Assembly (NCBI GenBank): GCA_900316685.1
Contig: ONDS01000010.1
Coordinates: 1 to 64,000 of the forward strand
DNA length: 64,000 bases
Reading direction: 5' to 3'
Origin: an uncultured Prevotellaceae bacterium
GTDB lineage: Bacteria; Bacteroidota; Bacteroidia; Bacteroidales; Bacteroidaceae
A program made the position numbers and the translations under genes. Shown in pieces: positions 1 through 64,000 of the stretch. The stretch's first letter is position 1. Each line of letters begins with the position of its first letter. The notes under the pieces are model-generated. The model was not told the origin of the DNA, ran no database searches, and was given only the letters and a program-made list of their open reading frames with translations.

Positions 1-107
1 ATAAAGCTCAGATTAAATGGAATGAGCCCAGTACAATACCGGACTCAATTCCAAAAGAGCAATAGTGTTTAATCTGTCCAAACTTTGGGGTTCACTTCAA
101 AAATAGG

Positions 108-214
108 CAAAAATCTGCAAATATGACTGCCGTCAAAAAAAGAAAATGCAAACATCTGCAAAATCGATTTTCCAGTTCTTTGCACGTTTACACTTTTTAA
201 CGCAGATTTTTGCA
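108..214. repeat. Left iteron cluster of the integrative element
   Basis: Direct copy of caaaaatctgcaaatat at 108-124, a variant (gcaaacatctgcaaaat) at about 151-168 and an inverted core gcagatttttgca at about 202-214. The 17-base copy recurs exactly at 5132-5148 on the far side of the integrase genes. Paired clusters of this kind usually are arm-type binding sites for a tyrosine recombinase or its excision factor. The crossover core itself was not identified. Confidence 0.5.
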
Positions 215-341
215 CATTCTTGCAATCGCTGTGAAGTGAGCAAGGAATGAGTATGGTATATCTTTTAGTGATGCTCATCGTTATTTTTAACCTTTTTTAG
301 AAACGCATTTGATGACAAGGTTTCATTGTCGGAAGATAAAA

Positions 342-387
342 GGTTTAGTTTAGGTTATGGATATTTAATATGGGAATAAACTAAACC
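342..387. repeat. 11-bp perfect inverted repeat
   Basis: Arms ggtttagttta (342-352) and taaactaaacc (377-387) surround a 24-base AT-rich loop. It lies in a gene-free stretch between the iterons and the phosphoesterase gene. It could be a protein-binding dyad or part of an attachment site; nothing else is seen in 215-480. Confidence 0.35.
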
Positions 388-480
388 GTTCATTGGTCAA
401 GTATACCGACTTTCTCATCTCTTTCTTTTTTGACGGCAGAAACCAGACTCCTTTAATACAGATGTTTGGTTGCTAGGAAA

Positions 481-521
481 TATAAATTCGGCAACAAAAT
501 GTATTTATTGCCGAATTTATA
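481..521 (-). terminator. 14-bp perfect palindrome downstream of the phosphoesterase operon
   Basis: Arms tataaattcggcaa (481-494) and ttgccgaatttata (508-521) pair fully around a 13-base loop. The same hairpin with one mismatch follows the integrase gene at 3319-3359, so each lies at the 3' side of a minus-strand transcription unit. There is no long T-run, so terminator is an inference; it may also mark a cassette border. Confidence 0.45.
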
Positions 522-526
522 TAATC

Positions 527-570
527 GTACAAAACTACTACACTTCTGTCTAATAGTAGTATGTTTGTAC
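527..570 (-). terminator. Hairpin directly after the phosphoesterase stop
   Basis: Arms gtacaaaactactac (527-541) and gtagtatgtttgtac (556-570) are complementary except for two central mismatches. It sits 28 bases past the stop codon at 598 and is probably a 3' end stabiliser or terminator for the three-gene unit. Confidence 0.4.
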
Positions 571-597
571 AGAATGGCGTTATAAAACTTGATTTAG

Positions 598-1419
598 TCA
601 AGGGGTAATTTCTGCCAGTTCCAAGATGTCTAACATCTTGAATAGGACTCCATCAATAGATGAATGCCAGCTTTGATGAAAGTGACCGTAATACCAATGT
701 GTAAGTGTCTCGGGCACTGCTCTCAATTTGGTATAGATTGCATCCATTGTCTCACGTTCATTCTGTACATCATCTAACAGTCTGTTGTCATATATTGCCC
801 ATTGCAGTAATCCGTCTTTGTTCTGTAGTTCACAGAAAGATGGAGCAGTATGCGTCACTACTGTATCTATTTTATGCAAGTTGGTTATTTCAGATAATAA
901 GTCGTTGTTGAAAACTGGAGCTTCATCTTGCCAATAATAGTTGGGTGAAAGAAGTTCATTGTCAGAAGAGTTATGGCTGTACCTATGTGCCTTCCTTTGA
1001 TTGTGTTCCCATGCATCTATTCTTGGCTGACGGTCAACAGATATTGCTCCACCAACACAGAGTATGGTGTGACCATTGGCTTTGACTACAGAGTAGTCGG
1101 GAATGCAAGTAAACCTTTTATGCCGGAATGTCTTTCCGTCAAAGTAAGCTGGATTGTCATGGTTGCCACGGATGAAAAGAAACCAGTTGTGGGATTCATT
1201 TACTCGCTTGGCATTGCGCTTGACAATATTCTCATAGTACCCTTTTCTTTCAAAGCCAAAGCCGCAATCTCCTGCTACAATGACCAGAGTATCTTTCATC
1301 TGATATTGCACACAAATTTTATTCACCAGTAGATTGAAGTCACCGTGAATGTCGCCACAGATAACAATGTTGCGGCAGTCCGGAAAATTGTATATGTTGT
1401 GATGCGTTTCAGTTCTCAT
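598..1419 (-). CDS. Calcineurin-like metallophosphoesterase
   Basis: 273 residues with the full metallophosphoesterase signature in order: GDIHGD near residue 23, GDCGFGF near 50, GNHDNP near 86, a His-Thr-Ala segment (VVTHTAP) near 188 and GHFHQ near 250. These residues bind the two metal ions, so it should be an active phosphoesterase on a phosphoprotein, nucleotide or nucleic acid; the substrate cannot be read. Its start codon shares a base with the stop of the nucleotidyltransferase gene upstream (1419), so the two are translationally coupled and probably belong to one functional cassette. No signal peptide: cytoplasmic. Confidence 0.85.
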   Translation of the reverse strand: MRTETHHNIYNFPDCRNIVICGDIHGDFNLLVNKICVQYQMKDTLVIVAGDCGFGFERKGYYENIVKRNAKRVNESHNWFLFIRGNHDNPAYFDGKTFRHKRFTCIPDYSVVKANGHTILCVGGAISVDRQPRIDAWEHNQRKAHRYSHNSSDNELLSPNYYWQDEAPVFNNDLLSEITNLHKIDTVVTHTAPSFCELQNKDGLLQWAIYDNRLLDDVQNERETMDAIYTKLRAVPETLTHWYYGHFHQSWHSSIDGVLFKMLDILELAEITP

Positions 1420-2183
1420 TATAGGAACACCGTGTTGAAGAGGTCAAGAAGACGCTGGGCATCCAAACCTCTTAGTCCTGCATTCTTGAAGAAGTCTGGA
1501 TTAGGCAATTCTCCTATCCTTTGATAGAAATCACTCATGTCATTCTTTAATTTATCGGGCAGCGAGAATCGAGAGTCTTGTGGCAGCATGGCTATTAGCC
1601 TGAACACGTCTTTCTTGTGCTTCTCGATGTCACGGCTGTCAACTTGCTCACCTTCTGCTTTTCTGTCCAGCATTTCCGTGTATGCCTTGGCTTTAAGGCA
1701 AATGAGAGCTTCTGGACTTGCTACATGAATGTCGTCGATGTTCCTGCTATGCTCAATTGTAAAATCGTAGTAGTCATCATCCATCAAGATGGCTGACAGA
1801 CTGGACAGGTCTTCTCCTACACTTATGGGTTCTATGTGCGCATCGGATGGCAGGTTAAGGATTCCTGTACTGCGGGCGAACAGTTCAATTTGCTTTGGAT
1901 ATGTCTTGTCTTCAGGATTTGTAAAGCGATAGTATTCATGCTTGAACTCGTTTTCTCCCTTGCTTCGACCAGCATAATTTGCGGATTTGATAAAATCCCA
2001 CAAACGGGCTCCGAAATCTGGAGTGAGAGCTTCTACTACAAGAACAAGGTCAAGATCCTTCGTCGCACGAGGATTCATGTCCAGTTCTTCTTCTAGCAGA
2101 TTGCAAGCTGCACCGCCTATCAGCACATACTTATCCTTATAATCATTGAAATATTCCTTCCAACGTTCAATTCCTGTTACCAT
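1419..2183 (-). CDS. AbiEii-like nucleotidyltransferase family protein
   Basis: 254 residues. The N-terminus has the nucleotidyltransferase pattern: a glycine pair (VLIGGAACN, residues 21-29) followed by RATKDLDLVLV (about 39-49), the Asp-x-Asp pair that binds metal in the minimal nucleotidyltransferase fold. The middle carries a Lys-rich helix (CLKAKAYTEML) that in this superfamily follows the core. It overlaps the upstream regulator gene by seven bases and the phosphoesterase by one. A nucleotidyltransferase after a winged-helix protein recalls type IV (AbiE) toxin-antitoxin pairs, but the partner here is not a typical AbiEi, so toxin activity is inferred. Confidence 0.7.
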   Translation of the reverse strand: MVTGIERWKEYFNDYKDKYVLIGGAACNLLEEELDMNPRATKDLDLVLVVEALTPDFGARLWDFIKSANYAGRSKGENEFKHEYYRFTNPEDKTYPKQIELFARSTGILNLPSDAHIEPISVGEDLSSLSAILMDDDYYDFTIEHSRNIDDIHVASPEALICLKAKAYTEMLDRKAEGEQVDSRDIEKHKKDVFRLIAMLPQDSRFSLPDKLKNDMSDFYQRIGELPNPDFFKNAGLRGLDAQRLLDLFNTVFL

Positions 2184-3136
2184 TTCATTTCTTTAATTAA
2201 AGTGTCACATTCCATTTGTATTCTTTCGTCTTCGCTGTCCTTCATGCACAGATAGAGCGATAGCCTGTCTGCCCATTCATTCTCAGACAGCAGGGCAGGA
2301 GAGTATTTCCATACTTCCACCTTTATGTCGCCATATTCCTTATTCATCATGGCGGCATTCTCCTTGGCTGTAGCTTTGGCTATCGCAATGACAGGAGTAG
2401 CCGGTTCCACAAGCATGGTGTAATGTCCCATCGCAGTCTCTCCAGCCATCAAACTACCTTCTGGTTTTTTGTCTGTGAAAAGAATGCGCTCTATAGGCGA
2501 TGTCATCAACGGAAGAGATTTCTTCCAAATTTCTTCCTTGCTCATCGTTATGTGAACATGTTTCTGTTTGCCTCCTGTAAGGGCAATGATGCCATTGGTC
2601 ACAAGCCATCGAAGAGCAACGTTAATAGTCGGGTATGCCAAGCCTGTAAGTTCCGCTATCTCCGATGCGGTAAGGCCGTCGATAATTCTTGTTTCAAGAT
2701 GATAGAGCACTAGCAACTGGGCTACAGGTGGCATCTTCTCTGGCATTTCTTTGACTGTGTTCTTCAGCTCACGCAATACGATTAGCATACTTGGGATGAA
2801 CACTATTTTCCCAGGTACAATGAAATCAACCTTTGCTTGGGTGAGCCGAGCTATCTGATAGGATGCAACTGATTCTAAAGCAAAGATGACAGTATGATTG
2901 AATGCCTCTATCATCTTAGCCTGATGTTTGGCTAACTGCATTGGCATTATGCCGTCACCTGTAGGTATAGCAATAGTGACTTGCGTTTCCATGAACTCAA
3001 GATCATAAAAGCTATAACTGGTAGCAATCGCCAATGGCAACTTTTTCTCCTCGCCTTTGGCATGAGTAAGTCTCCTTGTCTTGAAGCCTGTCAACTCTTC
3101 CAGATAATCTGTTACCGATGTGATATTATATTTCAT
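2177..3136 (-). CDS. Winged-helix regulator paired with the nucleotidyltransferase
   Basis: About 319 residues from the ATG at 3136. The longer frame to 3199 is unlikely because a good promoter (-33 at 3197-3200, -7 at 3169-3176) lies inside it. A winged-helix segment sits near residues 155-205 (GLTASEIAELTGLAYPTINV, then a wing rich in Gly and Lys). The N-terminal ~140 residues and the C-terminal ~110 are of no family I recognise. Overlap with the next gene indicates one operon in which the regulator is made first, the usual order for an antitoxin/autorepressor before its toxin. Most likely it represses its own promoter. Confidence 0.65.
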   Translation of the reverse strand: MKYNITSVTDYLEELTGFKTRRLTHAKGEEKKLPLAIATSYSFYDLEFMETQVTIAIPTGDGIMPMQLAKHQAKMIEAFNHTVIFALESVASYQIARLTQAKVDFIVPGKIVFIPSMLIVLRELKNTVKEMPEKMPPVAQLLVLYHLETRIIDGLTASEIAELTGLAYPTINVALRWLVTNGIIALTGGKQKHVHITMSKEEIWKKSLPLMTSPIERILFTDKKPEGSLMAGETAMGHYTMLVEPATPVIAIAKATAKENAAMMNKEYGDIKVEVWKYSPALLSENEWADRLSLYLCMKDSEDERIQMECDTLIKEMKW

Positions 3137-3168
3137 TTTGCAAATTATATTATGCGCGATATTTTGTG

Positions 3169-3200
3169 CAAAAATACATATAATATCAAAATCTACCAAA
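3169..3200 (-). promoter_or_regulatory. Promoter of the regulator-nucleotidyltransferase-phosphoesterase operon
   Basis: On the minus strand TTTG (3197-3200), a 20-bp spacer and TATTTTTG (3169-3176) fit the Bacteroidota primary-sigma consensus. Transcription should begin near 3162, leaving a short leader before the ATG at 3136. Confidence 0.6.
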
Positions 3201-3318
3201 GTATTATCACAAAAAAGTGCATTTTTGAGTTATTTTAGTCTTATTTTTGACAAATAACGATGTTTTTCCTCCTTGTAATTCATAACGAATGTGCCATATT
3301 TATTCAAATCAATCGAAA

Positions 3319-3359
3319 TATAAATTCGGCAACAGAAACAAAATATTGCCGAATTCATA
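3319..3359 (-). terminator. Second copy of the 14-bp palindrome, downstream of the integrase
   Basis: Arms 3319-3332 and 3346-3359 (one mismatch) match the palindrome at 481-521, and the left flank is identical for about 20 bases. It begins 17 bases after the integrase stop. The two copies bracket the three-gene cassette 598-3136. Confidence 0.45.
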
Positions 3360-3375
3360 TCATTTCGAATCTTGA

Positions 3376-4473
3376 CTATTCCATCTTTATTATAGCCTCA
3401 ATCATTTTCTTCGAAGATATCTTGGCATAGTTCTGTGTGCTCGAAACCTGACGATGTCCGAGGAGTGCAGCAATGGTGTAAATGTCAACACCCTTGTCCA
3501 GCAACTGCATAGCAAAAGTATGACGAAAACAGTGGAAGGTGATGTGCTTGCGGATTCTAGCCTTGCTGACCCATCTGGGGATATGTATTGTAAGGATGCT
3601 TTCTGTTATCATGGGGAATATCTTTCCTTCAGATTTCGGATCCCCTAATACCCTTATGGCAGGAAGAGACAAAGGCAATTGAATCAATGTTCTCGTTTTT
3701 TTGATACGGAACCTGATATATGCTTTTCGTCCACGGTCATGATGTATGTTCTCCCATCTGAGAGCAAGGATGTCACTCCTTCTTAATCCTGTATAGATGG
3801 AAAACATGCCTGCCCTGTACACATCTGGATAATCATCATATGGTGTACTTGCCAACTGCTTGATTTCCGCACTCGATAAGTATTCCTTTGGAATGTCATG
3901 GTTCCATTTTATCTTTTCTATGCATGTGGTGTAGTCTTCAGAAAGAATATTGTCCCTATAGGCAAAATGGACAATGCTAAGGAATGCATTAAAATATGCA
4001 CTTGCAGAGTTCTTGGATAGCTTTTTCTTGGTGTGCTGCAACCCCTTGGCACGAAGCAGGTAAAGACGGAACCGCTCGCAGAGACTGGCATTGATGTCCC
4101 TAAACTTGCATTGTCCCTTGCAAAATCTCTCAAAATGAAGTCGGCTGCTTTGATATTTTGCACCATGACAATCACCATTCAATCTGAAATACTCTAAAAA
4201 GTCCTCGTCAAGCCTGGCCTTAGCCAAGAAACTGTAGTCGTGACGAACCAGCTGCAGATACCTTTCACATCTAATTGTTTCTGCAATCTCCTCTACGGAT
4301 CTATTGTGCTTGAACTGATGGCTATTCTCCGGATTGGTGTATATTTCCAAATTCAAGCATTCGTATCTTATGCTATTGCCCTTGATGTCATGAATAGCAG
4401 GATTAAACTCCAGGTAGATGGATTTCATTTTACCCTGTGAAATATTTCTGTACTTTAGAATCACTCGTGACAT
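3376..4473 (-). CDS. Tyrosine recombinase / integrase
   Basis: 365 residues. The C-terminal catalytic domain shows the phage-integrase residues: Arg in TGLRRSDILAL (about 229), a Lys-containing beta segment (IKKTRT), HCFRHTFAMQ with His-x-x-Arg (about 314-317), LLGHRQ (about 340) and the nucleophile Tyr in TQNYAKI (about 349). The N-terminal part has the extended arm-binding and SAM-like core-binding regions of Bacteroidota integrases. It overlaps the helix-turn-helix gene upstream by 13 bases. It probably excises and integrates the element carrying genes 598-5066. All catalytic residues are present, so it is likely functional. Confidence 0.88.
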   Translation of the reverse strand: MSRVILKYRNISQGKMKSIYLEFNPAIHDIKGNSIRYECLNLEIYTNPENSHQFKHNRSVEEIAETIRCERYLQLVRHDYSFLAKARLDEDFLEYFRLNGDCHGAKYQSSRLHFERFCKGQCKFRDINASLCERFRLYLLRAKGLQHTKKKLSKNSASAYFNAFLSIVHFAYRDNILSEDYTTCIEKIKWNHDIPKEYLSSAEIKQLASTPYDDYPDVYRAGMFSIYTGLRRSDILALRWENIHHDRGRKAYIRFRIKKTRTLIQLPLSLPAIRVLGDPKSEGKIFPMITESILTIHIPRWVSKARIRKHITFHCFRHTFAMQLLDKGVDIYTIAALLGHRQVSSTQNYAKISSKKMIEAIIKME

Positions 4474-5066
4474 AATTTACCTCCTTTCTTCACGACAGAC
4501 AGTATATCTGCCTTATTATAAACCTGGCTTTTATTCAGTCTTTTCACTCTTATCTTATGAAGGGCTGCAAGAGCATAGATGACTTCTTCGTCAACATCGA
4601 AGAGGAAACAGGCTTCATTTATGGTCAGCCAACGCTTCAACGCAATAGACTCACGTCTCCATGCTTCTTCACAGGCAGACTTGCAGAAACGACGATACAT
4701 ACCAACATAGTATGAAGGAATAGAATTACGTGTCGCAAACTTAAGTAACCAGCATCTGCTCATGCCCGTGTAGCGCATCAGCTCTTTCAAAGAGTAACTG
4801 GCATAACCGATAGGGGAGGTTGGTGTAATTGGAAGAGCCGAGAACCATCTGACGAACTTTTTCCAAGCAATCACATAGTTCCCATCGTTGTTCTTTTTAG
4901 CGTCAATGATGCCGTTTGCAATGAGTTTGTTAATGTACTGGCGGCTGAATCCAGAAAGGCGAGCCGCTTCTCTTACGGAAAGCATCTCATGAGAGAGTCT
5001 TGCTTTCCATTCTGCGTCCAAACTATCGTATGGATCGTAGAAGTGTTTTTTGTTGTTGTATATCAT
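4461..5066 (-). CDS. Helix-turn-helix protein, excisionase-like partner of the integrase
   Basis: About 200 residues from the ATG at 5066; an upstream ATG at 5144 would run through the iteron at 5132-5148 and looks less likely. Three similar helix-turn-helix segments can be read: LSVREAARLSGFSRQYINKL (about 28-47), YSLKELMRYTGMSRCWLLKF (about 90-110) and a third near WLTINEACFLFDVDEEVI. Repeated MerR/excisionase-type folds suggest that it binds several sites, fitting the neighbouring iterons. It overlaps the integrase by 13 bases, which implies coupled expression and a role as recombination directionality factor or regulator. Confidence 0.65.
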   Translation of the reverse strand: MIYNNKKHFYDPYDSLDAEWKARLSHEMLSVREAARLSGFSRQYINKLIANGIIDAKKNNDGNYVIAWKKFVRWFSALPITPTSPIGYASYSLKELMRYTGMSRCWLLKFATRNSIPSYYVGMYRRFCKSACEEAWRRESIALKRWLTINEACFLFDVDEEVIYALAALHKIRVKRLNKSQVYNKADILSVVKKGGKLCHE

Positions 5067-5131
5067 ATTATCAAAACCTGCTTTAGTGCAGGCATGATAA
5101 TATAATGAAATCGGCGCAATACAAACATCTA

Positions 5132-5256
5132 CAAAAATCTGCAAATATCAGGTGACAACTACCCTCAAAATGAGTATCGGATATTTGCAGATTTTTACCC
5201 CCATTTTTCGTACTTTCTACCGCAGAATGTGATAATTTTTATTTGCAGATTTTTGC
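5132..5256. repeat. Right iteron cluster of the integrative element
   Basis: Exact direct copy of the left iteron at 5132-5148, inverted copies at 5181-5196 (atatttgcagattttt) and 5241-5256 (atttgcagatttttgc). They lie between the helix-turn-helix gene and the mnmE stop at 5343. Orientation and spacing resemble the arm sites of a mobile element end; the junction is presumably between here and mnmE. Confidence 0.5.
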
Positions 5257-5342
5257 AAACAGCTGATAATTAGACAGTTATCATATTTGTTAAAATGCTC
5301 TAACGAACTATTATAACTATCTAATAATCAATAAGTTACAAT

Positions 5343-6692
5343 CTATTTACCCACGCAAAAATCCTTAAAAATTTTCCCTAATGTCTCGTCGGGGGTTATC
5401 TCGCCGCCTACAATCTCGGCCAAATGATGGATGCAACTGCGAAGGTCTTCGCTCAATAGGTCGCCGGATAACCCCATATCCATACCTTCGCATACTCGTT
5501 GGATGTCGGACTGGGCGGCGGCAAGCGCGGAATAATGGCGGGCATTGGTCACGATGACATCATTCTCCGTCAACTCGGGAAGATCGGCTAAGGCATACAG
5601 GCGTTCCTCCAATTCCTCCATACCCTGGCCGAACTTGGCGGAAATAGGCAACACACCATCCCATAACGACTCCTCGCCACGGTCCACCTTGTTGAATACG
5701 GGCAACAATGCCTTGCCCTCGCAACGACGTCCCATCTCTTCGCGTTCGGATGGGGTGGGGACGGCATCGAACAACCAGATGACTATCGAGGCTGAAGCCA
5801 ACTTCTCATAACTGCGGTTGATGCCTAATTGCTCGATGGTGTCGGTGGTCTCACGCAAACCGGCAGTGTCGATGAATCGGAAACAGACGCCCCGGATAAC
5901 GGTGACGTCTTCTATCACATCGCGCGTGGTTCCGTGAATATCGCTCACGATGGCTTTGTCGTCGTGGAGCAAACGGTTCAGCAACGTGCTCTTACCAACG
6001 TTCGTCTTACCGACGATGGCCACGGGGATGCCTTCCTTCATGGCTTTGCCGGCCCGAAACGTCTGCATCAGGTGGGAGATGTGGTCGTTCACATGATGGG
6101 AAAGACTACGCAATTCGCTGCGGTCGGCAAACTCCAGGTCTTCATGGTCGCTGAAATCCAGTTCCAACTCCAGCAATGAGGTCAGATGCAACAATTGTTC
6201 ACGCAATTCTCCCAAAGCAGAAGAGAAACGACCGCGTAATTGGCTCATGGCCATGCGATGGGTGGCTTGGTTGGTCGACGCAATCAGGTCGGCCACGGCC
6301 TCGGCTTGGCTCAAATCCATCTTGCCGTTGAGAAAAGCACGCTGGGTGTATTCGCCGGGTTCGGCCTGGCGACATCCTTGGTGGATGAGTGCCTCAAGAA
6401 TGGCGCGCAGCACATAACGACTGCCATGGCAAGAGAACTCCACACTGTCCTCGCCGGTATAGGAGTGGGGACCACGGAATACACTTGCCAGCACGTCGTC
6501 AATCACCTGACCGCTACAGTCTACCAGCTCACCGTAATATACTCGATGAGTAGGGGAGGCACTTAAAGTACGCCCCGAACGGCTGCGAAACAAACCATCG
6601 GCAAGTGTCAGGGCATCCGGCCCTGACACTCGTATCACTCCAAGGGCACCGCCAACAGCAGTGGCCAACGCACATATCGTATCACTCGACAT
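5343..6692 (-). CDS. mnmE: tRNA uridine-5-carboxymethylaminomethyl modification GTPase MnmE
   Basis: 449 residues from the ATG at 6692; two codons further upstream is only a TTG. The order is standard: N-terminal tetrahydrofolate-binding domain, helical domain, inserted G domain (P-loop GKTNVGKST near 225, G3 DTAGLRETTDTIEQ near 275) and the C-terminal catalytic cysteine in FCVGK at the very end. With MnmG it modifies the wobble uridine of some tRNAs. The 3' end of mnmE/thdF is a known insertion site for genomic islands in other bacteria, and here an integrase module begins about 280 bases beyond it. Confidence 0.96.
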   Translation of the reverse strand: MSSDTICALATAVGGALGVIRVSGPDALTLADGLFRSRSGRTLSASPTHRVYYGELVDCSGQVIDDVLASVFRGPHSYTGEDSVEFSCHGSRYVLRAILEALIHQGCRQAEPGEYTQRAFLNGKMDLSQAEAVADLIASTNQATHRMAMSQLRGRFSSALGELREQLLHLTSLLELELDFSDHEDLEFADRSELRSLSHHVNDHISHLMQTFRAGKAMKEGIPVAIVGKTNVGKSTLLNRLLHDDKAIVSDIHGTTRDVIEDVTVIRGVCFRFIDTAGLRETTDTIEQLGINRSYEKLASASIVIWLFDAVPTPSEREEMGRRCEGKALLPVFNKVDRGEESLWDGVLPISAKFGQGMEELEERLYALADLPELTENDVIVTNARHYSALAAAQSDIQRVCEGMDMGLSGDLLSEDLRSCIHHLAEIVGGEITPDETLGKIFKDFCVGK

Positions 6693-6700
6693 CCTCAATC

Positions 6701-6738
6701 TTCAACGTTCAATGTTCAACGTTCAACGTTCAACGTTC
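6701..6738. repeat. Heptamer tandem repeat between mnmE and the phosphorylase gene
   Basis: Five and a half units of ttcaacg (one ttcaatg) fill the 38 bases upstream of the mnmE start and end exactly at the stop of the phosphorylase gene. Copy number could vary by slippage. Confidence 0.7.
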
Positions 6739-7613
6739 TAAATCCTATCCAACACCTTTTCTATCAGCCCGTCGATGGTGTTCTTGTAACTGGCGTTGGC
6801 TTCCTTGGCCAAACGGTTGGCTATCACCATGCAACAGGTCATGGCCTTATGGCCCATCAACAGCGATAGACCGGCAATGGCGCTGCTCTCCATTTCGAAA
6901 TTGGTGATGCGCAAACCTTTATATTCAAACGATTCCACTTTCTCGTTCTGCTTGGGATCGGCAAGGCCTAAACGCAACTCGCGACCTTGGGGACCGAAAA
7001 AGCCGCCACAGGCGATGGTCACACCTCGCACCATATCGTCCTGCGCGATGCGGTCGATCAGCTCGGCATTGGCGTCGGCCACGTAGGGTGCTCCCTTCTG
7101 CGGGCTCCAATCCATGTGTCGTACGAAAGCCCGTTCAAAATCAAGATCGCACACCTTGTCACGTCCTGCGTAGTAATTGAGCAGACCATCGAAACCGATG
7201 CTCTTCACCGAGGCGATGAATGTACCTACAGGGGTGTTGGGCTGCAGACCACCACAGGTGCCGATGCGTACGATGGTCAGACTGCGCAATTCGTCTTTCT
7301 CTGTGCGCGTGGCGAAGTCGATATTGGCCAAGGCATCCAACTCATTCAGCACGATGTCGATATTGTCGCAACCGATACCTGTGCTCTGCACAGTGATTCG
7401 CTTGCCTTTATAGGTGCCGGTGATGCCGCGGAACTCTCGGCTCTGGATATCACATTCTGTAGTGTCAAAATGGGCGGCCACGGTAGGCACACGGCCGGGA
7501 TCGCCCACCAGGATCACTCTGTCGGCCAATTGCTCGGGTTTCAGGTGCAAATGGAAAATACTACCATCGGGGTTGATGATGAGTTCTGATTCCGGGAAAT
7601 ATTTCTTTTCCAT
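6738..7613 (-). CDS. Nucleoside phosphorylase, uridine-phosphorylase type
   Basis: 291 residues of the PNP/UDP superfamily. Motifs: GDPGRVP near residue 37 (phosphate binding), STGIGCDNIDIVLNEL near 96-111, IRIGTCGG near 136 and NFEMESSAIAGL near 238, where the Glu-Met-Glu-like segment binds ribose. It cleaves a nucleoside, probably uridine, with phosphate for pyrimidine salvage in the cytoplasm. Length fits Bacteroidota uridine phosphorylases. Its stop codon falls inside the last heptamer repeat. Purine specificity cannot be excluded from the motifs alone. Confidence 0.85.
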   Translation of the reverse strand: MEKKYFPESELIINPDGSIFHLHLKPEQLADRVILVGDPGRVPTVAAHFDTTECDIQSREFRGITGTYKGKRITVQSTGIGCDNIDIVLNELDALANIDFATRTEKDELRSLTIVRIGTCGGLQPNTPVGTFIASVKSIGFDGLLNYYAGRDKVCDLDFERAFVRHMDWSPQKGAPYVADANAELIDRIAQDDMVRGVTIACGGFFGPQGRELRLGLADPKQNEKVESFEYKGLRITNFEMESSAIAGLSLLMGHKAMTCCMVIANRLAKEANASYKNTIDGLIEKVLDRI

Positions 7614-7697
7614 AATATTGGGATTTTAGTTAAAAAAGCAAATTTAAGCATTTTCTTCGAACAAAGAAAACTTTCTCTCGATTTTAACATTTTCAAG

Positions 7698-8459
7698 TCA
7701 ATCCCCAGGATGGTTCCCACCTCCTTGGGAGGGGGATAGAGGGAGGCTTTCCAACGCATGCCAAATACTATACCGGGCTTCGGGATTCAATGCCTCCACC
7801 TCGGCGAAAATCTTCCGTATCGACGCACGATGAGTGACGTCCTCGTAAGGACAGGCTTTCTTCTGTGAGACATAACCCCGCAGGCGGGCATATTCTTCCA
7901 AATCCTTCTCATGTTCATGACAGAGTGGACGTATCAGCGTCAGTGGCATCTTGTCCATCTTCAATTTAGGTGGCATAGAGGAAAAATGACCTTGGAAAAA
8001 CTCGTTCATCAGGGCCGTATGGATAATGTCATCCTGATGGTGACCCAAGGCTATCTTGTTGAAACCATGCTCCTGGGCATAATTGAACAACTGTTTCCTG
8101 CGATTCCAACTGCAAAGGAAACAGGGCGTTTTGCGCTTGTCGGTGCTCGGGTCAAACGAGGTGGTCACGATGTGCAGTGGAACACCGCATGAATCGGCGA
8201 ATGCCTGCAGATAATGACCGTCGCTCTCATAGGCAATGTTTTCCATGCGTACATGAAGGGCTTCCACCACAATCTGCGGACGATGGATACGCATCGTTCC
8301 GCCCAACAGCTCCATCAGGCATAGTGAGTCCTTTCCCCCCGATAGGCCTATCAGGATGCGGTCGCCATCTTCTATCAGCGCATGATGTGCCAACGCCTTC
8401 TTATAACGATAGATGATACGACGATACAATGCACTCTTTGTCAGTTCCTTATCATCCAT
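7698..8459 (-). CDS. TtcA-family tRNA 2-thiolation ATPase
   Basis: 253 residues with the PP-loop LSGGKDSLCL (about 39-48) that adenylates tRNA, and the Cys-x-x-Cys pair in KTPCFLCSW (about 113-116) plus a later Cys in KKACPYED, the set used to hold the iron-sulfur cluster. It likely thiolates a tRNA cytidine at position 32 or a related base. The last ~15 residues (PLSPSQGGGNHPGD) come from a G/C-rich repeat resembling the dispersed intergenic repeat elsewhere in the window, so the normal C-terminus seems to have been replaced or extended. Confidence 0.85.
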   Translation of the reverse strand: MDDKELTKSALYRRIIYRYKKALAHHALIEDGDRILIGLSGGKDSLCLMELLGGTMRIHRPQIVVEALHVRMENIAYESDGHYLQAFADSCGVPLHIVTTSFDPSTDKRKTPCFLCSWNRRKQLFNYAQEHGFNKIALGHHQDDIIHTALMNEFFQGHFSSMPPKLKMDKMPLTLIRPLCHEHEKDLEEYARLRGYVSQKKACPYEDVTHRASIRKIFAEVEALNPEARYSIWHALESLPLSPSQGGGNHPGD

Positions 8460-8485
8460 CCTTCCCTGTTCTCACTACTCGCCTC

Positions 8486-8854
8486 TCACTTCATAAACAC
8501 CAGATAAACAGCGCATATAATTAGCAAAAAGGCCAACACATGGTTCCAATGCAGGTTCTGACCTTGGAACAGGATATTGGCTATCACGGCGAATACGCCC
8601 AGACTGATACATTCCTGTATCACCTTCAGCTGCACAAGGTTGAAAGGACCGCCATTGCCCTCAAAACCCATGCGGTTGGCAGGCACTTGGCAGCAATACT
8701 CAAAAAAGGCAATGCACCAACTGAAGGCTATCACCCCAAGCAAAGGCCAATGGCTGCTCACACCCGACTGCTGCAAACGAAGATGCCCGTACCAAGCCAA
8801 TGTCATAAAGACATTGCTCAGTACGAGCAACAATATGGTATATAATCCGTTCAT
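8486..8854 (-). CDS. DMT-superfamily small membrane protein (DUF486)
   Basis: 122 residues with four hydrophobic segments (about 3-20, 38-55, 80-98, 104-121) and the conserved central stretch QVPANRMGFE. This is the DUF486 family of short drug/metabolite-transporter-like proteins; substrate unknown. It lies 27 bases past the TtcA start on the same strand, so co-transcription is likely. Confidence 0.8.
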   Translation of the reverse strand: MNGLYTILLLVLSNVFMTLAWYGHLRLQQSGVSSHWPLLGVIAFSWCIAFFEYCCQVPANRMGFEGNGGPFNLVQLKVIQECISLGVFAVIANILFQGQNLHWNHVLAFLLIICAVYLVFMK

Positions 8855-8891
8855 GATCGTGTCAAGAAATCAACACTTTGATGATAATCTT

Positions 8892-11252
8892 TTAACCTTT
8901 TAATCTTTCATGCATGTTCAAGGCGGCACGACGACCATCGCCCATGGCAAGAATCACGGTGGCACCTCCGCGGACGATGTCGCCGCCGGCATACAGGTTG
9001 CCGCGCGATGAACGCATCTCCTCGTTCACCACAATGGTGTTCTTGCGTCCCAACTCAAGGCCTTCCACCGATTTGGGTACCAAGGGGTTCGGGGAAACGC
9101 CTACGGCGACTACCACCTGGTCGACATCAAGGGTCACGGTCTTGCCTTCCACTGGCACGGGACTGCGGCGGCCACTGGCATCGGGCTCGCCCAATTCCAT
9201 CACTTGCAGGACCGCTTGCTTCACGGCTCCGTTCTCGTCGGCGATGTATTCTATTGGGTTGTGGAGCGTAAGGAACTCTATGCCTTCTTCCTTGGCATGT
9301 TTCACCTCCTCTAAACGAGCGGGCATCTCGGCCTCGCTGCGACGGTATACCAACGTGACCTTCGCACCCAGGCGCTTGGCGGTACGACACGAGTCCATGG
9401 CGGTGTTGCCACCACCTACCACCATCACATTCTTGCCCAAGTTCAGCGGGGTGTCGGTGGTGGGGTTGGCGGCATCCATCAGGTTCACACGGGTCAGGTA
9501 TTCGTTCGACGACATGATGTTGATGAGGTTCTCGCCGGGAATACCCATGAAGTTGGGAAGGCCGGCACCGCTACCTACGAAGATTCCTACAAACCCGCTG
9601 TCTTCCAAGTCCTTTATCGTCAATGTCTTGCCTATGATGCAATCGGTCTGGAAATGTACGCCCATCTTCTTCAGGTTGTCTATCTCGACATCCACGATAC
9701 GGTTGGGCAGACGGAACTCGGGAATACCGTATTTCAATACGCCACCAATTTCGTGAAGGGCTTCAAACACATACACGTCGTAACCGAATTTAGCCATATC
9801 GCCGGCGAAACTCAGTCCAGCAGGACCGCTGCCCACCACGGCTATCTTCTTGCCGTTTGAGGGGGCTATCGTGGGTATGGACATCTGACCGCTTTCGCGC
9901 TCGTAGTCGGCGGCGAAGCGTTCCAGATAACCGATGGCCACGGCGGGCTCATTCATCTTCAAGTGGATACAGCGACTCTCGCATTGTTTCTCCTGCGGAC
10001 ATACACGGCCACAAACGGCGGGTAGGGCGGAGGTACTCTTCAATACGCGGGCGGCACTCAGGAAATCGCCGCGTTCGATGTTCTTCACAAATGAGGGGAT
10101 GTTGATGTTCACCGGGCATCCTTCCACACAGGTGGGCTTGGCGCAGTCCAGACAGCGATGGGCCTCAGTTACGGCCTGCTCGGCACTCAATCCGGTCTGA
10201 ACTTCTTCCAAACGGGTGGTCGAACGGTAGGCGGCATCCAACTCGGGCATGACCACTCGGGCTATGGAGGTGCGCTCCTTGGGCTTCATCTGCTTGCGCA
10301 GTTCCTGACGCCAAGGGGCATTGCGGTCGGTCAACTCGTCTAACGACACTTCTTCCTTCTCGCAAACGCCACCAGTGGTAGCCGGCGTGGATACGTTGCC
10401 GTCAATAGCCTGTTCTTCATCGCGGTTGTAGAGGTGGTCTTCAAAATGGGCCAACTCATCTTGCTCGGCTCGCTTGAAGGTACCCATGCGCTTGAACATC
10501 TCGTCCCAATCAACCTGGAAACCGTCGAACTCCGGCCCGTCTATGCACACGAACTTGGTCTTGCCACCGATGGTCAGACGACAGGCCCCACACATTCCCG
10601 TGCCATCTACCATGATGGTATTCAGGGATACATCGGTGGGGATATCGTATTTCTTGGTCAGCAGACAACAGAACTTCATCATGATGGGAGGACCGATGGC
10701 AAACACCTTGTCGATATGTTCTTGCTGGATAAGTTTCTCCACACCCACGGTCACTACACCTTTCTCTCCGTACGAACCGTCGTCGGTCATGATGAGAACC
10801 TCGTCGGACGACGACCTTACTTCATCTTCCAGGATGATGAGGTCTTTGCTCCTGCCTGCCAAAACGGACAACACACGGTTGCCGGCGGCTTTCAACGCGC
10901 GGATGATAGGCAACATGGGGGCGACACCCACACCACCACCGGCGCAAATCACTGTGCCGAACTTCTCGATATGTGTGGCATTGCCCAGGGGACCCACAAC
11001 GTCGGTGATGTAATCGCCTTCGTTCAAATCGCATAACTTGATGGATGAGAGACCGACTTTCTGTACCACCAGCGTGATGGTGCCCTTCTCGGTGTCGGCA
11101 TCGGCTATGGTCAAGGGCATACGCTCTCCTTTGTGGCCCACGCGGACAATAACGAAATGGCCGGCCTTGCGACTCTTGGCTATCAGCGGGGCTTCCACCT
11201 CGAAGAGGTAGACCTTCTCGGAAAACTGACGTTTCTTTACGATCTTGTTCAT
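8892..11252 (-). CDS. Fused NfnA-NfnB-like ferredoxin:NADP oxidoreductase / glutamate synthase small-subunit protein
   Basis: 786 residues in two parts. Residues 1-270 are a ferredoxin-reductase-like FAD/NAD domain with GGGVGVAPMLPI near 104 and a 2Fe-2S segment (MCGACRLT, FVCIDGPEF) near 218-240, as in NfnA and dihydroorotate dehydrogenase electron-transfer subunits. Residues 320-786 match the glutamate-synthase small subunit/NfnB: two cysteine clusters (CLDCAKPTCVEGCP; CGRVCPQEKQCESRC), an FAD motif (VGSGPAGLSFAG) and an NADPH motif (VVGGGNTAMDSC). The enzyme probably links NADH, NADPH and ferredoxin. No large GltB subunit is nearby, favouring the Nfn role. The fusion joins two genes that are separate in many anaerobes. 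Confidence 0.88.
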   Translation of the reverse strand: MNKIVKKRQFSEKVYLFEVEAPLIAKSRKAGHFVIVRVGHKGERMPLTIADADTEKGTITLVVQKVGLSSIKLCDLNEGDYITDVVGPLGNATHIEKFGTVICAGGGVGVAPMLPIIRALKAAGNRVLSVLAGRSKDLIILEDEVRSSSDEVLIMTDDGSYGEKGVVTVGVEKLIQQEHIDKVFAIGPPIMMKFCCLLTKKYDIPTDVSLNTIMVDGTGMCGACRLTIGGKTKFVCIDGPEFDGFQVDWDEMFKRMGTFKRAEQDELAHFEDHLYNRDEEQAIDGNVSTPATTGGVCEKEEVSLDELTDRNAPWRQELRKQMKPKERTSIARVVMPELDAAYRSTTRLEEVQTGLSAEQAVTEAHRCLDCAKPTCVEGCPVNINIPSFVKNIERGDFLSAARVLKSTSALPAVCGRVCPQEKQCESRCIHLKMNEPAVAIGYLERFAADYERESGQMSIPTIAPSNGKKIAVVGSGPAGLSFAGDMAKFGYDVYVFEALHEIGGVLKYGIPEFRLPNRIVDVEIDNLKKMGVHFQTDCIIGKTLTIKDLEDSGFVGIFVGSGAGLPNFMGIPGENLINIMSSNEYLTRVNLMDAANPTTDTPLNLGKNVMVVGGGNTAMDSCRTAKRLGAKVTLVYRRSEAEMPARLEEVKHAKEEGIEFLTLHNPIEYIADENGAVKQAVLQVMELGEPDASGRRSPVPVEGKTVTLDVDQVVVAVGVSPNPLVPKSVEGLELGRKNTIVVNEEMRSSRGNLYAGGDIVRGGATVILAMGDGRRAALNMHERLKG

Positions 11253-11343
11253 AATGTCTTGTTAAATGCTTGTTGTTGAGTTCTAAAACAGAGTGCTATA
11301 TGGGGCCTTCCACACATCCATCCTGTAGCGGGAATAGGGTAGG

Positions 11344-12657
11344 CTAAATCATGTCGAAGCCGCAGTAGGGCACCAATACTTTCGGTATCCTGATACCCTC
11401 AGGCGTCTGGTTGTTCTCAAGAATGGCGGCTACGATGCGGGGCAAGGCAAGGGCGGAACCGTTCAGCGTATGGCAAAGCTCAATCTTCTTGTCGGAGGCA
11501 TGGCGGTAACGGCACTTCAGACGATTGGCCTGGTAGGTGTCGAAGTTGCTCACCGACGATACCTCCAGCCAACGCTGCTGGGCCTCGGAATATACTTCGA
11601 AATCGTAACAGATGGCGGAGGTGAAACTCTGGTCGCCACCACAGAGCAACAGGATGCGGTAGGGCAGTTCCAACTTCTTCAATAGACCTTCCACATGCTC
11701 CAACATCTCCTTGTGGCTCTCTTTCGAATGCTCGGGCTTGTCGATGCGTACTATCTCTATCTTGGAAAACTCGTGCAGGCGGTTCAGACCACGCACATCC
11801 TTGCCATACGAACCGGCCTCGCGACGGAAACATTCGGTATAGGCGCAATTCTTGATGGGCAGGTCTTGCTCGTCGAGTATCACATCGCGGTAGATATTGG
11901 TCACTGGCACCTCGGCAGTGGGAATGAGATAGAAATCGTCTACCTCGCAGTGATACATCTGGCCTTCCTTGTCGGGCAACTGGCCGGTGCCGTAGCCGGA
12001 GGCGGCGTTCACCACCGTCGGGGGCATTATCTCGGTGTAACCGGAGTCACGGGCCTCGTCGAGGAAGAAGTTGATGAGGGCTCGCTGCAAACGGGCTCCC
12101 TTGCCTATGTACACGGGGAATCCAGCTCCGGTGATCTTCACACCTAAGTCGAAGTCGATGAGGTCGTATTTCTTGGCCAGCTCCCAATGCGGCAACTTGG
12201 CCTCGCCATTGGCTGGCACAGTGCTCCAATTGCCAACGGTATCGCCGGGCTGGCATTCGCGGAGGTTGCTTTTCACCACACGGTTGTCGTCGGCACCGAC
12301 ACCTTCGGGCACTTCGTCGTAGGGTATGTTGGGTATCTGGCAAAGCAATGTGGTCATCTCTTCCTCACGCTCGCTCTTTTCTGACTCCAACTGCTTGTTC
12401 GTTTCCTTCAGCTGGGCCACATGTTGCTTCACTTCCTCGGCCTCGGCCTTCTTGCCCTGTTTCATCAGCATGCCTATCTGCGAGGCCAATTTCTTGGCTT
12501 CGGATAAGATGCTGTCAAGGGACTGCTGCGCTTCACGGCGACGTTTGTCTACTTCCAACACTTGTTCTATGGCCTCACGGGCACCCTTGAAATGTTTTTT
12601 TTCCAAACCGGCGATCACTCGCTCGGTTTCTTCATGAATCAGTTTAAGTGTAAGCAT
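11344..12657 (-). CDS. serS: Seryl-tRNA synthetase
   Basis: 437 residues: N-terminal long antiparallel coiled coil (about 30-105, rich in Lys/Glu/Gln) that grips the tRNA arm, then the class II core. Motif 2 is seen in FRREAGSYGKDVRGLNRLHEF near 280 and motif 3 in LNGSALALPRIVAAILENNQ near 400. It charges serine onto tRNA-Ser. A -7 element TAATTTTG lies upstream at 12687-12694 on the minus strand. Confidence 0.97.
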   Translation of the reverse strand: MLTLKLIHEETERVIAGLEKKHFKGAREAIEQVLEVDKRRREAQQSLDSILSEAKKLASQIGMLMKQGKKAEAEEVKQHVAQLKETNKQLESEKSEREEEMTTLLCQIPNIPYDEVPEGVGADDNRVVKSNLRECQPGDTVGNWSTVPANGEAKLPHWELAKKYDLIDFDLGVKITGAGFPVYIGKGARLQRALINFFLDEARDSGYTEIMPPTVVNAASGYGTGQLPDKEGQMYHCEVDDFYLIPTAEVPVTNIYRDVILDEQDLPIKNCAYTECFRREAGSYGKDVRGLNRLHEFSKIEIVRIDKPEHSKESHKEMLEHVEGLLKKLELPYRILLLCGGDQSFTSAICYDFEVYSEAQQRWLEVSSVSNFDTYQANRLKCRYRHASDKKIELCHTLNGSALALPRIVAAILENNQTPEGIRIPKVLVPYCGFDMI

Positions 12658-12686
12658 ATTAGATGTTTTTTTTTATTTTTTGCTTG

Positions 12687-12694
12687 CAAAATTA
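12687..12694 (-). promoter_or_regulatory. Candidate -7 element of serS
   Basis: TAATTTTG on the minus strand, 30 bases before the ATG, fits TAnnTTTG. No good TTTG is seen at the expected -33 distance. Confidence 0.4.
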
Positions 12695-12828
12695 CTACAA
12701 TTTTTTGAGTATGAGCGAGGATTGGTGTTTTTTTACATCACATACCCTTAGTTTTTACTCTTTTTTTCCCATCCTTCAACAATAATTGTTACCTTTGCTG
12801 CGGAAAAATAGGAAATAACAAAACATAT

Positions 12829-13260
12829 ATGGCTGATTGGAATGACAAACTGACTTCTCTCTTCAAGAAGGAAACATTCGGCGAGGTGCTGCGCTTCGGT
12901 ATCGTGGGTGTAGTGGCTGTGGCTCTCCATTTCTCCATCTACTGGATCCTTCAGCATTGGATCAATGTCAATATAGCTTATACCGTGGGATATGTGTTGA
13001 GTTTCTTCGTCAATTATTATCTCTCGGCCCATTTCACTTTCAAGGAAAAAACGTCCAAGGAAAATGGGGCGGGGTTTGTCTTCGCTCACGTCTTCAATTA
13101 TTTCCTACAACTCGGACTGTTCAACTTTTTCCTGTGGGTGGGACTCGGAAGACTCCTGTCGCCTTTCGCAGTGCTTGTCATAGCCGTTCCTACCAATTTC
13201 CTCGTCGTCAGGTTCGTGTTCAAACGCCTCGGCCATAAAACGCAGAAAGAATCCAATTGA
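12829..13260 (+). CDS. GtrA-family membrane protein
   Basis: 143 residues with four transmembrane helices (about 20-40, 48-66, 85-105, 112-130) and the GtrA-typical FGIVGVVAVALHF opening and NYYLSAHFTFK turn. GtrA proteins help flip or transfer lipid-linked sugars for surface polysaccharide. It has its own -7 element TACCTTTG at 12790-12797 and no partner glycosyltransferase nearby. It is the only plus-strand gene between 1 and 14000. Confidence 0.85.
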   Translation: MADWNDKLTSLFKKETFGEVLRFGIVGVVAVALHFSIYWILQHWINVNIAYTVGYVLSFFVNYYLSAHFTFKEKTSKENGAGFVFAHVFNYFLQLGLFNFFLWVGLGRLLSPFAVLVIAVPTNFLVVRFVFKRLGHKTQKESN

Positions 13261-13350
13261 CGGATTCTTTCCCCTCTGTCCTCCTGTCTAAAAATCTGTC
13301 CCTCTGTTCCTGTGTCTAAAATGCGATGTCCCTCTGCCTAAAAGCAGAAA

Positions 13351-13377
13351 TCCCAACCCTCTTGACGAAGGTTGGGA
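13351..13377 (-). terminator. Hairpin after rpmA
   Basis: Arms tcccaacc (13351-13358) and ggttggga (13370-13377) follow the rpmA stop on the minus strand; the sequence beyond is moderately T-rich. The segment 13265-13345 between GtrA and this hairpin is low-complexity (repeated ctgtccctctg and tctaaaa words). Confidence 0.45.
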
Positions 13378-13413
13378 AGTCTGTGTTTGTTTGGAATAAG
13401 TGGAAATGATTGG

Positions 13414-13677
13414 TTAGGCCTCTGCCTCGGGAATAACCGACACAACGCTCTTGTTGCGAGCGCCCTTGTGGAAATTCACCGTACCATCGACCAGCGCATA
13501 AAGCGTGTCATCCTTACCGATACCTACGTTGGTGCCGGGGTTGTGACGAGTGCCACGCTGACGGACGATGATATTGCCGGCAACCACCTTCTGGCCACCG
13601 AAAATCTTGATGCCTAATCGTTGGGCGGCCGACTCACGGCCGTTCTTGGAACTACCTACACCTTTTTTATGTGCCAT
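13414..13677 (-). CDS. rpmA: 50S ribosomal protein L27
   Basis: 87 residues beginning [16 protein letters not shown], the invariant start of L27, and continuing through [23 protein letters not shown]. It sits 15 bases after rplU, the usual L21-L27 pair of the large ribosomal subunit. Confidence 0.97.
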
Positions 13678-13692
13678 TTCTTTGTCCTCCTT

Positions 13693-14010
13693 TTAAGCGA
13701 TTACTGACTTGATTTCTACTTGGGTGAACTGGGCACGATGACCGTTCTTCTTGCGGGAGTCCTTGCGACGCTTCATCTTGAAGACAATCACCTTGTCGCC
13801 CTTCACAAGAGGTTTCACCACCTCACATACTACTTTCGCACCTGCTACGGTCGGTGCGCCTACCGTCACGGCACCCTCGTTGTCCACGAGCAATACCTTG
13901 TCAAACTCAACAGACTGACCTTCCTCGGCATCCTTGATGTGATGCACGAACAGTTTCTTACCCTGCTCGGCCTTGAACTGTTGACCGTTGATCTCTACAA
14001 TTGCGTACAT
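13693..14010 (-). CDS. rplU: 50S ribosomal protein L21
   Basis: 105 residues from the ATG at 14010 ([19 protein letters not shown]), the normal L21 start; the frame continues 17 codons upstream but those lie in the leader. The [20 protein letters not shown] segment is the conserved C-terminal rRNA-binding part. A -7 element TAATTTTG is at 14097-14104 on the minus strand, giving a leader of about 80 bases with pairing potential around gcggttcttccgcgagg. Confidence 0.96.
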
Positions 14011-14096
14011 TATTATTATTGTATAACGGTTCTTCCGCGAGGCGGTGCGATACCACATCACACGCTTAAATGAGCCCCTACGGACTAAATCGGCTG

Positions 14097-14104
14097 CAAA
14101 ATTA
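14097..14104 (-). promoter_or_regulatory. Candidate -7 element of rplU-rpmA
   Basis: TAATTTTG on the minus strand, about 87 bases before the rplU ATG. The leader between is G/C-rich and could fold; an autoregulatory leader is possible but not shown. Confidence 0.45.
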
Positions 14105-14263
14105 ATAAATTCCTATCGACTACATGTCATCGGCATAACTCTTTTTTGCTTTCTTAACAAAAAATAACAACCCGTCATTCGCTCCACACACTTGTCGAGT
14201 TCGACCATTGGTCTACTTCGTTATCTCTCATCCTTCTGTTGGGGCTGTGTTCATGTCTGCCCA

Positions 14264-14351
14264 CAAAAAAAGCGATGACCTTCTCAGGCGACCGCTTCAT
14301 CTTCAATAGGTATTAGTTTTTTTAAGGTAAAAAGATTGTTTTCAGGATAAC
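14264..14351 (-). ncRNA. Candidate small RNA with its own promoter and terminator
   Basis: On the minus strand a promoter (TTTG 14383-14386, 18 bp, TATCTTTG 14357-14364) is followed 60-70 bases later by a hairpin (arms about 14287-14295 and 14272-14280, one mismatch plus wobble pairs, loop tgagaa) and a run of seven T (14265-14271). No open frame of note lies between. The layout is that of an ~87-base small RNA, or a terminated leader upstream of rplU. No family is recognised. Confidence 0.45.
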
Positions 14352-14356
14352 ACTTG

Positions 14357-14386
14357 CAAAGATAGGGCATTTTTTAAATAAACAAA
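14357..14386 (-). promoter_or_regulatory. Promoter of the candidate small RNA
   Basis: TTTG, 18-bp spacer, TATCTTTG on the minus strand: one of the better consensus matches in the window, yet no protein gene lies directly downstream. Confidence 0.5.
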
Positions 14387-14445
14387 ATTATTTTTATGAA
14401 TTTTTTCGCAAAAAATAATTGTGTGCCCACACATACGAAAAATAT

Positions 14446-14479
14446 TCCGGGGAGACCTTCTTGGAAAGGACTCCCCGGA
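14446..14479. terminator. Strong hairpin in the rplU-GH2 gap
   Basis: Arms tccggggag (14446-14454) and ctccccgga (14471-14479) with an inner cctt/aagg pairing. On the minus strand it is followed by aatattttt, so it could end a leftward transcript. A minus-strand -7 motif TACCTTTG is at 14707-14714. Confidence 0.4.
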
Positions 14480-14515
14480 GAAATCGTTGTTGTTTTTCTG
14501 TTGGTATTCGAATCT

Positions 14516-14555
14516 TTAACCTAATAACCTAAATAACCTAAATAACCTAAAACTT
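14516..14555. repeat. Nonamer tandem repeat
   Basis: Four units based on taacctaaa run directly up to the small frame at 14557. Similar words (cctaaataacc) are seen before 53940. Confidence 0.5.
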
Positions 14556-14556
14556 A

Positions 14557-14649
14557 ATGTATGAATGTAAAACTTTACGGATAATTTATGATGATGAATG
14601 CTACTTTCTTTTTCGATGCGACATCGGATGTTCATCACTGAACTGTTAA
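14557..14649 (+). CDS. Possible 30-residue cysteine-rich peptide
   Basis: Small frame MYECKTLRIIYDDECYF..., 30 residues with five cysteines (4, 15, 21, 25, 30), ended by TAA and followed by gggttttgataacc and eight T, which may be a weak terminator. No promoter of the usual form was found upstream, and the frame may be chance. It is listed because it is the only frame of note on the plus strand of this 900-base gap. Confidence 0.2.
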   Translation: MYECKTLRIIYDDECYFLFRCDIGCSSLNC

Positions 14650-14881
14650 CAGGAAGGGTTTTGATAACCGTTTTTTTTGTTGATGTCGTTTATTGTTTTC
14701 TGTGAGCAAAGGTAGGGCGATTTCCCTGCGCACGAAAGGATTTTATTCTTTTTCTGCTCCTTTTGTTGCGACAACGGTCTGGATTCGCGACAAATGACAC
14801 CAACACTTTGAAAAATTGTCGCGCATGGCGATGGAAAATGGCTTTTTTCGCGTTTTCCTTCCGCAAATGACCTTTATTTTG

Positions 14882-14889
14882 TATTTTTG
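14882..14889 (+). promoter_or_regulatory. Candidate -7 element of the GH2 gene
   Basis: TATTTTTG 46 bases before the ATG at 14935. No TTTG at the right distance upstream. Confidence 0.4.
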
Positions 14890-14934
14890 CACCAACTAAG
14901 AATCAAATCGTCATAAAAAATAAAAATACATATC

Positions 14935-17373
14935 ATGAAAAAAGTCGCTTTCCTTTTTTGCTCTTTTATCTTATCGCTTCATTCCGTTGCTCAACGCATC
15001 GAAACACAAATCCAAAATTGGGAGTTCTCACGCGACAGTCTCAACTGGACGAAAGTGAAAATACCACACGACTGGGCTATCGATGGACCTTTCGACAAGA
15101 AGTGGGATCTGCAAAATGTAGCTATCGAACAGAATGGTGAAACGGAAAAAACGGAAAAGTCGGGACGCTCGGGTGCTTTGCCTTGGATAGGAAGGGGTTT
15201 CTACCGCACTACGGTATATGTCGACCGGCCGTTCTCATTCGCAGAGCTGTTCTTCGATGGGGCGATGAGCGAACCGAAGGTGTGGGTGAATGGCAAATTT
15301 GCGGGTTCATGGGCTTATGGTTATAATGCCTTCCGAATCGATGTGTCTCCTTTCCTGCAACAAGGAGAGAACATCATAGAGGTGAGTCTCAACAATGTCG
15401 AAGAGAGCAGCCGATGGTATCCTGGGGGCGGACTCTACCGACCGGTTCAGTTGCTGACCTATACCGACGAAGCAAGGATCGTGGATTGGGATTGTTTCTT
15501 CCAGACTCTTTCCGTCAGCGATGGGATAGCCACGGTCAAGGTGTCGACGAGAATACAAAACGACAGGGGAGCAAAAGCCATGGCCACTCTGAAAGACCAA
15601 GAGGGAAATGCTGTGGCGGTGGAGAATATGGAAAAACAGGACGATGGGTCGTGGGAGGCAACATTCCTCGTCGACAACGCCAAATTGTGGTCGCCGGAAT
15701 CGCCTTATCTCTATACCCTTGCCATCCATGCGCAAAAACCGCTGAAACAATCGAACCCGAGAGTAAGACGATACGGCGTGATGAACGTCGACTCATGGAC
15801 ACGTAAAGTGGGCATTCGCACCGTGGCCTTCTCAAAGGAACATGGCTTCCAACTCAATGGCGTTTCAAGGAAGATAAAAGGAGTGTGCTTACATCATGAC
15901 CTCGGACCGCTCGGGGCTGCCTCCAATAAGGCGGCTCTCGTCAGGCAGATTAAGATCATGAAGGAGATGGGATGCGATGCCATACGAACGGCACACAATA
16001 TGCCCTCGATGTGGCAGATGGAGATATGCGACTCCATGGGCATGATGGTCATGGCGGAGAGTTTCGACATGTGGATTTATCCGAAATGCCAAAATGGCTA
16101 TGCGCGCTTCTTCAAGGAGTGGAGCGACCGCGATATCGAAAACCTGGTGCGCAACCATCGAAACCATCCATCAATCATCCTTTGGAGCATTGGCAATGAG
16201 ATACCAGAGCAATGGAGCGAAGAGGGTAGGGAGATTGCTCGGCACTTGCAGGACATCTGCCATCGGCTTGACCCCTCGCGCATGGTCACTCAGGGCATGG
16301 ACAAGGCCGACGAGGCTCTCAAGTCGGGATTCGCCCAGGTGATGGATGTGCCGGGATTCAACTACAGGGTGCATAAGTACGACAACAATATCAAGCAACT
16401 GCCACAGGGATTCCTCTTGGGCTCGGAAACGGCTTCCACGGTGAGCAGCCGAGGGGTGTATAAGTTCCCGGTGTCGGTGTCCAATTCGAATACTTATCCT
16501 GATGGACAGTGCTCCAGTTACGATACGGAGTATTGTTCGTGGAGCAACCTGCCCGACGACGACTGGGTGTGGCAGGATGATAAGCCATGGGTTGTGGGTG
16601 AGTTCGTATGGACGGGATTCGACTATTTGGGTGAACCGACGCCGTACGATGAGTACTGGCCTTCGCGCAGCTCATATTTCGGCATCTGCGACCTCGCAGG
16701 ATTGCCCAAAGATCGCTATTTCCTCTATCGTAGCCGGTGGAACACTCGCGAACATACCATTCACCTGCTCCCGCATTGGACTTGGCCGGGACGTGAAGGG
16801 CAGGTCACACCGGTATATTGCTACACCGACTATCCCGAGGGCGAACTGTTCATCAACGGGGTGAGCCAGGGTAGGGTGAGGAAAAATCCTCAGGAGCGGC
16901 TTGACCGATATCGCTTGCGATGGAACAACACTTTCTACCAACCGGGTGAACTCAAGGTGGTGGTCTATGATGAGCAGGGCCGCAAGGCTGGCGAACAAGT
17001 CGTGCGTACGGCTGGTGAACCAGCTGGATTGGTGCTCGAGGCTGACCGTTCCTCACTCCTTGCAGGTCAGGACGACCTTGCTTTCGTCACGGTCAAGATG
17101 GTCGACAAAAGGGGGAACCTTGTGCCCGACGCTGATCAAGAACTGCTCTTCGAGGTCTCGGGGGCAGGTCGTTTCAGAGCGGCTTGCAATGGCGATGCCA
17201 CATCGCTCCAACCCTTTACTCAACCTCGTATGAAGTTGTTCCATGGACAACTGGTAGTAGTGGTCGAGGCGGGTGAAGAGCCCGGGCCCATTACGCTCAC
17301 CGTAAGGGATGCTCAGAACACCTTCACGCAGTCGCTTTCTCTCTCCAGTTGCCTCTTCCAGTCTCTTAAGTAG
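14935..17373 (+). CDS. Glycoside hydrolase family 2, beta-galactosidase-like
   Basis: 812 residues with a signal peptide (about 1-19, ending in SVAQR). Order: N-terminal jelly-roll sugar-binding domain (about 20-170), immunoglobulin-like domain (about 175-285), TIM barrel (about 300-600) and C-terminal sandwich domains. The acid/base Glu is in WSIGNEIPEQW near 423 and the nucleophile Glu in WVVGEFVWTGFDY near 557. It acts outside the cytoplasm, likely on beta-galactosides of plant or host glycans; GH2 specificity cannot be fixed by eye. Its last 61 bases overlap the convergent DUF4861 gene. Confidence 0.9.
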   Translation: MKKVAFLFCSFILSLHSVAQRIETQIQNWEFSRDSLNWTKVKIPHDWAIDGPFDKKWDLQNVAIEQNGETEKTEKSGRSGALPWIGRGFYRTTVYVDRPFSFAELFFDGAMSEPKVWVNGKFAGSWAYGYNAFRIDVSPFLQQGENIIEVSLNNVEESSRWYPGGGLYRPVQLLTYTDEARIVDWDCFFQTLSVSDGIATVKVSTRIQNDRGAKAMATLKDQEGNAVAVENMEKQDDGSWEATFLVDNAKLWSPESPYLYTLAIHAQKPLKQSNPRVRRYGVMNVDSWTRKVGIRTVAFSKEHGFQLNGVSRKIKGVCLHHDLGPLGAASNKAALVRQIKIMKEMGCDAIRTAHNMPSMWQMEICDSMGMMVMAESFDMWIYPKCQNGYARFFKEWSDRDIENLVRNHRNHPSIILWSIGNEIPEQWSEEGREIARHLQDICHRLDPSRMVTQGMDKADEALKSGFAQVMDVPGFNYRVHKYDNNIKQLPQGFLLGSETASTVSSRGVYKFPVSVSNSNTYPDGQCSSYDTEYCSWSNLPDDDWVWQDDKPWVVGEFVWTGFDYLGEPTPYDEYWPSRSSYFGICDLAGLPKDRYFLYRSRWNTREHTIHLLPHWTWPGREGQVTPVYCYTDYPEGELFINGVSQGRVRKNPQERLDRYRLRWNNTFYQPGELKVVVYDEQGRKAGEQVVRTAGEPAGLVLEADRSSLLAGQDDLAFVTVKMVDKRGNLVPDADQELLFEVSGAGRFRAACNGDATSLQPFTQPRMKLFHGQLVVVVEAGEEPGPITLTVRDAQNTFTQSLSLSSCLFQSLK

Positions 17374-18563
17374 GCAAACCAGGATTCGGCGCTGTGGTAG
17401 CCGAAGTCTTCATTATCGCTGCCGAAGGTGACGTAATAGGTGAAGTGGCTCTCTGCCACCGACAACGTATAGGCGTAGTTGTCTTTGTTGGCGGGTTCTT
17501 CGCTGCGGACAATACTCTCGGGCACGCAAATGCCCAATCCCACGGTCTCGCGCTTATGGCCCACGGAGTCTTTCGCACTCACAGGCCAGTCGGTGCCCCA
17601 ACAGCCGCGCAAACCATGATAGTCGCTGAATTCGCGGCTTCCCTTCACGTTGATAATGCCGGTGCTCAAGGGGATTCCGAGGGCGGGACGGTCGAAGCTC
17701 ACATCCACACGGCACTCGCGATGACCGGCTATCAAGGTGTAACGGATGGTCATGTCGATGGGGGCGGTGCCGGCTACGACTTCCCAACCTTCATCCTTCA
17801 CCTCAACAATCGTGCGCAGCGGACCGCGACTAATGATTCGCTGACTCCTATGCTCCACCTCCTTCAGCATGGTGGGGGCGTTGCCGTCCCAACCGCGCAG
17901 GGTGCCCAAACCTAAGGTCTGGCCTACCCACAGCACGTCGTCGCCATAGCCGGCGGCCTTCTGCTCTGCGTCGGGATAAAATTGTGTGTCGCGCAATTCC
18001 AAGCCTTGATGATATTTGCCATAGATGTCCACGGTCTGCCGGTGGTCGAAATAGATGCGGTAGGCCACCAATTCGTTCTCAAAAGCTGCGCCATGATGGT
18101 GCAACATCCAGTAGGGATTCACACCGCGGTCCACGGTTAGGTGCGAGATGTAGAGATCTTGTTTGTTTTCCGACTTCACTTTCTTGTTGGTGAGCATCAG
18201 CTCTACATACACGCGCGGCTCAAAGCGTGTGGTGTCGGCCTCACTCAGCAGGGTGATGTCGTAACGCCGCTTTTCTTTCTTCCCTAAGTCGGCAAGGAAA
18301 AACAACTCGTCGTTCTTTCCGTCCCCATCCATGTCATCCAACTGATAAGGCAACACCTCATCGCCATACTTCACTATGGCTCCGCGTACGCTTTCATACT
18401 TCGACAAGTCCACACTCACAGGATAGTCCTTCCACGTCTCCTTCGAGGTGTTCTCCACCGTCACACTCATCTTTCGGCTGTCATCGGCCATGACATTCAG
18501 GTAAATACCCAATAGCCCGATAAATGCCACTCCCATTCGTTTCAATAGATCAGTTTTATTCAT
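17313..18563 (-). CDS. DUF4861 secreted protein, copy 1
   Basis: About 416 residues from the ATG at 18563; the longer frame to 18647 would cover the -7 element at 18621-18628. Signal peptide about 5-22. The body is the DUF4861 beta-sandwich (VTVENTSKETWKDYPVSV opening, YQLDDMDGDGKNDELFFLADL, later HHHGAAFENELVAYRIYFD). Function is unproven; members occur near pectin and other glycan lyases/hydrolases, so a carbohydrate role is inferred. It converges on and overlaps the GH2 gene. A paralogue is at 25977-27200. Confidence 0.75.
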   Translation of the reverse strand: MNKTDLLKRMGVAFIGLLGIYLNVMADDSRKMSVTVENTSKETWKDYPVSVDLSKYESVRGAIVKYGDEVLPYQLDDMDGDGKNDELFFLADLGKKEKRRYDITLLSEADTTRFEPRVYVELMLTNKKVKSENKQDLYISHLTVDRGVNPYWMLHHHGAAFENELVAYRIYFDHRQTVDIYGKYHQGLELRDTQFYPDAEQKAAGYGDDVLWVGQTLGLGTLRGWDGNAPTMLKEVEHRSQRIISRGPLRTIVEVKDEGWEVVAGTAPIDMTIRYTLIAGHRECRVDVSFDRPALGIPLSTGIINVKGSREFSDYHGLRGCWGTDWPVSAKDSVGHKRETVGLGICVPESIVRSEEPANKDNYAYTLSVAESHFTYYVTFGSDNEDFGYHSAESWFAYLRDWKRQLERESDCVKVF

Positions 18564-18620
18564 TGTTGCTCGATTATCATTTAACACCGTGTTTGTTTTA
18601 TGTTCCAACCTTTCTTCTGG

Positions 18621-18628
18621 CAAAGATA
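18621..18628 (-). promoter_or_regulatory. Candidate -7 element of DUF4861 copy 1
   Basis: TATCTTTG on the minus strand, about 58 bases before the ATG at 18563. The rest of the gap 18629-18819 is AT-rich with no gene seen. Confidence 0.45.
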
Positions 18629-18819
18629 GCACTTCTTCTTCAAACATGCAAGGGATGGCCCGTAAATTGCAGGGAATCCTTATTCCTCAGTGGCATCAAC
18701 TAATTTCTTTCCTAAACAATCCATGTACTGAATAGTTTCCTATGCCCTCACCCATTTGCAAATTTATTTTAATAAATAACTGCAAAACACCCTTGATTTT
18801 TAATTTTTTTAGCGAAAAA

Positions 18820-18851
18820 TTTGCTTTTTAAAATATTTTTTAGTAATTTTG
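18820..18851 (+). promoter_or_regulatory. Promoter of the GldB-like gene
   Basis: TTTG (18820-18823), 20-bp spacer, TAATTTTG (18844-18851). The start codon follows 27 bases later. Confidence 0.6.
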
Positions 18852-18878
18852 CCGTGATTTTTATACAACAGTAGAAGC

Positions 18879-19673
18879 GTGAGAAATCTTTGCGTCGTAT
18901 TCTTGTCTCTGTTGCTCCTATGTGCTTGCGACTTCAAATTCAAGAACGAGGAGAACGAAACTGTCGAATCGGTGGAAATACAACGATACGATAGGTTGGA
19001 GAGCTTGTACCTCACAACAGGCGATTTCTCCGCACTCCAACAGATGAGCACAGACTATCCCGTGGAAACGAGAACGCTCATCGAGGATGTGCTCAACCTC
19101 GGAAAGGTCGACGACCCTGACATCAACAGCAAATTCCTCGCTTTCTACCAAGATTCCACGCTGCAAAGCATCATCATCGAAGCGGAGTCGCAATATGCTT
19201 CCATGGACGACCTAAACAAGAGTTTCAACGATGCGTTCAAGAAACTCCAAGGGTGGGTGCCTGAGCTGAAAGCGCCCCTCATTTATGCTCAAATATGCGC
19301 ACTCGACCAAAGCATCATCATTGGCGACGCATCCGTGGGCATATCACTCGACAAATACCTTGGGGAGGATTATCCACCATATAAGAGGTATTATACTGAG
19401 GAACAGCGGAAAACGATGAACCGCGAAAACATCTTGCCTGACTGTCTGAGTTTCTATTTGCTCAGCCGTTACCATCTGCCCAATTTCGGCACTAGGCCAC
19501 AGTTTGACCGTGACATGCATGTGGGCAAGATACAGTGGGTGGTCAACAAAGCCATCGATAAGCCATTCTTCCAGTCCGAGTACATCACGGCCATCTCCAA
19601 ATACATGGCTAAACATCCCAATCTCTCCATCAAGGATTTGCTCGACATCACTGATTACGAAAAGTTCAAATAA
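18879..19673 (+). CDS. gldB: GldB-like lipoprotein
   Basis: 264 residues starting at GTG (18879), directly after a good promoter. A lipoprotein signal ends at LLLLCACDF (Cys near 17). The rest matches the layout of GldB: IQRYDRLE near the N-terminus, GKVDDPDINSKFLAFYQD, and the zincin-like C-terminal half with NILPDCLSFYLLSRYHLP. GldB is a gliding/type IX secretion associated lipoprotein of Bacteroidota; non-gliding Prevotella keep homologues. The link to type IX secretion fits the sorted surface protein at 55990. Confidence 0.75.
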   Translation: MRNLCVVFLSLLLLCACDFKFKNEENETVESVEIQRYDRLESLYLTTGDFSALQQMSTDYPVETRTLIEDVLNLGKVDDPDINSKFLAFYQDSTLQSIIIEAESQYASMDDLNKSFNDAFKKLQGWVPELKAPLIYAQICALDQSIIIGDASVGISLDKYLGEDYPPYKRYYTEEQRKTMNRENILPDCLSFYLLSRYHLPNFGTRPQFDRDMHVGKIQWVVNKAIDKPFFQSEYITAISKYMAKHPNLSIKDLLDITDYEKFK

Positions 19674-19682
19674 TGTTTTTAA

Positions 19683-19715
19683 TCAGCCCCATCAATTCGT
19701 GTAATTTGTAGCATA
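19683..19715. repeat. Dispersed aattcgtgtaatt repeat
   Basis: The words cccatcaattcgtgtaatttgtag resemble the aatccgtgtaattcgt repeats found in-frame inside the synthetase gene at 62072-62238. Here it is intergenic, just past the GldB stop. Nothing else is seen up to 19870 except aaccgcaac-type dyad atccgcaac/gttgcggat near 19839-19867. Confidence 0.4.
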
Positions 19716-19870
19716 ATGTATACGAGTTGTAGAGCTTGTTTATTCACATATTCGGGAAATTCGGGATAATATTTCTGCACACACTCGTGTACTATAATTC
19801 GCTTGATTCGTGGTTTTATCCGTTCGCTATAATCAATCATCCGCAACTAAACATAGTTGCGGATGATTGA

Positions 19871-22426
19871 TTAAAACCGTTGTTTCTCTTCATTTCCAGC
19901 GCCTGTTCCTTTATATTTTGAGTGGGTGGCATTGAAGTTATAAGAGAGGGTAAGACCGACGCATTGTCTATAGGAGTATAAATCCTGAGCCGTCTTCCCG
20001 ATGGCGTAATAGGTGGTAACCTTTGTTTTCGACGTGCGGAAGATGTCGTTGCCATAGAGTGTACACGTTAACTGTCCGTTACAGAATGACTTCTGTATTC
20101 GGGCATTCACTGCGAAGTTGCTGCCACGATACATGAATGCCCAATGGTTGCTGCCCGTGTAACTGATTTGGGCCAATGCCTTCGTCGTGGGGTTGATGAC
20201 GAACCAGTTCTTCAGGTCGAAACTGAATTCGGGCTTGTTCAATCTCTTTGGCGCACCATAGGCCTCAGTGTCAAACATCTGCTGATAGTAGTGGAGCATG
20301 AGCGAGGGCTGCCAGAAACCGAATTTCGGCGATGCAACGATGGTGGCATAGACTCGGTCTTGATGGTCAAAGTTTTCTGGCGTATATATGGCAATTTCAT
20401 TTTCATCGTCATATACCTTGCCTACATGGCTAAAGAGATCGTGCTCGTGAGTGTAGCCGGCAACAAGATTCAGCCATGAATAGGTCAGGGTGAAGTCGAT
20501 GCTCTGACGGACCGAGGGACGCAACAGCGGGTTGCCACCTTCGTAGAGCATACGGCTGTCGTAAATGATGATTGAACTCAACATGTAGTAAGGAGGACGG
20601 GTTATACGCTTGCTGTAACTCAGTTGTGCGCTCCACTTACCCTTCTGCCAGGCTACTGACGCATTGGGAAACCAATCGTTATAAATGCGGCTGGGTTCGG
20701 ATTGCCAGACGCCAAACGAACTGTAATCTGTCGATACGTGCTCATAGCGCAGACCGGCATTTAGGTGCCATGGACCCAGTTGCAGTTCATATTCGGCAAA
20801 GCCGGCAATATTCTTTTCTTTCATCTCATTGTCTGCTTCTGGGATGATGTCCTCGTCGTTATGGTTACGACCGTGGCTCTTCGTGCTTGTCGCTTCCGAC
20901 CCGGCAGTCAATACGCCTTTCCAAATTGGATAAGTAAGTACCAGTTTGCCTGCTATCATTCGGCGGTCTTCATTATTATGGGTGGTGATGGTTCGATCTC
21001 CCAATTCCTCACTCTGCTCCTGTCCGTAGAGATGGTCCTCCGATTCTCGATGCAGCATGGTCGCATTCAGGTCAATACCTAATTTCCCCACCTTACCCAC
21101 ATAATACGTGTTCAGTTCCCATACGGGTTTGTCTAATTCATGGATGTCCGTTAGCAGACGTACGTTACCGTAAAACGAGCCGTTTTTCTGGTAGTTTTGA
21201 TGCATATCTGTCTTCATGCGACCATATAGCATGTTTTGAGAAGAGAAACTAAGGCCTATGGAATGTTCGGTGTTGAAATCATAACTTAGTCCAGCCTTGT
21301 ATTGCAGAAGGGTCCAGGTGCTCCTGACGGGCAAATAGACATAGCCAGTGAACAGGTCTTTACTGATATGTAACTCCTGGTCGAGGTCTTGGTCGTTGCT
21401 TTGATGGCCGTTGTCGAGTGCCGCATTGGCAAAAACCTCCAGCCCGCCTGTGCGATATTTCAAGGTCAGGTCATCATAGTTGTTCCATTTGTTGTTCACC
21501 CACGTCTGACTGGTAGCCATCAGGCTTAATCCATCGCCCTGGGGCTTCAATGTCTTGATGCGGATGACAGCGTTCACCTCGGCATTGTATTGGGCTCCCG
21601 GGGTGGTGATGATGTCCACGTTCTTGATATCCACGGATTTCAATAGTCTCAACTCGCTGGCATCCGTCACCTTCTTGTTGTTGATGTATATCTCTGGCTC
21701 GCCCTTGGACAGGACGTTGAATTTGCCGTCACGCCCTTCTATCATCGGCAGCATCGACAGCAGGTCGTCAGCGGTGCCGATATCGTGCAGGATGGAATGT
21801 TGCACATCCACTGTCATTCCGCCCATGGTCATCTTGTATTGAGGAATCTCGCCCTTTATGGTGACACCTTTCACGGTATAGGTGTCGGGATGGAGGGCTA
21901 TGGTTCCAATGTGCCCTGTGGTAACTTGGCGGGTAACGGTCTTATAACCTACGTATGAGACTTTAACCACGACACGGCCGATTTTGCATGGAATGACGAA
22001 ATCGCCGTTCTCATTGCTCACGTTGCCATTGATAAAGGTTGAGTCTTGCGCACCCACATTGTACAATGCCACATTGGCGAATTCTATGGGAGCACCGTGT
22101 TCGTCAACCACACGGCCGATAACCTTTGTCTCTTCTTTCTGCGTACATTCTATGAAGATGCGGTCTTCATCGTACGTCACTTTCATGGGATAAAAACCGA
22201 TGACTTCGTGAAGGGCTTTTTCCAGAGTGACGTTTTGGAAGTGGCAGGTGACGGTAAAATCTTCCAGTTCGTCGTAAATAAAATAGATGGTCTTCTCGGT
22301 AGTGGCTGTATTGAGATCTTCAAGCACTTTCGAGAGTGACTGGTTCCGATAGTCGCGACTGATTTTCTGGGCGTTAAGGCACATGGCAAAAACGCACAAT
22401 AAGGCGGTAAAAACAGTTCTTTTCAT
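19871..22426 (-). CDS. TonB-dependent outer-membrane receptor of an ECF system
   Basis: About 851 residues from the ATG at 22426, the position that gives the cleanest signal peptide (MKRTVFTALLCVFAM...NAQ). Order: STN-like domain (about 20-95), carboxypeptidase-regulatory-like sandwich (about 100-185), plug (about 190-300) and a large beta barrel. The STN domain talks to the anti-sigma factor, and the anti-sigma and sigma genes lie immediately upstream in the same operon. The substrate is not evident. The barrel is of the shorter outer-membrane beta-barrel type without a SusD partner, so iron chelate, peptide or small-molecule sensing are all possible. Confidence 0.85.
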   Translation of the reverse strand: MKRTVFTALLCVFAMCLNAQKISRDYRNQSLSKVLEDLNTATTEKTIYFIYDELEDFTVTCHFQNVTLEKALHEVIGFYPMKVTYDEDRIFIECTQKEETKVIGRVVDEHGAPIEFANVALYNVGAQDSTFINGNVSNENGDFVIPCKIGRVVVKVSYVGYKTVTRQVTTGHIGTIALHPDTYTVKGVTIKGEIPQYKMTMGGMTVDVQHSILHDIGTADDLLSMLPMIEGRDGKFNVLSKGEPEIYINNKKVTDASELRLLKSVDIKNVDIITTPGAQYNAEVNAVIRIKTLKPQGDGLSLMATSQTWVNNKWNNYDDLTLKYRTGGLEVFANAALDNGHQSNDQDLDQELHISKDLFTGYVYLPVRSTWTLLQYKAGLSYDFNTEHSIGLSFSSQNMLYGRMKTDMHQNYQKNGSFYGNVRLLTDIHELDKPVWELNTYYVGKVGKLGIDLNATMLHRESEDHLYGQEQSEELGDRTITTHNNEDRRMIAGKLVLTYPIWKGVLTAGSEATSTKSHGRNHNDEDIIPEADNEMKEKNIAGFAEYELQLGPWHLNAGLRYEHVSTDYSSFGVWQSEPSRIYNDWFPNASVAWQKGKWSAQLSYSKRITRPPYYMLSSIIIYDSRMLYEGGNPLLRPSVRQSIDFTLTYSWLNLVAGYTHEHDLFSHVGKVYDDENEIAIYTPENFDHQDRVYATIVASPKFGFWQPSLMLHYYQQMFDTEAYGAPKRLNKPEFSFDLKNWFVINPTTKALAQISYTGSNHWAFMYRGSNFAVNARIQKSFCNGQLTCTLYGNDIFRTSKTKVTTYYAIGKTAQDLYSYRQCVGLTLSYNFNATHSKYKGTGAGNEEKQRF

Positions 22427-22442
22427 ATTCGTCTGCCTTATT

Positions 22443-23021
22443 TTATTTGACAATCAGTTGTCGGTTTTCCTGCGTGATGTGAATACGCTCAAACTTGTTG
22501 AAAGTGCCTATCACATCTTCTATCGGGGCGGTCTTGTCCCAAGTGAAGTAGAGACGAACATGTTTGCTGTTCTCGTTTTGGAAGATCACCTCATACTGAT
22601 AATGGGTGGCGATATCATTCAGCATTGTTGACAATTCGGTGTCCTCATATACGATGGGTGACATGGATTTGCTGACAGAATCAGAACGTTCTTTGAATGC
22701 CGGGGTTATCGTGTCATTTTCAACAGGTGATACAGTTGTCGGCTGCGAAGGTGTTTCTGATGGCGTAGAGTTGGCGGTTTTCCACAGGTGTATGGCGGCA
22801 TAGGTGATGCCCGAGAGCAACAGTGTGCCAATGAACATGGCGGCTATTTTCCTCAGTGGAGATGTGCGCCTCTTCGCTCTCAGTTCTTTCCTTTCAAAAC
22901 GCTGCCATTCTTCTTCGGCGCCAGGAGTGGGGATACTGTCATCGTTGAGCATCTGGTCAAGTTGCTCTTCGGTGTATTTTTCGGGATGTAATAGCATCCG
23001 CAGTTTCTCTTCTCTTGTCAT
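22443..23021 (-). CDS. Short FecR-type anti-sigma factor
   Basis: 192 residues: a cytoplasmic anti-sigma N-terminus (about 1-55), one transmembrane helix (about 62-82, IAAMFIGTLLLSGITYAAI), a Ser/Thr/Pro-rich linker and a C-terminal DUF4974/STN-like domain (about 135-192). The large central FecR sandwich of typical anti-sigma factors (~320 residues) is missing. It overlaps the sigma gene by four bases and precedes the receptor gene by 16 bases, so it should carry the receptor signal to the sigma factor. Confidence 0.75.
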   Translation of the reverse strand: MTREEKLRMLLHPEKYTEEQLDQMLNDDSIPTPGAEEEWQRFERKELRAKRRTSPLRKIAAMFIGTLLLSGITYAAIHLWKTANSTPSETPSQPTTVSPVENDTITPAFKERSDSVSKSMSPIVYEDTELSTMLNDIATHYQYEVIFQNENSKHVRLYFTWDKTAPIEDVIGTFNKFERIHITQENRQLIVK

Positions 23022-23503
23022 ACTTCTCGTCTTTTAAAAGTGGAACGTAGTTTCCTCAATCCATGCACGATGTGCTTGTTCACTGCTGAGAGACTGATGC
23101 CCAGTGTGTTGGATATATCCTTGTACGACTGTTCTTCATCGTAATGCATACGGATGACACGGCTGGTTTGCGCCGTCAACTTCTCATCGATATAGTTGTT
23201 GATGGCGGCTATCAGTTCATCGTCGTTTTCCGAAGACGCGAGTTCAATGGTATCGGGAATGATGCCAGTAACGTCTCTGCGTCGTGCGATGATGTTGAGG
23301 CAGCGATTGCGGACGCAAGTAAGAAGAAACGCGCATTGTGACTCTTCGCGCAGCGTGACGGTACCTGTCCACAACTGCGCGAAGACATCTTGTACAGCGT
23401 CTTTCGCCTCATCCTCGTCACCCAGCAACATGTAGGCTGCGCGATACATCCTGCTGTATTCCGAGAGGAAGAGTTGTTTGAATTGTTGTTCTCTACTTTG
23501 CAT
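23018..23503 (-). CDS. ECF RNA polymerase sigma factor
   Basis: 161 residues with sigma region 2 (YMLLGDEDEAKDAVQDVFAQLW near 26-47) and region 4 (SYKDISNTLGISLSAVNKH near 130). It is the first gene of the sigma/anti-sigma/receptor operon and probably activates that operon. A -7 element TATCTTTG is at 23579-23586 on the minus strand. Confidence 0.9.
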   Translation of the reverse strand: MQSREQQFKQLFLSEYSRMYRAAYMLLGDEDEAKDAVQDVFAQLWTGTVTLREESQCAFLLTCVRNRCLNIIARRRDVTGIIPDTIELASSENDDELIAAINNYIDEKLTAQTSRVIRMHYDEEQSYKDISNTLGISLSAVNKHIVHGLRKLRSTFKRREV

Positions 23504-23578
23504 CTTTTTTGTCGCTTATCTCTACTACATATACAGTTGAGCAGGAGAAATCATTACCCCAATATGACAATATTATTG

Positions 23579-23586
23579 CAAAGATA
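23579..23586 (-). promoter_or_regulatory. Candidate -7 element of the ECF operon
   Basis: TATCTTTG on the minus strand, 76 bases before the sigma ATG. No clear -33 partner; ECF-dependent control is possible. Confidence 0.4.
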
Positions 23587-23700
23587 CGTTTTTTCAAGGG
23601 AAAAGCATGCGTTCGAGCACTAAACAATGGAATCTTTATTCAGTCTTGCTCCTCTTTTATTTTTTTTATCTTTTAATTCTTTAATCTTTCATTTTTTCCT

Positions 23701-23708
23701 TATCTTTG
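23701..23708 (+). promoter_or_regulatory. -7 element of the DPP-IV gene, which decides its start
   Basis: TATCTTTG 20 bases before the ATG at 23729. The longer frame from 23627 would begin upstream of this promoter and encodes only hydrophobic, T-rich sequence, so the 23729 start is chosen. Confidence 0.55.
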
Positions 23709-23728
23709 CAATGTTTTATTGTAGACCT

Positions 23729-25948
23729 ATGAAAACATTGAAAAAAGTATATTCTTTGTTCTTGATGTGCCTGTTCTCCGCAACGACTTTTGCGGGGAAT
23801 AACCTTACCATTAGCGAAGTGGTAGATGGTACGTTCCGCAGTGATTATATCTACGAGATGAATATGCTTGCTGACGGAGTGAGTTATGCACAAATTGACT
23901 ACCAAAATGCACGAATCCTCAAATTTGATGTCAAGACTGGAGAGCAGACAGGTGTTCTTTTCGATGCAAATCAACTCAGCGGTGACCTGAAAAATACGCT
24001 CTCTGACATCGATGCCTATGAAATGAGCCCAGACGGGAAGAAGATGCTCTTACAGCTGAACACCAGCTATATCTACCGTCGTTCGTTTAAGGCTGACTTT
24101 TATGTCTACGACATCGCATCGAAAGACATCATCCTGCTGTCGAAAAACGGGCCACTGCAAAACCCCGTATGGTCACCGAAAGGCGACAAATTAGCGTTCG
24201 TCAGGGACAACAATATCTTCTTGTTCGACCTGAAAAACTCTACAGAGACTCAGATAACCGATGACGGCGAGAAAAACAAAATCATCAACGGCATCCCCGA
24301 TTGGGTCTATGAGGAAGAGTTCGGGTTTAGCAACGCCATGACATTCTCGGCCGACGGAAAAAAGATATGTTACCTCAAGTTCGATGAGTCGATGGTGAAA
24401 ATGTACCCTTTGCAGTTCTTTGCCGGCGACAAACCGAAATTTGAACAGTATGATTTATACCCTGGGGCGTATGAATACAAATATCCCAAGGCAGGAGAGG
24501 ACAATGCAAAATGCTCGGCATGGGCATACGACATAGCGTCGGCAACAACAAACAAAATCAACCTGCCCTATATTGAGGATGGATATATCCCACGAATCCT
24601 CCAACCCAACGATTTCGACAAGGTGGTGTTCTTCACCATGAACAGACATCAGGATGAACTCAACATCGTGGCGTGGAACCCCAAGGCGGACTCGTACCAG
24701 ACGCTGCTCACTGAAAAAGTGGACAAATATGTCAAGGAGGAGGCCATGGAACAGATAAAATTCACGAAAAAACATATCGTCGTGCCTAGCGACCGTGATG
24801 GCTTCATGCAGTTGTATGTCTATAATCAGGATGGACAGCTGGAGGCTAAGGCGACCAACGCGGCGTATGGAGTGATGGAGGTGTATGGCCTCGACGAGAA
24901 GACTAATACACTCTATTACCAAGCAGCGGAGAAGTCCCCATTGCAACGTGAGGTGTATGCCACGGTTATCAACGGTCCAACGAAATGTCTCACCAACAAC
25001 GGTGGAACGAGCAGCGCCCTCTTCACGGCAGACTTCAAATATTTTGTCTGCACATGGAGCACGGCAAACCATCCTTATGTGTTCTCTATCGTCGACAATC
25101 AGGGAAAACAAGTGAAAGCATTGGTTGAAAACGAAAAACTAATCGCGAAAATAAAAGATTATAACCTGCCAGGGAAAACATTCTTTGACTTCACAACATC
25201 GGAGGGCGTAAAACTTAACGGATGGATGATGAAACCAGTCGATTTCGATGAAAGCAAACGATATCCTGTCATCATGTTCCAATACAGTGGACCGGCAAAC
25301 CAACAGGTCGTCGATGCTTGGAATATAGGTTCGATGGGGCAGGGTGGGCTGTACGATGCCTACCTCACTCAACAGGGCTTCATCATCGTTTGTGTCGATG
25401 GTAGAGGAACGGGTGGCCGTGGAGCCGACTTCGAGAAATGCACATACCTCCGTCTAGGTCAGTTGGAATCGAAAGACCAAGTGGAAACGGCGCTCTACTT
25501 GCAACATTTGCCGTACGTCGACAAGGACAATATCGGTATCTGGGGATGGAGCTACGGAGGGTTCAACACGCTCATGAGTATGAGTGAGGGGCGCCCCGTG
25601 TTCAAGGCGGGCGTTGCAGTGGCTCCAGTCACCAATTGGCGTTACTATGACTCTGTCTATTCGGAACGGTTCATGCGTACACCTCGCGAAAACCCGACGG
25701 GATATGGTGTCAACCCCATAGCGAGAGCGAAAGATTTGCATGGAAAACTGCTCGTCTGCCACGGCCTGGCGGATGACAATGTGCACCCGCAGAACACCTT
25801 CGAATATTCGGAGGCGCTGGTGCAACTCGACAAGGATTTCAAGGAAGTCATCTACACCAATCGTAATCATAGCATCAGGGGGGGCAACACACGTAAACAT
25901 CTCCTTAGGCAGATTGCGCAGTTCTTTGGCGACAACTTGAAACAATAG
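23729..25948 (+). CDS. Dipeptidyl peptidase IV family serine peptidase (S9B)
   Basis: About 739 residues from 23729 with a signal peptide (to about 23). Beta-propeller (about 40-480) followed by the alpha/beta hydrolase domain. Catalytic Ser in WGWSYGGFN near 615, Asp in GLADDNVHP near 690 and His in NRNHSIRGG near 722. The DGYIP/EE segment of the propeller (DWVYEEEFGF) supplies the glutamates that hold the peptide amino end. It removes X-Pro or X-Ala dipeptides from peptides in the periplasm. Followed after 28 bases by DUF4861 copy 2. Confidence 0.93.
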   Translation: MKTLKKVYSLFLMCLFSATTFAGNNLTISEVVDGTFRSDYIYEMNMLADGVSYAQIDYQNARILKFDVKTGEQTGVLFDANQLSGDLKNTLSDIDAYEMSPDGKKMLLQLNTSYIYRRSFKADFYVYDIASKDIILLSKNGPLQNPVWSPKGDKLAFVRDNNIFLFDLKNSTETQITDDGEKNKIINGIPDWVYEEEFGFSNAMTFSADGKKICYLKFDESMVKMYPLQFFAGDKPKFEQYDLYPGAYEYKYPKAGEDNAKCSAWAYDIASATTNKINLPYIEDGYIPRILQPNDFDKVVFFTMNRHQDELNIVAWNPKADSYQTLLTEKVDKYVKEEAMEQIKFTKKHIVVPSDRDGFMQLYVYNQDGQLEAKATNAAYGVMEVYGLDEKTNTLYYQAAEKSPLQREVYATVINGPTKCLTNNGGTSSALFTADFKYFVCTWSTANHPYVFSIVDNQGKQVKALVENEKLIAKIKDYNLPGKTFFDFTTSEGVKLNGWMMKPVDFDESKRYPVIMFQYSGPANQQVVDAWNIGSMGQGGLYDAYLTQQGFIIVCVDGRGTGGRGADFEKCTYLRLGQLESKDQVETALYLQHLPYVDKDNIGIWGWSYGGFNTLMSMSEGRPVFKAGVAVAPVTNWRYYDSVYSERFMRTPRENPTGYGVNPIARAKDLHGKLLVCHGLADDNVHPQNTFEYSEALVQLDKDFKEVIYTNRNHSIRGGNTRKHLLRQIAQFFGDNLKQ

Positions 25949-25976
25949 ACAACAAAACTCTTAAAAACACTATCTT

Positions 25977-27200
25977 ATGAACAATCCAATGAAAGCAACC
26001 ATGATGGCTTTGGCGCTGATGGCATCGACTATGTCGGTCGCCAAAAGTGTTACGGTCACCATCGTCAACAATGAAAGACAACAACGGCAAGAGGTGGTGG
26101 AAATCAACGCACAGGAGGTGTTCTCCAAACTGGGACTGACTCCGGGCGACAAGAAGTTGGTCATTACCAATGCCCTTGGACAGGAGGTGGCATACCAACT
26201 GACTTATGATGGGCTCATCATCATCGACGTGGCCACTCGCCCCTGCGGCGAGGCCGTGTTTAAAATAGAACCGGGCGTGCCGCAACAGATGAAAACCTTC
26301 GTTTGTGGACGGCAATATCCGGAGAGGGTCGACGACATCGCGTGGGAAAACGACCGCACTGCTTACCGCCTCTACGGACCGGCCCTGCAACGCTCGGGCG
26401 AGAGGGCGTTCGGTATTGATGTGTGGCTGAAAAACACACCCGACCTCGTGGTCGAGCAGCGCTACGCCACAGAACTGGCGCACCACGGAGAGATACAGCA
26501 ACTCCTCAGTCAGGGTAAGCAGCAGGAGGCTCGGAAAATGGAGATAGCCACAACTTACCACTTCGATCACGGCTACGGCCTCGATTGCTATAAGGTGGGA
26601 CCATCGCTCGGATGTGGGGCACCGGCACTCATCAATAATGGCCAACTGCTCTTGCCTTATTGCTATAAGGATTATAAGATTCTTGACAACGGTCCGCTGC
26701 GCTTCACCGTGGAGCTGACCTACAATCCCACCAACATCAATGGCGAAACGGTGGTCGAGCATCGTATTCTCAGCCTTGATAAGGGCTCCAACTTCAATAA
26801 GATGGTGGTATGGTATGAGGGCATGAATAGAAAAACGGATGTGGCGGCGGGAGTGGTCGTACATCAAGAGGATACGCAAAGCATACTCACAGCAAGGGAT
26901 TATGTGGCGTATGCCGACCCCACGGACAACCCGCAGATGCAGAACTTCCAAATATATGTGGCGGCACTCTTTCCGCAGGGGGTCGACGAAACAAAAACCA
27001 TCTTCGATGAGACCCCCAAAAACGGCATAGCTGGTCATGTGGTGGGCGTTTGGAAGGACTGCGACCAGAACCAGCGACTGACCTACTATTTCGGTTCGGC
27101 TTGGAGCAAGAACGATGTGTCTACTTTCGACGAGTGGCGACTGCGTATCGAGAATTTCCTCAATGCGCTGCATAGCCCCCTCGCCGTTGCCGTCGAATAA
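25977..27200 (+). CDS. DUF4861 secreted protein, copy 2
   Basis: 407 residues with a signal peptide (about 5-22). DUF4861 sandwich: VTVTIVNNERQQRQEVVEI opening, YRLYGPALQ, later GLDCYKVGPSLGCGAPALI and FGSAWSKNDVSTFDEW near the end. It differs strongly from copy 1 at 17313, so the two are old paralogues. It stands between a peptidase and the indolepyruvate oxidoreductase genes, and its own role is unknown. An alternative ATG four codons in (25989) is possible. Confidence 0.75.
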   Translation: MNNPMKATMMALALMASTMSVAKSVTVTIVNNERQQRQEVVEINAQEVFSKLGLTPGDKKLVITNALGQEVAYQLTYDGLIIIDVATRPCGEAVFKIEPGVPQQMKTFVCGRQYPERVDDIAWENDRTAYRLYGPALQRSGERAFGIDVWLKNTPDLVVEQRYATELAHHGEIQQLLSQGKQQEARKMEIATTYHFDHGYGLDCYKVGPSLGCGAPALINNGQLLLPYCYKDYKILDNGPLRFTVELTYNPTNINGETVVEHRILSLDKGSNFNKMVVWYEGMNRKTDVAAGVVVHQEDTQSILTARDYVAYADPTDNPQMQNFQIYVAALFPQGVDETKTIFDETPKNGIAGHVVGVWKDCDQNQRLTYYFGSAWSKNDVSTFDEWRLRIENFLNALHSPLAVAVE

Positions 27201-27245
27201 TCTAACCTCCCCAAGGTAATGTCTAACCTCCTAAACTCCTAAAAT
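27201..27245. repeat. Dispersed aaggtaatgtctaa repeat before iorA
   Basis: Words caaggtaatgtctaacctcctaaactcctaa; a close copy is at about 36870-36910 before the YihY gene. Both lie just upstream of a plus-strand start codon. Confidence 0.5.
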
Positions 27246-27268
27246 TAATTATTCAATATCCTATTCTT

Positions 27269-28879
27269 ATGAAAAAACTCTTATTAGGTGACGAGGCTAT
27301 CGCACAGGGTGCCATCGATGCTGGCATCAGTGGTGTGTATGCCTACCCGGGCACTCCTTCTACGGAAATCACGGAATATATCCAGGAGTCGCCCGTCGCT
27401 ATTCAACGTAACTTACATCGTAGATGGTGCACTAACGAGAAAACGGCCATGGAGGCGGCGCTTGGCATGTCCTTCATGGGAAAAAGAGCGCTCGTGTGCA
27501 TGAAACATGTGGGAATGAATGTGTGTGCCGACCCCTTCGTCAACTCGGCAATGACGGGTACAAACGGTGGGGTGGTGGTGCTCGCTGCCGACGACCCTTC
27601 CATGCACTCCTCACAGGATGAGCAGGACTCCAGGTTCTATGGCAAATTCGCCATGATACCGGTGTTCGAACCAAGCTCGCAACAGGAGGCCTACGACATG
27701 ATGGAGGTGGCTTTCGACTATTCCGAAAAGGTGAAACTGCCGGTGCTCATGAGAGTCACCACGCGCATGGCGCACTCCAGGGCGGTGGTCAATATCAAGG
27801 AGACTCCCAACGAGGAAAAACAACTCAATTACGACGCGGTGGCTTCCAACTGGGTCCTCCTGCCTGCCAACGCGAGGAAAAGAAACGATATCGTAACGGC
27901 GCAACAGGCTCAACTCGAACAGGATGCTGCTAATTCACCCTTCAATGTGCTGACCATGGCTGACAACCATTCCATGGCCATCGTGGCATCGGGCATAGCA
28001 GTCAACTACCTCAACGAGTGTTTCCCTGAGGGATGTCCTTATCCGCTGCTCAAACTGTCGGTATATCCATTGCCGAAAAACCTATTGGCACAATTGGCAC
28101 AGGTAACCGACACGTTCATGGTCATCGAGGAGGGACAACCGATCATCGAGGAGATGATGAGAGGGGTGCTGCCTTCTGACTTCAAGGTGAAAGGCCGATT
28201 GTCGGGCGACCTGCCAAGAACGGGTGAGTTGAATCCCGACTGGGTGAAAAAGGCGATGGGTATGCCGGTGCAACCGGTTTACGACAAGGCGGAGAATGTG
28301 GCCAACCGTCCACCTGCGCTGTGCCAGGGATGTGGACATCGCGATGTGTATGCGGCGCTCAACAAGGTGCTCCTCGACTATCCCAACGCTCGGGTGTTCG
28401 GAGATATAGGATGCTATACCTTGGGATTCCTGCCGCCTTACAAGGCCATCCACTCATGCGTGGATATGGGGGCGAGTATCACCATGGCCAAAGGGGCTGC
28501 CGACGCTGGTCAATGGCCGGCGGTGGCTATTATCGGCGATTCCACATTCACCCACTCGGGAATGACGGGACTGCTCGACGCCGTCAACGAGAATGCCAAC
28601 ATCACGGTCATCATCAGCGACAACCTCACAACGGCCATGACGGGAGGTCAGGACTCGGCTGGAACCAATAAGTTCGAGGCTATATGTCGTGGACTGGGTG
28701 TCAGCGACGAACACCTCAAGGTGGTTGTGCCGCTGCCGAAAAACATGGAGGAAATCACCAAGGTCATTCGCGAGGAAATAGAGTATAAGGGATTGAGCGT
28801 CATCATCCCCAGAAGGGAGTGTATGCAAACCCTGCAACGTCATCTCAAACAGAAAAAAGCCAAGGAGGAGAATAAATGA
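27269..28879 (+). CDS. iorA: Indolepyruvate:ferredoxin oxidoreductase, alpha subunit
   Basis: 536 residues: pyruvate-ferredoxin-type N-terminal domain (GVYAYPGTPSTEITEYI near 20-37) and C-terminal thiamine-diphosphate domain (CQGCGHRDVYAAL near 352, GDIGCYTLG, GDSTFTHSGMTGL and ISDNLTTAMTGGQ). It oxidises aryl pyruvates to aryl-CoA with reduction of ferredoxin. The C-terminal 4Fe-4S ferredoxin domain of many IorA proteins is absent: the chain ends shortly after IIPRREC. Overlaps iorB by four bases. Confidence 0.93.
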   Translation: MKKLLLGDEAIAQGAIDAGISGVYAYPGTPSTEITEYIQESPVAIQRNLHRRWCTNEKTAMEAALGMSFMGKRALVCMKHVGMNVCADPFVNSAMTGTNGGVVVLAADDPSMHSSQDEQDSRFYGKFAMIPVFEPSSQQEAYDMMEVAFDYSEKVKLPVLMRVTTRMAHSRAVVNIKETPNEEKQLNYDAVASNWVLLPANARKRNDIVTAQQAQLEQDAANSPFNVLTMADNHSMAIVASGIAVNYLNECFPEGCPYPLLKLSVYPLPKNLLAQLAQVTDTFMVIEEGQPIIEEMMRGVLPSDFKVKGRLSGDLPRTGELNPDWVKKAMGMPVQPVYDKAENVANRPPALCQGCGHRDVYAALNKVLLDYPNARVFGDIGCYTLGFLPPYKAIHSCVDMGASITMAKGAADAGQWPAVAIIGDSTFTHSGMTGLLDAVNENANITVIISDNLTTAMTGGQDSAGTNKFEAICRGLGVSDEHLKVVVPLPKNMEEITKVIREEIEYKGLSVIIPRRECMQTLQRHLKQKKAKEENK

Positions 28880-29448
28880 AAACGGATATCATTCTTTGCG
28901 GAGTGGGAGGACAAGGCATCCTCTCCATCGCTACCATCATCGGCGAAGCGGCCATGAACGAAAACCTGTATATCAAGCAAGCCGAGGTGCATGGCATGTC
29001 GCAACGAGGAGGCGACGTGCAGAGCAATCTCAGAATATCGTCCGAACCCATCGCCAGCGACCTGATAGGATTGGCGCAGGCGGATGTCATCATCTCCATG
29101 GAACCTATGGAGGCGCTCAGATACCTGCCTTATCTGAAAAAGTCGGGATGGATCATCACCTCGTCAAGCCCCTTCGTCAATATTCCCAATTACCCCGACT
29201 TGCAAAAGGTGATGGACGAACTGGGAAAGGTGGACAATGTCATCGCTCTTGATATCGACCAACTGGCAAAGGACAACGGGGTGCCGCGCTCGGCCAATGT
29301 CATCCTGCTCGGGGCTGCGCAAAAGGCACTGGGCATCGAATACGATAAACTTGAGGAGGCGGTCAAAAGGGTGTTTCAACGCAAAGGACAGAACATCGTC
29401 GACGCCAACATCAAGGCACTCATGTTGGGTAAAAAGGAACAGAAATGA
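28876..29448 (+). CDS. iorB: Indolepyruvate:ferredoxin oxidoreductase, beta subunit
   Basis: 190 residues of the gamma-type oxidoreductase fold: CGVGGQGILSIATIIG near 8-23 and EVHGMSQRGGDVQSNLR near 38-54 are the family signatures. It completes the IorAB enzyme. It overlaps both neighbours by four bases, so iorA, iorB and the aminotransferase are translated from one message. Confidence 0.93.
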   Translation: MKTDIILCGVGGQGILSIATIIGEAAMNENLYIKQAEVHGMSQRGGDVQSNLRISSEPIASDLIGLAQADVIISMEPMEALRYLPYLKKSGWIITSSSPFVNIPNYPDLQKVMDELGKVDNVIALDIDQLAKDNGVPRSANVILLGAAQKALGIEYDKLEEAVKRVFQRKGQNIVDANIKALMLGKKEQK

Positions 29449-30755
29449 AAACACCAATCAACAAGGAAATCATCGATAATGCCATACGCGATTATGGCAT
29501 CCAGGACTTCGCCAAGGCGACCATACGCGAGGTGAAAGCCATCGCGGCCTTCGCTGAGGAGAAAACGGGCACCGAGTTCATCAAGATGGAGATGGGCATT
29601 CCCGGACTGCCTGCCGCCAAGGTGGGGGTTGAGGCGCAAGTAAAGGCGCTACAGGAGGGTATAGCCCATAGCTATCCTGACATTCAGGGCTATCCGGAAT
29701 TGAAAAAACAGGCCTCACGATTCGTCAAGGCTTTCATCGATGTCGACATAGCTCCCGAGGGATGTGTGCCGGTGTGTGGGTCTATGCAGGGTACCTTCGC
29801 TTCGTTCCTCACGTGTTCACAGGCAGACAAGAAGAAGGACACCGTTTTGTTCATCGACCCGGGATTCCCTGTGCAGAAAATGCAACTGCAAGTGCAGGGG
29901 GTGAAATACATCACCTTCGATGTGTATGATTTCAGGGGGGATAAACTGGCTCCTAAACTGGAGTCTTATCTCGCAAATGGGAATATTTGTGCCATCGTAT
30001 ACAGCAATCCGAACAATCCGGCATGGATCTGTCTCAACGAGGATGAACTGGCTGCCATCGGACGATTGGCTACGCAATATGATGCCATCGTCATGGAGGA
30101 CCTTGCTTACTTTGCCATGGACTTCAGGCAGGATCTTTCCGTGCCCTTCCAACCGCCTTATCAGCCTACCGTGGCTAAATATACTGACAACTATATTCTG
30201 CTCATCAGTGGGTCAAAGGCATTTAGCTATGCGGGAGAACGCATCGGCGTGACGTGTATAGGCGACAAACTGTTCCATCGCCATTTCGACGACCTCTCGG
30301 CTCGCTACGAAGGACTGCCCTTCGGATTGGTCTTCTCTACGCGAATGCTTTATGCTTTGTCATCGGGCACCAGTCATAGTGCGCAGTTTGCCATGGCGGC
30401 GATGATGAAGGCGGCGTGCGACGGCGACTATGATTTCCGCGACGAGGTGATGGTCTATGGGCGCAGGGCGAAGAAACTCAAGGAGATATTCACTCGTCAT
30501 GGCTTCCATATTGTCTACGATACGGATATAGACCGTCCCATCGCCGATGGCTTCTATTTCACCATCGGTTATCCGGGTATGGACAGTGGTACACTGGCTC
30601 ACGAACTGATGTATTATGGGGTGAGTGCCATCTGCCTCATCACCACTGGTAGCCATCAAGAGGGACTACGCGTCTGCACTTCTTTCATCGAGGACCATCA
30701 ATACGATATCCTCGACGAGAGGATGGCCATCTTCCAGCAAAACAATCCTGTATAA
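29445..30755 (+). CDS. Class I/II PLP-dependent aminotransferase
   Basis: 436 residues. PLP-enzyme landmarks: YSNPNNPAWICL near 184-195 (Asn-Pro), MEDLAYFAMDF near 216, and SGSKAFSYAGERIG near 255-268 holding the Schiff-base Lys and the phosphate-binding Arg. Coupled with IorAB it likely converts aromatic amino acids to aryl pyruvates, so the operon would form an aryl amino acid to aryl-CoA route (energy or aryl-acid synthesis). The start overlaps iorB by four bases. Confidence 0.9.
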   Translation: MKTPINKEIIDNAIRDYGIQDFAKATIREVKAIAAFAEEKTGTEFIKMEMGIPGLPAAKVGVEAQVKALQEGIAHSYPDIQGYPELKKQASRFVKAFIDVDIAPEGCVPVCGSMQGTFASFLTCSQADKKKDTVLFIDPGFPVQKMQLQVQGVKYITFDVYDFRGDKLAPKLESYLANGNICAIVYSNPNNPAWICLNEDELAAIGRLATQYDAIVMEDLAYFAMDFRQDLSVPFQPPYQPTVAKYTDNYILLISGSKAFSYAGERIGVTCIGDKLFHRHFDDLSARYEGLPFGLVFSTRMLYALSSGTSHSAQFAMAAMMKAACDGDYDFRDEVMVYGRRAKKLKEIFTRHGFHIVYDTDIDRPIADGFYFTIGYPGMDSGTLAHELMYYGVSAICLITTGSHQEGLRVCTSFIEDHQYDILDERMAIFQQNNPV

Positions 30756-30763
30756 CACGTTTA

Positions 30764-30800
30764 GCGAAAGAGGCGCACAAGGCGCCTCTTTCGCTTTTCT
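30764..30800 (+). terminator. Rho-independent terminator of the ior operon
   Basis: Perfect 13-bp stem gcgaaagaggcgc (30764-30776) / gcgcctctttcgc (30782-30794), loop acaag, then tttt. It follows the aminotransferase stop by eight bases. Confidence 0.85.
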
Positions 30801-30835
30801 ATCGTTTCTTCCGTTTCTATTGTTTCTATAACTAA

Positions 30836-30876
30836 TCTCTCACCCCTCACTTCTCACCCCTCACTTCTCACCCCTC
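30836..30876. repeat. Tandem ctcacccctcactt repeat
   Basis: Three units; the last supplies the final codons and stop of the PqqD gene at 30868. One of several pyrimidine-rich repeats in this genome. Confidence 0.6.
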
Positions 30877-31137
30877 AATGATATCCGTCTCTTTCCAACT
30901 TTGTATAATCGAGAGACTGTCTTTCAGAGCCACGGCTTCATCCACATCGTAAACATCCGTCAACAACTTGGCCAGGTCTTCGGCATCGAAGTCCTTGCCT
31001 TGAATGGCCTCCCAGAGGTAGGCGGCACTCTCATTCATACTGATGATATTTCCGTAGTCGATGTTCTCCTTGCCCTCGGCCACGAGTATCTTCTCGCCTG
31101 CTATCGTACGCAGGGCAAATCCTTTTTTTGCTCTCAT
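30868..31137 (-). CDS. PqqD-like protein
   Basis: 89 residues with the PqqD winged-helix pattern: a beta hairpin (GFALRTIAGEKILVAEG), SAAYLWEAIQGKDFDAEDLAKLL (about 38-60) and VYDVDEAVALKDSLSIIQSW. PqqD proteins present precursor peptides to modifying enzymes (RiPP recognition element); stand-alone versions occur next to HprK-like kinases. It overlaps the peptidase gene by four bases and ends the operon 33059-30868. Its last codons (EG-stop) come from a tandem repeat. Confidence 0.85.
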   Translation of the reverse strand: MRAKKGFALRTIAGEKILVAEGKENIDYGNIISMNESAAYLWEAIQGKDFDAEDLAKLLTDVYDVDEAVALKDSLSIIQSWKETDIIEG

Positions 31138-31625
31138 TGTATTTTGGGTTTAAAAATTTTCAACCAGATTCTTCGGTAAAAAGCCAAGAGATAACGGCGG
31201 ATAGGGTAAAGACGCGTCCAAAACCAGGAATAAATCTTCCATTTCTTGCCGTCGGTACTGTCTAACGTGTCACGGCCCTTACGGTAAAAACCCAAGGCCT
31301 TGGCTTTCACGTCGCCTATCTTGCAATGCTCCACACCAAGGTTGCCATCGCCTCGAAGGGTGACATCGTCGCCGTCGATGGCGATGATACGGTGCAACAC
31401 GTATTTCTTCGGCGAAATCTCGGCTAATACGGCATCGCCTACTTGTGGGTCTTTGGCCAACGTTAGCAACGCCTTGTCGCGGTCGTTCTCCAAAAAAGGA
31501 CGCATACTGTAACCGCGTAGGTTGATGGTTACGGTCTTGCCCTTCTCAAGATCTGATACCACCATGGGCAACAATATCTCATTAGGAAACTGTATCTTCT
31601 GGATGGGCCTGCGATTGTTTGCCAT
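31134..31625 (-). CDS. S24/S26-like peptidase (signal-peptidase fold)
   Basis: 163 residues from the ATG at 31625; the longer frame to 31742 runs back into the kinase gene. GYSMRPFL near 39-46 carries the catalytic Ser, and YVLHRIIAIDGDDVTLRGD near 74-92 has a His where bacterial leader peptidases have Lys, the archaeal/ER-type arrangement. The C-terminus is basic and aromatic, perhaps membrane-associated. It is five bases past the kinase gene and overlaps PqqD, so it may cut the peptide handled by that system. Confidence 0.75.
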   Translation of the reverse strand: MANNRRPIQKIQFPNEILLPMVVSDLEKGKTVTINLRGYSMRPFLENDRDKALLTLAKDPQVGDAVLAEISPKKYVLHRIIAIDGDDVTLRGDGNLGVEHCKIGDVKAKALGFYRKGRDTLDSTDGKKWKIYSWFWTRLYPIRRYLLAFYRRIWLKIFKPKIQ

Positions 31626-31630
31626 GACTG

Positions 31631-32524
31631 TCAGTTTTTTATCGCTACTCCGCGGTAACACACCCAGGCCGAATCGGCGTCGGGCAGGCAATGCAATATG
31701 TAGATGCCGGTGGTCTCCACCACTTGCGTCACCGTGTCGCACACTTCATGATAGATGTCCTTGTCCCATTTCATCGAACTGCACGATGGAAGGAAACTGG
31801 CAAAACCATTCACTGGCGACAATTTTTCCAAACTGTTCTCCGAGGCGCGGTCGATACGGGTCACGGCTCCCAAACGGGCTTTCACATTGCGGTAGCAGGG
31901 GGTTTTGCCGCTCCACGGACTGCCGTAAATATAGGCTTGGCCATCCACCATGCGCACAATGGGATTGTCGTCGTTCATCAGGTCGCAACCGGGTATGTTG
32001 CGCAGCCAATTGCTCACCTGGGTCGACTTGCCGGTGCCGCTCTTGGCGATGAAGGCATAACCGTAACCGTCCTTGCGTACCAAAGAGGCGTGGATGAGCA
32101 GACAGCGCGCTCTGCTCGAACGGAATGAGAACGACAACATCAGGGCATTGTTCAGTCCGAAACAACGCATGTTGTAATTGCCGTTCAACGCTATCTTGCA
32201 ATGACGGAATTCCTTGTCCGACTGAAGCATGCAACAATCGTAACCGTTCAGGTCGCGAATGATGAACTGGTAACCACCGGTGGGCAACAAATCCACTACA
32301 GTGTCGCCGTTGCCGGTGTCGAACGTGCGGATACGTTCGCGTTGCGACTTGGGATAGGGTGGGGTGCTGTCGTCGATGGTCACTTCCAAAAAGGGATCTC
32401 CATCAATATGGTCCACACGGAAGGGCTCAAACGAACGAATCAGGTGCATGCCGTTGAAACGGCTCTCAACAAAATTGATGCGGATAGGCAGGTCGGCCAG
32501 CACAAAATCATTCACACTCTCCAT
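31631..32524 (-). CDS. HprK-like serine kinase
   Basis: 297 residues. P-loop AKSGTGKSTQ near 167-176, followed by MNDDNPIVR near 190 and YGSPWSGKT near 206-214, as in the C-terminal domain of HPr kinase. The N-terminal ~150 residues (DPFLEVTIDDSTPPYP...) are the sandwich typical of stand-alone members. No HPr gene is near. Such kinases next to PqqD proteins phosphorylate peptide substrates in some lasso-peptide systems, which is the basis for the functional guess. Part of a four-gene operon with 4-5 base gaps. Confidence 0.75.
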   Translation of the reverse strand: MESVNDFVLADLPIRINFVESRFNGMHLIRSFEPFRVDHIDGDPFLEVTIDDSTPPYPKSQRERIRTFDTGNGDTVVDLLPTGGYQFIIRDLNGYDCCMLQSDKEFRHCKIALNGNYNMRCFGLNNALMLSFSFRSSRARCLLIHASLVRKDGYGYAFIAKSGTGKSTQVSNWLRNIPGCDLMNDDNPIVRMVDGQAYIYGSPWSGKTPCYRNVKARLGAVTRIDRASENSLEKLSPVNGFASFLPSCSSMKWDKDIYHEVCDTVTQVVETTGIYILHCLPDADSAWVCYRGVAIKN

Positions 32525-32528
32525 CGGA

Positions 32529-33059
32529 CTACGGGGTTACTTGCTGTACTTGTTGCTTCTCAGCTGCTTTCGCGGCTTTCTCGGCGGCTTTGCGGGCGGC
32601 TTTCAACTCTCGGCGGGTCATCACTGGCTTCTCCTCGGCCTCGTACGATGGCTTAACCGACACGAAACGGAACGCATCGCGCATCACATTCACCACACGA
32701 AAACGAGGATTCCCTTTCTTAGGGTTCTCGTAACGCTTCCGCAAGGAGAGGTATTTCTTCATGATCTCCTTCTCCGTCTCGGCATAGAACAATACGCAAG
32801 TGCGGTTGTTCTCTCCTATGTTGGTGAAATAATTCTTCAATTGCGAGGAATATTCATGACGATCCAGCAAAAACTTGCTGCTCGTATCAATCCATGCACT
32901 GTCGATCGTCTGGATTTCCGTGAAATAGACGGTGGAGTCATTAAACGAGGCGGAAAAACCAAAGGCGTACACACGCATGCACTCACGACCTTTGGCCTGT
33001 CCGTCTAAAGTAATGAGCGTGAACAAAAACAGCACACTCAAAAATTTTAATATCTTCAT
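32529..33059 (-). CDS. Secreted protein of unknown function, first gene of the PqqD/HprK operon
   Basis: 176 residues with a signal peptide (about 1-22, ending DGQAKG). The middle part (RVYAFGFSASFNDSTVYFTEI, FLLDRHEYSSQLKNYF, CVLFYAETEKEIMKKYLSLRKRY) resembles a small periplasmic protein family common in Bacteroidales; the last 30 residues are Arg/Lys/Ala-rich and likely helical. No function can be assigned. It ends four bases before the kinase gene and is probably co-transcribed with it. Confidence 0.6.
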   Translation of the reverse strand: MKILKFLSVLFLFTLITLDGQAKGRECMRVYAFGFSASFNDSTVYFTEIQTIDSAWIDTSSKFLLDRHEYSSQLKNYFTNIGENNRTCVLFYAETEKEIMKKYLSLRKRYENPKKGNPRFRVVNVMRDAFRFVSVKPSYEAEEKPVMTRRELKAARKAAEKAAKAAEKQQVQQVTP

Positions 33060-33080
33060 CTTCTTTTACTATAACTTCTT

Positions 33081-33299
33081 AACTTTCTCCTCTACTTTCC
33101 TCCCCTCTAAGGTAACTTTCTCCCCTTCTTTCCTCCCCTCTAAGGTAACTTTCTCCCCTTCTTTCCTCCACTCTAAGGTAACTTTCTCCCCTTCTTTCCT
33201 CACCTCTAAGGTAACTTCGTCCCCTTCTTTCCTCCCCTCTAAGGTAACTTCGTCCCCTTCTTTCCTCCTCTCTAAGGTAACTTCGTCCCCTCCTTTTCC
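33081..33299. repeat. 33-bp tandem array
   Basis: Six full units and one partial unit of a 33-bp pyrimidine-rich repeat (aactttctccccttctttcc plus tcccctctaaggt), differing at a few positions. It is directly upstream of the secreted-protein gene (start 33059). No spacers, so not CRISPR. The plus-strand translation gives an 11-residue repeat (PSKVTFSPSFL) with no sign of being expressed. Confidence 0.85.
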
Positions 33300-33329
33300 A
33301 AAGGCGATTTAGTCCTTAAGCGGACAAAA

Positions 33330-33422
33330 TCTTCAAGTAGGGGTGGTTTGTCAAACACAGTCCCAACCTTTTTCTTTCTCCTTCCCTTTGGGAGGGTCGG
33401 TGTGGGCTCCCAACCTCTTTTC
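33330..33422. repeat. Dispersed gggagggtcgg palindromic repeat
   Basis: aggggtggtttgtcaaacacag, then ccttccctttgggagggtcggtgtggg and cccaacctctttt. The same words occur at 55480-55645 (intergenic) and inside the synthetase gene at 62545-62712. Confidence 0.6.
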
Positions 33423-33425
33423 CGC

Positions 33426-34289
33426 TCACTGTCCTAAATACGTTTTCAGCATCTTGTTCTTGGTGTTATGGCGCAGTCGGCGGATGGCTTTCTCCTTGAT
33501 CTGCCTCACTCGCTCACGCGTCAATCCGAACTTCTCGCCAATCTCTTCCAATGTCATCTCGGGCTGGTCGATGCCGAAAAAGGCCTCAATGATATTGCGC
33601 TCACGTTCATTCAGCGTCTGGAGCGCTCGTTTGATTTCTTCACGCAACGACTCAATCACCAGCAAGTTGTCGGCCATAGGAGTGTCGGGGTTGGGCAGCA
33701 CATCGAGCAGACTGTTCTCCTCGCCCTCACTGAAGGGGGCATCCACGGAGATGTGGCGGGTGCCGGCCTTCAAGGCATCTTCGATCTTGTCCTGTGGCAA
33801 ATCCACACGCTCGGCTATCTCGTCAACACTCGGACGACGCTCGTGCTCTTGCTCGAAAATGCTCTGCGCACGGGTGATCTTGCTCACCGAACTCACCTGG
33901 TTCAGGGGGATGCGTACGATACGGCTCTGCTCGGCTATGGCTGACAGGATACTCTGACGTATCCACCATACGGCATAGCTGATGAACTTGAACCCACGGG
34001 TCTCGTCAAATTTCTCCGCGGCTTTGATCAAACCGAGATTACCCTCGTTGATGAGGTCGGGTAGACTCAAACCCTGGTTTTGGTATTGCTTCGCCACGGA
34101 GACGACGAAACGCAGGTTGGCACGCGTCAATTTCTCCAATGCCTCACGGTCACCTTTACGGATGCGCTGGGCTAATTCAACCTCTTCCTCCACGGTAAGA
34201 AGCTCTTCATGTCCTATCTCCTGTAGATATTTATCTAAGGAGGCACTCTCTCGATTGGTGATGGATTTGCTGATTTTTAACTGTCTCAT
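33426..34289 (-). CDS. rpoD: Primary sigma factor, short Bacteroidota type
   Basis: 287 residues: region 1.2 ([18 protein letters not shown]), regions 2-2.4 ([16 protein letters not shown] to [10 protein letters not shown]), region 3 and region 4 ([20 protein letters not shown] near 240-260). Region 1.1 is absent, as normal for the Bacteroidota housekeeping sigma (sigma-ABfr). It recognises the TTTG / TAnnTTTG promoters seen in the window. It stands alone in its transcription unit. Confidence 0.93.
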
Positions 34290-34411
34290 GAAGCATTATA
34301 GTTGATACCATTTGCAAAAATAATGGATTTCGAACAAATAACAAACAAATTCGCAAAGATTTTGCGAATTTGTTTGTTATGCTCCCCCCTTCCTTTTTAC
34401 TATTTTGCCTT

Positions 34412-35875
34412 TTACTCACTTTCCAACGGGATGGCGAAATATTTCTTCTTGCCCGTGGGGAACACTCCTTGGATGTAAAGAACGGGTTCCTTGCTCGTCG
34501 AGGCGTCCTTCACTGCTTTCTGCAGATCGTCGACAGTGCGCATCACTTCGTCGTTCACACGCTGGATGATGAAACCTTTCACCACACCGGCATCCTTCAA
34601 TGCGCCGTTGTTCACCTTCAGCACTTCCAGACCATAGTTGATGCCCAACTGGCGTTGTTTGGCCTCGTCCAACTCCTTGAAACTGGCTCCCAGCACATCC
34701 AAATCGGCGGGCTTAACTATACCTGTATTGCCTTGGGCGTTCTTCAGCGTCACGGTCTTCTCCTGGCGCTTCTTGTTGTGGAGGTAGACTATGCGAACTT
34801 TGTCACCGGGACGTTTGCTGGCCAATATCTCTTGCAGCTCGGCCATCTTGGTCACGGGCTTGCCGTCCAACGAGATAATCACGTCGCCTTCTACCAAACC
34901 GGCATCGGCTCCGGCACCGCTCTCGCTTACCTTGGCTACATATACACCGTCGTTGGTGCCTAAGTCCACTTCTTCGCCACGCGAACGCTGGGCGTCGATA
35001 TAGTTGTGCACATCCTGACCCTGGATGTCGAGCAACGCACGCTGGACGGTGCCGTAACGCTTCAGGTCGTCAACCACCTTGGTCATGATTGAGGTGGGGA
35101 TGGCGAAACCATAACCGCTATAGCTGCCCGTCTGCGAATACAGCATGGCATTGATGCCTACCAACTCGCCCTGGGTGTTCACCAACGCACCGCCGGAGTT
35201 GCCGGCGTTGATGGCGGCATCGGTCTGGATGAACGACTCCACACCATTGGCATACAACGAACGGGCCTTGGCACTCACGATACCGGCGGTCACGGTGTTG
35301 TTCAGGTTGAAGGGGTTGCCGATGGCCAGCACCCATTCGCCTACCTTCAGCTTCTCGGAGTCGCCGACAACGATGGCGGGAAGACCACTGGCATCTATCT
35401 TGATGAGGGCTAAGTCGGTGGTGGGGTCGTTGCCGATGATACGGGCACTGAACTCGCGGTTGTCGTTCAGCGTCACGGTCAACTCGTCGGCTCCGTCAAC
35501 CACGTGGTTGTTGGTGGCTATGTAACCGTCGCTGCTGATGATCACACCGCTGCCCGACGCTTCACGACGAGGGGTCTGAACCTGACGGCGTTGGGTGCCG
35601 CCCCTCTCCCTGCTGCCAGGATTGCCGAAGAATCCGAAGGGGTCGCTGAAGAAATCCTCGAAAGGATCTGACTGCACATCCACGGAACGGGTCTTCGAGG
35701 TCTGCACATATTTGATATGGACCACGGCGGGAAGGGCCTTCTCCGCAGCATAAGTCAAATCAACAAGTCCGGAAGGGGGTAACTGGGCGGCTCTTGCATC
35801 GTTGAGGCCGCTCATCGAAAGGGTCAGACCGCTTAGGGCCATGACCACCATCACACTTTTCATTTTCATGTTCAT
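34412..35875 (-). CDS. HtrA/DegQ-type periplasmic serine protease
   Basis: 487 residues, signal peptide about 1-30 (ends at ARAA). Trypsin-like domain with His in ATNNHVVDG near 125, Asp in DPTTDLALI near 155 and Ser in INAGNSGGAL near 230, then two PDZ domains (about 270-370 and 390-480). It degrades and chaperones misfolded envelope proteins. A minus-strand -7 candidate TAAATTTG lies at 36000-36007. Confidence 0.93.
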   Translation of the reverse strand: MNMKMKSVMVVMALSGLTLSMSGLNDARAAQLPPSGLVDLTYAAEKALPAVVHIKYVQTSKTRSVDVQSDPFEDFFSDPFGFFGNPGSRERGGTQRRQVQTPRREASGSGVIISSDGYIATNNHVVDGADELTVTLNDNREFSARIIGNDPTTDLALIKIDASGLPAIVVGDSEKLKVGEWVLAIGNPFNLNNTVTAGIVSAKARSLYANGVESFIQTDAAINAGNSGGALVNTQGELVGINAMLYSQTGSYSGYGFAIPTSIMTKVVDDLKRYGTVQRALLDIQGQDVHNYIDAQRSRGEEVDLGTNDGVYVAKVSESGAGADAGLVEGDVIISLDGKPVTKMAELQEILASKRPGDKVRIVYLHNKKRQEKTVTLKNAQGNTGIVKPADLDVLGASFKELDEAKQRQLGINYGLEVLKVNNGALKDAGVVKGFIIQRVNDEVMRTVDDLQKAVKDASTSKEPVLYIQGVFPTGKKKYFAIPLESE

Positions 35876-35910
35876 GATCTAATTATATTTTTGTATCAAT
35901 TTTTTGTCCT

Positions 35911-35974
35911 TTTGTTCGTATGTCTAAAGACTTTTGTCCGTATGTCTAAAGAACTGTTCCTATGCCTAAAGAAC
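35911..35974. repeat. Three units of a ~22-bp tctaaaga repeat
   Basis: Units tttgttcgtatgtctaaaga, tttgtccgtatgtctaaaga and a shorter tgttcctatgcctaaaga. Related words are near 13280-13340 and 53805. The rest of 35975-36230 is AT-rich with no gene seen. Confidence 0.55.
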
Positions 35975-36231
35975 CGTTTCTTTATCGTAAAAGTTATTGC
36001 AAATTTAGGGGCATTTTTCTTTTTAACGTCAATTTGGCATAACCTTTTGTCTACTTTTAACAATCAAAATGTGAATGTTAACGGCTATTAGCGGCAAACA
36101 CTCTTTTTTTAATGTTTCTTTAGCACATATGTCAGGGCATAGATACTCACTCCCCTCCTTTTCAACAACCTCCTTCACCACTGAAATTTGAATTACTTGA
36201 ACAAAATCCAGCATCTATCGTTTTTTTTTCA

Positions 36232-36239
36232 TAACTTTG
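36232..36239 (+). promoter_or_regulatory. -7 element of rnpB
   Basis: TAACTTTG six bases before the first base of the P1 stem, an excellent position for the start of RNase P RNA. Confidence 0.6.
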
Positions 36240-36244
36240 CAGCC

Positions 36245-36618
36245 GAAAACAGTGTCCCGGCTTGCCGCTGGCTCCTTGACGGGGCGAGAGGAAAGTCCGG
36301 GCAGTGAGGGCACCCCACTTCCGAAAATAGAAGCTATTGGTGACAGTAGGTGACAGCAGAAGAAAAGAACCGCCCCTCTCGGGGGGTAAGGGTGAGAAGG
36401 TGGTGTAAGAGACCACCAGGCGATGGGTGATCATCGTGCTGTGCTGGCTGGGGACTGCAAGTTCAAGTAAACCGTCGTCTGAGGGATGCCCGCCCGACTA
36501 ACTCCGACGGAGGGTAGAACGCTTCAGCCCATGGGCGACTGTGGGCGTAGATAAATGGCAAGCACCACTCGCACTGCGTGCTGTGGTACAGAACCCGGCT
36601 TATAGGGGCACTGTTTTC
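36245..36618 (+). ncRNA. rnpB: RNase P RNA, bacterial class A
   Basis: Recognised by the conserved core: gaggaaagtccgggc near 36286 and acagaacccggcttat near 36588, the two strands of the P4 region. The ends gaaaacagtgtccc and ggcactgttttc pair as helix P1, fixing the limits. About 374 bases, normal length. It removes 5' leaders from tRNA precursors with the RnpA protein. The acting start fits the -7 element at 36232-36239. Confidence 0.95.
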
Positions 36619-36639
36619 TTTTTTATTAAAGTTTCTGAT

Positions 36640-36845
36640 GTTATGAAGATAAAAGAATTCAACTTCCGCAAGCTCCGCTTGCCTTGTAGACAAAAGGAGT
36701 TAGAAGAAGACAGAGGAAGATAAAAGACATTAGTTTTGCTGCATAAACACTGCAAACGGAGTAATGTCCTCTATCTCCCGCCGCCGAAAAGCGGCTATCT
36801 TCATTTATCTTCCTTTATCTTCTAAACATGCGGAAGTTGAATAAA
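36640..36845. repeat. Long imperfect inverted repeat after rnpB
   Basis: Outer arms attcaacttccgca (about 36657-36670) and tgcggaagttgaat (about 36830-36843) are perfect; inner stretches (agaggaagataaaagacatta against taatgtcctctatctccc, and ttagaagaag against cttctaa) also pair. The element is ~190 bases with no frame: a MITE-like or structured transcript. Confidence 0.55.
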
Positions 36846-36862
36846 AGAATAAATACCTGAAC

Positions 36863-36935
36863 CCCTGACCTCCTAAGGTAATGTCTAAACTCCTAAACTC
36901 CTGAACTCCTGAACTCCCGAACTCTTGAACTCCTC
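36863..36935. repeat. Dispersed aaggtaatgtctaa repeat and ctcctgaa array before the YihY gene
   Basis: cctaaggtaatgtctaaactcctaaact matches 27213-27240; it continues as five degenerate units of ctcctgaa up to six bases before the ATG at 36941. Confidence 0.55.
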
Positions 36936-36940
36936 AAAAC

Positions 36941-38254
36941 ATGGAATGGCTTAACAACATCATCTCCTTCCTGAAAAAGGATATGTGGCTTCTCGACGAT
37001 GAGAAACTGCCTTGGTGGAAAAATGCTCTTATCAAGACTGCCAAGGTCGTCATACTCACCGCCAAGGCGTTCATCTCCAACAACCTTTTCCGTATGGCGG
37101 CGGCGCTCACTTATTCCACGCTGTTGGCCATCGTGCCCATAGCAGCTGTCATCTTCGCCGTGGCAAGGGGCTTCGGATTCTCCATCTATATCGAGGAGTG
37201 GTTCCGCGATGCGCTGGAGTCTCAACCGCAAGTGGCGGAATCCATCATCGGATTCGTCAACTCTTACCTCGTGCATGCACAAAGTGGCATCATATTGGGC
37301 GTGGGATTGGTATTCATGTTATGGACCGTCATCATGCTGACAACCAACATTGAAGAGGCGTTCAACGATATATGGAAAGTTGGCAAGACAAGGTCATGGT
37401 CACACGCCATCATCAACTATACGGCGGTGTTCTTCCTCTTGCCCATCGTCATCATCGTAACCTCTGGTGTGTCAGTGGTCTTCGCTACCATCTCCGACGG
37501 ACTGAAGGAAATCATCTTTGTGGCTCCTATTATTAAGGTGCTTGTAGGGCTTGTGCCCTATGTCATCTGGTCGCTGGTCTTTATACTGCTCTATGTATTC
37601 ATGCCCAACACTAAGGTGATGTGGAAACACGCCATCATACCGGGCATTGTGGCGGGCGTGGCCATGCAACTGCTCCAACTCTTCTATATACACTCACAGA
37701 TATGGGTGTCGAGCTATAACGCCATCTATGGTTCTTTCGCGGCTCTTCCGCTCTTCATGCTCTGGTTGCAGATTTCTTGGACCATCTGTCTCGTCGGGGC
37801 GCAGATGTGCTATGTCAGCCAAAACCTCAAGGATATGGCGTTCGACCACGACATCAGGGAGATAAGTCATCATCACCAGGTCATCATGGCTGCTCTACTG
37901 CTCAGCATCATTTGCAAGAAACATTTCAAGGGGGAGAAGGCATGCTCGGTGCGACAACTCAAAGAACTCTCCGGGCTGCCCATGACCGTCACTGCCGAAC
38001 TGTTGCAACGACTGCATGATACCGGACTTATCAATGTATGTGGTGAATACAAGGAGGAGAACACCGTATACCAGCCTTCGATGGGTACCAATAATATCTC
38101 GCTCGGATTGATGGTCGAGCGACTGGAGTCCAACGGCAAATGGAAACCTAAGGTGCTGGTGGCACAACTCAATGGCAAACTGTGGAGAAAGGTCTACCAG
38201 ATAAGAAAGGAATATGGCGACAATCTGAAAACAATCCTCGTCAGGGATTTGTAA
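36941..38254 (+). CDS. YihY/BrkB-family inner-membrane protein
   Basis: 437 residues. Six hydrophobic segments (about 48-75, 105-125, 145-170, 190-212, 222-245, 262-285) form the YihY membrane domain with motifs RMAAALTYSTLLAIVPIAAV and YNAIYGSFAALPLFMLWLQ. The C-terminal ~130 residues form a soluble winged-helix-like part (VRQLKELSGLPMTVTAELLQRL) found in Bacteroidota members. Transport function is suspected in the family but unproven. The stop overlaps the convergent gene below by 14 bases. Confidence 0.85.
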   Translation: MEWLNNIISFLKKDMWLLDDEKLPWWKNALIKTAKVVILTAKAFISNNLFRMAAALTYSTLLAIVPIAAVIFAVARGFGFSIYIEEWFRDALESQPQVAESIIGFVNSYLVHAQSGIILGVGLVFMLWTVIMLTTNIEEAFNDIWKVGKTRSWSHAIINYTAVFFLLPIVIIVTSGVSVVFATISDGLKEIIFVAPIIKVLVGLVPYVIWSLVFILLYVFMPNTKVMWKHAIIPGIVAGVAMQLLQLFYIHSQIWVSSYNAIYGSFAALPLFMLWLQISWTICLVGAQMCYVSQNLKDMAFDHDIREISHHHQVIMAALLLSIICKKHFKGEKACSVRQLKELSGLPMTVTAELLQRLHDTGLINVCGEYKEENTVYQPSMGTNNISLGLMVERLESNGKWKPKVLVAQLNGKLWRKVYQIRKEYGDNLKTILVRDL

Positions 38255-38636
38255 ACTTCAATACTGCATCCACGAATCGGGCGGCACCCGATTCCCGTAA
38301 CTTGCGCTCTTCCTGCTTCCTTCGCCAGGTCTGGAAGAGGTAATACATCAGGCACAACACGGCACCGATGCCCAAACCGATGAACAGGTATTTCTCGTCG
38401 CCTGGAAACATGGAGAACACCACCACGGGCATAATCAAGATCAAACCATAAAGCGTGTAGGTCTTCTTCGCCTTTTCCATCGGATCATCAATAATCTTCT
38501 GGTCGAAGAAATAATCATTCAACTCGTCTTCGTCGATGTCGTAATCCGACAACTTCGGGAAACCGGGTTCTTCGGCGTGTTGTTTCATGATTTCCTTCAC
38601 GCGCTCTTCCAATTGTTCTATGCTCTTGTCTACCAT
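38241..38636 (-). CDS. Small membrane protein of unknown function
   Basis: 131 residues from the ATG at 38636, downstream of a promoter that excludes the longer frame to 38681. An acidic N-terminal coil (about 1-50), two transmembrane helices (about 68-85 and 90-108) and a basic tail. Resembles conserved Bacteroidales hypothetical proteins with no known role. Its 3' end overlaps YihY by 14 bases in convergent orientation. Confidence 0.65.
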   Translation of the reverse strand: MVDKSIEQLEERVKEIMKQHAEEPGFPKLSDYDIDEDELNDYFFDQKIIDDPMEKAKKTYTLYGLILIMPVVVFSMFPGDEKYLFIGLGIGAVLCLMYYLFQTWRRKQEERKLRESGAARFVDAVLKFTNP

Positions 38637-38651
38637 AAACAAAACTTTTTG

Positions 38652-38682
38652 CAAAGATAGTGCAAGTTGAGTGAAGAACAAA
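38652..38682 (-). promoter_or_regulatory. Promoter of the small membrane-protein gene, in the first repeat copy
   Basis: On the minus strand TTTG (38679-38682), 19-bp spacer, TATCTTTG (38652-38659), then the ATG at 38636. Both elements fall in the first unit of the tandem array that follows. Confidence 0.65.
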
Positions 38683-38921
38683 AAGAATCTATTCTTTTTT
38701 TATTCCGAAACGCCGCCTATATTATCTAAAGATAGTGCAAGTTGAGTGAAGAACAAAAAGAATCCCATTCTTTTTTTATTCCGAAACGCCGCCTATCTTA
38801 TCTAAAGATAGTGCAAGTTGAGTGAAGAACAAAAAGAATCCTATTCTTTTTTTATTCCGAAACGCCGCCTATCTTATCTAAAGATAGTGCAAGTTGAGTG
38901 AAGAACAAAAAGAATCCCATT
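38653..38921. repeat. 75-76-bp tandem array carrying promoter sequence
   Basis: Units begin at 38653, 38728, 38804 and 38880 (spacing 75, 76, 76), the last partial. Each unit holds the -33 TTTG and the spacer of the promoter above, but only the first has the intact -7 (TATCTTTG); the others read TATCTTTA. An aaaagaat/attctttt dyad is inside each unit. Confidence 0.85.
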
Positions 38922-38924
38922 CCA

Positions 38925-39010
38925 GTCCCCCTCCTGCATAATGGAGGGGTTAGGGGATGTCACTTTTCCAAGGCAAGCTAACTTCTCCCTCCTTCAGGAA
39001 GGGCTGGGGT
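38925..39010. repeat. Dispersed ccctcc/ggagggg repeat
   Basis: Two palindromic C/G-rich blocks (ccccctcctgcataatggagggg; ctccctccttcaggaaggg followed by gggtggg) of the same style as those at 55434-55645. They separate the array above from the YkvA promoter. Confidence 0.5.
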
Positions 39011-39052
39011 GGGTGTTATCAACATTCAAAATATGTTAACCTTAAAATATTT

Positions 39053-39083
39053 TTTGGCGTTTTAAGAATATTTCGTACCTTTG
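39053..39083 (+). promoter_or_regulatory. Promoter of the YkvA/DUF1232 gene
   Basis: TTTG (39053-39056), 19 bp, TACCTTTG (39076-39083); ATG 30 bases on at 39113. The longer frame from 38957 starts before this promoter and is not used. Confidence 0.65.
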
Positions 39084-39112
39084 CAGAAAATTTTCACCAA
39101 AAGCATTCGACC

Positions 39113-39517
39113 ATGGAGTTACCCGATTTTATGTCATATTCCAACAAGTTCTCTTCTAAGGGCTTCGTTGAGAAAATATCTCGCATAGCTAAAAGGGCGG
39201 GGTCGAAATTGGTTTATTCCGCTTTGGTACTTTATTACACCCTCCAAAGCAAAAAAATATCCATGAAAGACAAGGCCATCATCATCGGGGCCTTGGGATA
39301 TCTTATTTCCCCGCTGGATGCCATTCCCGATGCCATCCCCATCGTCGGATTGGGAGACGATATGGCTGTGCTGGCATTCGTTCTGAAAAAGGTGTGGGAC
39401 CAAGTTTCCGACGAGGTGAAAGACAAGGCAAGGAACAAACTTGCCGATTGGTTCGACGAAGATGAGATGAACGAACTGGAGGAACTCTTCGACAAGGAAG
39501 AGAAAATCAAGGCGTAA
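39113..39517 (+). CDS. YkvA-family protein (DUF1232)
   Basis: 134 residues from 39113. The DUF1232 signature KDKAIIIGALGYLISPLDAIPDAIPIVGLGDD (about residues 55-86, read in parts) is complete, flanked by helices and an acidic tail. The family contains small membrane-associated proteins of unknown function; the LISPLDAIPD segment is hydrophobic enough to insert in the membrane. Confidence 0.85.
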   Translation: MELPDFMSYSNKFSSKGFVEKISRIAKRAGSKLVYSALVLYYTLQSKKISMKDKAIIIGALGYLISPLDAIPDAIPIVGLGDDMAVLAFVLKKVWDQVSDEVKDKARNKLADWFDEDEMNELEELFDKEEKIKA

Positions 39518-39530
39518 CCCCTCAGACCTT

Positions 39531-39572
39531 GTTTCAGATTTCCTATTTCAGATTTCCTATTTCAAATTTCAG
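39531..39572. repeat. Tandem tttcagatttccta repeat
   Basis: Three 14-base units between two convergent genes. Confidence 0.5.
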
Positions 39573-39578
39573 TTTTCC

Positions 39579-40793
39579 CTAATACTTCTTCATAATCTTG
39601 CCGATGGCTTTGTCTAAACTCTCCGTCGGCTCGATGATGTTGTAGTCCTCCCAGAACTTAGGATCGCGGAAATAATCCACCTTGTCATAAAAAGCCGCTC
39701 GCGAATCAAAAGAGTCGCGGCCTCGTATAGGCTCGGCTCCGTTCTCCTGACGGTCGGTGACCACCATCTCACATGCAATAGAGAAACTGGTGGCAAACAA
39801 CTTGCGTTTCCAATCACAGTTGAAACGGAACAAACTCCTCACATAATTGATATGCGTCACCCCATCCTCGTACTTGTAATCTACCAATATCGACAGCTCC
39901 TTGGGCTTGAAACGCACTCCAAAGGGTTTTTTCAACAACATATACCGTGTGGCGCGTGGGGTGTCATGCACATCCAACTCCAACTCGGCGCGTGTGAACG
40001 ACAGCGTGGCGCGGTCGATGTATAACTTGCCATAATACAATGCCCAGGGGGTCCAACTGCGGGGCGATATGCCCACGACATAATGTGGGCGGTCGTCGAT
40101 GAGCGCCGAGCCTTCCATAGTAAACTCATAATGCTCCATGTCTTCCTGGGCAAAGAGAAAGTCGGAATTCTTCACAAAGTCGAAAAAAACGGATTGCGTA
40201 GGACCGCCAGCGACCTTCACTCCCAACGTGTCACTCTGTTTGGGGCTCAACAGCCTACGACCTTTCACTATCGCCACACGGTCGCGATAGGCATCATGGC
40301 GGTAAGAGGTCTTATACATGTCCACCACGCCCTCAGCCACATAGATATAGTGCTTGCGCTTCATGGCTGCCTCACGATAGAAACATTTGTATAGGGTAGG
40401 GGTCTTGCTGTAGTTGTCGGGTATCTTGCTGATGGCGATGTTCACCAAATCACGGGGATTCTCTGTCCACACCACCACCTCGCCCAACTCTATCGGAGTG
40501 GGCTTCAATCGGATGGTCAGACCTTGCAGCTCTCCAGACGACAGCGGCTGGCGCTTCGTCTCATAACCTAAATGGCTGACAATAAGTGAACTGGGAGCAT
40601 TGTCCACCTTCAACGTGAAAAAACCATCGTCGTTGGTCACCACCGATGCACGGACGCCGTCTACACCAACGCTGGCCTGAGCCACTTCCTTGCCCGTGCG
40701 CTCGTCTTTCACCGTGCCACTGATAACAAACTTTTGGGCGGGTGCTGTGAGGCAGGTAAGTATGAAGAGGTTAAAGAGTATAATTCTTCTCAT
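39579..40793 (-). CDS. Secreted protein with carboxypeptidase-like regulatory domain
   Basis: 404 residues, signal peptide about 1-19 (TAPAQK). Residues 22-105 are the regulatory sandwich (VISGTVKDERTGKEVAQASV, ...LIVSHLGYETKRQPL) seen at the N-terminus of many Bacteroidota envelope proteins; the remaining 300 residues resemble DUF5686-like beta-rich proteins but lack an obvious barrel of that length. Probably an outer-membrane or periplasmic structural protein; no enzyme motif. Confidence 0.7.
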   Translation of the reverse strand: MRRIILFNLFILTCLTAPAQKFVISGTVKDERTGKEVAQASVGVDGVRASVVTNDDGFFTLKVDNAPSSLIVSHLGYETKRQPLSSGELQGLTIRLKPTPIELGEVVVWTENPRDLVNIAISKIPDNYSKTPTLYKCFYREAAMKRKHYIYVAEGVVDMYKTSYRHDAYRDRVAIVKGRRLLSPKQSDTLGVKVAGGPTQSVFFDFVKNSDFLFAQEDMEHYEFTMEGSALIDDRPHYVVGISPRSWTPWALYYGKLYIDRATLSFTRAELELDVHDTPRATRYMLLKKPFGVRFKPKELSILVDYKYEDGVTHINYVRSLFRFNCDWKRKLFATSFSIACEMVVTDRQENGAEPIRGRDSFDSRAAFYDKVDYFRDPKFWEDYNIIEPTESLDKAIGKIMKKY

Positions 40794-40869
40794 GGTCTAT
40801 CAGGATTGGTAATACTCCACAAAAATAATCGTTTGCACTCATTTCTCCAAATTTTTCTTACAGTAAATG

Positions 40870-40904
40870 AAAAAAAAGCTGCCATACCCGGAGGTATGGC
40901 AGCT
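40870..40904 (-). terminator. Rho-independent terminator of gdhA
   Basis: Perfect 12-bp stem agctgccatacc (40877-40888) / ggtatggcagct (40893-40904); on the minus strand it is followed by seven T. It lies 28 bases past the gdhA stop. Confidence 0.88.
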
Positions 40905-40931
40905 GCATAGTAGCTAAAGTGGTTATATAGC

Positions 40932-42266
40932 TTAAACTATTCCTTGAGCCATCATGGCTTTCGCCACTTTCAGAAAACCTGCCACATTGGCACCCTTCAC
41001 GTAGTTGATGTAACCATCGGCCTCAGTACCGTACTTCACGCAGTTGGCGTGGATGTCGTTCATGATGTCGTGCAACTTCTGGTCCACTTCCTCGCGGCTC
41101 CAGCGCAGACGCTCGGAGTTCTGGCTCATCTCAAGACCCGACACGGCCACACCACCGGCGTTGGCTGCCTTACCCGGAGAATACAGAATCTTGGCATCCT
41201 GGAACACCTTAATGGCCTCGGGGGTCGAAGGCATGTTGGCTCCCTCGCTCACTGCTATCACGCCATTGGCGACAAGGGCTTTCGCAGCTTCCTCGTTGAT
41301 CTCATTCTGGGTGGCACTCGGAAGGGCAATGTCGGCTTTCTCAAACCAAGGCTTCTTGCCGGGAACATATTTCAGGCCATATTCCTTGGCGTATTCACTG
41401 ATACGACCGCGCTCCACGTTCTTCAATTCCATGATGAAATCCAGTTTCTCACGGTCAATGCCATCGGGGTCATATACGTAACCGTCGGAGTCACTCACGG
41501 TGACGACCTTGCCGCCTAACTCAATACATTTCTCGATAGTATACTGGGCTACGTTACCGGCGCCAGACACCAAGATGGTCTTGCCCTTGATGCTCTCGCC
41601 ACGGGTTGCCAACATATTGCAGAGGAAATAAACATTACCATAACCGGTAGCCTCGGGACGGATACGCGAACCGCCGAACTCCTGACCTTTACCGGTCAAC
41701 ACGCCGCTCCACTGGTGAGTCAGTTTCTTGTACATGCCGAACATATAGGCAACTTCACGACCACCAACACCGATATCACCAGCGGGAACATCCTCGTCAG
41801 GACCGATATGACGATACAACTCGGTCATGAAGGCCTGGCAGAAACGCATCACCTCGCCGTTGGACTTGCCACGGGGAGAGAAGTCACTGCCGCCCTTGGC
41901 ACCGCCCATGGGAAGGGTGGTCAACGAGTTCTTGAAGGTCTGCTCGAAAGCAAGGAACTTCAAAATCGAAAGATTCACGGATGCATGATAGCGAATACCT
42001 CCTTTGTACGGGCCGATGGCGTTGTTGTGCTGTACGCGGTAACCCATATTGGTCTGCACATTGCCCTTGTCGTCGGTCCAGGTAACACGGAACTCCACCA
42101 AACGGTCGGGAATGCAAAGACGCTCTATCAGATTGGCTTTCTCAAACTCGGGGTGCTTGTTGTACTCCTCTTCAATGGTTCCTAATACCTGACTCACGGC
42201 CTGGATGTACTCAGGCTCGTTGGGGAAACGCTGTTGCAAACCCTCAATGACTTTTGCTGCATTCAT
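40932..42266 (-). CDS. gdhA: Glutamate dehydrogenase, hexameric type
   Basis: 444 residues. Substrate-binding and catalytic segment GPYKGGIRYHASVN near 85-98 and PMGGAKGGSDF near 119-129 (catalytic Lys), NAD(P) motif VSGAGNVAQYTI near 233-244. Length and motifs fit the NADP-type enzyme of Bacteroidota, which assimilates ammonia into glutamate. Strong promoter and terminator define a single-gene unit. Confidence 0.95.
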   Translation of the reverse strand: MNAAKVIEGLQQRFPNEPEYIQAVSQVLGTIEEEYNKHPEFEKANLIERLCIPDRLVEFRVTWTDDKGNVQTNMGYRVQHNNAIGPYKGGIRYHASVNLSILKFLAFEQTFKNSLTTLPMGGAKGGSDFSPRGKSNGEVMRFCQAFMTELYRHIGPDEDVPAGDIGVGGREVAYMFGMYKKLTHQWSGVLTGKGQEFGGSRIRPEATGYGNVYFLCNMLATRGESIKGKTILVSGAGNVAQYTIEKCIELGGKVVTVSDSDGYVYDPDGIDREKLDFIMELKNVERGRISEYAKEYGLKYVPGKKPWFEKADIALPSATQNEINEEAAKALVANGVIAVSEGANMPSTPEAIKVFQDAKILYSPGKAANAGGVAVSGLEMSQNSERLRWSREEVDQKLHDIMNDIHANCVKYGTEADGYINYVKGANVAGFLKVAKAMMAQGIV

Positions 42267-42331
42267 AATCTTTTTACTTTAAAATGTTGATAATGCTTTA
42301 TGATTTTCTTTTATAATTCTGATTGTGGTTG

Positions 42332-42362
42332 CAAAATTATATCAAAAATCGGAAAACACAAA
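42332..42362 (-). promoter_or_regulatory. Promoter of gdhA
   Basis: On the minus strand TTTG (42359-42362), 19 bp, TAATTTTG (42332-42339): a full consensus match giving a leader of about 60 bases. Confidence 0.65.
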
Positions 42363-42533
42363 CATTTTGAAAGATTTTTTTCGATTTTAATGTAAAAAAG
42401 TTATTTATTTGATGTAAATCATCTATTTTTGTGATTTCTGCAAACGTTTTCGTGTTCGCACACAACCTATTTTTTTGTTTGTCATTCTCTTGTGAAGTAA
42501 ATTGTCCTGATATTTTTCAATAATCTCCAAGTA

Positions 42534-43508
42534 TTATAATGCATATACTAATGATACTTCCATTTTTGTTGGTCCTTCAAGGAAAAGAGAATCCTTTAAT
42601 TTTAAATCAAATTTGTCAATGCATTCATTAAGCTTTTTATCATCATCCAAGCACGAGGGATCTGACAAACCACACAGTGTTTCAATTACTTTTGTTAGAG
42701 TTTTGCCATGAAATTCGCTAACTGATGATACTAAATCTAGCGAACCATACGCTGTTAAAACTATTTTCTTTGATGAACGCAGTTGGGGCCAGTATTCATT
42801 TCTGATAGTGTCAATGATGCTTTGAAGTCGCTCTTCAAAATTGGCACCTTTTCCTTCGATACGAATTTCATATACGCATTCTTCATCATAGAGGTATTTC
42901 AGGTCGTAGTAGTCAATAGATAACAGACCATACATCTGCAAAATACCACACACAACTGTATCTATGTTTTTCCATACATAGGGCCATGGGCCTTGGCATG
43001 CATTATACTCTGCTATGGCGGCATCTCTCTCTTCGTCAATCCAACGGTCAATCTTTTCCCAATTTTCCTCAGAGAGCTTGCCTGACTGATGAAGTTCACA
43101 AAGTGCACTAATGTTATCATAGAAGCCACGTTTCTTGCACTTTTCGAGATATGAGATAGTCTTGCCTTTGAATGCCGCGTAGGCGATTTCCCGTCTAGTA
43201 CTATCCCCTATATAGCCTCCCACGTTGATGACAAAGATTTCGTCTGCCAAGTCTATCTTTGCCAGATGCTGGCGTTCAAGCATGTCTTTATTATCTTCTG
43301 TCCATACCACCTCATCACCAGAGTGGTTAAATAGGCCAACGCTAATAACAATATTGCCTTCGAGGGTCAGGCGCTTTTGGGCTTCCAGGAATTCATTCTT
43401 GAAGCGAGTGCTACCACAGAGGGTTATGACCTTAAATTCATTGATTATGTCTCTCCCTTTCTTTACAGCATTTTGTAACTGTTCTTTTTTTGTTTTCATA
43501 CTCTGCAT
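42534..43508 (-). CDS. Modular protein: shared leader, nucleoside deoxyribosyltransferase-like domain, FtsZ-C-like domain
   Basis: 324 residues. 1-22: leader (MQSMKT, then AVKKGRD) shared with the gene at 44473-46224. 26-122: Rossmann-like nucleoside 2-deoxyribosyltransferase/SLOG-type fold with LCGSTRFKNEF near 30 and DEIFVINVGGYIGDSTRREI near 89-108. 185-324: GLLSIDYYDLKYL followed by alternating strands and helices to KMEVSLVYAL, which aligns with the C-terminal domain of the neighbour and with the FtsZ C-terminal domain (GLINVDFADV start). Deoxyribosyltransferase folds serve as nucleotide-degrading effectors in other conflict systems; that role here is inference. Probably co-transcribed with the gene at 43569 (gap 60 bases). 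Confidence 0.6.
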   Translation of the reverse strand: MQSMKTKKEQLQNAVKKGRDIINEFKVITLCGSTRFKNEFLEAQKRLTLEGNIVISVGLFNHSGDEVVWTEDNKDMLERQHLAKIDLADEIFVINVGGYIGDSTRREIAYAAFKGKTISYLEKCKKRGFYDNISALCELHQSGKLSEENWEKIDRWIDEERDAAIAEYNACQGPWPYVWKNIDTVVCGILQMYGLLSIDYYDLKYLYDEECVYEIRIEGKGANFEERLQSIIDTIRNEYWPQLRSSKKIVLTAYGSLDLVSSVSEFHGKTLTKVIETLCGLSDPSCLDDDKKLNECIDKFDLKLKDSLFLEGPTKMEVSLVYAL

Positions 43509-43568
43509 GTTTTATTTTCCGTAAAGATGCTTACTCCTAATATTATATTATTTGATTTAGATGAATAT

Positions 43569-44102
43569 CTATGATAGAATTTCTGATTTAAGCTGTTTGG
43601 CTCGATTCTCAACTATTTTATTCCACAATTGTGAATCCTGTATTTTCGACATAGGGATATGTTCTTTGTATTTCTCATAAAAATCAATAGCATCAAATAA
43701 GTCGTTTTGGATTTCGCTATGATAATAATGTCCTTCGCCTATCAAGACAGCCCAGTCCACATAGTCGATATATTTATCAATAAGACTTGACGAGATAAGA
43801 AGATCAGACGAACTAATCTCTGTCCAATCCCATTTGTCTTTGAATATTTCCAAATGTGCTTCAGTAAACCAGTCTTCGTCAATATGTTCAGAAAGAACTT
43901 TCCAATCAATCTTTTTGGCAAATTTTTGAAGCATAGGTATCGTCCAGTTAATGTTTCTGTTACCTGAAATAACCTTCCAGTCAACTTTTTCGAAATACTT
44001 TTCCAATAGGGACTCTGTCCACGGAAATTCTTCTGACAGATTCTTCCATGCTTGTTCTGTAGCAACTTGCTGCATAAACTCGTCATTCAGTGATTTTGTC
44101 AT
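43569..44102 (-). CDS. Tryptophan-repeat protein
   Basis: 177 residues; after a 25-residue start it holds four degenerate repeats of about 23-25 residues with the pattern W-T-x3-L-x2-K-(Y/F)-x2-K-(V/I)-D-W-x-x-(I/L)-S (for example LLEKYFEKVDWKVISGN and MLQKFAKKIDWKVLSEH). Repeats of this kind should stack as short helices into a binding surface. Acidic, no signal peptide. Its promoter (-7 at 44150-44157) carries the island dyad. A partner or sensor for the neighbouring modular protein is a guess. Confidence 0.6.
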   Translation of the reverse strand: MTKSLNDEFMQQVATEQAWKNLSEEFPWTESLLEKYFEKVDWKVISGNRNINWTIPMLQKFAKKIDWKVLSEHIDEDWFTEAHLEIFKDKWDWTEISSSDLLISSSLIDKYIDYVDWAVLIGEGHYYHSEIQNDLFDAIDFYEKYKEHIPMSKIQDSQLWNKIVENRAKQLKSEILS

Positions 44103-44149
44103 ACTTTATGTGTTTTTAGATGTTAGACTTTGAATTATATTTCACTATG

Positions 44150-44190
44150 CAAAGTTAAATGAGGACTACGCCAATCTGTGGCAGAGGTTT
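44150..44190 (-). promoter_or_regulatory. -7 element and operator-like dyad of the tryptophan-repeat gene
   Basis: TAACTTTG (44150-44157, minus strand) with the dyad GCCA-atctg-TGGC at 44170-44182 and the trailing agaggttt to 44190. Copies lie at 46255-46272, 46338-46355 and 53732-53749. Confidence 0.55.
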
Positions 44191-44198
44191 AGAAAATG

Positions 44199-44403
44199 TC
44201 ATTTCATCAGAAATTTTATTTGGAGCCAGTATTTAGAAAGCACGATGTCTATAGCTTCTTTTTGTGTTTGTGCATCCTCTCCGAGGAGTTGAGAGAGCCT
44301 TTCTGCCTTACGTATTCATTAATGCTTCCTGCCTAAGTACGTTGATGTCAGCCCCTTGTGGAAGGAGTTTAAGAAGCGATTTGATTTGGATGTCAGGTTT
44401 CAT
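44199..44403 (-). pseudogene. Small frameshifted gene
   Basis: From the ATG at 44403 the frame reads MKPDIQIKSLLKLLPQGADI and stops after 31 residues (MNT-stop). A shift of one base at that point gives a continuous further 37 residues (RKAERLSQLLGEDAQTQKEA... to KFLMK-stop at 44199). Together they form an even, helical, protein-like sequence of about 68 residues, so this is probably a broken small gene. Family not recognised. Confidence 0.45.
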
Positions 44404-44472
44404 TGTGTATTAACTTTACGTCCCACAGATAACGATATTATTCGCGGAGATAAACAATTACTTGCCATATTT

Positions 44473-46224
44473 TTATTGTAATAACACAATTGCTCGTAGT
44501 TCTAGTTTGGATTGAGGAGCCATACCCCAAACTATCTCATAATCATCTGGTACAGACTCAAACCATTCACTAAATGGTTGCAGTTCCTCCATCAGTAAAG
44601 GTTGGTTTTCAGGGAAGAAGAAAAACACCAGAGCATGATCGTATGGTTCAAAATGCTTTGAGTTTCTCATTAACTGAGCCTTCAACAATGTCATCCTGTT
44701 CTCCTTACATGCATCTACAGATACATCATAGACATGGATATCTCCTCCTTCCTGAAACAAATGTATCACATCGTCAACATCTATGCTTATAAGACCTTTA
44801 GGCGCATTGAGTACATCCATAATACAACGTTTAACCTTTTCACGTTCCTCTTGCAACGTAACCTTTTCGTCAATGAGGGTGTAAACTCGTTTTAGGACTT
44901 CTGATCCTATTTTTGTGTTAAACTCTTCTGGAAACTCATTCTTCAGCCTTGCCAGGAATACGGAGAGATATATCCGACCAGCATAATGTGCTTTGCTCGG
45001 CAAAGCCTTTTTGGCCTTTCTTTTGAATAAAGTGTTCCAGATACGATTCAGCTCATTCTTTTTGAAACCATTATCCATCCCTTGATGCAAGTAGAATTGT
45101 TTCAGCTTTTCTGCTTCACGTTTCTTTTTAGCATCCGCTAACATCATTACGTCGGCTGTTTGTTTCCATGAGAGCCCGGCACAGTCATGAAGGAACCATG
45201 CAGCATCCTCTCTATATACTAATCCCCAAGGAAACCTTGCCTTTCCCAAAATGGTGATGATGCCATGTCTTTGCTGATATTCAGCAACAGCCTTTTTGTT
45301 GTTAAGTATTTCTCCTAAACCAAATAATCCCTGTATATCGAGTAGATTGTTGAATGCACCATACTCTTCTGTTGTCATTTGCATCATTATCTTGGTCATT
45401 TCTTGAATACTATTGTAGTCGAACAAAGGAATATCATTCAACTCCCCTTCATAGAAAAGGCGATAGTCTTCATGCCATATCGATGTTTCATACAATTTAG
45501 GGACTTCCTTCCCGTTATTCGCTTTCCGTTCCTGAATCCCTTTTATCTTTGAAAGACTTGTGGATTGTAAGATGTTGAATCGGAAAACCCTTGTGTTGTC
45601 GCACTCTTCGATAAATTCTTTAGTACATAGTATCTTATTGCCATCTTTGTCTTTAACTACATCTGTGGCAAAATGATTGCCGACACCATTTGGACAGATC
45701 AATAGGGCACAACAATGTAAATACACCTCCTCACCATTATTCTTATATCCTATATCATCATGGAAATCCAAATGGAGCTTACCATCTGTCTTTACAGGCA
45801 TTCTGGCTACATTTTCAAATCCATACAAACGAATTGCCTTTTGAAATACTATGGAAAACGAATCTTCATCCACCTCAATGCTAATTGTTGGATTACAGTT
45901 GTCATCACACCATACCAAAATAGGGCTAATATCGATATCGTTTGGGCTGACATTTGTAATCCCTAAAGTATAGCAGACATGTGAACTGATCATCCAGTCC
46001 CACCCTGGACCAATAAGGATGTTCTCACATTTCTTTAGTTCTGTCACAAGTTGGTGTGCCGCCCAAAAGTATCCCTCTAATTGTCTGCTCTCGATGAATG
46101 TGAGTTCTTGCTCAAGAATTAGCCTGCTTGTTCCTCCATCTCCTTCAAGTTGATTTCCAATCTTGTCCCTTCCTTTCTTTACGGCATCTCGTAACTCTTC
46201 AATTTCTGTTTTCATACTCTGCAT
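44473..46224 (-). CDS. Modular protein: shared leader, inactive DnaE-like polymerase core, FtsZ-C-like domain
   Basis: 583 residues from MQSMKT at 46224; the longer frame to 46281 runs through a dyad copy at 46255-46272 and is rejected. 51-145: matches the Pol III alpha palm (GYF..., then LIGPGWDWMISSHVCYTLGI where DnaE has GPGRGSAAGSLVAYALGI). The catalytic PDFDxD is replaced by PTISIE, so both metal-binding Asp are gone. 212-300 and 320-435 follow the DnaE thumb/fingers (RFNILQSTSL; GLVYREDAAWF; GLSWKQTADVM; KAHYAGRIYLSVFLARLKNEFPEEF read in parts). The PHP and beta-binding domains are absent. 470-583: FtsZ-C-like (GLISIDVDDVIHLF ... EIVWGMAPQSKLELRAIVLL). A dead polymerase joined to a tubulin-family domain suggests decoy, scaffold or sensor. 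Confidence 0.65.
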   Translation of the reverse strand: MQSMKTEIEELRDAVKKGRDKIGNQLEGDGGTSRLILEQELTFIESRQLEGYFWAAHQLVTELKKCENILIGPGWDWMISSHVCYTLGITNVSPNDIDISPILVWCDDNCNPTISIEVDEDSFSIVFQKAIRLYGFENVARMPVKTDGKLHLDFHDDIGYKNNGEEVYLHCCALLICPNGVGNHFATDVVKDKDGNKILCTKEFIEECDNTRVFRFNILQSTSLSKIKGIQERKANNGKEVPKLYETSIWHEDYRLFYEGELNDIPLFDYNSIQEMTKIMMQMTTEEYGAFNNLLDIQGLFGLGEILNNKKAVAEYQQRHGIITILGKARFPWGLVYREDAAWFLHDCAGLSWKQTADVMMLADAKKKREAEKLKQFYLHQGMDNGFKKNELNRIWNTLFKRKAKKALPSKAHYAGRIYLSVFLARLKNEFPEEFNTKIGSEVLKRVYTLIDEKVTLQEEREKVKRCIMDVLNAPKGLISIDVDDVIHLFQEGGDIHVYDVSVDACKENRMTLLKAQLMRNSKHFEPYDHALVFFFFPENQPLLMEELQPFSEWFESVPDDYEIVWGMAPQSKLELRAIVLLQ

Positions 46225-46251
46225 GTTTTTTCTGCAAAGAAAACAAAGACC

Positions 46252-46274
46252 CCCGCCAACTCGTGGCAGAGGCC
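46252..46274 (-). promoter_or_regulatory. Dyad copy in the leader of the DnaE-like gene
   Basis: GCCA-actcg-TGGC-AGAGG at 46255-46272, between the -7 element at 46329-46336 and the ATG at 46224. Confidence 0.5.
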
Positions 46275-46328
46275 TGAACAACTAAATACAAATTCTGAGA
46301 TTCTACTATTCACAATGCAAAGAAAATG

Positions 46329-46357
46329 CAAACCTACGCCATTCTGTAGCAGAGGTT
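46329..46357 (-). promoter_or_regulatory. -7 element and dyad copy of the DnaE-like gene
   Basis: TAGGTTTG (46329-46336, minus strand) abuts the dyad GCCA-ttctg-TAGC (46338-46350) and agaggtt. Binding there would block the promoter. Confidence 0.5.
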
Positions 46358-46452
46358 AGAAAAATTACATCCATTCTCTCTTTTATTTTCAGAGGTTATA
46401 AGGACATTAGTTCATCTTTAGCGGAGTAATCTCTCACCTCTACCCTAAACCT

Positions 46453-46965
46453 TTATTTAATGGGGTCAGAGCAGAATTCTCTTCGTTTGCAGATCTTGCA
46501 ATGCTTCCCCATCCATACTTCATCGAACAGGTTCATTGCTTGGTTGACGATTTCCGGATCATCTGTCAGGATGCCCGCTTCGAAGTTCCGTTTATCATCA
46601 TTCTTCATGCCGATACCTGCACCGGTAAGGTTCGCGCTGCCAACATACACCTCTTTTCCGTCAAACACAATCATCTTGAAATGCACTCGCGGACAAAGCA
46701 CCCGTTCCAAACCGTCAAACAGAGCAGGGTACTTGTCGAAGTCCTCCCTGAAGTTCGGCCCCGGCTCTTTCGCGTGAATCAGCCTAACCTCCACACCACG
46801 CCGAATAAGTTGTGCCAGGATTGCTAACAACGGCTTCACCTCTCCATCAACCTCCATATAAAGGTCCTTGATGTCAGCCGTCCCAATCCAAAGCATGTAC
46901 TTCACGGACAGCACCCGTGAAAGCACTTCTTTATAATGGTCGGAGTTGGAGATGTAGGTCAGCAT
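46453..46965 (-). CDS. PLD-like (HKD) nuclease domain protein
   Basis: 170 residues with one phospholipase D motif: HFKMIVFDGKEVYVGSANLTG near 96-116 gives His-x-Lys-x4-Asp and GSAN. One HKD motif per chain means a dimer forms the site, as in small nucleases such as Nuc. N-terminal LSRVLSVKYMLWIGTADIKDL is the usual opening strand. Ends with four Cys/His residues (HCKICKRREFC) that may bind metal. It stands 19 bases after the DUF262 gene on the same strand, so it may be its nuclease partner. Confidence 0.75.
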   Translation of the reverse strand: MLTYISNSDHYKEVLSRVLSVKYMLWIGTADIKDLYMEVDGEVKPLLAILAQLIRRGVEVRLIHAKEPGPNFREDFDKYPALFDGLERVLCPRVHFKMIVFDGKEVYVGSANLTGAGIGMKNDDKRNFEAGILTDDPEIVNQAMNLFDEVWMGKHCKICKRREFCSDPIK

Positions 46966-46984
46966 AGAGGTAGGTTTACGACAT

Positions 46985-49384
46985 TCATTTTTTCACTTCA
47001 GCGATGAGGCTGTCAAGTTTGTCTATGAGTTCTTTGCAAGAATCCATATACGTGACATCCACAAAATAAAACTCATCCTCTCTTTTTAGCTTTCTTTTCC
47101 CTTCCTCCAATAAATATACCTTTTCATCTGTGTTCCATTGAAAAGTGTGGTCGTTATACTCGAATTTTATGTCCCAACCTTTATAATAATTCAAATCTTC
47201 GATTCTTTGGTCCGAGTTGATTCTACGATCCGAAGAAATAATACGGTTTCTATAGAATTTCTTGTCACGGTTTTCGTCATCTAGAATAATACCTTCATAA
47301 TATGGAGGATAAATTGCCCTATGGTCGTGTATCCATTTTATTCTGGATCCAACCATTTTATTTGCAACATAATTTAACAAATTTGTATTGTATAAATTTC
47401 TATAAATCAAACAATCGTTCTCTCGAGGTTCTATATCAAGATTGCCTATCAATATTTGATGCACAGCGTTTTCCCAACCTTTTTCTAATAAAATATTTGA
47501 TTTCCAAGTTTCCGCCTTATTGTCAAATACATACTTTTGGGGTTCAATATATGTCCAAAAATCTTGCACATTATATAATACTGCTTTTAGAAGGAGCGCT
47601 TCTGTTCTATATTTTTTTTCGTCATCTTTAACGCCCTTCTCATCAAAGTATTTCTTTGCATTTCTCAATTTTGTATCAAATACTTCCTCGTTCCAATCAT
47701 TTTCACCTTTCTCATTAGTGAATAAGAATCGGATGGCTCCTTTGAAGAATGCACTCTTTTCTGCTTCTATAATAATACTATCCCATGACTGACCATCAGC
47801 ACGTGGAGAATCATTATGAATTTTGTTCGCTTTAGCGATTTCTTCTTTCATTTGTTCTTGAGCATGATATTGTTTCCCAAGGTCAAAGACTTCAAAATGA
47901 TTGGCCAATGCATCGTAGATGTTATAACATTTTGTCGATAGTTTATTTATTAAACGCAAGGCCGAGTGATATGTGTCTGGACTATCAATAGTAGAGTTTT
48001 CTATTATGTTCCATACAACGCGCATCCATCGTGCTAAAGATGTATTGTCTTCATTATCCTCATAGAAATAGCTCAATAAGGCATAAAAAGCCACGCGAGA
48101 AGGGTAGGTTTCCCTATTACTATTGTTTTTCTCTCCAGTATATAAATTCCACGATTCCTTTTCTCTATTCCAAACTGCTTGACAATCTCTTTTTATGCTA
48201 TTTTCTTCGTATAACTTATCCCATATGTTGAATATCGGATTCAAACATTCATTTACGCCACATTTGTCTAATACATATTGATAAATGTCCCACGAAACAA
48301 AATCGTCTTTTGTAGGATATAGAAGCATCTCCGCAACAATCTTTTGATTGAAATTGTCGAGTTCTTTTTGTTTTTCAATATCTTCGTTTAACAAAGTTTT
48401 TCTTCCAGTATCCGATTTCGTATTTAGACTATACCAGCATCTCCAGACATTCATGAAATGTCTATTGATAAAACTCAACATCATCGTATCTGGCAATTCT
48501 TTTTTTTCACTTCCATTCGAGTTAATAACGTTATAAAACAAATCCAACCACATTCCATCAATACCTGTATATTGCTTCCGAACTTCGTCATAGAAACCTC
48601 TGAAACGTTTCAACAATTCAGCGCATACATTTCTTTTCTTTTCATTATCATTATTCTTTTTCCCATTTTCAAGGTATTGTTCCAGACTTGCCTTGAAGTT
48701 TTCAAACGGAGTCAATGTTTTACCACGGGCGTTCATCTTTACATAGGTTTCATCAGAAAGTTTGTGCTCACCCATATCAACGAAATGAAAAGTGATGGGA
48801 CAACTGCATCCACTCGTCAGCTTTTCAGCCGACAATTTAAAGTTTATGTCTTTAGAATGCAACTGATTGTGTATTTCGTCAAGCATTGTCAGCATTCCCA
48901 TAATGGTGGGGTCTTTTTCCCAATCGGAATAAAACCACGATTGATTTTTTACATTTTCCGACAACTTTCCTAGTTCTGGAACTACATTTTCCTCAACAAT
49001 TTTTTCACAAAACTCACGTGATGATTGACGCGTAGTGTACGAAAATCTGTTCAGTATATCTCTACATATGCATTTTTCTTTGTATTTACAATTGGAACAT
49101 GATTGACATTTCTCAAACACATATTTATGAAACAAGAACAATGTCGTGAGACGCTGTTGTCCATCAAAAGGAATAAACTTATTCCCGTCAATACGACCAT
49201 ATATAAAGTCAAAGAACAACGGCTCATAGTCGGTAGTAACTGCCTTTATCATATTTGCAACCATTGACTTACGTACATCTTCCGCGTGGGTATTATTCCT
49301 GCCTTGGGCATAATCACGCTGAATAATAGGTATTTCAATCTGATATTTACTAATCAGTTGATAGAAAGAATATATGTCGTTCAT
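46985..49384 (-). CDS. DUF262 (GmrS-like) protein, long
   Basis: 799 residues. N-terminal DUF262 domain: YQIEIPIIQRDYAQGR near 14-29 and IPFDGQQRLTTLFLFH near 71-86, the ParB-like NTPase signature of GmrSD-type systems; VKMNARGKTLTPFENFKASL near 220 is the second family motif. A cysteine cluster (93, 96, 99, 105, 107) follows and may bind zinc. The C-terminal 500 residues are not recognised and lack a clear DUF1524 His-Asn-His site. The stop of the second DUF262 gene is one base upstream, so both are made together. Confidence 0.8.
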   Translation of the reverse strand: MNDIYSFYQLISKYQIEIPIIQRDYAQGRNNTHAEDVRKSMVANMIKAVTTDYEPLFFDFIYGRIDGNKFIPFDGQQRLTTLFLFHKYVFEKCQSCSNCKYKEKCICRDILNRFSYTTRQSSREFCEKIVEENVVPELGKLSENVKNQSWFYSDWEKDPTIMGMLTMLDEIHNQLHSKDINFKLSAEKLTSGCSCPITFHFVDMGEHKLSDETYVKMNARGKTLTPFENFKASLEQYLENGKKNNDNEKKRNVCAELLKRFRGFYDEVRKQYTGIDGMWLDLFYNVINSNGSEKKELPDTMMLSFINRHFMNVWRCWYSLNTKSDTGRKTLLNEDIEKQKELDNFNQKIVAEMLLYPTKDDFVSWDIYQYVLDKCGVNECLNPIFNIWDKLYEENSIKRDCQAVWNREKESWNLYTGEKNNSNRETYPSRVAFYALLSYFYEDNEDNTSLARWMRVVWNIIENSTIDSPDTYHSALRLINKLSTKCYNIYDALANHFEVFDLGKQYHAQEQMKEEIAKANKIHNDSPRADGQSWDSIIIEAEKSAFFKGAIRFLFTNEKGENDWNEEVFDTKLRNAKKYFDEKGVKDDEKKYRTEALLLKAVLYNVQDFWTYIEPQKYVFDNKAETWKSNILLEKGWENAVHQILIGNLDIEPRENDCLIYRNLYNTNLLNYVANKMVGSRIKWIHDHRAIYPPYYEGIILDDENRDKKFYRNRIISSDRRINSDQRIEDLNYYKGWDIKFEYNDHTFQWNTDEKVYLLEEGKRKLKREDEFYFVDVTYMDSCKELIDKLDSLIAEVKK

Positions 49385-49385
49385 T

Positions 49386-51239
49386 TTACACCTCCTTTGT
49401 TTTTAATCCATAGATATTGATATTATTGTTTAAATCTGGAACAATGGCCTCCAATCCCAAATAGGCTGCAATCACTTTCATCATTACTGAAACGTACTCT
49501 AAACCAGCTTGTTTATCCCAAATCAAAGGATTTGTTGAGTTTGGTGAGTAATGTTTAAAAAATACATTTCTTGTGCAAATCGGGACAAACATAGATTCTT
49601 TTTCAACATTCTCATATTCAGCCAATTTTTCTCTCTTTTCAGGATATGTTTTATTGTTAAAAGCTGCATTTTTATCTCCTTGCAAAAGAGCCATATTTGT
49701 AAGATGGTCATCTTTCTCAAATTCTTTTGTTAAAGCAAAACCTTCATCATTTTTCTTTATGTCAATGCCCATAAGTGCACCTATAACGGTTTTATAGACC
49801 TTCTCTTTCTTAATAGTCTCCAAAGAAAGCGTTTTAGAAAACTCAATAGCAACATCACTACCTTTTATAAACCTACATTGGCTAACATAATACTTCATTT
49901 TTTCAATTTCATCGTCCTCCCATTTTTCCTTGCGTTTCTCATTCTGTGCATGTATATGTTCCAATGACCATTTCTTTTCTGCAGCTTTATAATGTATATC
50001 AAATGGATATCGTGACATTTCGCTGATCTGATTTTGAATTGTAGCAAGATTGAACAACAACAAAATGTTATGTATTTCATCGTTGTTCTTTCCATATTCC
50101 AAACAATCAAAATATATTTCTCTCTTACTTTGGGTTATGGAGTTTCTACAATTCTCTTTAATAAATTCAAGAAAAACATCTTTGGGCTTATAAGATTCAC
50201 ACAACAACTCCTTTAATGTTTCTTTTTTATTCTTTCCTCGTAAATTCATTAGATAACCAATGTAATGATATTTCTCTCTATCATCATACCACGATTTAAT
50301 TGTTCGAAAAAAGTTCTGTATTGTCTTCCATTGGCTTTTCCAACCATCAGTTCTAATAAGTTCCGAATACTTTGAGAAGATGAAATAGTCATTCTTTTGT
50401 AATTCAGATTGTACATCAAATAGATATTTATTGTTTTCTTTGGCACAATGTAAAATAAGTTCTAAAAGGAAATCAATTCTTGTGCAGTTGAAACGAGCAT
50501 CTTTTGGCTCGGGATTGATAAAAAACCAAAATGAATCATCATGAAGAGTTTGTTCCATACGGTCCCATTCTCCTGCCATTTCCAACTGTTTCAAGCGAAG
50601 GGCATCTTCATTCAAATCCGTAAAGTTGTCGTCCTTTAGCAACAAAGCCTTTACTAGTTCAGCGTTACTTAATGATATTTTGCCAGAATTAAGGCGTTTG
50701 AACACATTGTAGGCGTTATCATTAGTTTCGTACCAAATGACTTTACAGTTGTCTTTGAGTTTTTTCACAACTCCAAACTTATCGCCATCCCATTTGTTGA
50801 TTGTCACTTTTGCTTCATGCATAAAATGAAAATCAATGTTTGAATCATCTAGATTCTCATCTTTAATACTACTCAAGAATATCTCACTAGTAGGACGAGT
50901 TTGATATTTCAACGATAATTTGTTGCTATTCTCTATCATGTTTAGGATGATAAAAATAGTTGTCAACCTTTGTTGACCATCAATAACCTCGTACCAGTCT
51001 TCATTATCCAATAAGTTACATTCTTTCTTTCTGTCAGAATTCATCTTAGAAACAACTAATGGCTGCAAGCAATACCACGTTTCGCCATAAGATTTTTTTT
51101 CAGGTTTAAACTCATTTACATCATTCAACAAATCTTTAACCTGTTGTTCCGTCCATCGATACCCTCGCTGGTAAGACGGTATAAAAAACTTCAATCCAAG
51201 AAGCTCACTAACATTCTTTAATGATATGTTATTTTCCAT
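49386..51239 (-). CDS. DUF262/DUF1524 (GmrSD-like) protein
   Basis: 617 residues. DUF262 opening FFIPSYQRGYRWTEQQV near 18-34, DGQQRLTTIFII near 87-98 and FKRLNSGKISLSNAELVKAL near 178. A DUF1524-like His box is seen in WSLEHIHAQNEK near 425, the nuclease centre of GmrSD. GmrSD enzymes cut DNA with modified bases, as in phages. Adjacent DUF262 proteins of two types occur together in defence islands. Codon use is more A/T-rich than the flanking housekeeping genes, which fits transfer. Confidence 0.82.
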   Translation of the reverse strand: MENNISLKNVSELLGLKFFIPSYQRGYRWTEQQVKDLLNDVNEFKPEKKSYGETWYCLQPLVVSKMNSDRKKECNLLDNEDWYEVIDGQQRLTTIFIILNMIENSNKLSLKYQTRPTSEIFLSSIKDENLDDSNIDFHFMHEAKVTINKWDGDKFGVVKKLKDNCKVIWYETNDNAYNVFKRLNSGKISLSNAELVKALLLKDDNFTDLNEDALRLKQLEMAGEWDRMEQTLHDDSFWFFINPEPKDARFNCTRIDFLLELILHCAKENNKYLFDVQSELQKNDYFIFSKYSELIRTDGWKSQWKTIQNFFRTIKSWYDDREKYHYIGYLMNLRGKNKKETLKELLCESYKPKDVFLEFIKENCRNSITQSKREIYFDCLEYGKNNDEIHNILLLFNLATIQNQISEMSRYPFDIHYKAAEKKWSLEHIHAQNEKRKEKWEDDEIEKMKYYVSQCRFIKGSDVAIEFSKTLSLETIKKEKVYKTVIGALMGIDIKKNDEGFALTKEFEKDDHLTNMALLQGDKNAAFNNKTYPEKREKLAEYENVEKESMFVPICTRNVFFKHYSPNSTNPLIWDKQAGLEYVSVMMKVIAAYLGLEAIVPDLNNNINIYGLKTKEV

Positions 51240-51307
51240 ATATCACATTATTTTATCCAATTATCCGAAATCAAAATCATACCTGGGGCAGTTTCTGTTG
51301 TACCATA

Positions 51308-51775
51308 CTACTTTTTAAGCCTCTTCACCAAACTGACAATCTCCTCACATAGGGCTTCTTCTGAGACAGGTTTGTAGAAGAGATTATCCTGTTTGTAGTC
51401 GGGTACTAATGATGAAATCATCTTCCGGTATGTGAGTTGATTCCTATCAACTTTGAAGTCGAAATATATCCTACTTGAGAAACACATGATAATAGTTATG
51501 GTTGCTTCTTCAAAAGCAAAGGACAAATTTCCATTCTTGTCAAGTGGATTTTTATAGCCCATATTGTTAAGGGCCAGAAGAATTTTGTCTTGTATTTCAT
51601 TATGGTGTTCATTTTCAATCTCGTCCTTTCTTTCCTTGACATCATTTAAAAGAGCATTTAACTCTTCAATGGCTGCGTTAATGTTGTCCTCCCTATCATT
51701 AAGGTATTCTATTTGTTCCTCGTAGGACAAGCCATCCATTTCTTCGTTAATATCGATAATATCATAGTCTATCAT
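51308..51775 (-). CDS. Small coiled-coil protein of unknown function
   Basis: 155 residues. An acidic coiled coil (about 18-65: YEEQIEYLNDREDNINAAIEE and onward), then a small alpha/beta part (FAFEEATITIIMCFSSRIYFDFKVD). No family recognised. It precedes the two DUF262 genes by 68 bases on the same strand. A -7 candidate TATATTTG is at 51932-51939. Confidence 0.55.
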   Translation of the reverse strand: MIDYDIIDINEEMDGLSYEEQIEYLNDREDNINAAIEELNALLNDVKERKDEIENEHHNEIQDKILLALNNMGYKNPLDKNGNLSFAFEEATITIIMCFSSRIYFDFKVDRNQLTYRKMISSLVPDYKQDNLFYKPVSEEALCEEIVSLVKRLKK

Positions 51776-51779
51776 AATC

Positions 51780-52163
51780 TTTTTGTTTTTAACATAATTG
51801 TTTTACCCGTAGTTTGAATTAAATTTGTAAAATAATTTTTACGAAATAGTTGCACATATCGTTGATTTTTAGTAACTTAGTGGTCTCCAAACTATTAAGT
51901 GCTATTGTCGTAGATATGCGCAACTTCGTTGCAAATATAAGAAAAATCCTTGAGATATGGAAACAATTTGCAGGAAATCAAGTAAATGAGAAAGGAAATG
52001 TTCCTCGTCGTTGTGTTGTCCCCACGTCCTCCGACCTTGGTGGTCGTGGCACTTTCCATCACAGCGGAGGCATTCAGTATTGGCAGCGAGAACAATCTTT
52101 TCAAACGGTTGAACAGTGACTGTCCGGTTGCCATTCCAACCTGATCAGCCGCCTGTTAGGAAG
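51780..52163. other. Gap with a possible gene remnant
   Basis: About 385 bases between the coiled-coil and exonuclease genes. It holds a 79-residue frame on the minus strand (51895-52134) that does not look like a complete gene (MATGQSLFNRLKRLF... to YDNST), inner dyad gcaacttcgttgc near 51921, and the -7 motif at 51932-51939. It may be a remnant of a mobile sequence. Confidence 0.25.
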
Positions 52164-52655
52164 TTACAATATTTCCCTCGCTATCCACGCACAAGCCTCT
52201 GCATCGGCAAGAGCATGGTGATGGTTTTCCAACTCATAGCCGCAGGCAGCAGCCACAGTCTGCAGCTGATGGTTCTTCAAGTAAGGAAGTGCCAATCGTG
52301 AAGCACAAAGCGTATCGTAGAATTCATAATCGGGATAATCCATCTGATAAACACGGAACACGGCCTTCAGGCAGCTTTCATCGAAAAGCTTGTTGTGTGC
52401 AACTAGCGGCAAGCCTTCAATTAACGGTTCTATCATAGCCCATACCTCGGGGAAGACGGGTGCCTCCTCTGTATCCGCACGTGTCAGTCCATGCACCTGC
52501 GAGCACCAATAGTTATAATAGTTCGGCTCTGGTTGGATGAGTGAGTAGAACGTTTCTATTGTCTCACCGTCACGCACGATGACAATTCCTACAGAGCAAA
52601 CCGATGACCGCTCATTGTTAGACGTCTCAAAATCTATAGCTGCAAAATCTCTCAT
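52164..52655 (-). CDS. DEDDh 3'-5' exonuclease
   Basis: 163 residues. Exo I motif FAAIDFETSN near 4-13 (Asp and Glu), Exo II in LVAHNKLFDESCL near 90-102 (His, Asp), Exo III HHALADAEACAWIA near 145-158 (His, Asp). All four acidic residues and the His are present. A stand-alone DnaQ-like exonuclease on DNA or RNA. It lies 48 bases after the WYL regulator and may be in its operon, so it may serve the island. Confidence 0.88.
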   Translation of the reverse strand: MRDFAAIDFETSNNERSSVCSVGIVIVRDGETIETFYSLIQPEPNYYNYWCSQVHGLTRADTEEAPVFPEVWAMIEPLIEGLPLVAHNKLFDESCLKAVFRVYQMDYPDYEFYDTLCASRLALPYLKNHQLQTVAAACGYELENHHHALADAEACAWIAREIL

Positions 52656-52703
52656 TTCTTCTCTTTTTTATATTTAGATAATATAGGCTGCACTCGACAA
52701 TAA

Positions 52704-53663
52704 TCAAACGAGTTTGTTCTTGTTCTCGTTGGCACTATATTTGTTCCACATACGCTCTACGATATCACCGATTTCCTTACGCAGCCAGAGAGGCTCCAGC
52801 ACTTCCACATCCTCACCGTTCCAGAGGACCTCTTGAATGAAATCAAACGTAGGTCGCAGATAATATTGGAAGATGCTGTATTCGTCATTACGTACTATCT
52901 CTTCCTGCGATTCGTGCATCTTCAGGTCGCGGATGTAGTTGGCTTGACCTGCCGACACCTTTAACTTTACCGTCTGGATGTCGGTACGTTGGTCGGCAAT
53001 GATACCGAAACAACCGTCAAAGAAGTCCTTGGCTGTCCATTCTTTCGGCATCTCGAATTTCTCATCCGTGGCGTGAAGGTCTACGATGCGGTCGAGCGCA
53101 TAAATCATCGGTCCCTTCTCATAGAAATAGGGATAGGTATTGCGTGCCACCATGTACCATCGCTGACGGAACAGTTTTACACAGTAGGGCTGAACATCGA
53201 AACTCTTTTCTTCGGCTCTCCAATAACTGTGGTAGGTGATGTTCAGGACATTGTTATCCTTCATGGCCTCAAGGATGGGCTTCAGGTGTTCCTGTCCTGA
53301 CGGGACATATTCCAATATGATGCGGTCTTTGATGCTCTGGCTGTTCGACAGGGCATTGCTCACGCAGAATGTGTTGTAGAGCCAGGAACGCAGTCCGTTC
53401 TTCTTGATGTTATCCTCGTTCTCGATATAGTAACGGTACTCGCCACGGTTCTCGTTGACAATGCTGATGCCAAACATGTCCCAGATGGCATACTTCCAGT
53501 TGTCAAAAGTGCGTTTGGGTAATTCAGCACCTCTGCTGATGTCCGTATCACGCTGCCACAGCTCATTCAGTTTGTTGTATGAAATCTTTCGTCGGTGAAG
53601 AATGGTCTCTATCACCCAAACATATTTATTGACCAAACTTTGCCCTCTGTCGTTGTTTATCAT
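52704..53663 (-). CDS. WYL-domain transcriptional regulator
   Basis: 319 residues. N-terminal winged helix (about 15-75: ILHRRKISYNKLNELW), WYL domain (about 130-205: ITYHSYWRAEEKSFDVQPY, FRQRWYMVARN) and the C-terminal WCX region (about 220-305, ending IGDIVERMWNKY). WYL proteins control defence systems and DNA-damage responses and bind nucleic-acid ligands. Its own promoter carries the island dyad (53732-53744), which predicts autoregulation and control of the modular genes. Confidence 0.85.
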   Translation of the reverse strand: MINNDRGQSLVNKYVWVIETILHRRKISYNKLNELWQRDTDISRGAELPKRTFDNWKYAIWDMFGISIVNENRGEYRYYIENEDNIKKNGLRSWLYNTFCVSNALSNSQSIKDRIILEYVPSGQEHLKPILEAMKDNNVLNITYHSYWRAEEKSFDVQPYCVKLFRQRWYMVARNTYPYFYEKGPMIYALDRIVDLHATDEKFEMPKEWTAKDFFDGCFGIIADQRTDIQTVKLKVSAGQANYIRDLKMHESQEEIVRNDEYSIFQYYLRPTFDFIQEVLWNGEDVEVLEPLWLRKEIGDIVERMWNKYSANENKNKLV

Positions 53664-53711
53664 ATTACATCGTTTTTTCGGATTAATAGCCCTGTTTTTA
53701 TATTACTGCTG

Positions 53712-53752
53712 CAAATATACGAAAAAGGTACACCAAATTATGGCAGAAGTTT
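53712..53752 (-). promoter_or_regulatory. -7 element and dyad of the WYL gene
   Basis: TATATTTG (53712-53719, minus strand) with ACCA-aatta-TGGC (53732-53744) and agaagttt, the most diverged of the four dyads but at the same place as in the gene at 44102. Confidence 0.5.
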
Positions 53753-53902
53753 GAGGAAGTTTTATTTCTTTTTGGTCAAAAATATGTACCTTTGTTAATG
53801 TGTCTAAAGAATATGTCCTTTTTTTCTAATACCTTTGCCCCCTTGTTAAACGCTGATATTTATTTTTTTAATCTTTTAATTATATAATTTTTTATTTTTC
53901 CT

Positions 53903-53910
53903 TACCTTTG
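53903..53910 (+). promoter_or_regulatory. -7 element of the beta-propeller gene
   Basis: TACCTTTG 29 bases before the ATG at 53940, preceded by a T-rich stretch. Confidence 0.5.
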
Positions 53911-53939
53911 CACTCATAAAACCTAAATAACCATCTTTC

Positions 53940-55427
53940 ATGAAAAAATCCTTTCTCGTAGTCATCACGTGTTGTATCGCCGTGGCCACCTCTGCACAGG
54001 TATTCCGTCATTCCAAACTCGGAACAGAGGTGAAAGCTTCCAATGGAGCTCTCACCATCACCAACGTGGATAAACGGCAGAATTTCATGGGCGACCCTGT
54101 CACTCACGAACCGGATATCAACTCGCCCAAGTCGGTGAACATCCATCCTAATGGAAAAAAATATTATGTCAACTCGCTCGAAGGATGCGCCACCGTGGTA
54201 TTCGAGGTGGGTACGAACAAAAAACTCAAAACCATACACCACCAGTGCGACCCCTCGAAAGACTCGCTCTGGAGCAAACCGTCTGATCTCTATCCCTTCA
54301 CACACTATACCGAAAACCTCAACACTTTCGGGGGAAAACCTGTAGAGGGATGCTTTACGCACAATGGACGCTACTTCTGGGCTCCGTATTACCGGCGTAC
54401 CTTCGACATCAATGCGCAGGACCCTTCGGCACTGGCGGTCATAGATACGCAGACGGATGAGATCATCCTGCTCATGGAGACAGGACCGCTGCCGAAGATG
54501 ATAGCGGCATCGCATGACGGACGGTACGTGGCGGTCACTCACTGGGGCAACAATACCGTGGGGCTGATACGCGTGGATAGCGACAACCCGCGCCAATGGC
54601 ACCACGAACGGCTCATGGTGGTCGACTATGTGCTGCCGCTCAACTTCAGCAAGTCGGTGGCCGTCAACCGCGACATCAATAGTGGCTATTGTCTGAGGGG
54701 CACGGTCTTCACTCCCGACGACAAATACCTCCTTGTCTGTTGTATGGGGGGAGCTGGGGGCATAGCGGTGTTCGATATGCAGAAGATGGAATATCTCGGA
54801 AGGCTCCAGGGCATGAGGGCCAACGTTCGTCACCTGGTCATCAAAAACGGATACCTATACCTGAGCGTCAACAATGCGGGATATGTGCAGCGCATCTCCT
54901 TGGAGAAATTCCTCGATGCGGCACGTAACATCAATGGCAAACTGGGATCCGTCTCCGGATGGCAGGAGTGTAAGGTGGGGGGCGGTGCACGAACCATAGA
55001 GATCTCGCCCTCGGGCAACTTCGTCTTCGCGGCATGCAATGCGGCAAGCGAGGTCTGTGTGGTCGACACGCGATCCATGCAGATGATTGCCCAGATACCC
55101 TGCGACTCCTATCCCGTAGGTCTGGATATCTCGCGCGACGGACAATGGGTTATCGTCACTTCACAAGGAAGGAAAAACGGGGGCGGCAACGCCGTCAATG
55201 TATATAAGGTGGAATATGCCACGCCGGAACCTAATATGAACGACTCCATTCCTGCGCAAGTCACACAACCCGATGCTCTCGACTCCCTATCTCTTGATGA
55301 ATCGGCTACTTCCACCTCCGGCACCGCTGTGCCTCTCTGGAAAACCCCATGGGCGATAGCCGCAGCTGCCGCCATACTCCTCCTTCTACTTCTCCTCTTA
55401 CTCATCCGCCTCTTCCGAAAGAAGTAG
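53940..55427 (+). CDS. YncE-like beta-propeller protein with C-terminal membrane anchor
   Basis: 495 residues: signal peptide (about 1-20, VATSAQ), seven-bladed propeller with YVTN/YncE-type repeats (for example SKSVNIHPNGKKYYV, ALAVIDTQTDEIILLM, ARTIEISPSGNFVFAACN), a Ser/Thr/Pro-rich linker (about 430-465) and one transmembrane helix at the end (WAIAAAAAILLLLLLLLLI) followed by RLFRKK, the positive-inside stop. The propeller therefore sits outside the inner membrane. Binding partner unknown. Confidence 0.8.
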   Translation: MKKSFLVVITCCIAVATSAQVFRHSKLGTEVKASNGALTITNVDKRQNFMGDPVTHEPDINSPKSVNIHPNGKKYYVNSLEGCATVVFEVGTNKKLKTIHHQCDPSKDSLWSKPSDLYPFTHYTENLNTFGGKPVEGCFTHNGRYFWAPYYRRTFDINAQDPSALAVIDTQTDEIILLMETGPLPKMIAASHDGRYVAVTHWGNNTVGLIRVDSDNPRQWHHERLMVVDYVLPLNFSKSVAVNRDINSGYCLRGTVFTPDDKYLLVCCMGGAGGIAVFDMQKMEYLGRLQGMRANVRHLVIKNGYLYLSVNNAGYVQRISLEKFLDAARNINGKLGSVSGWQECKVGGGARTIEISPSGNFVFAACNAASEVCVVDTRSMQMIAQIPCDSYPVGLDISRDGQWVIVTSQGRKNGGGNAVNVYKVEYATPEPNMNDSIPAQVTQPDALDSLSLDESATSTSGTAVPLWKTPWAIAAAAAILLLLLLLLLIRLFRKK

Positions 55428-55433
55428 CAATTT

Positions 55434-55645
55434 CCCCCTCCTAGGAGGGGGGCGGGGCTGTCACTTTACTCAGCCAGTAAACTCTTTCCCCTCCTTTTCC
55501 AAAGGAGGGGCAGGGGTGGTTTATCATAAAATGTCCTAACCTCTTTTCCTACTCCCTCCCTTTGGGAGGGTCGGGGTGGGTTTTCCTCACCTCTTTTCCC
55601 ACTCCCTCCCTTTGGGAGGGCCGGGGTGGGTTTTCCCAACCTCTT
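55434..55645. repeat. Cluster of dispersed palindromic repeats
   Basis: cccctcctaggagggg, cctccttttccaaaggagg, and two tandem copies of ctccctccctttgggagggccggggtggg-type blocks (about 55550-55595 and 55600-55640). Closely related to the in-frame blocks in the synthetase gene at 62545-62712. Confidence 0.75.
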
Positions 55646-55661
55646 CAATTCCACATTCGAT

Positions 55662-55693
55662 AAAAAAAGGCTTGCCCCGCAGGGCAAGCCTTT
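55662..55693 (-). terminator. Rho-independent terminator after the 68-residue peptide gene
   Basis: Perfect 12-bp stem (55666-55677 / 55682-55693), loop cgca; followed on the minus strand by a T-run (aaaaaaa at 55662-55668). Confidence 0.88.
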
Positions 55694-55711
55694 CAGCATA
55701 TCCAATAGTAA

Positions 55712-55918
55712 TTATTCCTCCGACCAGAAGTTGGTAGCCTTCAGCTCGCTCTCCTCCCAGACAGTGGCCTCGTTGGCATCGGGGTCTTTTTCGCCTGTTT
55801 CGTCCACGCCACCGTAGCTCGTGCCGTTGTTGCCCGTCACGCCCGTGCCGTCTAAGATGGATTCAGTGTCGTAAAAGCAGACCTTCATCTGCGGCTCAAT
55901 GTATCTTGTCTTTTTCAT
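55712..55918 (-). CDS. Short MKK...YI-P peptide
   Basis: 68 residues starting MKKTRYIEPQMKVCFYDTESIL and continuing as a Gly/Asn/Asp-rich, acidic tail (GNNGTSYGGVDETGEKDPDA). Short Bacteroidales proteins with this start, a hydrophobic middle and a Gly-rich tail are common, and their role is not established. Located 71 bases after the big surface-protein gene on the same strand and before a strong terminator, so probably the last gene of that operon. Confidence 0.55.
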   Translation of the reverse strand: MKKTRYIEPQMKVCFYDTESILDGTGVTGNNGTSYGGVDETGEKDPDANEATVWEESELKATNFWSEE

Positions 55919-55989
55919 TGTGAGTTTCTGTTTTTATGGGTTTGTAATATGCTGAGCTGTCGCCAAAGGCGACAACCCAGCACCAAGCA

Positions 55990-58900
55990 TTATTTCTTCA
56001 CGAGCTTCTTGCCGTTCACGATATAGATGCCGCGAGGTAGCGACTTCACGTCCACGTCACGCCCGAGGTATTGGCCCTGCAGGGTGTACACTCCCTCGGT
56101 GCGCTCGGCATCGACGGCGATGTCGCGGATGCCCGTCGTACCGTCGAAGGACAGGCTGATGTTGGCACCGGCATCCTCCAACGAGGTGAGCACATCGACG
56201 AAGTCGAAGTAGGCACGGAAGGCCTTCATCTTAGTCAGCCCTGCGGAGTAATAGAATTTATTGTCACTGAGGAACAGGTCGGTCGCGGGTACCACCGTCT
56301 CGGCGTGATAGGTGCCTTTGAGGGTGCCCCACACCACGCGGCGCGAACCCGACTTGCCGTTGTCGAATTCCACTACGGCTTCTTCCTCGTCGGGATCGAC
56401 CTGGGCGGTCAGGGTGAACTCGTCGATATTCTCCGACACCTTGATCAGACAGGGGTAGTTGGCCTCCAGACCGTTGGCGGGGTCGAGGGGCACGAATTCC
56501 ACCTGGATGCCGACGATGTCGCCCGTGACCTCGTCCTCCGTCACTTCATAGCTCACGAAGTTGTTGAGCTCCACATCGTCACCGAAAGCGGCATAAAGCT
56601 GCTCCTTGGTCATGTTGAAGGGCAGGCAGATGGTGCTCCACTGGCCGGCCTTGAGCGTGCGCTTCACCAGCAGGTCCACAGGGCCGTCGGTGGCCTCAGG
56701 TACATCCGTCGAGTTCTCGTCGAGGATGGTCACCTCGGGCAGGGCCACGGTGATCTCGCTTGTGGTGGGATCGGGGTATAAGCTCACTAAGTCAAAGTTG
56801 TCGCCTCTCTCCACCGTCTTGTTGATCACACCATCGGTGATGGTCACTTCATACACGCCGGGATCGCAGTCGGCGGGGATGTTGACGGTGATCAAGGCCA
56901 CCTCGCCATCGTTGCCTTCGATGTCCCATACGCGACCGGGGGTGGAAGGATTCTCCGTCGACGAGGAACAAAGCACTTCCAGACTGCCGTCGGCCTTCAG
57001 TGCTGAGTTGAAGTAGTCGGTTCTGCGCTTCGTGGTGCGCTCCGTGCTCAACTCGGCCAGGTATATGCCGTCTTCCTGGGCGAACGTCCAGCCCTCGGGC
57101 AGGTGGACGTGGAACGAGAATCCATTGGTGGGCTCCTCGTTCTTGATATTCACGGAGAGCACGGCCTGACTGCCGGGAACGACCGTCATGGGAGCGACAT
57201 AGATGGCGTTCGCCAGCTCGCTCACATCGGTGGCGACTTTACGAGGACTCTTCTTCCTCGGGGCTTGGTTGGCTCCCTCGCCACCTTGCTCCTGGTTGTT
57301 GATGATGACCGTGGCGATACCCGTCATGTCTGTCACATTCACCGAACCGTCGCCGTTCATGTCGGCATTGGCCCGCAGGAACGTCTTGGGAGAACTTCCA
57401 TTGGTGAGGATATAGGTGGCGGTGCTGGTGAAGTCGGTGATGTTGACCACATCGTCGGCGTTAACGTCACCCATCAGGCCGGGCTTGATGGTCAGCGTGC
57501 TCTTGAACGAACCAAGGGGGTAATTGTTCGTGGAAGCATCGCTGAGATTGATGCCCATCATGAGCAGCGGCAAGGGATATTCGCCGAAGGGCATGTAATA
57601 GCCCGACCAATCAGTAGTGGGATTGCCGCCATAGACCTTGTTGAGGTCGACAGATACATAGCATACCACGCCGTCCTCGCCCTCGAAGGTCTGGTTGGTG
57701 GTCGAATTGCAAAGCACGCGCAGCGAGCCGTCTTCTTGAAGCATGCAGTTGAAATAGTCGGTTTTCGCGGCCGTGGTGCGGTCGGTACTCAGCTCGGCGA
57801 TGGGCATGCCGTCGCTGTCAACCGAGAACGTCACGTCGGCGGGCAGGTAGAGGTCGAATTGGAAACCGGTCATAGGCACCGTGTTCCTCATCTTGATGGG
57901 GATGCGGTAGCCCTTGCTTTGCTGCACTACGCTCAGCGGCTCGATGTAGAGGGCGGGATCGAGACCCGAGATATCGGTGTCGGCTTCGTAGATGCCGTTC
58001 TTCAACTGCTCCTCTGTATAGCCCTTGGTGCCGGTCAGATAACTCTTGCTGGCTAAGTAGACTTCATCAATGCGAAACGATCCACCCATATTGTTGTTCA
58101 TCATGGTGATACTACAAATATATTGATCCGGACCATGGGCCAGGTCGGTAAGCGGAACGAAGATGGTCTTGCAAAGCAGGCTCGCCATGGTGTGATGGTA
58201 GCTCGGACCGATATCCTGGCAGTCAGTCCAATCTTTCGGCAGGGTAAAAGAATAGATGTCGGAATTGTATGGTGTGCCCCATGCGAAATTCACCACTAAA
58301 TAGTCGTAGTTGTTGTAGTGTTCCTGTAAGATGCTCTTAAAGGTCTCGTCGGTATAATTATAGGTGTCAAACGCGAAGTTGGTGCTCTCCTGTCCGGCAC
58401 TGGTTAATTGCATATGCCCATTGAAGATGGAAATGGTGCCGGCTTCACCCTCGGCGGGCGTTTCGGCATAGAAACCTTCGAAAGGCAGGTCCAAACGGTC
58501 GACTACTTCTTCGGAATACTCATGACCTAAATAAGCCCACCCTACATGGTCGATATAGAAATTCATGGGCGCTGAATTGGAGTTGTATAACCCGATGGTT
58601 ATAGTGTGGAATCCTCCGTTCTGACCTGCCTCCTCCTCGGTCACCACGCCTTCAAAGTCTAACTCCGTCCATTCCTCACCGATGTAGGCATTGCCTCCAA
58701 ACATCTGGTAGTAGTTGTATTGGCCGGGGTTAACCTCATTTTGGATATAGAGGTTCGTAGACATATCGGCTCGCATCCGGATGTGGAAACGATACTTGTC
58801 GCCGGCTTTCCACAAATGGTCGGGAGTGGTCACGTAGAATTGCTTCCAAATGTCTTCGCCGGAATGTTCAATCTTCAGTCCCTGGGTGTTCATGTAGCCA

Positions 58901-59586
58901 ACGGCAGACACTTGTGAACTGGACAATGGCAGTATTGATGTGCCTTCGGTATAGCTGAAGTTCGAATAATCGCTTCCCTCGAAATTGCCGTTCACAATCA
59001 GGTCGCCTGGCATGGGCTCCCAGAAATCAATGGCGGTAGGACTTTCCTCATAGGTTTCCCAACGCACATCGTCGAAATAGATGGTGTTCGCCTCACCTGT
59101 ATTGAGCATAAAGGCTATGGTCTGAAGGGGGATTTCTTCAGTACTCTGTCGGGAGGTAACGTCGCCCTCATAATTGATGGTCGTCCAATTGGTACCAATC
59201 TCGTAAGACCCTTTCATTATCTCATACCAGATATACTGTCCTGGTGTACCGTGTGCCTGGGCGGTGATGGTGGTGGCCTTGTCGGCACGCACCTTCATGC
59301 TGAAACGATAATGGGTGCCTGCTTCCCATACGCGTTGGGGGGTGTACACGAGGAACTGTTGGGCCCATGTATCTCCTTCTCCAGAGGTGCTGACACTCAC
59401 GCATCGGCTGCCGTCAGTCGTTAACAAGTCGCCGATTTCCTTTATGTATCCGTTATCGAGAACAGAGAAACAGGTGAAATCGTCGTTCTCGAAATTGCCG
59501 TTCACAATGTAATTGTTCCATAATTGGCCCGCCATCGTTAGGGGAACGGTCAATGCTAGCATCAGTAAGTAAATGATTCTTTTCAT
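55990..59586 (-). CDS. Large surface protein with carbohydrate-binding-like, cohesin-like and dockerin parts
   Basis: 1198 residues, signal peptide about 1-19. In order: two or three jelly-roll modules (each opening with LIVNGNFE; about 25-190, 195-365, 370-530), cohesin-like sandwich (about 545-700), dockerin-type calcium repeats (GDVNADDVVNITDFT and NADMNGDGSVNVTDMTG near 705-760), second cohesin-like sandwich (about 790-915), a beta-sandwich, and a sorting tail (YTLQGQYLGRD...LPRGIYIVNGKKLVKK) of type IX secretion type. It is exported and attached to the surface, probably to bind glycans or partners. The 20-residue tail spells a standard Prevotella-style ending. Confidence 0.8.
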   Translation of the reverse strand: MKRIIYLLMLALTVPLTMAGQLWNNYIVNGNFENDDFTCFSVLDNGYIKEIGDLLTTDGSRCVSVSTSGEGDTWAQQFLVYTPQRVWEAGTHYRFSMKVRADKATTITAQAHGTPGQYIWYEIMKGSYEIGTNWTTINYEGDVTSRQSTEEIPLQTIAFMLNTGEANTIYFDDVRWETYEESPTAIDFWEPMPGDLIVNGNFEGSDYSNFSYTEGTSILPLSSSQVSAVGYMNTQGLKIEHSGEDIWKQFYVTTPDHLWKAGDKYRFHIRMRADMSTNLYIQNEVNPGQYNYYQMFGGNAYIGEEWTELDFEGVVTEEEAGQNGGFHTITIGLYNSNSAPMNFYIDHVGWAYLGHEYSEEVVDRLDLPFEGFYAETPAEGEAGTISIFNGHMQLTSAGQESTNFAFDTYNYTDETFKSILQEHYNNYDYLVVNFAWGTPYNSDIYSFTLPKDWTDCQDIGPSYHHTMASLLCKTIFVPLTDLAHGPDQYICSITMMNNNMGGSFRIDEVYLASKSYLTGTKGYTEEQLKNGIYEADTDISGLDPALYIEPLSVVQQSKGYRIPIKMRNTVPMTGFQFDLYLPADVTFSVDSDGMPIAELSTDRTTAAKTDYFNCMLQEDGSLRVLCNSTTNQTFEGEDGVVCYVSVDLNKVYGGNPTTDWSGYYMPFGEYPLPLLMMGINLSDASTNNYPLGSFKSTLTIKPGLMGDVNADDVVNITDFTSTATYILTNGSSPKTFLRANADMNGDGSVNVTDMTGIATVIINNQEQGGEGANQAPRKKSPRKVATDVSELANAIYVAPMTVVPGSQAVLSVNIKNEEPTNGFSFHVHLPEGWTFAQEDGIYLAELSTERTTKRRTDYFNSALKADGSLEVLCSSSTENPSTPGRVWDIEGNDGEVALITVNIPADCDPGVYEVTITDGVINKTVERGDNFDLVSLYPDPTTSEITVALPEVTILDENSTDVPEATDGPVDLLVKRTLKAGQWSTICLPFNMTKEQLYAAFGDDVELNNFVSYEVTEDEVTGDIVGIQVEFVPLDPANGLEANYPCLIKVSENIDEFTLTAQVDPDEEEAVVEFDNGKSGSRRVVWGTLKGTYHAETVVPATDLFLSDNKFYYSAGLTKMKAFRAYFDFVDVLTSLEDAGANISLSFDGTTGIRDIAVDAERTEGVYTLQGQYLGRDVDVKSLPRGIYIVNGKKLVKK

Positions 59587-59627
59587 AATGTGTTAGGCTA
59601 TTTTAATGATAATAAATCTTTTAAATG

Positions 59628-59635
59628 CAAAAGTA
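59628..59635 (-). promoter_or_regulatory. Candidate -7 element of the surface-protein gene
   Basis: TACTTTTG on the minus strand, 42 bases before the ATG at 59586. Confidence 0.4.
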
Positions 59636-59795
59636 ATACATTTTTTTGCATTCATCCCTCCCTAATGGTTAAACATTGTTAATAGGTCGGTGCGCGTTTA
59701 AAAATTCAACTATCACAACCTGTCACAACCTTTTTTCTTTCATCCTCACTGTTGTTTCCTGCTGTCATGGTTGTGGTTGGCCTTTCAAGATCCCC

Positions 59796-62700
59796 TCATA
59801 AAAAGACCCCTAAAGCGGCATAGCGAGGGTCTTGCCGCAACGACCCAAAAGCGCGCAAAAAAATATCGTCGTCCACGACGCGAGCGCTCGGACAACGCTC
59901 CCGCAGCAACTCGCCGAAAGTCCGTTCACTCGAGCACCGCAGATGATGGATGGGAAGTGCGTCCAACATGCGCGATATAGACAACAGCTCCCTCGCGGTG
60001 GTATTTACACGACTCATGTTGAGGGGCATCTTTTCCCATCGTTTTGGCAATATACCCAGTTCCTTCACCACCAGCATCAGGCTGCTGAAAAGGTCGGAAC
60101 GTTCGGGCTGCAAGTCCTCGCGTCCTTCGGGGGGCAACAGGAAACCGGGGCGTACGATGAACCCTTGGAGTTCTCCACGTCCCAACGCCTCAAGTATGAC
60201 ATGCTCGGCCATGAACTTGCTGTAGTCGTAGGGGGCTAAGAACGATTGTCCTTTGAAATACTCCTTCTCGGAAAGATGTAGGAAACGCCCTTCGTCGTCT
60301 ATTCCACCGATACTCAGGGTGGAGAGATGGACTAAGGGCATGTGATGGCGCGCGCAGAAACCTATCATCTGGCGTGTGCCTTCCACATTTGTACGCCACA
60401 ATTCATCTTCGGGGGCGTAATGGTTCACATTGGCGGCGCAATGGATGGCGGTGTCTAACGCTGGCTCCAGGCTTTCTAATGCGTTGAATACGGTGGAATC
60501 TACTATATCGCCCCTGATCACTTCTATGCGCGGGGCATAATCTTCCCAATGCTCCTCGCCGAGAAGGGGAAGGACCGCTCGCCACAATCGCTCATGGCAT
60601 GATGCCTCATCCTTCCCTCGCACAAGGCAAAAGGCGGTGCCTGATTCTTGGCGAAGGTATTCGGCCAATACAAAACGACCCAAATAACCGGTGACCCCGC
60701 TCAACAACAGGTTGCCGATATGCCGATGTGTGGTTTGGCATGAGGGGATGACGACTGGAGAGAACCCCTCGGGCACATGCCATAAAGGGCGATGTTCCGT
60801 CGAAGAGGTGCGTAGGTGTGATGCCAGTGCTCGCACGTTGCCCCAGCGATAAACACTGGCGTAGTCGATGTGCAGTCCTCGTTCCTTGGCACGCTCCACC
60901 AATTCCATTACAGCCAGCGAGGTACCACCCATGTCGAAGAAATTGTCGGTCACACCGATAGCGTCTGTTTCCAATATACTGCGGAACAATTCCAGCAACT
61001 GTTGCTCCCGCTCATTCTTAGCGGCAACGATGGCTTGGTGCTGAGGCTCTATCCGAGGCAACCCCTTGCGGTCTACTTTATCGTTCGCTGTCAGTGGCAG
61101 TCTCTCCATCCTCTGCCATAGCTGGGGTATCATATAGGGCGGGAGACTTGTGCGAAGCTGTCGACGAAGCTCTTGCTCGTCTGTCGAACCATCGCTCGTG
61201 TAATGCACGCAGAGTGTGTCTCCCTGAAGACTCACCACGGCTTGGAGCATACCGTCAAGAGACGTCAGGGCGCGCTCCACCTCGCCTGGCTCGATGCGTT
61301 GGCCGTGTAGTTCTATCTGGTCGTCTTTCCTGCCGTGGTATTCCAACTCTCCATCGACGTTCCATCTCACTAAGTCGCCGGTGTGGTACAACTTCTTGCC
61401 TAAATCGGCATGATACTTGAAATGGGCGGCGCTCTCTTCAGGCATACGCCAATAGCCCTGGGCCATCTGCGTGCCACCTAAGCACAACTCGCCCACAATC
61501 CCTCGGGGAAGCATCTTTCCTGCATAGTCCAGCACGTAGGCGCATTGGTTGGGCAGGGGCCGGCCGATGGGGATATCGCCCTGGTGGTCGGGTGCCACGT
61601 CGTAATAGGTGGCGTTCACCGTAAACTCGGTGGGACCGTAGGTGTTCATCACACGACCGCCTACTTGGGGGCGCCTGCTCATCTTGTCGCCGCCCACACA
61701 AAGGTAGTCCACGCTTAAGGGATGGCCGTCACAAAGCATCAGGGCGAACTGGGGGCTGTAGCAGCCGCCTGTAATCTTGTTGTCCGCAATATAGCGGCGG
61801 AGGGCGTGTAGGTCCTTACGCGTGGCTTCGTCGGGCAGGTAAAGGGTGCCACCCACGGTGAGTACGGGGTACAGGTCTTCCACCGAGGCATCGAAGGCGA
61901 AGGAGGCATGGCAGCTGATGCGGCTATGCTCATCCAAATGCCATAAACGGGCGGTCACGCTCACGAAATGACATAACGCGCGATGACCCACCATCACTCC
62001 CTTGGGCTTTCCCGTCGAACCGGAGGTATAGATGATATAAGCCAAGGCGTCATCCGTCACCATTTCATCCTCCAATCCGTCTAATCCGTGTAATTCATTG
62101 TCGTCTGATTCGTTATAATCGTTATAATCGTTAAATCCGTTTGATCTATTGTCTTCTATTCCCTTGCTGTCTAATTCGTATAATCCGTGTAATTCGTAGT
62201 CGTTTAATCCCTTGTTATGTAATCCGTTGTCGTCTTTTCCCCGTATCACCATCTTCGCGTGGCTGTCGGCTATAAGTTGTTGGAGTCGTAGGGCTGGATG
62301 ACTGACGTCCAAAGGCAGGTATGCAGCGCCACTGTGCATCACGCCCAAGGCGGCGACGACGAAACGGCGGTCGCGGGGGAGAAGAAGCGCCACGATGTCT
62401 CCCTGTCCTATCCCTCTGCTACGTAAAGCTGTCGACAACTCTTCCACTTGGTGTCCCAGCTCCTCATAGCTCATCGTGCCATACTTGTCATGGATGGCAG
62501 TCCTCCCCCCTTTTTCAAAGGAAACTAACTCCTCCCCTCCTTTTCCAAAGGAGGGGCAGGGGTGGTTTGTCAAAAGATGTCCCATCCCTATTCCCTCACC
62601 CTCCCTTTGGGAGGGCTGGGGTGGGTTTTGGGGGTGGTTTGTCAAAAAATGTCCCATCCCTATTTCCTCACCCTCCCTTTGGGAGGGCCGGGGTGGGTTT

Positions 62701-64000
62701 TTGGGGTGGTTTGATCCCTCGAAAATCAAGTCCACGACGGTCTTATCTTCCGGCCATGGCATGGACTCACCCTCCGACAACTCCTCCAACTTTCGACGTT
62801 CCTCGTCACATACCATCGACAATTGGTCGAGGGGGGTGTCCTTGGGCAAACTCACCATCTGCTCCGTCACATGACGCATTGCCTTGGCAAAACTCAGCAA
62901 AAAGGACTCGTCGTACCAAGCCTCACTGGCGTCTACACGTATTTCGTACTCCTCGGCATGCACATAGATCGTACAGTTCAGCTCGTTGCGGCATTCTGGG
63001 AATGACAACTGCTTGCCTTCATAAAGTCTGCCGTCCATGGGCACCTGTTCGGGTATCATCGCACTCTGGTAACCGAAGGTGATGCCGGTGCCGCGATGCA
63101 GGTCGTCGCAGAATCGGGGCAGCGGATAGCTGCTATGGCGCAGGCCATTATACTGCTCTCGGCGTTGATGGGCGAACAGGTCGGCGAGGGTGTCGCCTTC
63201 GTTATGCGGGATGCGTTGGGGCAGCGTCTGAACGAACATGCCATAGGCGCTGCGCAAACGGCGGTCGCCACGGCCATGAGACAGACTGAGATATGATACG
63301 TCGCGCTCGCCACTGAAACGGGAGAGCGCCAGACTGAAAGCGGAGGCGAACAAGGTGCTGCTGGCAACTTCCATCAGCTCACACCATACATCGATGGCGT
63401 GTCGCTCAACCATTGTACTTGTTCGCAGGTACCGACCCCAGGGATGGGCGGGAATTATGCCTAAATGGGTGAAAGGGTGGGTCTTGAAACGATCGATATG
63501 GTAGGTGCGGTCGGAGGCGTAGCGTGACGACTCCCTCTGCTGCTCTTCTACGATGGCTTGTTCCAATATGCCGTAATGTTGCTCATCCAAAGGCTGGCCG
63601 ATGTATGCCCTGGGGAGGTCGGTGCCAAGGAAAAGATGCGAGATGGTCAGCCCGTCGGCGATGAGGTGGTGGAAGTCCAGCAACAGGTAGTGGTGCTCGG
63701 GGGTCTCAATCAGTTCGAAACGGCAGAGTGGACCTTCAGATGGATGGAAAGGGCGAACGAAATGATGGTGGATATACTCATGGGTGGCGTCTTCTGGAAG
63801 GATTCGTCGTGTGATGGGTATGACAATGCTTTCATCGATGAACTGGAAGGGCTTACCCCGTTCATCCGTTCCTATGCGGATACGACTCTCCCTGCGCATC
63901 TTCAACACCTTGCGAAGGGCTGATTCCAATCGGTCGGCATCTATCTCAAGACCGTAGGCGATGCACACGGGCAAGTTCCAGCATGTGGCATCGGACTTCG
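59796..64000 (-). CDS. Nonribosomal peptide synthetase module C-A-T-R, cut by the window edge
   Basis: The frame runs open to base 64000 (upstream of the TTG at 63974 it still reads SDATCWNLP, a condensation-domain opening), so the start is outside. About 1400 residues seen. Condensation domain with HHLIADG near 122 (complete HHxxxDG). Adenylation domain with YTSGSTGKPKG, NTYGPTEFTVN and YHTGDLVRW. Carrier site FFDMGGTSLAVM. Terminal reductase with SGVTGYLGRFVL and YDYSK, which releases the chain as an aldehyde or alcohol. Two in-frame insertions of repeat origin lie in the adenylation domain (62545-62712 and 62072-62238). The amino acid chosen cannot be given with confidence. Confidence 0.88.
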   Translation of the reverse strand, partial: KSDATCWNLPVCIAYGLEIDADRLESALRKVLKMRRESRIRIGTDERGKPFQFIDESIVIPITRRILPEDATHEYIHHHFVRPFHPSEGPLCRFELIETPEHHYLLLDFHHLIADGLTISHLFLGTDLPRAYIGQPLDEQHYGILEQAIVEEQQRESSRYASDRTYHIDRFKTHPFTHLGIIPAHPWGRYLRTSTMVERHAIDVWCELMEVASSTLFASAFSLALSRFSGERDVSYLSLSHGRGDRRLRSAYGMFVQTLPQRIPHNEGDTLADLFAHQRREQYNGLRHSSYPLPRFCDDLHRGTGITFGYQSAMIPEQVPMDGRLYEGKQLSFPECRNELNCTIYVHAEEYEIRVDASEAWYDESFLLSFAKAMRHVTEQMVSLPKDTPLDQLSMVCDEERRKLEELSEGESMPWPEDKTVVDLIFEGSNHPKNPPRPSQREGEEIGMGHFLTNHPQNPPQPSQREGEGIGMGHLLTNHPCPSFGKGGEELVSFEKGGRTAIHDKYGTMSYEELGHQVEELSTALRSRGIGQGDIVALLLPRDRRFVVAALGVMHSGAAYLPLDVSHPALRLQQLIADSHAKMVIRGKDDNGLHNKGLNDYELHGLYELDSKGIEDNRSNGFNDYNDYNESDDNELHGLDGLEDEMVTDDALAYIIYTSGSTGKPKGVMVGHRALCHFVSVTARLWHLDEHSRISCHASFAFDASVEDLYPVLTVGGTLYLPDEATRKDLHALRRYIADNKITGGCYSPQFALMLCDGHPLSVDYLCVGGDKMSRRPQVGGRVMNTYGPTEFTVNATYYDVAPDHQGDIPIGRPLPNQCAYVLDYAGKMLPRGIVGELCLGGTQMAQGYWRMPEESAAHFKYHADLGKKLYHTGDLVRWNVDGELEYHGRKDDQIELHGQRIEPGEVERALTSLDGMLQAVVSLQGDTLCVHYTSDGSTDEQELRRQLRTSLPPYMIPQLWQRMERLPLTANDKVDRKGLPRIEPQHQAIVAAKNEREQQLLELFRSILETDAIGVTDNFFDMGGTSLAVMELVERAKERGLHIDYASVYRWGNVRALASHLRTSSTEHRPLWHVPEGFSPVVIPSCQTTHRHIGNLLLSGVTGYLGRFVLAEYLRQESGTAFCLVRGKDEASCHERLWRAVLPLLGEEHWEDYAPRIEVIRGDIVDSTVFNALESLEPALDTAIHCAANVNHYAPEDELWRTNVEGTRQMIGFCARHHMPLVHLSTLSIGGIDDEGRFLHLSEKEYFKGQSFLAPYDYSKFMAEHVILEALGRGELQGFIVRPGFLLPPEGREDLQPERSDLFSSLMLVVKELGILPKRWEKMPLNMSRVNTTARELLSISRMLDALPIHHLRCSSERTFGELLRERCPSARVVDDDIFLRAFGSLRQDPRYAALGVFL
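62072..62238 (-). repeat. In-frame repeat-derived insertion in the adenylation domain (second)
   Basis: Built from aatccgtgtaattc and aatcgttataatcg words; encodes a stretch rich in Asn, Asp, Gly, Leu (NDYNDYNESDDNELHG). It lies between the ...MVIRGKDD segment and DDALAYIIYTSGSTG. The same words are intergenic near 19683. Confidence 0.7.
62545..62712 (-). repeat. In-frame palindromic-repeat insertion in the adenylation domain (first)
   Basis: Two near-identical units plus a third shortened one, each encoding a segment like NPPRPSQREGEEIGMGHFLT. It sits between VDLIFEGS and GGRTAIHDKYGTMSYEEL, where adenylation domains have a short linker. DNA blocks match the intergenic repeats at 55434-55645 and 33330-33422. 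Confidence 0.8.

Follow-up and report, generated by a model that had tools for sequence, protein, structure and literature searches.

A putative pseudo-polymerase core of DNA polymerase III alpha fused to an FtsZ C-terminal-type domain in a defence-type island of an uncultured Prevotellaceae bacterium

P0001, a protein of 583 amino acids encoded on the minus strand at positions 44473..46224 of the window, a stretch of 64,000 nucleotides from an uncultured Prevotellaceae bacterium, is a putative pseudo-polymerase. It combines a predicted dead core of the DNA polymerase III alpha subunit, DnaE, with an FtsZ C-terminal-type domain, as judged from its open reading frame, Pfam and alignment. The core appears to have lost metal binding, the thumb, the PHP domain and the parts that bind the replisome, and the predicted fold agrees with this assignment. 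The reading frame is confirmed from an ATG start at 46224 down to 44473; a longer form would start at a TTG at 46281, and in the alignment the three relatives set in at residue 4 of the form that begins with ATG. Residues 1–437 (44914..46224, minus strand) make up the DnaE-like part, with palm and fingers from residue 37 onwards, as found by Pfam, PDB, NCBIfam, hhalign and the structure model. Residues 464–583 (44476..44835, minus strand) make up the FtsZ-type domain.

The DnaE-like part is a homologue of the DnaE palm-fingers core. PF07733, the Pol III alpha palm domain of Pfam, matches P0001 with an E-value of 4.6e-9 and 36.7 bits against a cut-off of 23.9. DnaE models of NCBIfam match it with E-values down to 1.4e-11, six of the nine models having at least two passing stretches, and TIGR00594 gives 3.8e-11, yet stays far under its whole-protein cut-off. 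With P0001 as a single-sequence query, the DnaE chains 5lew and 7pu7 of the PDB are matched at 2.6e-6 and 4.9e-6. In a profile-profile comparison by hhalign, the four members of the family and a set of active DnaEs align colinearly along 402 columns (E = 5e-25); one reversed and five column-shuffled controls gave 0.14–0.44. In P0001 the match is colinear over residues 37–437, so that the order from palm to fingers originally noticed for residues of about 51–435 is borne out. Identity to DnaE is about 21% over the longest stretch and 28–34% in the palm strand. A structure model guided by DnaE rows has the palm-fingers fold of Pol III, so that a fold other than a Pol III palm, named beforehand as a refutation, did not turn up. 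All its strong matches among known folds are to Pol III alpha or to entries with DNA polymerase as their title; a two-sequence structure prediction was uninformative (pLDDT 33.7).

All three catalytic aspartates of DnaE are replaced in P0001. The glycine-rich strand GPGRGSAAGS reads GPGWDWMISS at residues 72–81, and the metal-binding motif, PDIDID in DnaE, reads PTISIE at residues 112–117 (45874..45891, minus strand); both changes had been noticed beforehand, and both stand in the alignment. The exchange of GPGR for GPGW (residues 72–75; 46000..46011, minus strand) places a tryptophan, W75 in P0001, in all four members, and GPGW..M is the sole part of the GPGWDWM motif that they have in common. 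The first catalytic Asp (D401 in E. coli) is Thr in all four (T113 in P0001). The second position is occupied by Ser (S115 in P0001), Thr, Asp or Asn; the aspartate is lost in three members and kept in the relative of locus L035 (PTIDIEV). The third, in FDFLGL of DnaE, is Asn in all four (N217 in P0001; 45574..45576, minus strand), a loss not noticed before. Homologues had been thought able to settle whether the aspartates are truly lost, and their alignment finds the first and third gone from every member.

Active DnaEs are invariant in 38 columns that are occupied by three or more of the dead rows. The dead rows keep the residue in 12 of these columns and have switched to another fixed residue in 8, including those of the first and third catalytic Asp and of the Asp two places past the second. 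In 149 columns the dead clade has a single residue where active DnaEs vary. A new fixed role would be expected to leave such a pattern, although common descent (four members on a long stem) inflates the count. The diverged relative of locus L044 is left out of the comparison of the 38 columns and of the profile of active DnaEs. No PHP domain is matched by Pfam in P0001, and just 36 residues precede the core. The DnaE stretches 494–511, 530–541 and 559–583, presumably the thumb, have no counterpart in the alignment of any of the four members, and beyond residue 437 P0001 continues into the FtsZ-like domain instead of OB, tau-binding or clamp-binding regions. The missing PHP, OB and beta-clamp regions had thus been recognised correctly. 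The suggestion of a conserved fold without activity finds support at the sequence level in relatives lacking at least two of the three catalytic aspartates and in purifying selection in one pair.

P0001 ends in an FtsZ C-domain that has the T7 loop. Residues 445–583 align with stand-alone proteins of sister loci, mostly of 125–155 residues, and a profile built from these tails and that of P0001 matches eight FtsZ proteins from six genomes, namely related ones and that of P0001 itself (hhalign probability 97.2%, E = 3.1e-11). The T7-loop motif DVDD (D482 and D485; 44770..44781, minus strand) aligns with DFxD of FtsZ. Its second Asp is kept in 14 of 15 sequences (P0001 and 13 of 14 stand-alone domains) and its first in 11 of 15 (P0001 and 10 of 14); these counts derive from 16 rows minus one fragment and one DUF6557 row without both aspartates, and include the near-copies L013 and L014. 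PF12327 (FtsZ_C) reports nothing in P0001 at E ≤ 1 in Pfam or at E ≤ 10 in the genome search, and the FtsZ GTPase domain with its GGGTGTG motif is absent by sequence and by Pfam. The proposed coupling to a tubulin-family domain therefore holds for P0001, but is confined to the C-terminal domain of FtsZ, fused to one of the four dead cores. DUF6557 proteins end in a tail of this kind too (E = 2e-9), and the neighbour at 42534–43508 shows a weak match to it (1.7e-5); four unrelated island families used as controls gave 0.013–0.66. A zinc-peptidase-like protein of L101 was rejected as a carrier, its E-value of 0.016 being at control level. Another locus, L097:12409-13560, has both FtsZ halves as separate short genes: a truncated GTPase part, which contains GGGTGTG, and beside it an FtsZ-C-type reading frame. 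Full-length extra FtsZ copies are found in genome G586 (a second) and in G461 (a second and a third), the latter genome being possibly contaminated (5%).

Relatives of P0001 were searched at E ≤ 1e-12 in overlapping samples of 399 family, 398 genus and 384 order genomes. Relatives of the DnaE-like part with open frames occur in three other genomes at 54–55% identity to P0001: 357 residues in G315 (L004 = L017), 439 in G409 (L035) and 437 in G601 (L036). The first of these is without about 75 palm residues. In G197 (L012) the tail of the core alone directly precedes a separate FtsZ-C-type gene, and the 384 genomes of the order sample hold no dead-core relative except in the genome of P0001 itself. 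Further matches are FtsZ-type domains, in G124, G038, G148 and G297 of the family sample and in G586, G461, G517, G569 and G399 of the genus sample, or DnaEs without the features of the dead clade (G648, G744, G445, G572 and G767). The four dead cores form one clade in the tree with a support of 100/100, on a very long stem of 3.3 changes per site. The dN/dS ratio is 0.17 for L035 and L036, the sole unsaturated pair of dead cores, and therefore the dead-core family appears to be maintained. The FtsZ-type domains of P0001 and L012, compared with each other, give a ratio of 0.20–0.25, and four pairs of short DnaEs give 0.13–0.20; values for the DnaE part of P0001 are not used because synonymous sites are saturated or undefined in all three pairs. 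Pattern scans of viral contigs with P0001 gave 14 and 294 pattern matches, none of them a confirmed relative. By tblastn, P0001 has weak matches in 21 phage records (4e-5 or worse among the matches listed) and in 4 plasmid records (2e-5 or worse), and the features listed for them are DNA polymerases where annotated.

The gene for P0001 follows a WYL-domain regulator (52704..53663; Pfam, PADLOC), an exonuclease of the RNase_T family (52164..52655; Pfam), two GmrSD-type genes and a PLD protein, all on the minus strand. The GmrSD-type genes encode a protein with GmrSD_N and GmrSD_C (49386..51239; Pfam, PADLOC) and one with GmrSD_N, or DUF262 (46985..49384; Pfam). The PLD-type nuclease-like protein is DrmC-like (46453..46965; Pfam, PADLOC) and serves here as the island marker. 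A small protein at 51308..51775, also on the minus strand, belongs to no Pfam family above cut-off. PADLOC models match three of these neighbours below 1e-9 (WYL, PLD and one GmrSD protein); the second GmrSD gene has no match, and P0001 itself hits none of the families at E ≤ 1. On the other side of P0001, again on the minus strand, lie a small repeat protein (43569..44102), with further occurrences in sister islands and, judged by eye, on plasmid pE2-28, and a gene at 42534..43508 without a Pfam match, whose N-terminal part resembles, by eye, a nucleoside 2-deoxyribosyltransferase and whose C-terminal part is the weak FtsZ-C-type domain. The 66-nt 5' end of P0001 (46164..46229, minus strand) is 86% identical to 43448-43513 of this deoxyribosyltransferase-like gene. 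From the common 5' end and the FtsZ-type tails, the two genes look like one chassis with different middles. A promoter pattern, TTTG-N17-23-TAnnTTTG, occurs ten times in the window against 1.6 expected, with no occurrence between the PLD gene and P0001. Elsewhere, at 38653-38928, four copies of a unit with a period of 75–76 nt lie beside a gene at 38241-38681.

Additional relatives of replication and division proteins, most of them shortened, are found in sister islands. The PLD protein is found in 51 of 398 genus genomes (E ≤ 1e-30), and 20 PLD-anchored places with identities of 78–87% were compared, longer contigs being preferred. An exonuclease is present in 13 of them and a WYL gene in 9. 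At least one relative of DnaE, DnaA, DnaB, FtsK or the FtsZ GTPase part occurs in 8; the other 12 are without such relatives in the stretch seen, several stretches stopping at contig ends. E-values are 2.7e-48 for the DnaA AAA+ part, 1.2e-34 for the FtsK motor, 4.3e-18 for the FtsZ GTPase part and 7.7e-14 for DnaB_C, and L037 has a GyrB-type ATPase part (1.4e-15). Partial DnaE relatives are present in L095 (141 residues) and L100 (383 residues), and DnaB also in L035 and L016. The DnaB of L035 may be active, since it falls little short of the full length and scores above the DnaB cut-off. In the stretches L101:10953-18564, L098:7659-9192 and L100:9732-10529 there are short DnaA AAA+ proteins, of which L101 has two; L101 also has an FtsK motor, and L098 a DnaB C-part. 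Walker A motifs are kept in all nine DnaA, DnaB and FtsK copies looked at. One sister-island DnaA copy matches TIGR03420, the Hda model, at 8.3e-27 and the DnaA model at 4.5e-76.

That the copies are additional was checked for DnaA, FtsK and GyrB and, in G409, for DnaB. G462, G644 and G705 have one full DnaA each plus 1, 1 and 2 short ones (open frames of 261–293). G409 has DnaB open frames of 502 (island) and 527, G586 has GyrB/ParE open frames of 662 and 647 plus 359 (island), and G705 has FtsK open frames of 826 and 837 plus 310 (island), with one weak match. The genome of P0001 has one DnaA, one DnaB, two GyrB/ParE, one FtsK with one weak FtsK-like match, and one FtsZ. Directly next to the dead core stand a gene of family c4 in L035 and L036 and one of family c8 in L036 and L017; DUF6557 and deoxyribosyltransferase-like genes lie near it in L035 and L036. 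Families c4, c8 and c15 were rejected as hidden replication copies, with a best E-value of 0.013 against seven replication and division profiles, and DUF6557 is linked to these profiles only via its FtsZ-like tail. Several genes of other islands are fragments.

Short DnaEs of sister loci keep all three catalytic aspartates in six of six aligned sequences. A short island DnaE is matched in 10 of 396 genus genomes (E ≤ 1e-250); one of the ten, in G735 (open frame of 1199, 48%), is an ordinary DnaE, leaving nine. PLD, exonuclease, WYL or GmrSD genes are present along with it in seven of the nine fetched stretches. In G744 it stands at a contig start next to an SprT-like gene, and in G749 alone among ordinary genes. 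A phage origin of the sister-island DnaE finds no support: of the phage records that one short DnaE matches, 1369 in all, 1368 are below 60% identity, and one record falls in the 60–80% band, outside the ten matches listed. The best of these ten, an unverified faecal clone at 47.7%, groups with chromosomal DnaEs in the tree and is no closer to the short DnaE than is one of the ordinary DnaEs of the genus (48%). As a sign of lost DNA binding, the net charge of the core was discarded. It ranges from -8 to +3 in the four dead cores and from -3 to +4 in 11 short DnaEs, and is -5 in the chromosomal core; the values overlap and are therefore uninformative on DNA binding. The diverged DnaE relative of 656 residues at L044:6063-8033 has a different N-terminus where PHP would be, and its neighbours are WYL, exonuclease and PLD genes. 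The IMG/VR contig L108 (IMGVR_UViG_3300028886_003644) carries an island of the same type, with WYL, exonuclease, McrBC-like and short DnaE genes, near a portal-like phage gene (names by eye).

Because the family is kept by selection though apparently dead, we strongly infer that it works via binding and not via synthesis. Of the roles first proposed, decoy, primer-end binder and regulator of replication, that of primer-end binder would be the least likely, since P0001 has neither the thumb nor the GPGR strand. We tentatively favour, at somewhat less than even odds, P0001 as a binding-only mimic that acts as a decoy or sensor in defence. It is a cargo of a WYL-linked, restriction-type island. 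As a decoy or sensor it would imitate the replication and division machinery that proteins of phages or other invaders attack in the host, and it would either absorb the attackers or pass a signal to effectors encoded nearby, for example the PLD and GmrSD proteins. The defence context and the spread of targets argue for a decoy. However, the surface recognised by an attacker of DnaE must be much changed, because identity to DnaE is so low, and the kept Walker A motifs of the DnaA, DnaB and FtsK copies and the kept catalytic aspartates of the short DnaEs suit acting proteins as well as decoys. The 12 PLD-anchored islands without relatives in the stretch seen and the lack of a PADLOC match for P0001 also speak against it. 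Decoys in bacterial defence have been published (PMC12409349), though the passages concerned are not about replication proteins. A broader version, which we hold to be possible but doubtful, is that Prevotella islands carry modular look-alikes (DnaE, DnaA, DnaB, GyrB, FtsK and FtsZ), intact or dead, that bait phage host-takeover proteins, P0001 being two look-alikes merged.

Hardly less likely than a decoy or sensor is that P0001 is a brake on the host machinery, a poison subunit or regulator holding division and DNA copying during infection. FtsZ uses the two T7-loop aspartates on its neighbour, and the FtsZ-type domain could cap FtsZ filaments because it offers the T7 loop but is not joined to a GTPase domain; the DnaE-like part could add a second contact. 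The retained T7-loop aspartates, the nucleotide motifs kept in the shortened DnaA, DnaB and FtsK copies, and the association of DnaE core and FtsZ domain, fused in P0001 and adjacent as separate genes in L012, favour such a brake. It would have a parallel in Hda, a relative of the DnaA AAA+ part that inactivates DnaA. However, the alpha subunit meets the exonuclease, tau and the clamp via PHP and the C-terminus, and because both are lost, little is left for poisoning the replisome; the FtsZ domain, moreover, is on just one of the four dead cores. An unlikely role is that of a scaffold in a small complex of island proteins (c4, DUF6557, c8 and the deoxyribosyltransferase-like protein), in which the old polymerase fold would hold nucleotide, nucleic acid or a partner, as ImuB is thought to do. 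The genes concerned adjoin or neighbour dead cores, and the FtsZ-C-type domain common to P0001, the DUF6557 proteins and, weakly, the deoxyribosyltransferase-like neighbour may therefore be a common assembly domain, but c4, c8 and c15 show no link to the seven profiles and DUF6557 is linked by its tail only. That P0001 is a decaying polymerase copy without function is very improbable. The palm residues missing from L004/L017, the bare core tail of L012 and the fragments in other islands would fit decay, but four open frames of 357–583 codons, the low dN/dS ratio, and GPGW, PTI.IE and N217 invariant at 54–55% identity to P0001 argue against it.

Compared with DnaE, a C-family polymerase, P0001 lacks the catalytic triad, GPGR, thumb, PHP, OB and clamp- and tau-binding parts; with FtsZ it shares the C-terminal profile match and the T7-loop aspartates, but neither the GTPase domain nor a report by PF12327. 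ImuB is a dead Y-family polymerase thought to hold DnaE2. P0001 resembles it and other inactive polymerases in a polymerase fold apparently kept for binding, but is of the C family and lies in a defence-type island. Hda is a shortened replication-protein relative, comparable with the DnaA copies of sister islands and not with P0001. GmrSD and DISARM/PLD-type defence genes are neighbours of P0001, which itself has no PADLOC match. We know of no inactive copies of replicative C-family polymerases, and searches of open-access literature outside bioRxiv, some with narrow queries, found nothing on a dead DnaE or on such islands. With ImuB, the use of an inactive polymerase for binding is already a known idea; a C-family case fused to an FtsZ domain, amid islands that carry copies of replication and division proteins, was not found in these searches, which does not prove that there is none.

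If the island does collect copies of core replication and division proteins, this would point to a means by which infected bacteria guard their most essential machines or bring them to a halt. Each copy may then name the target of some phage protein's attack. Prevotella sp. E2-28 is a named isolate and a good starting point at the bench. On its plasmid pE2-28 (L109), genes for AAA, FtsZ-type, AAA, hypothetical, M48, DnaE and repeat proteins stand in a row.
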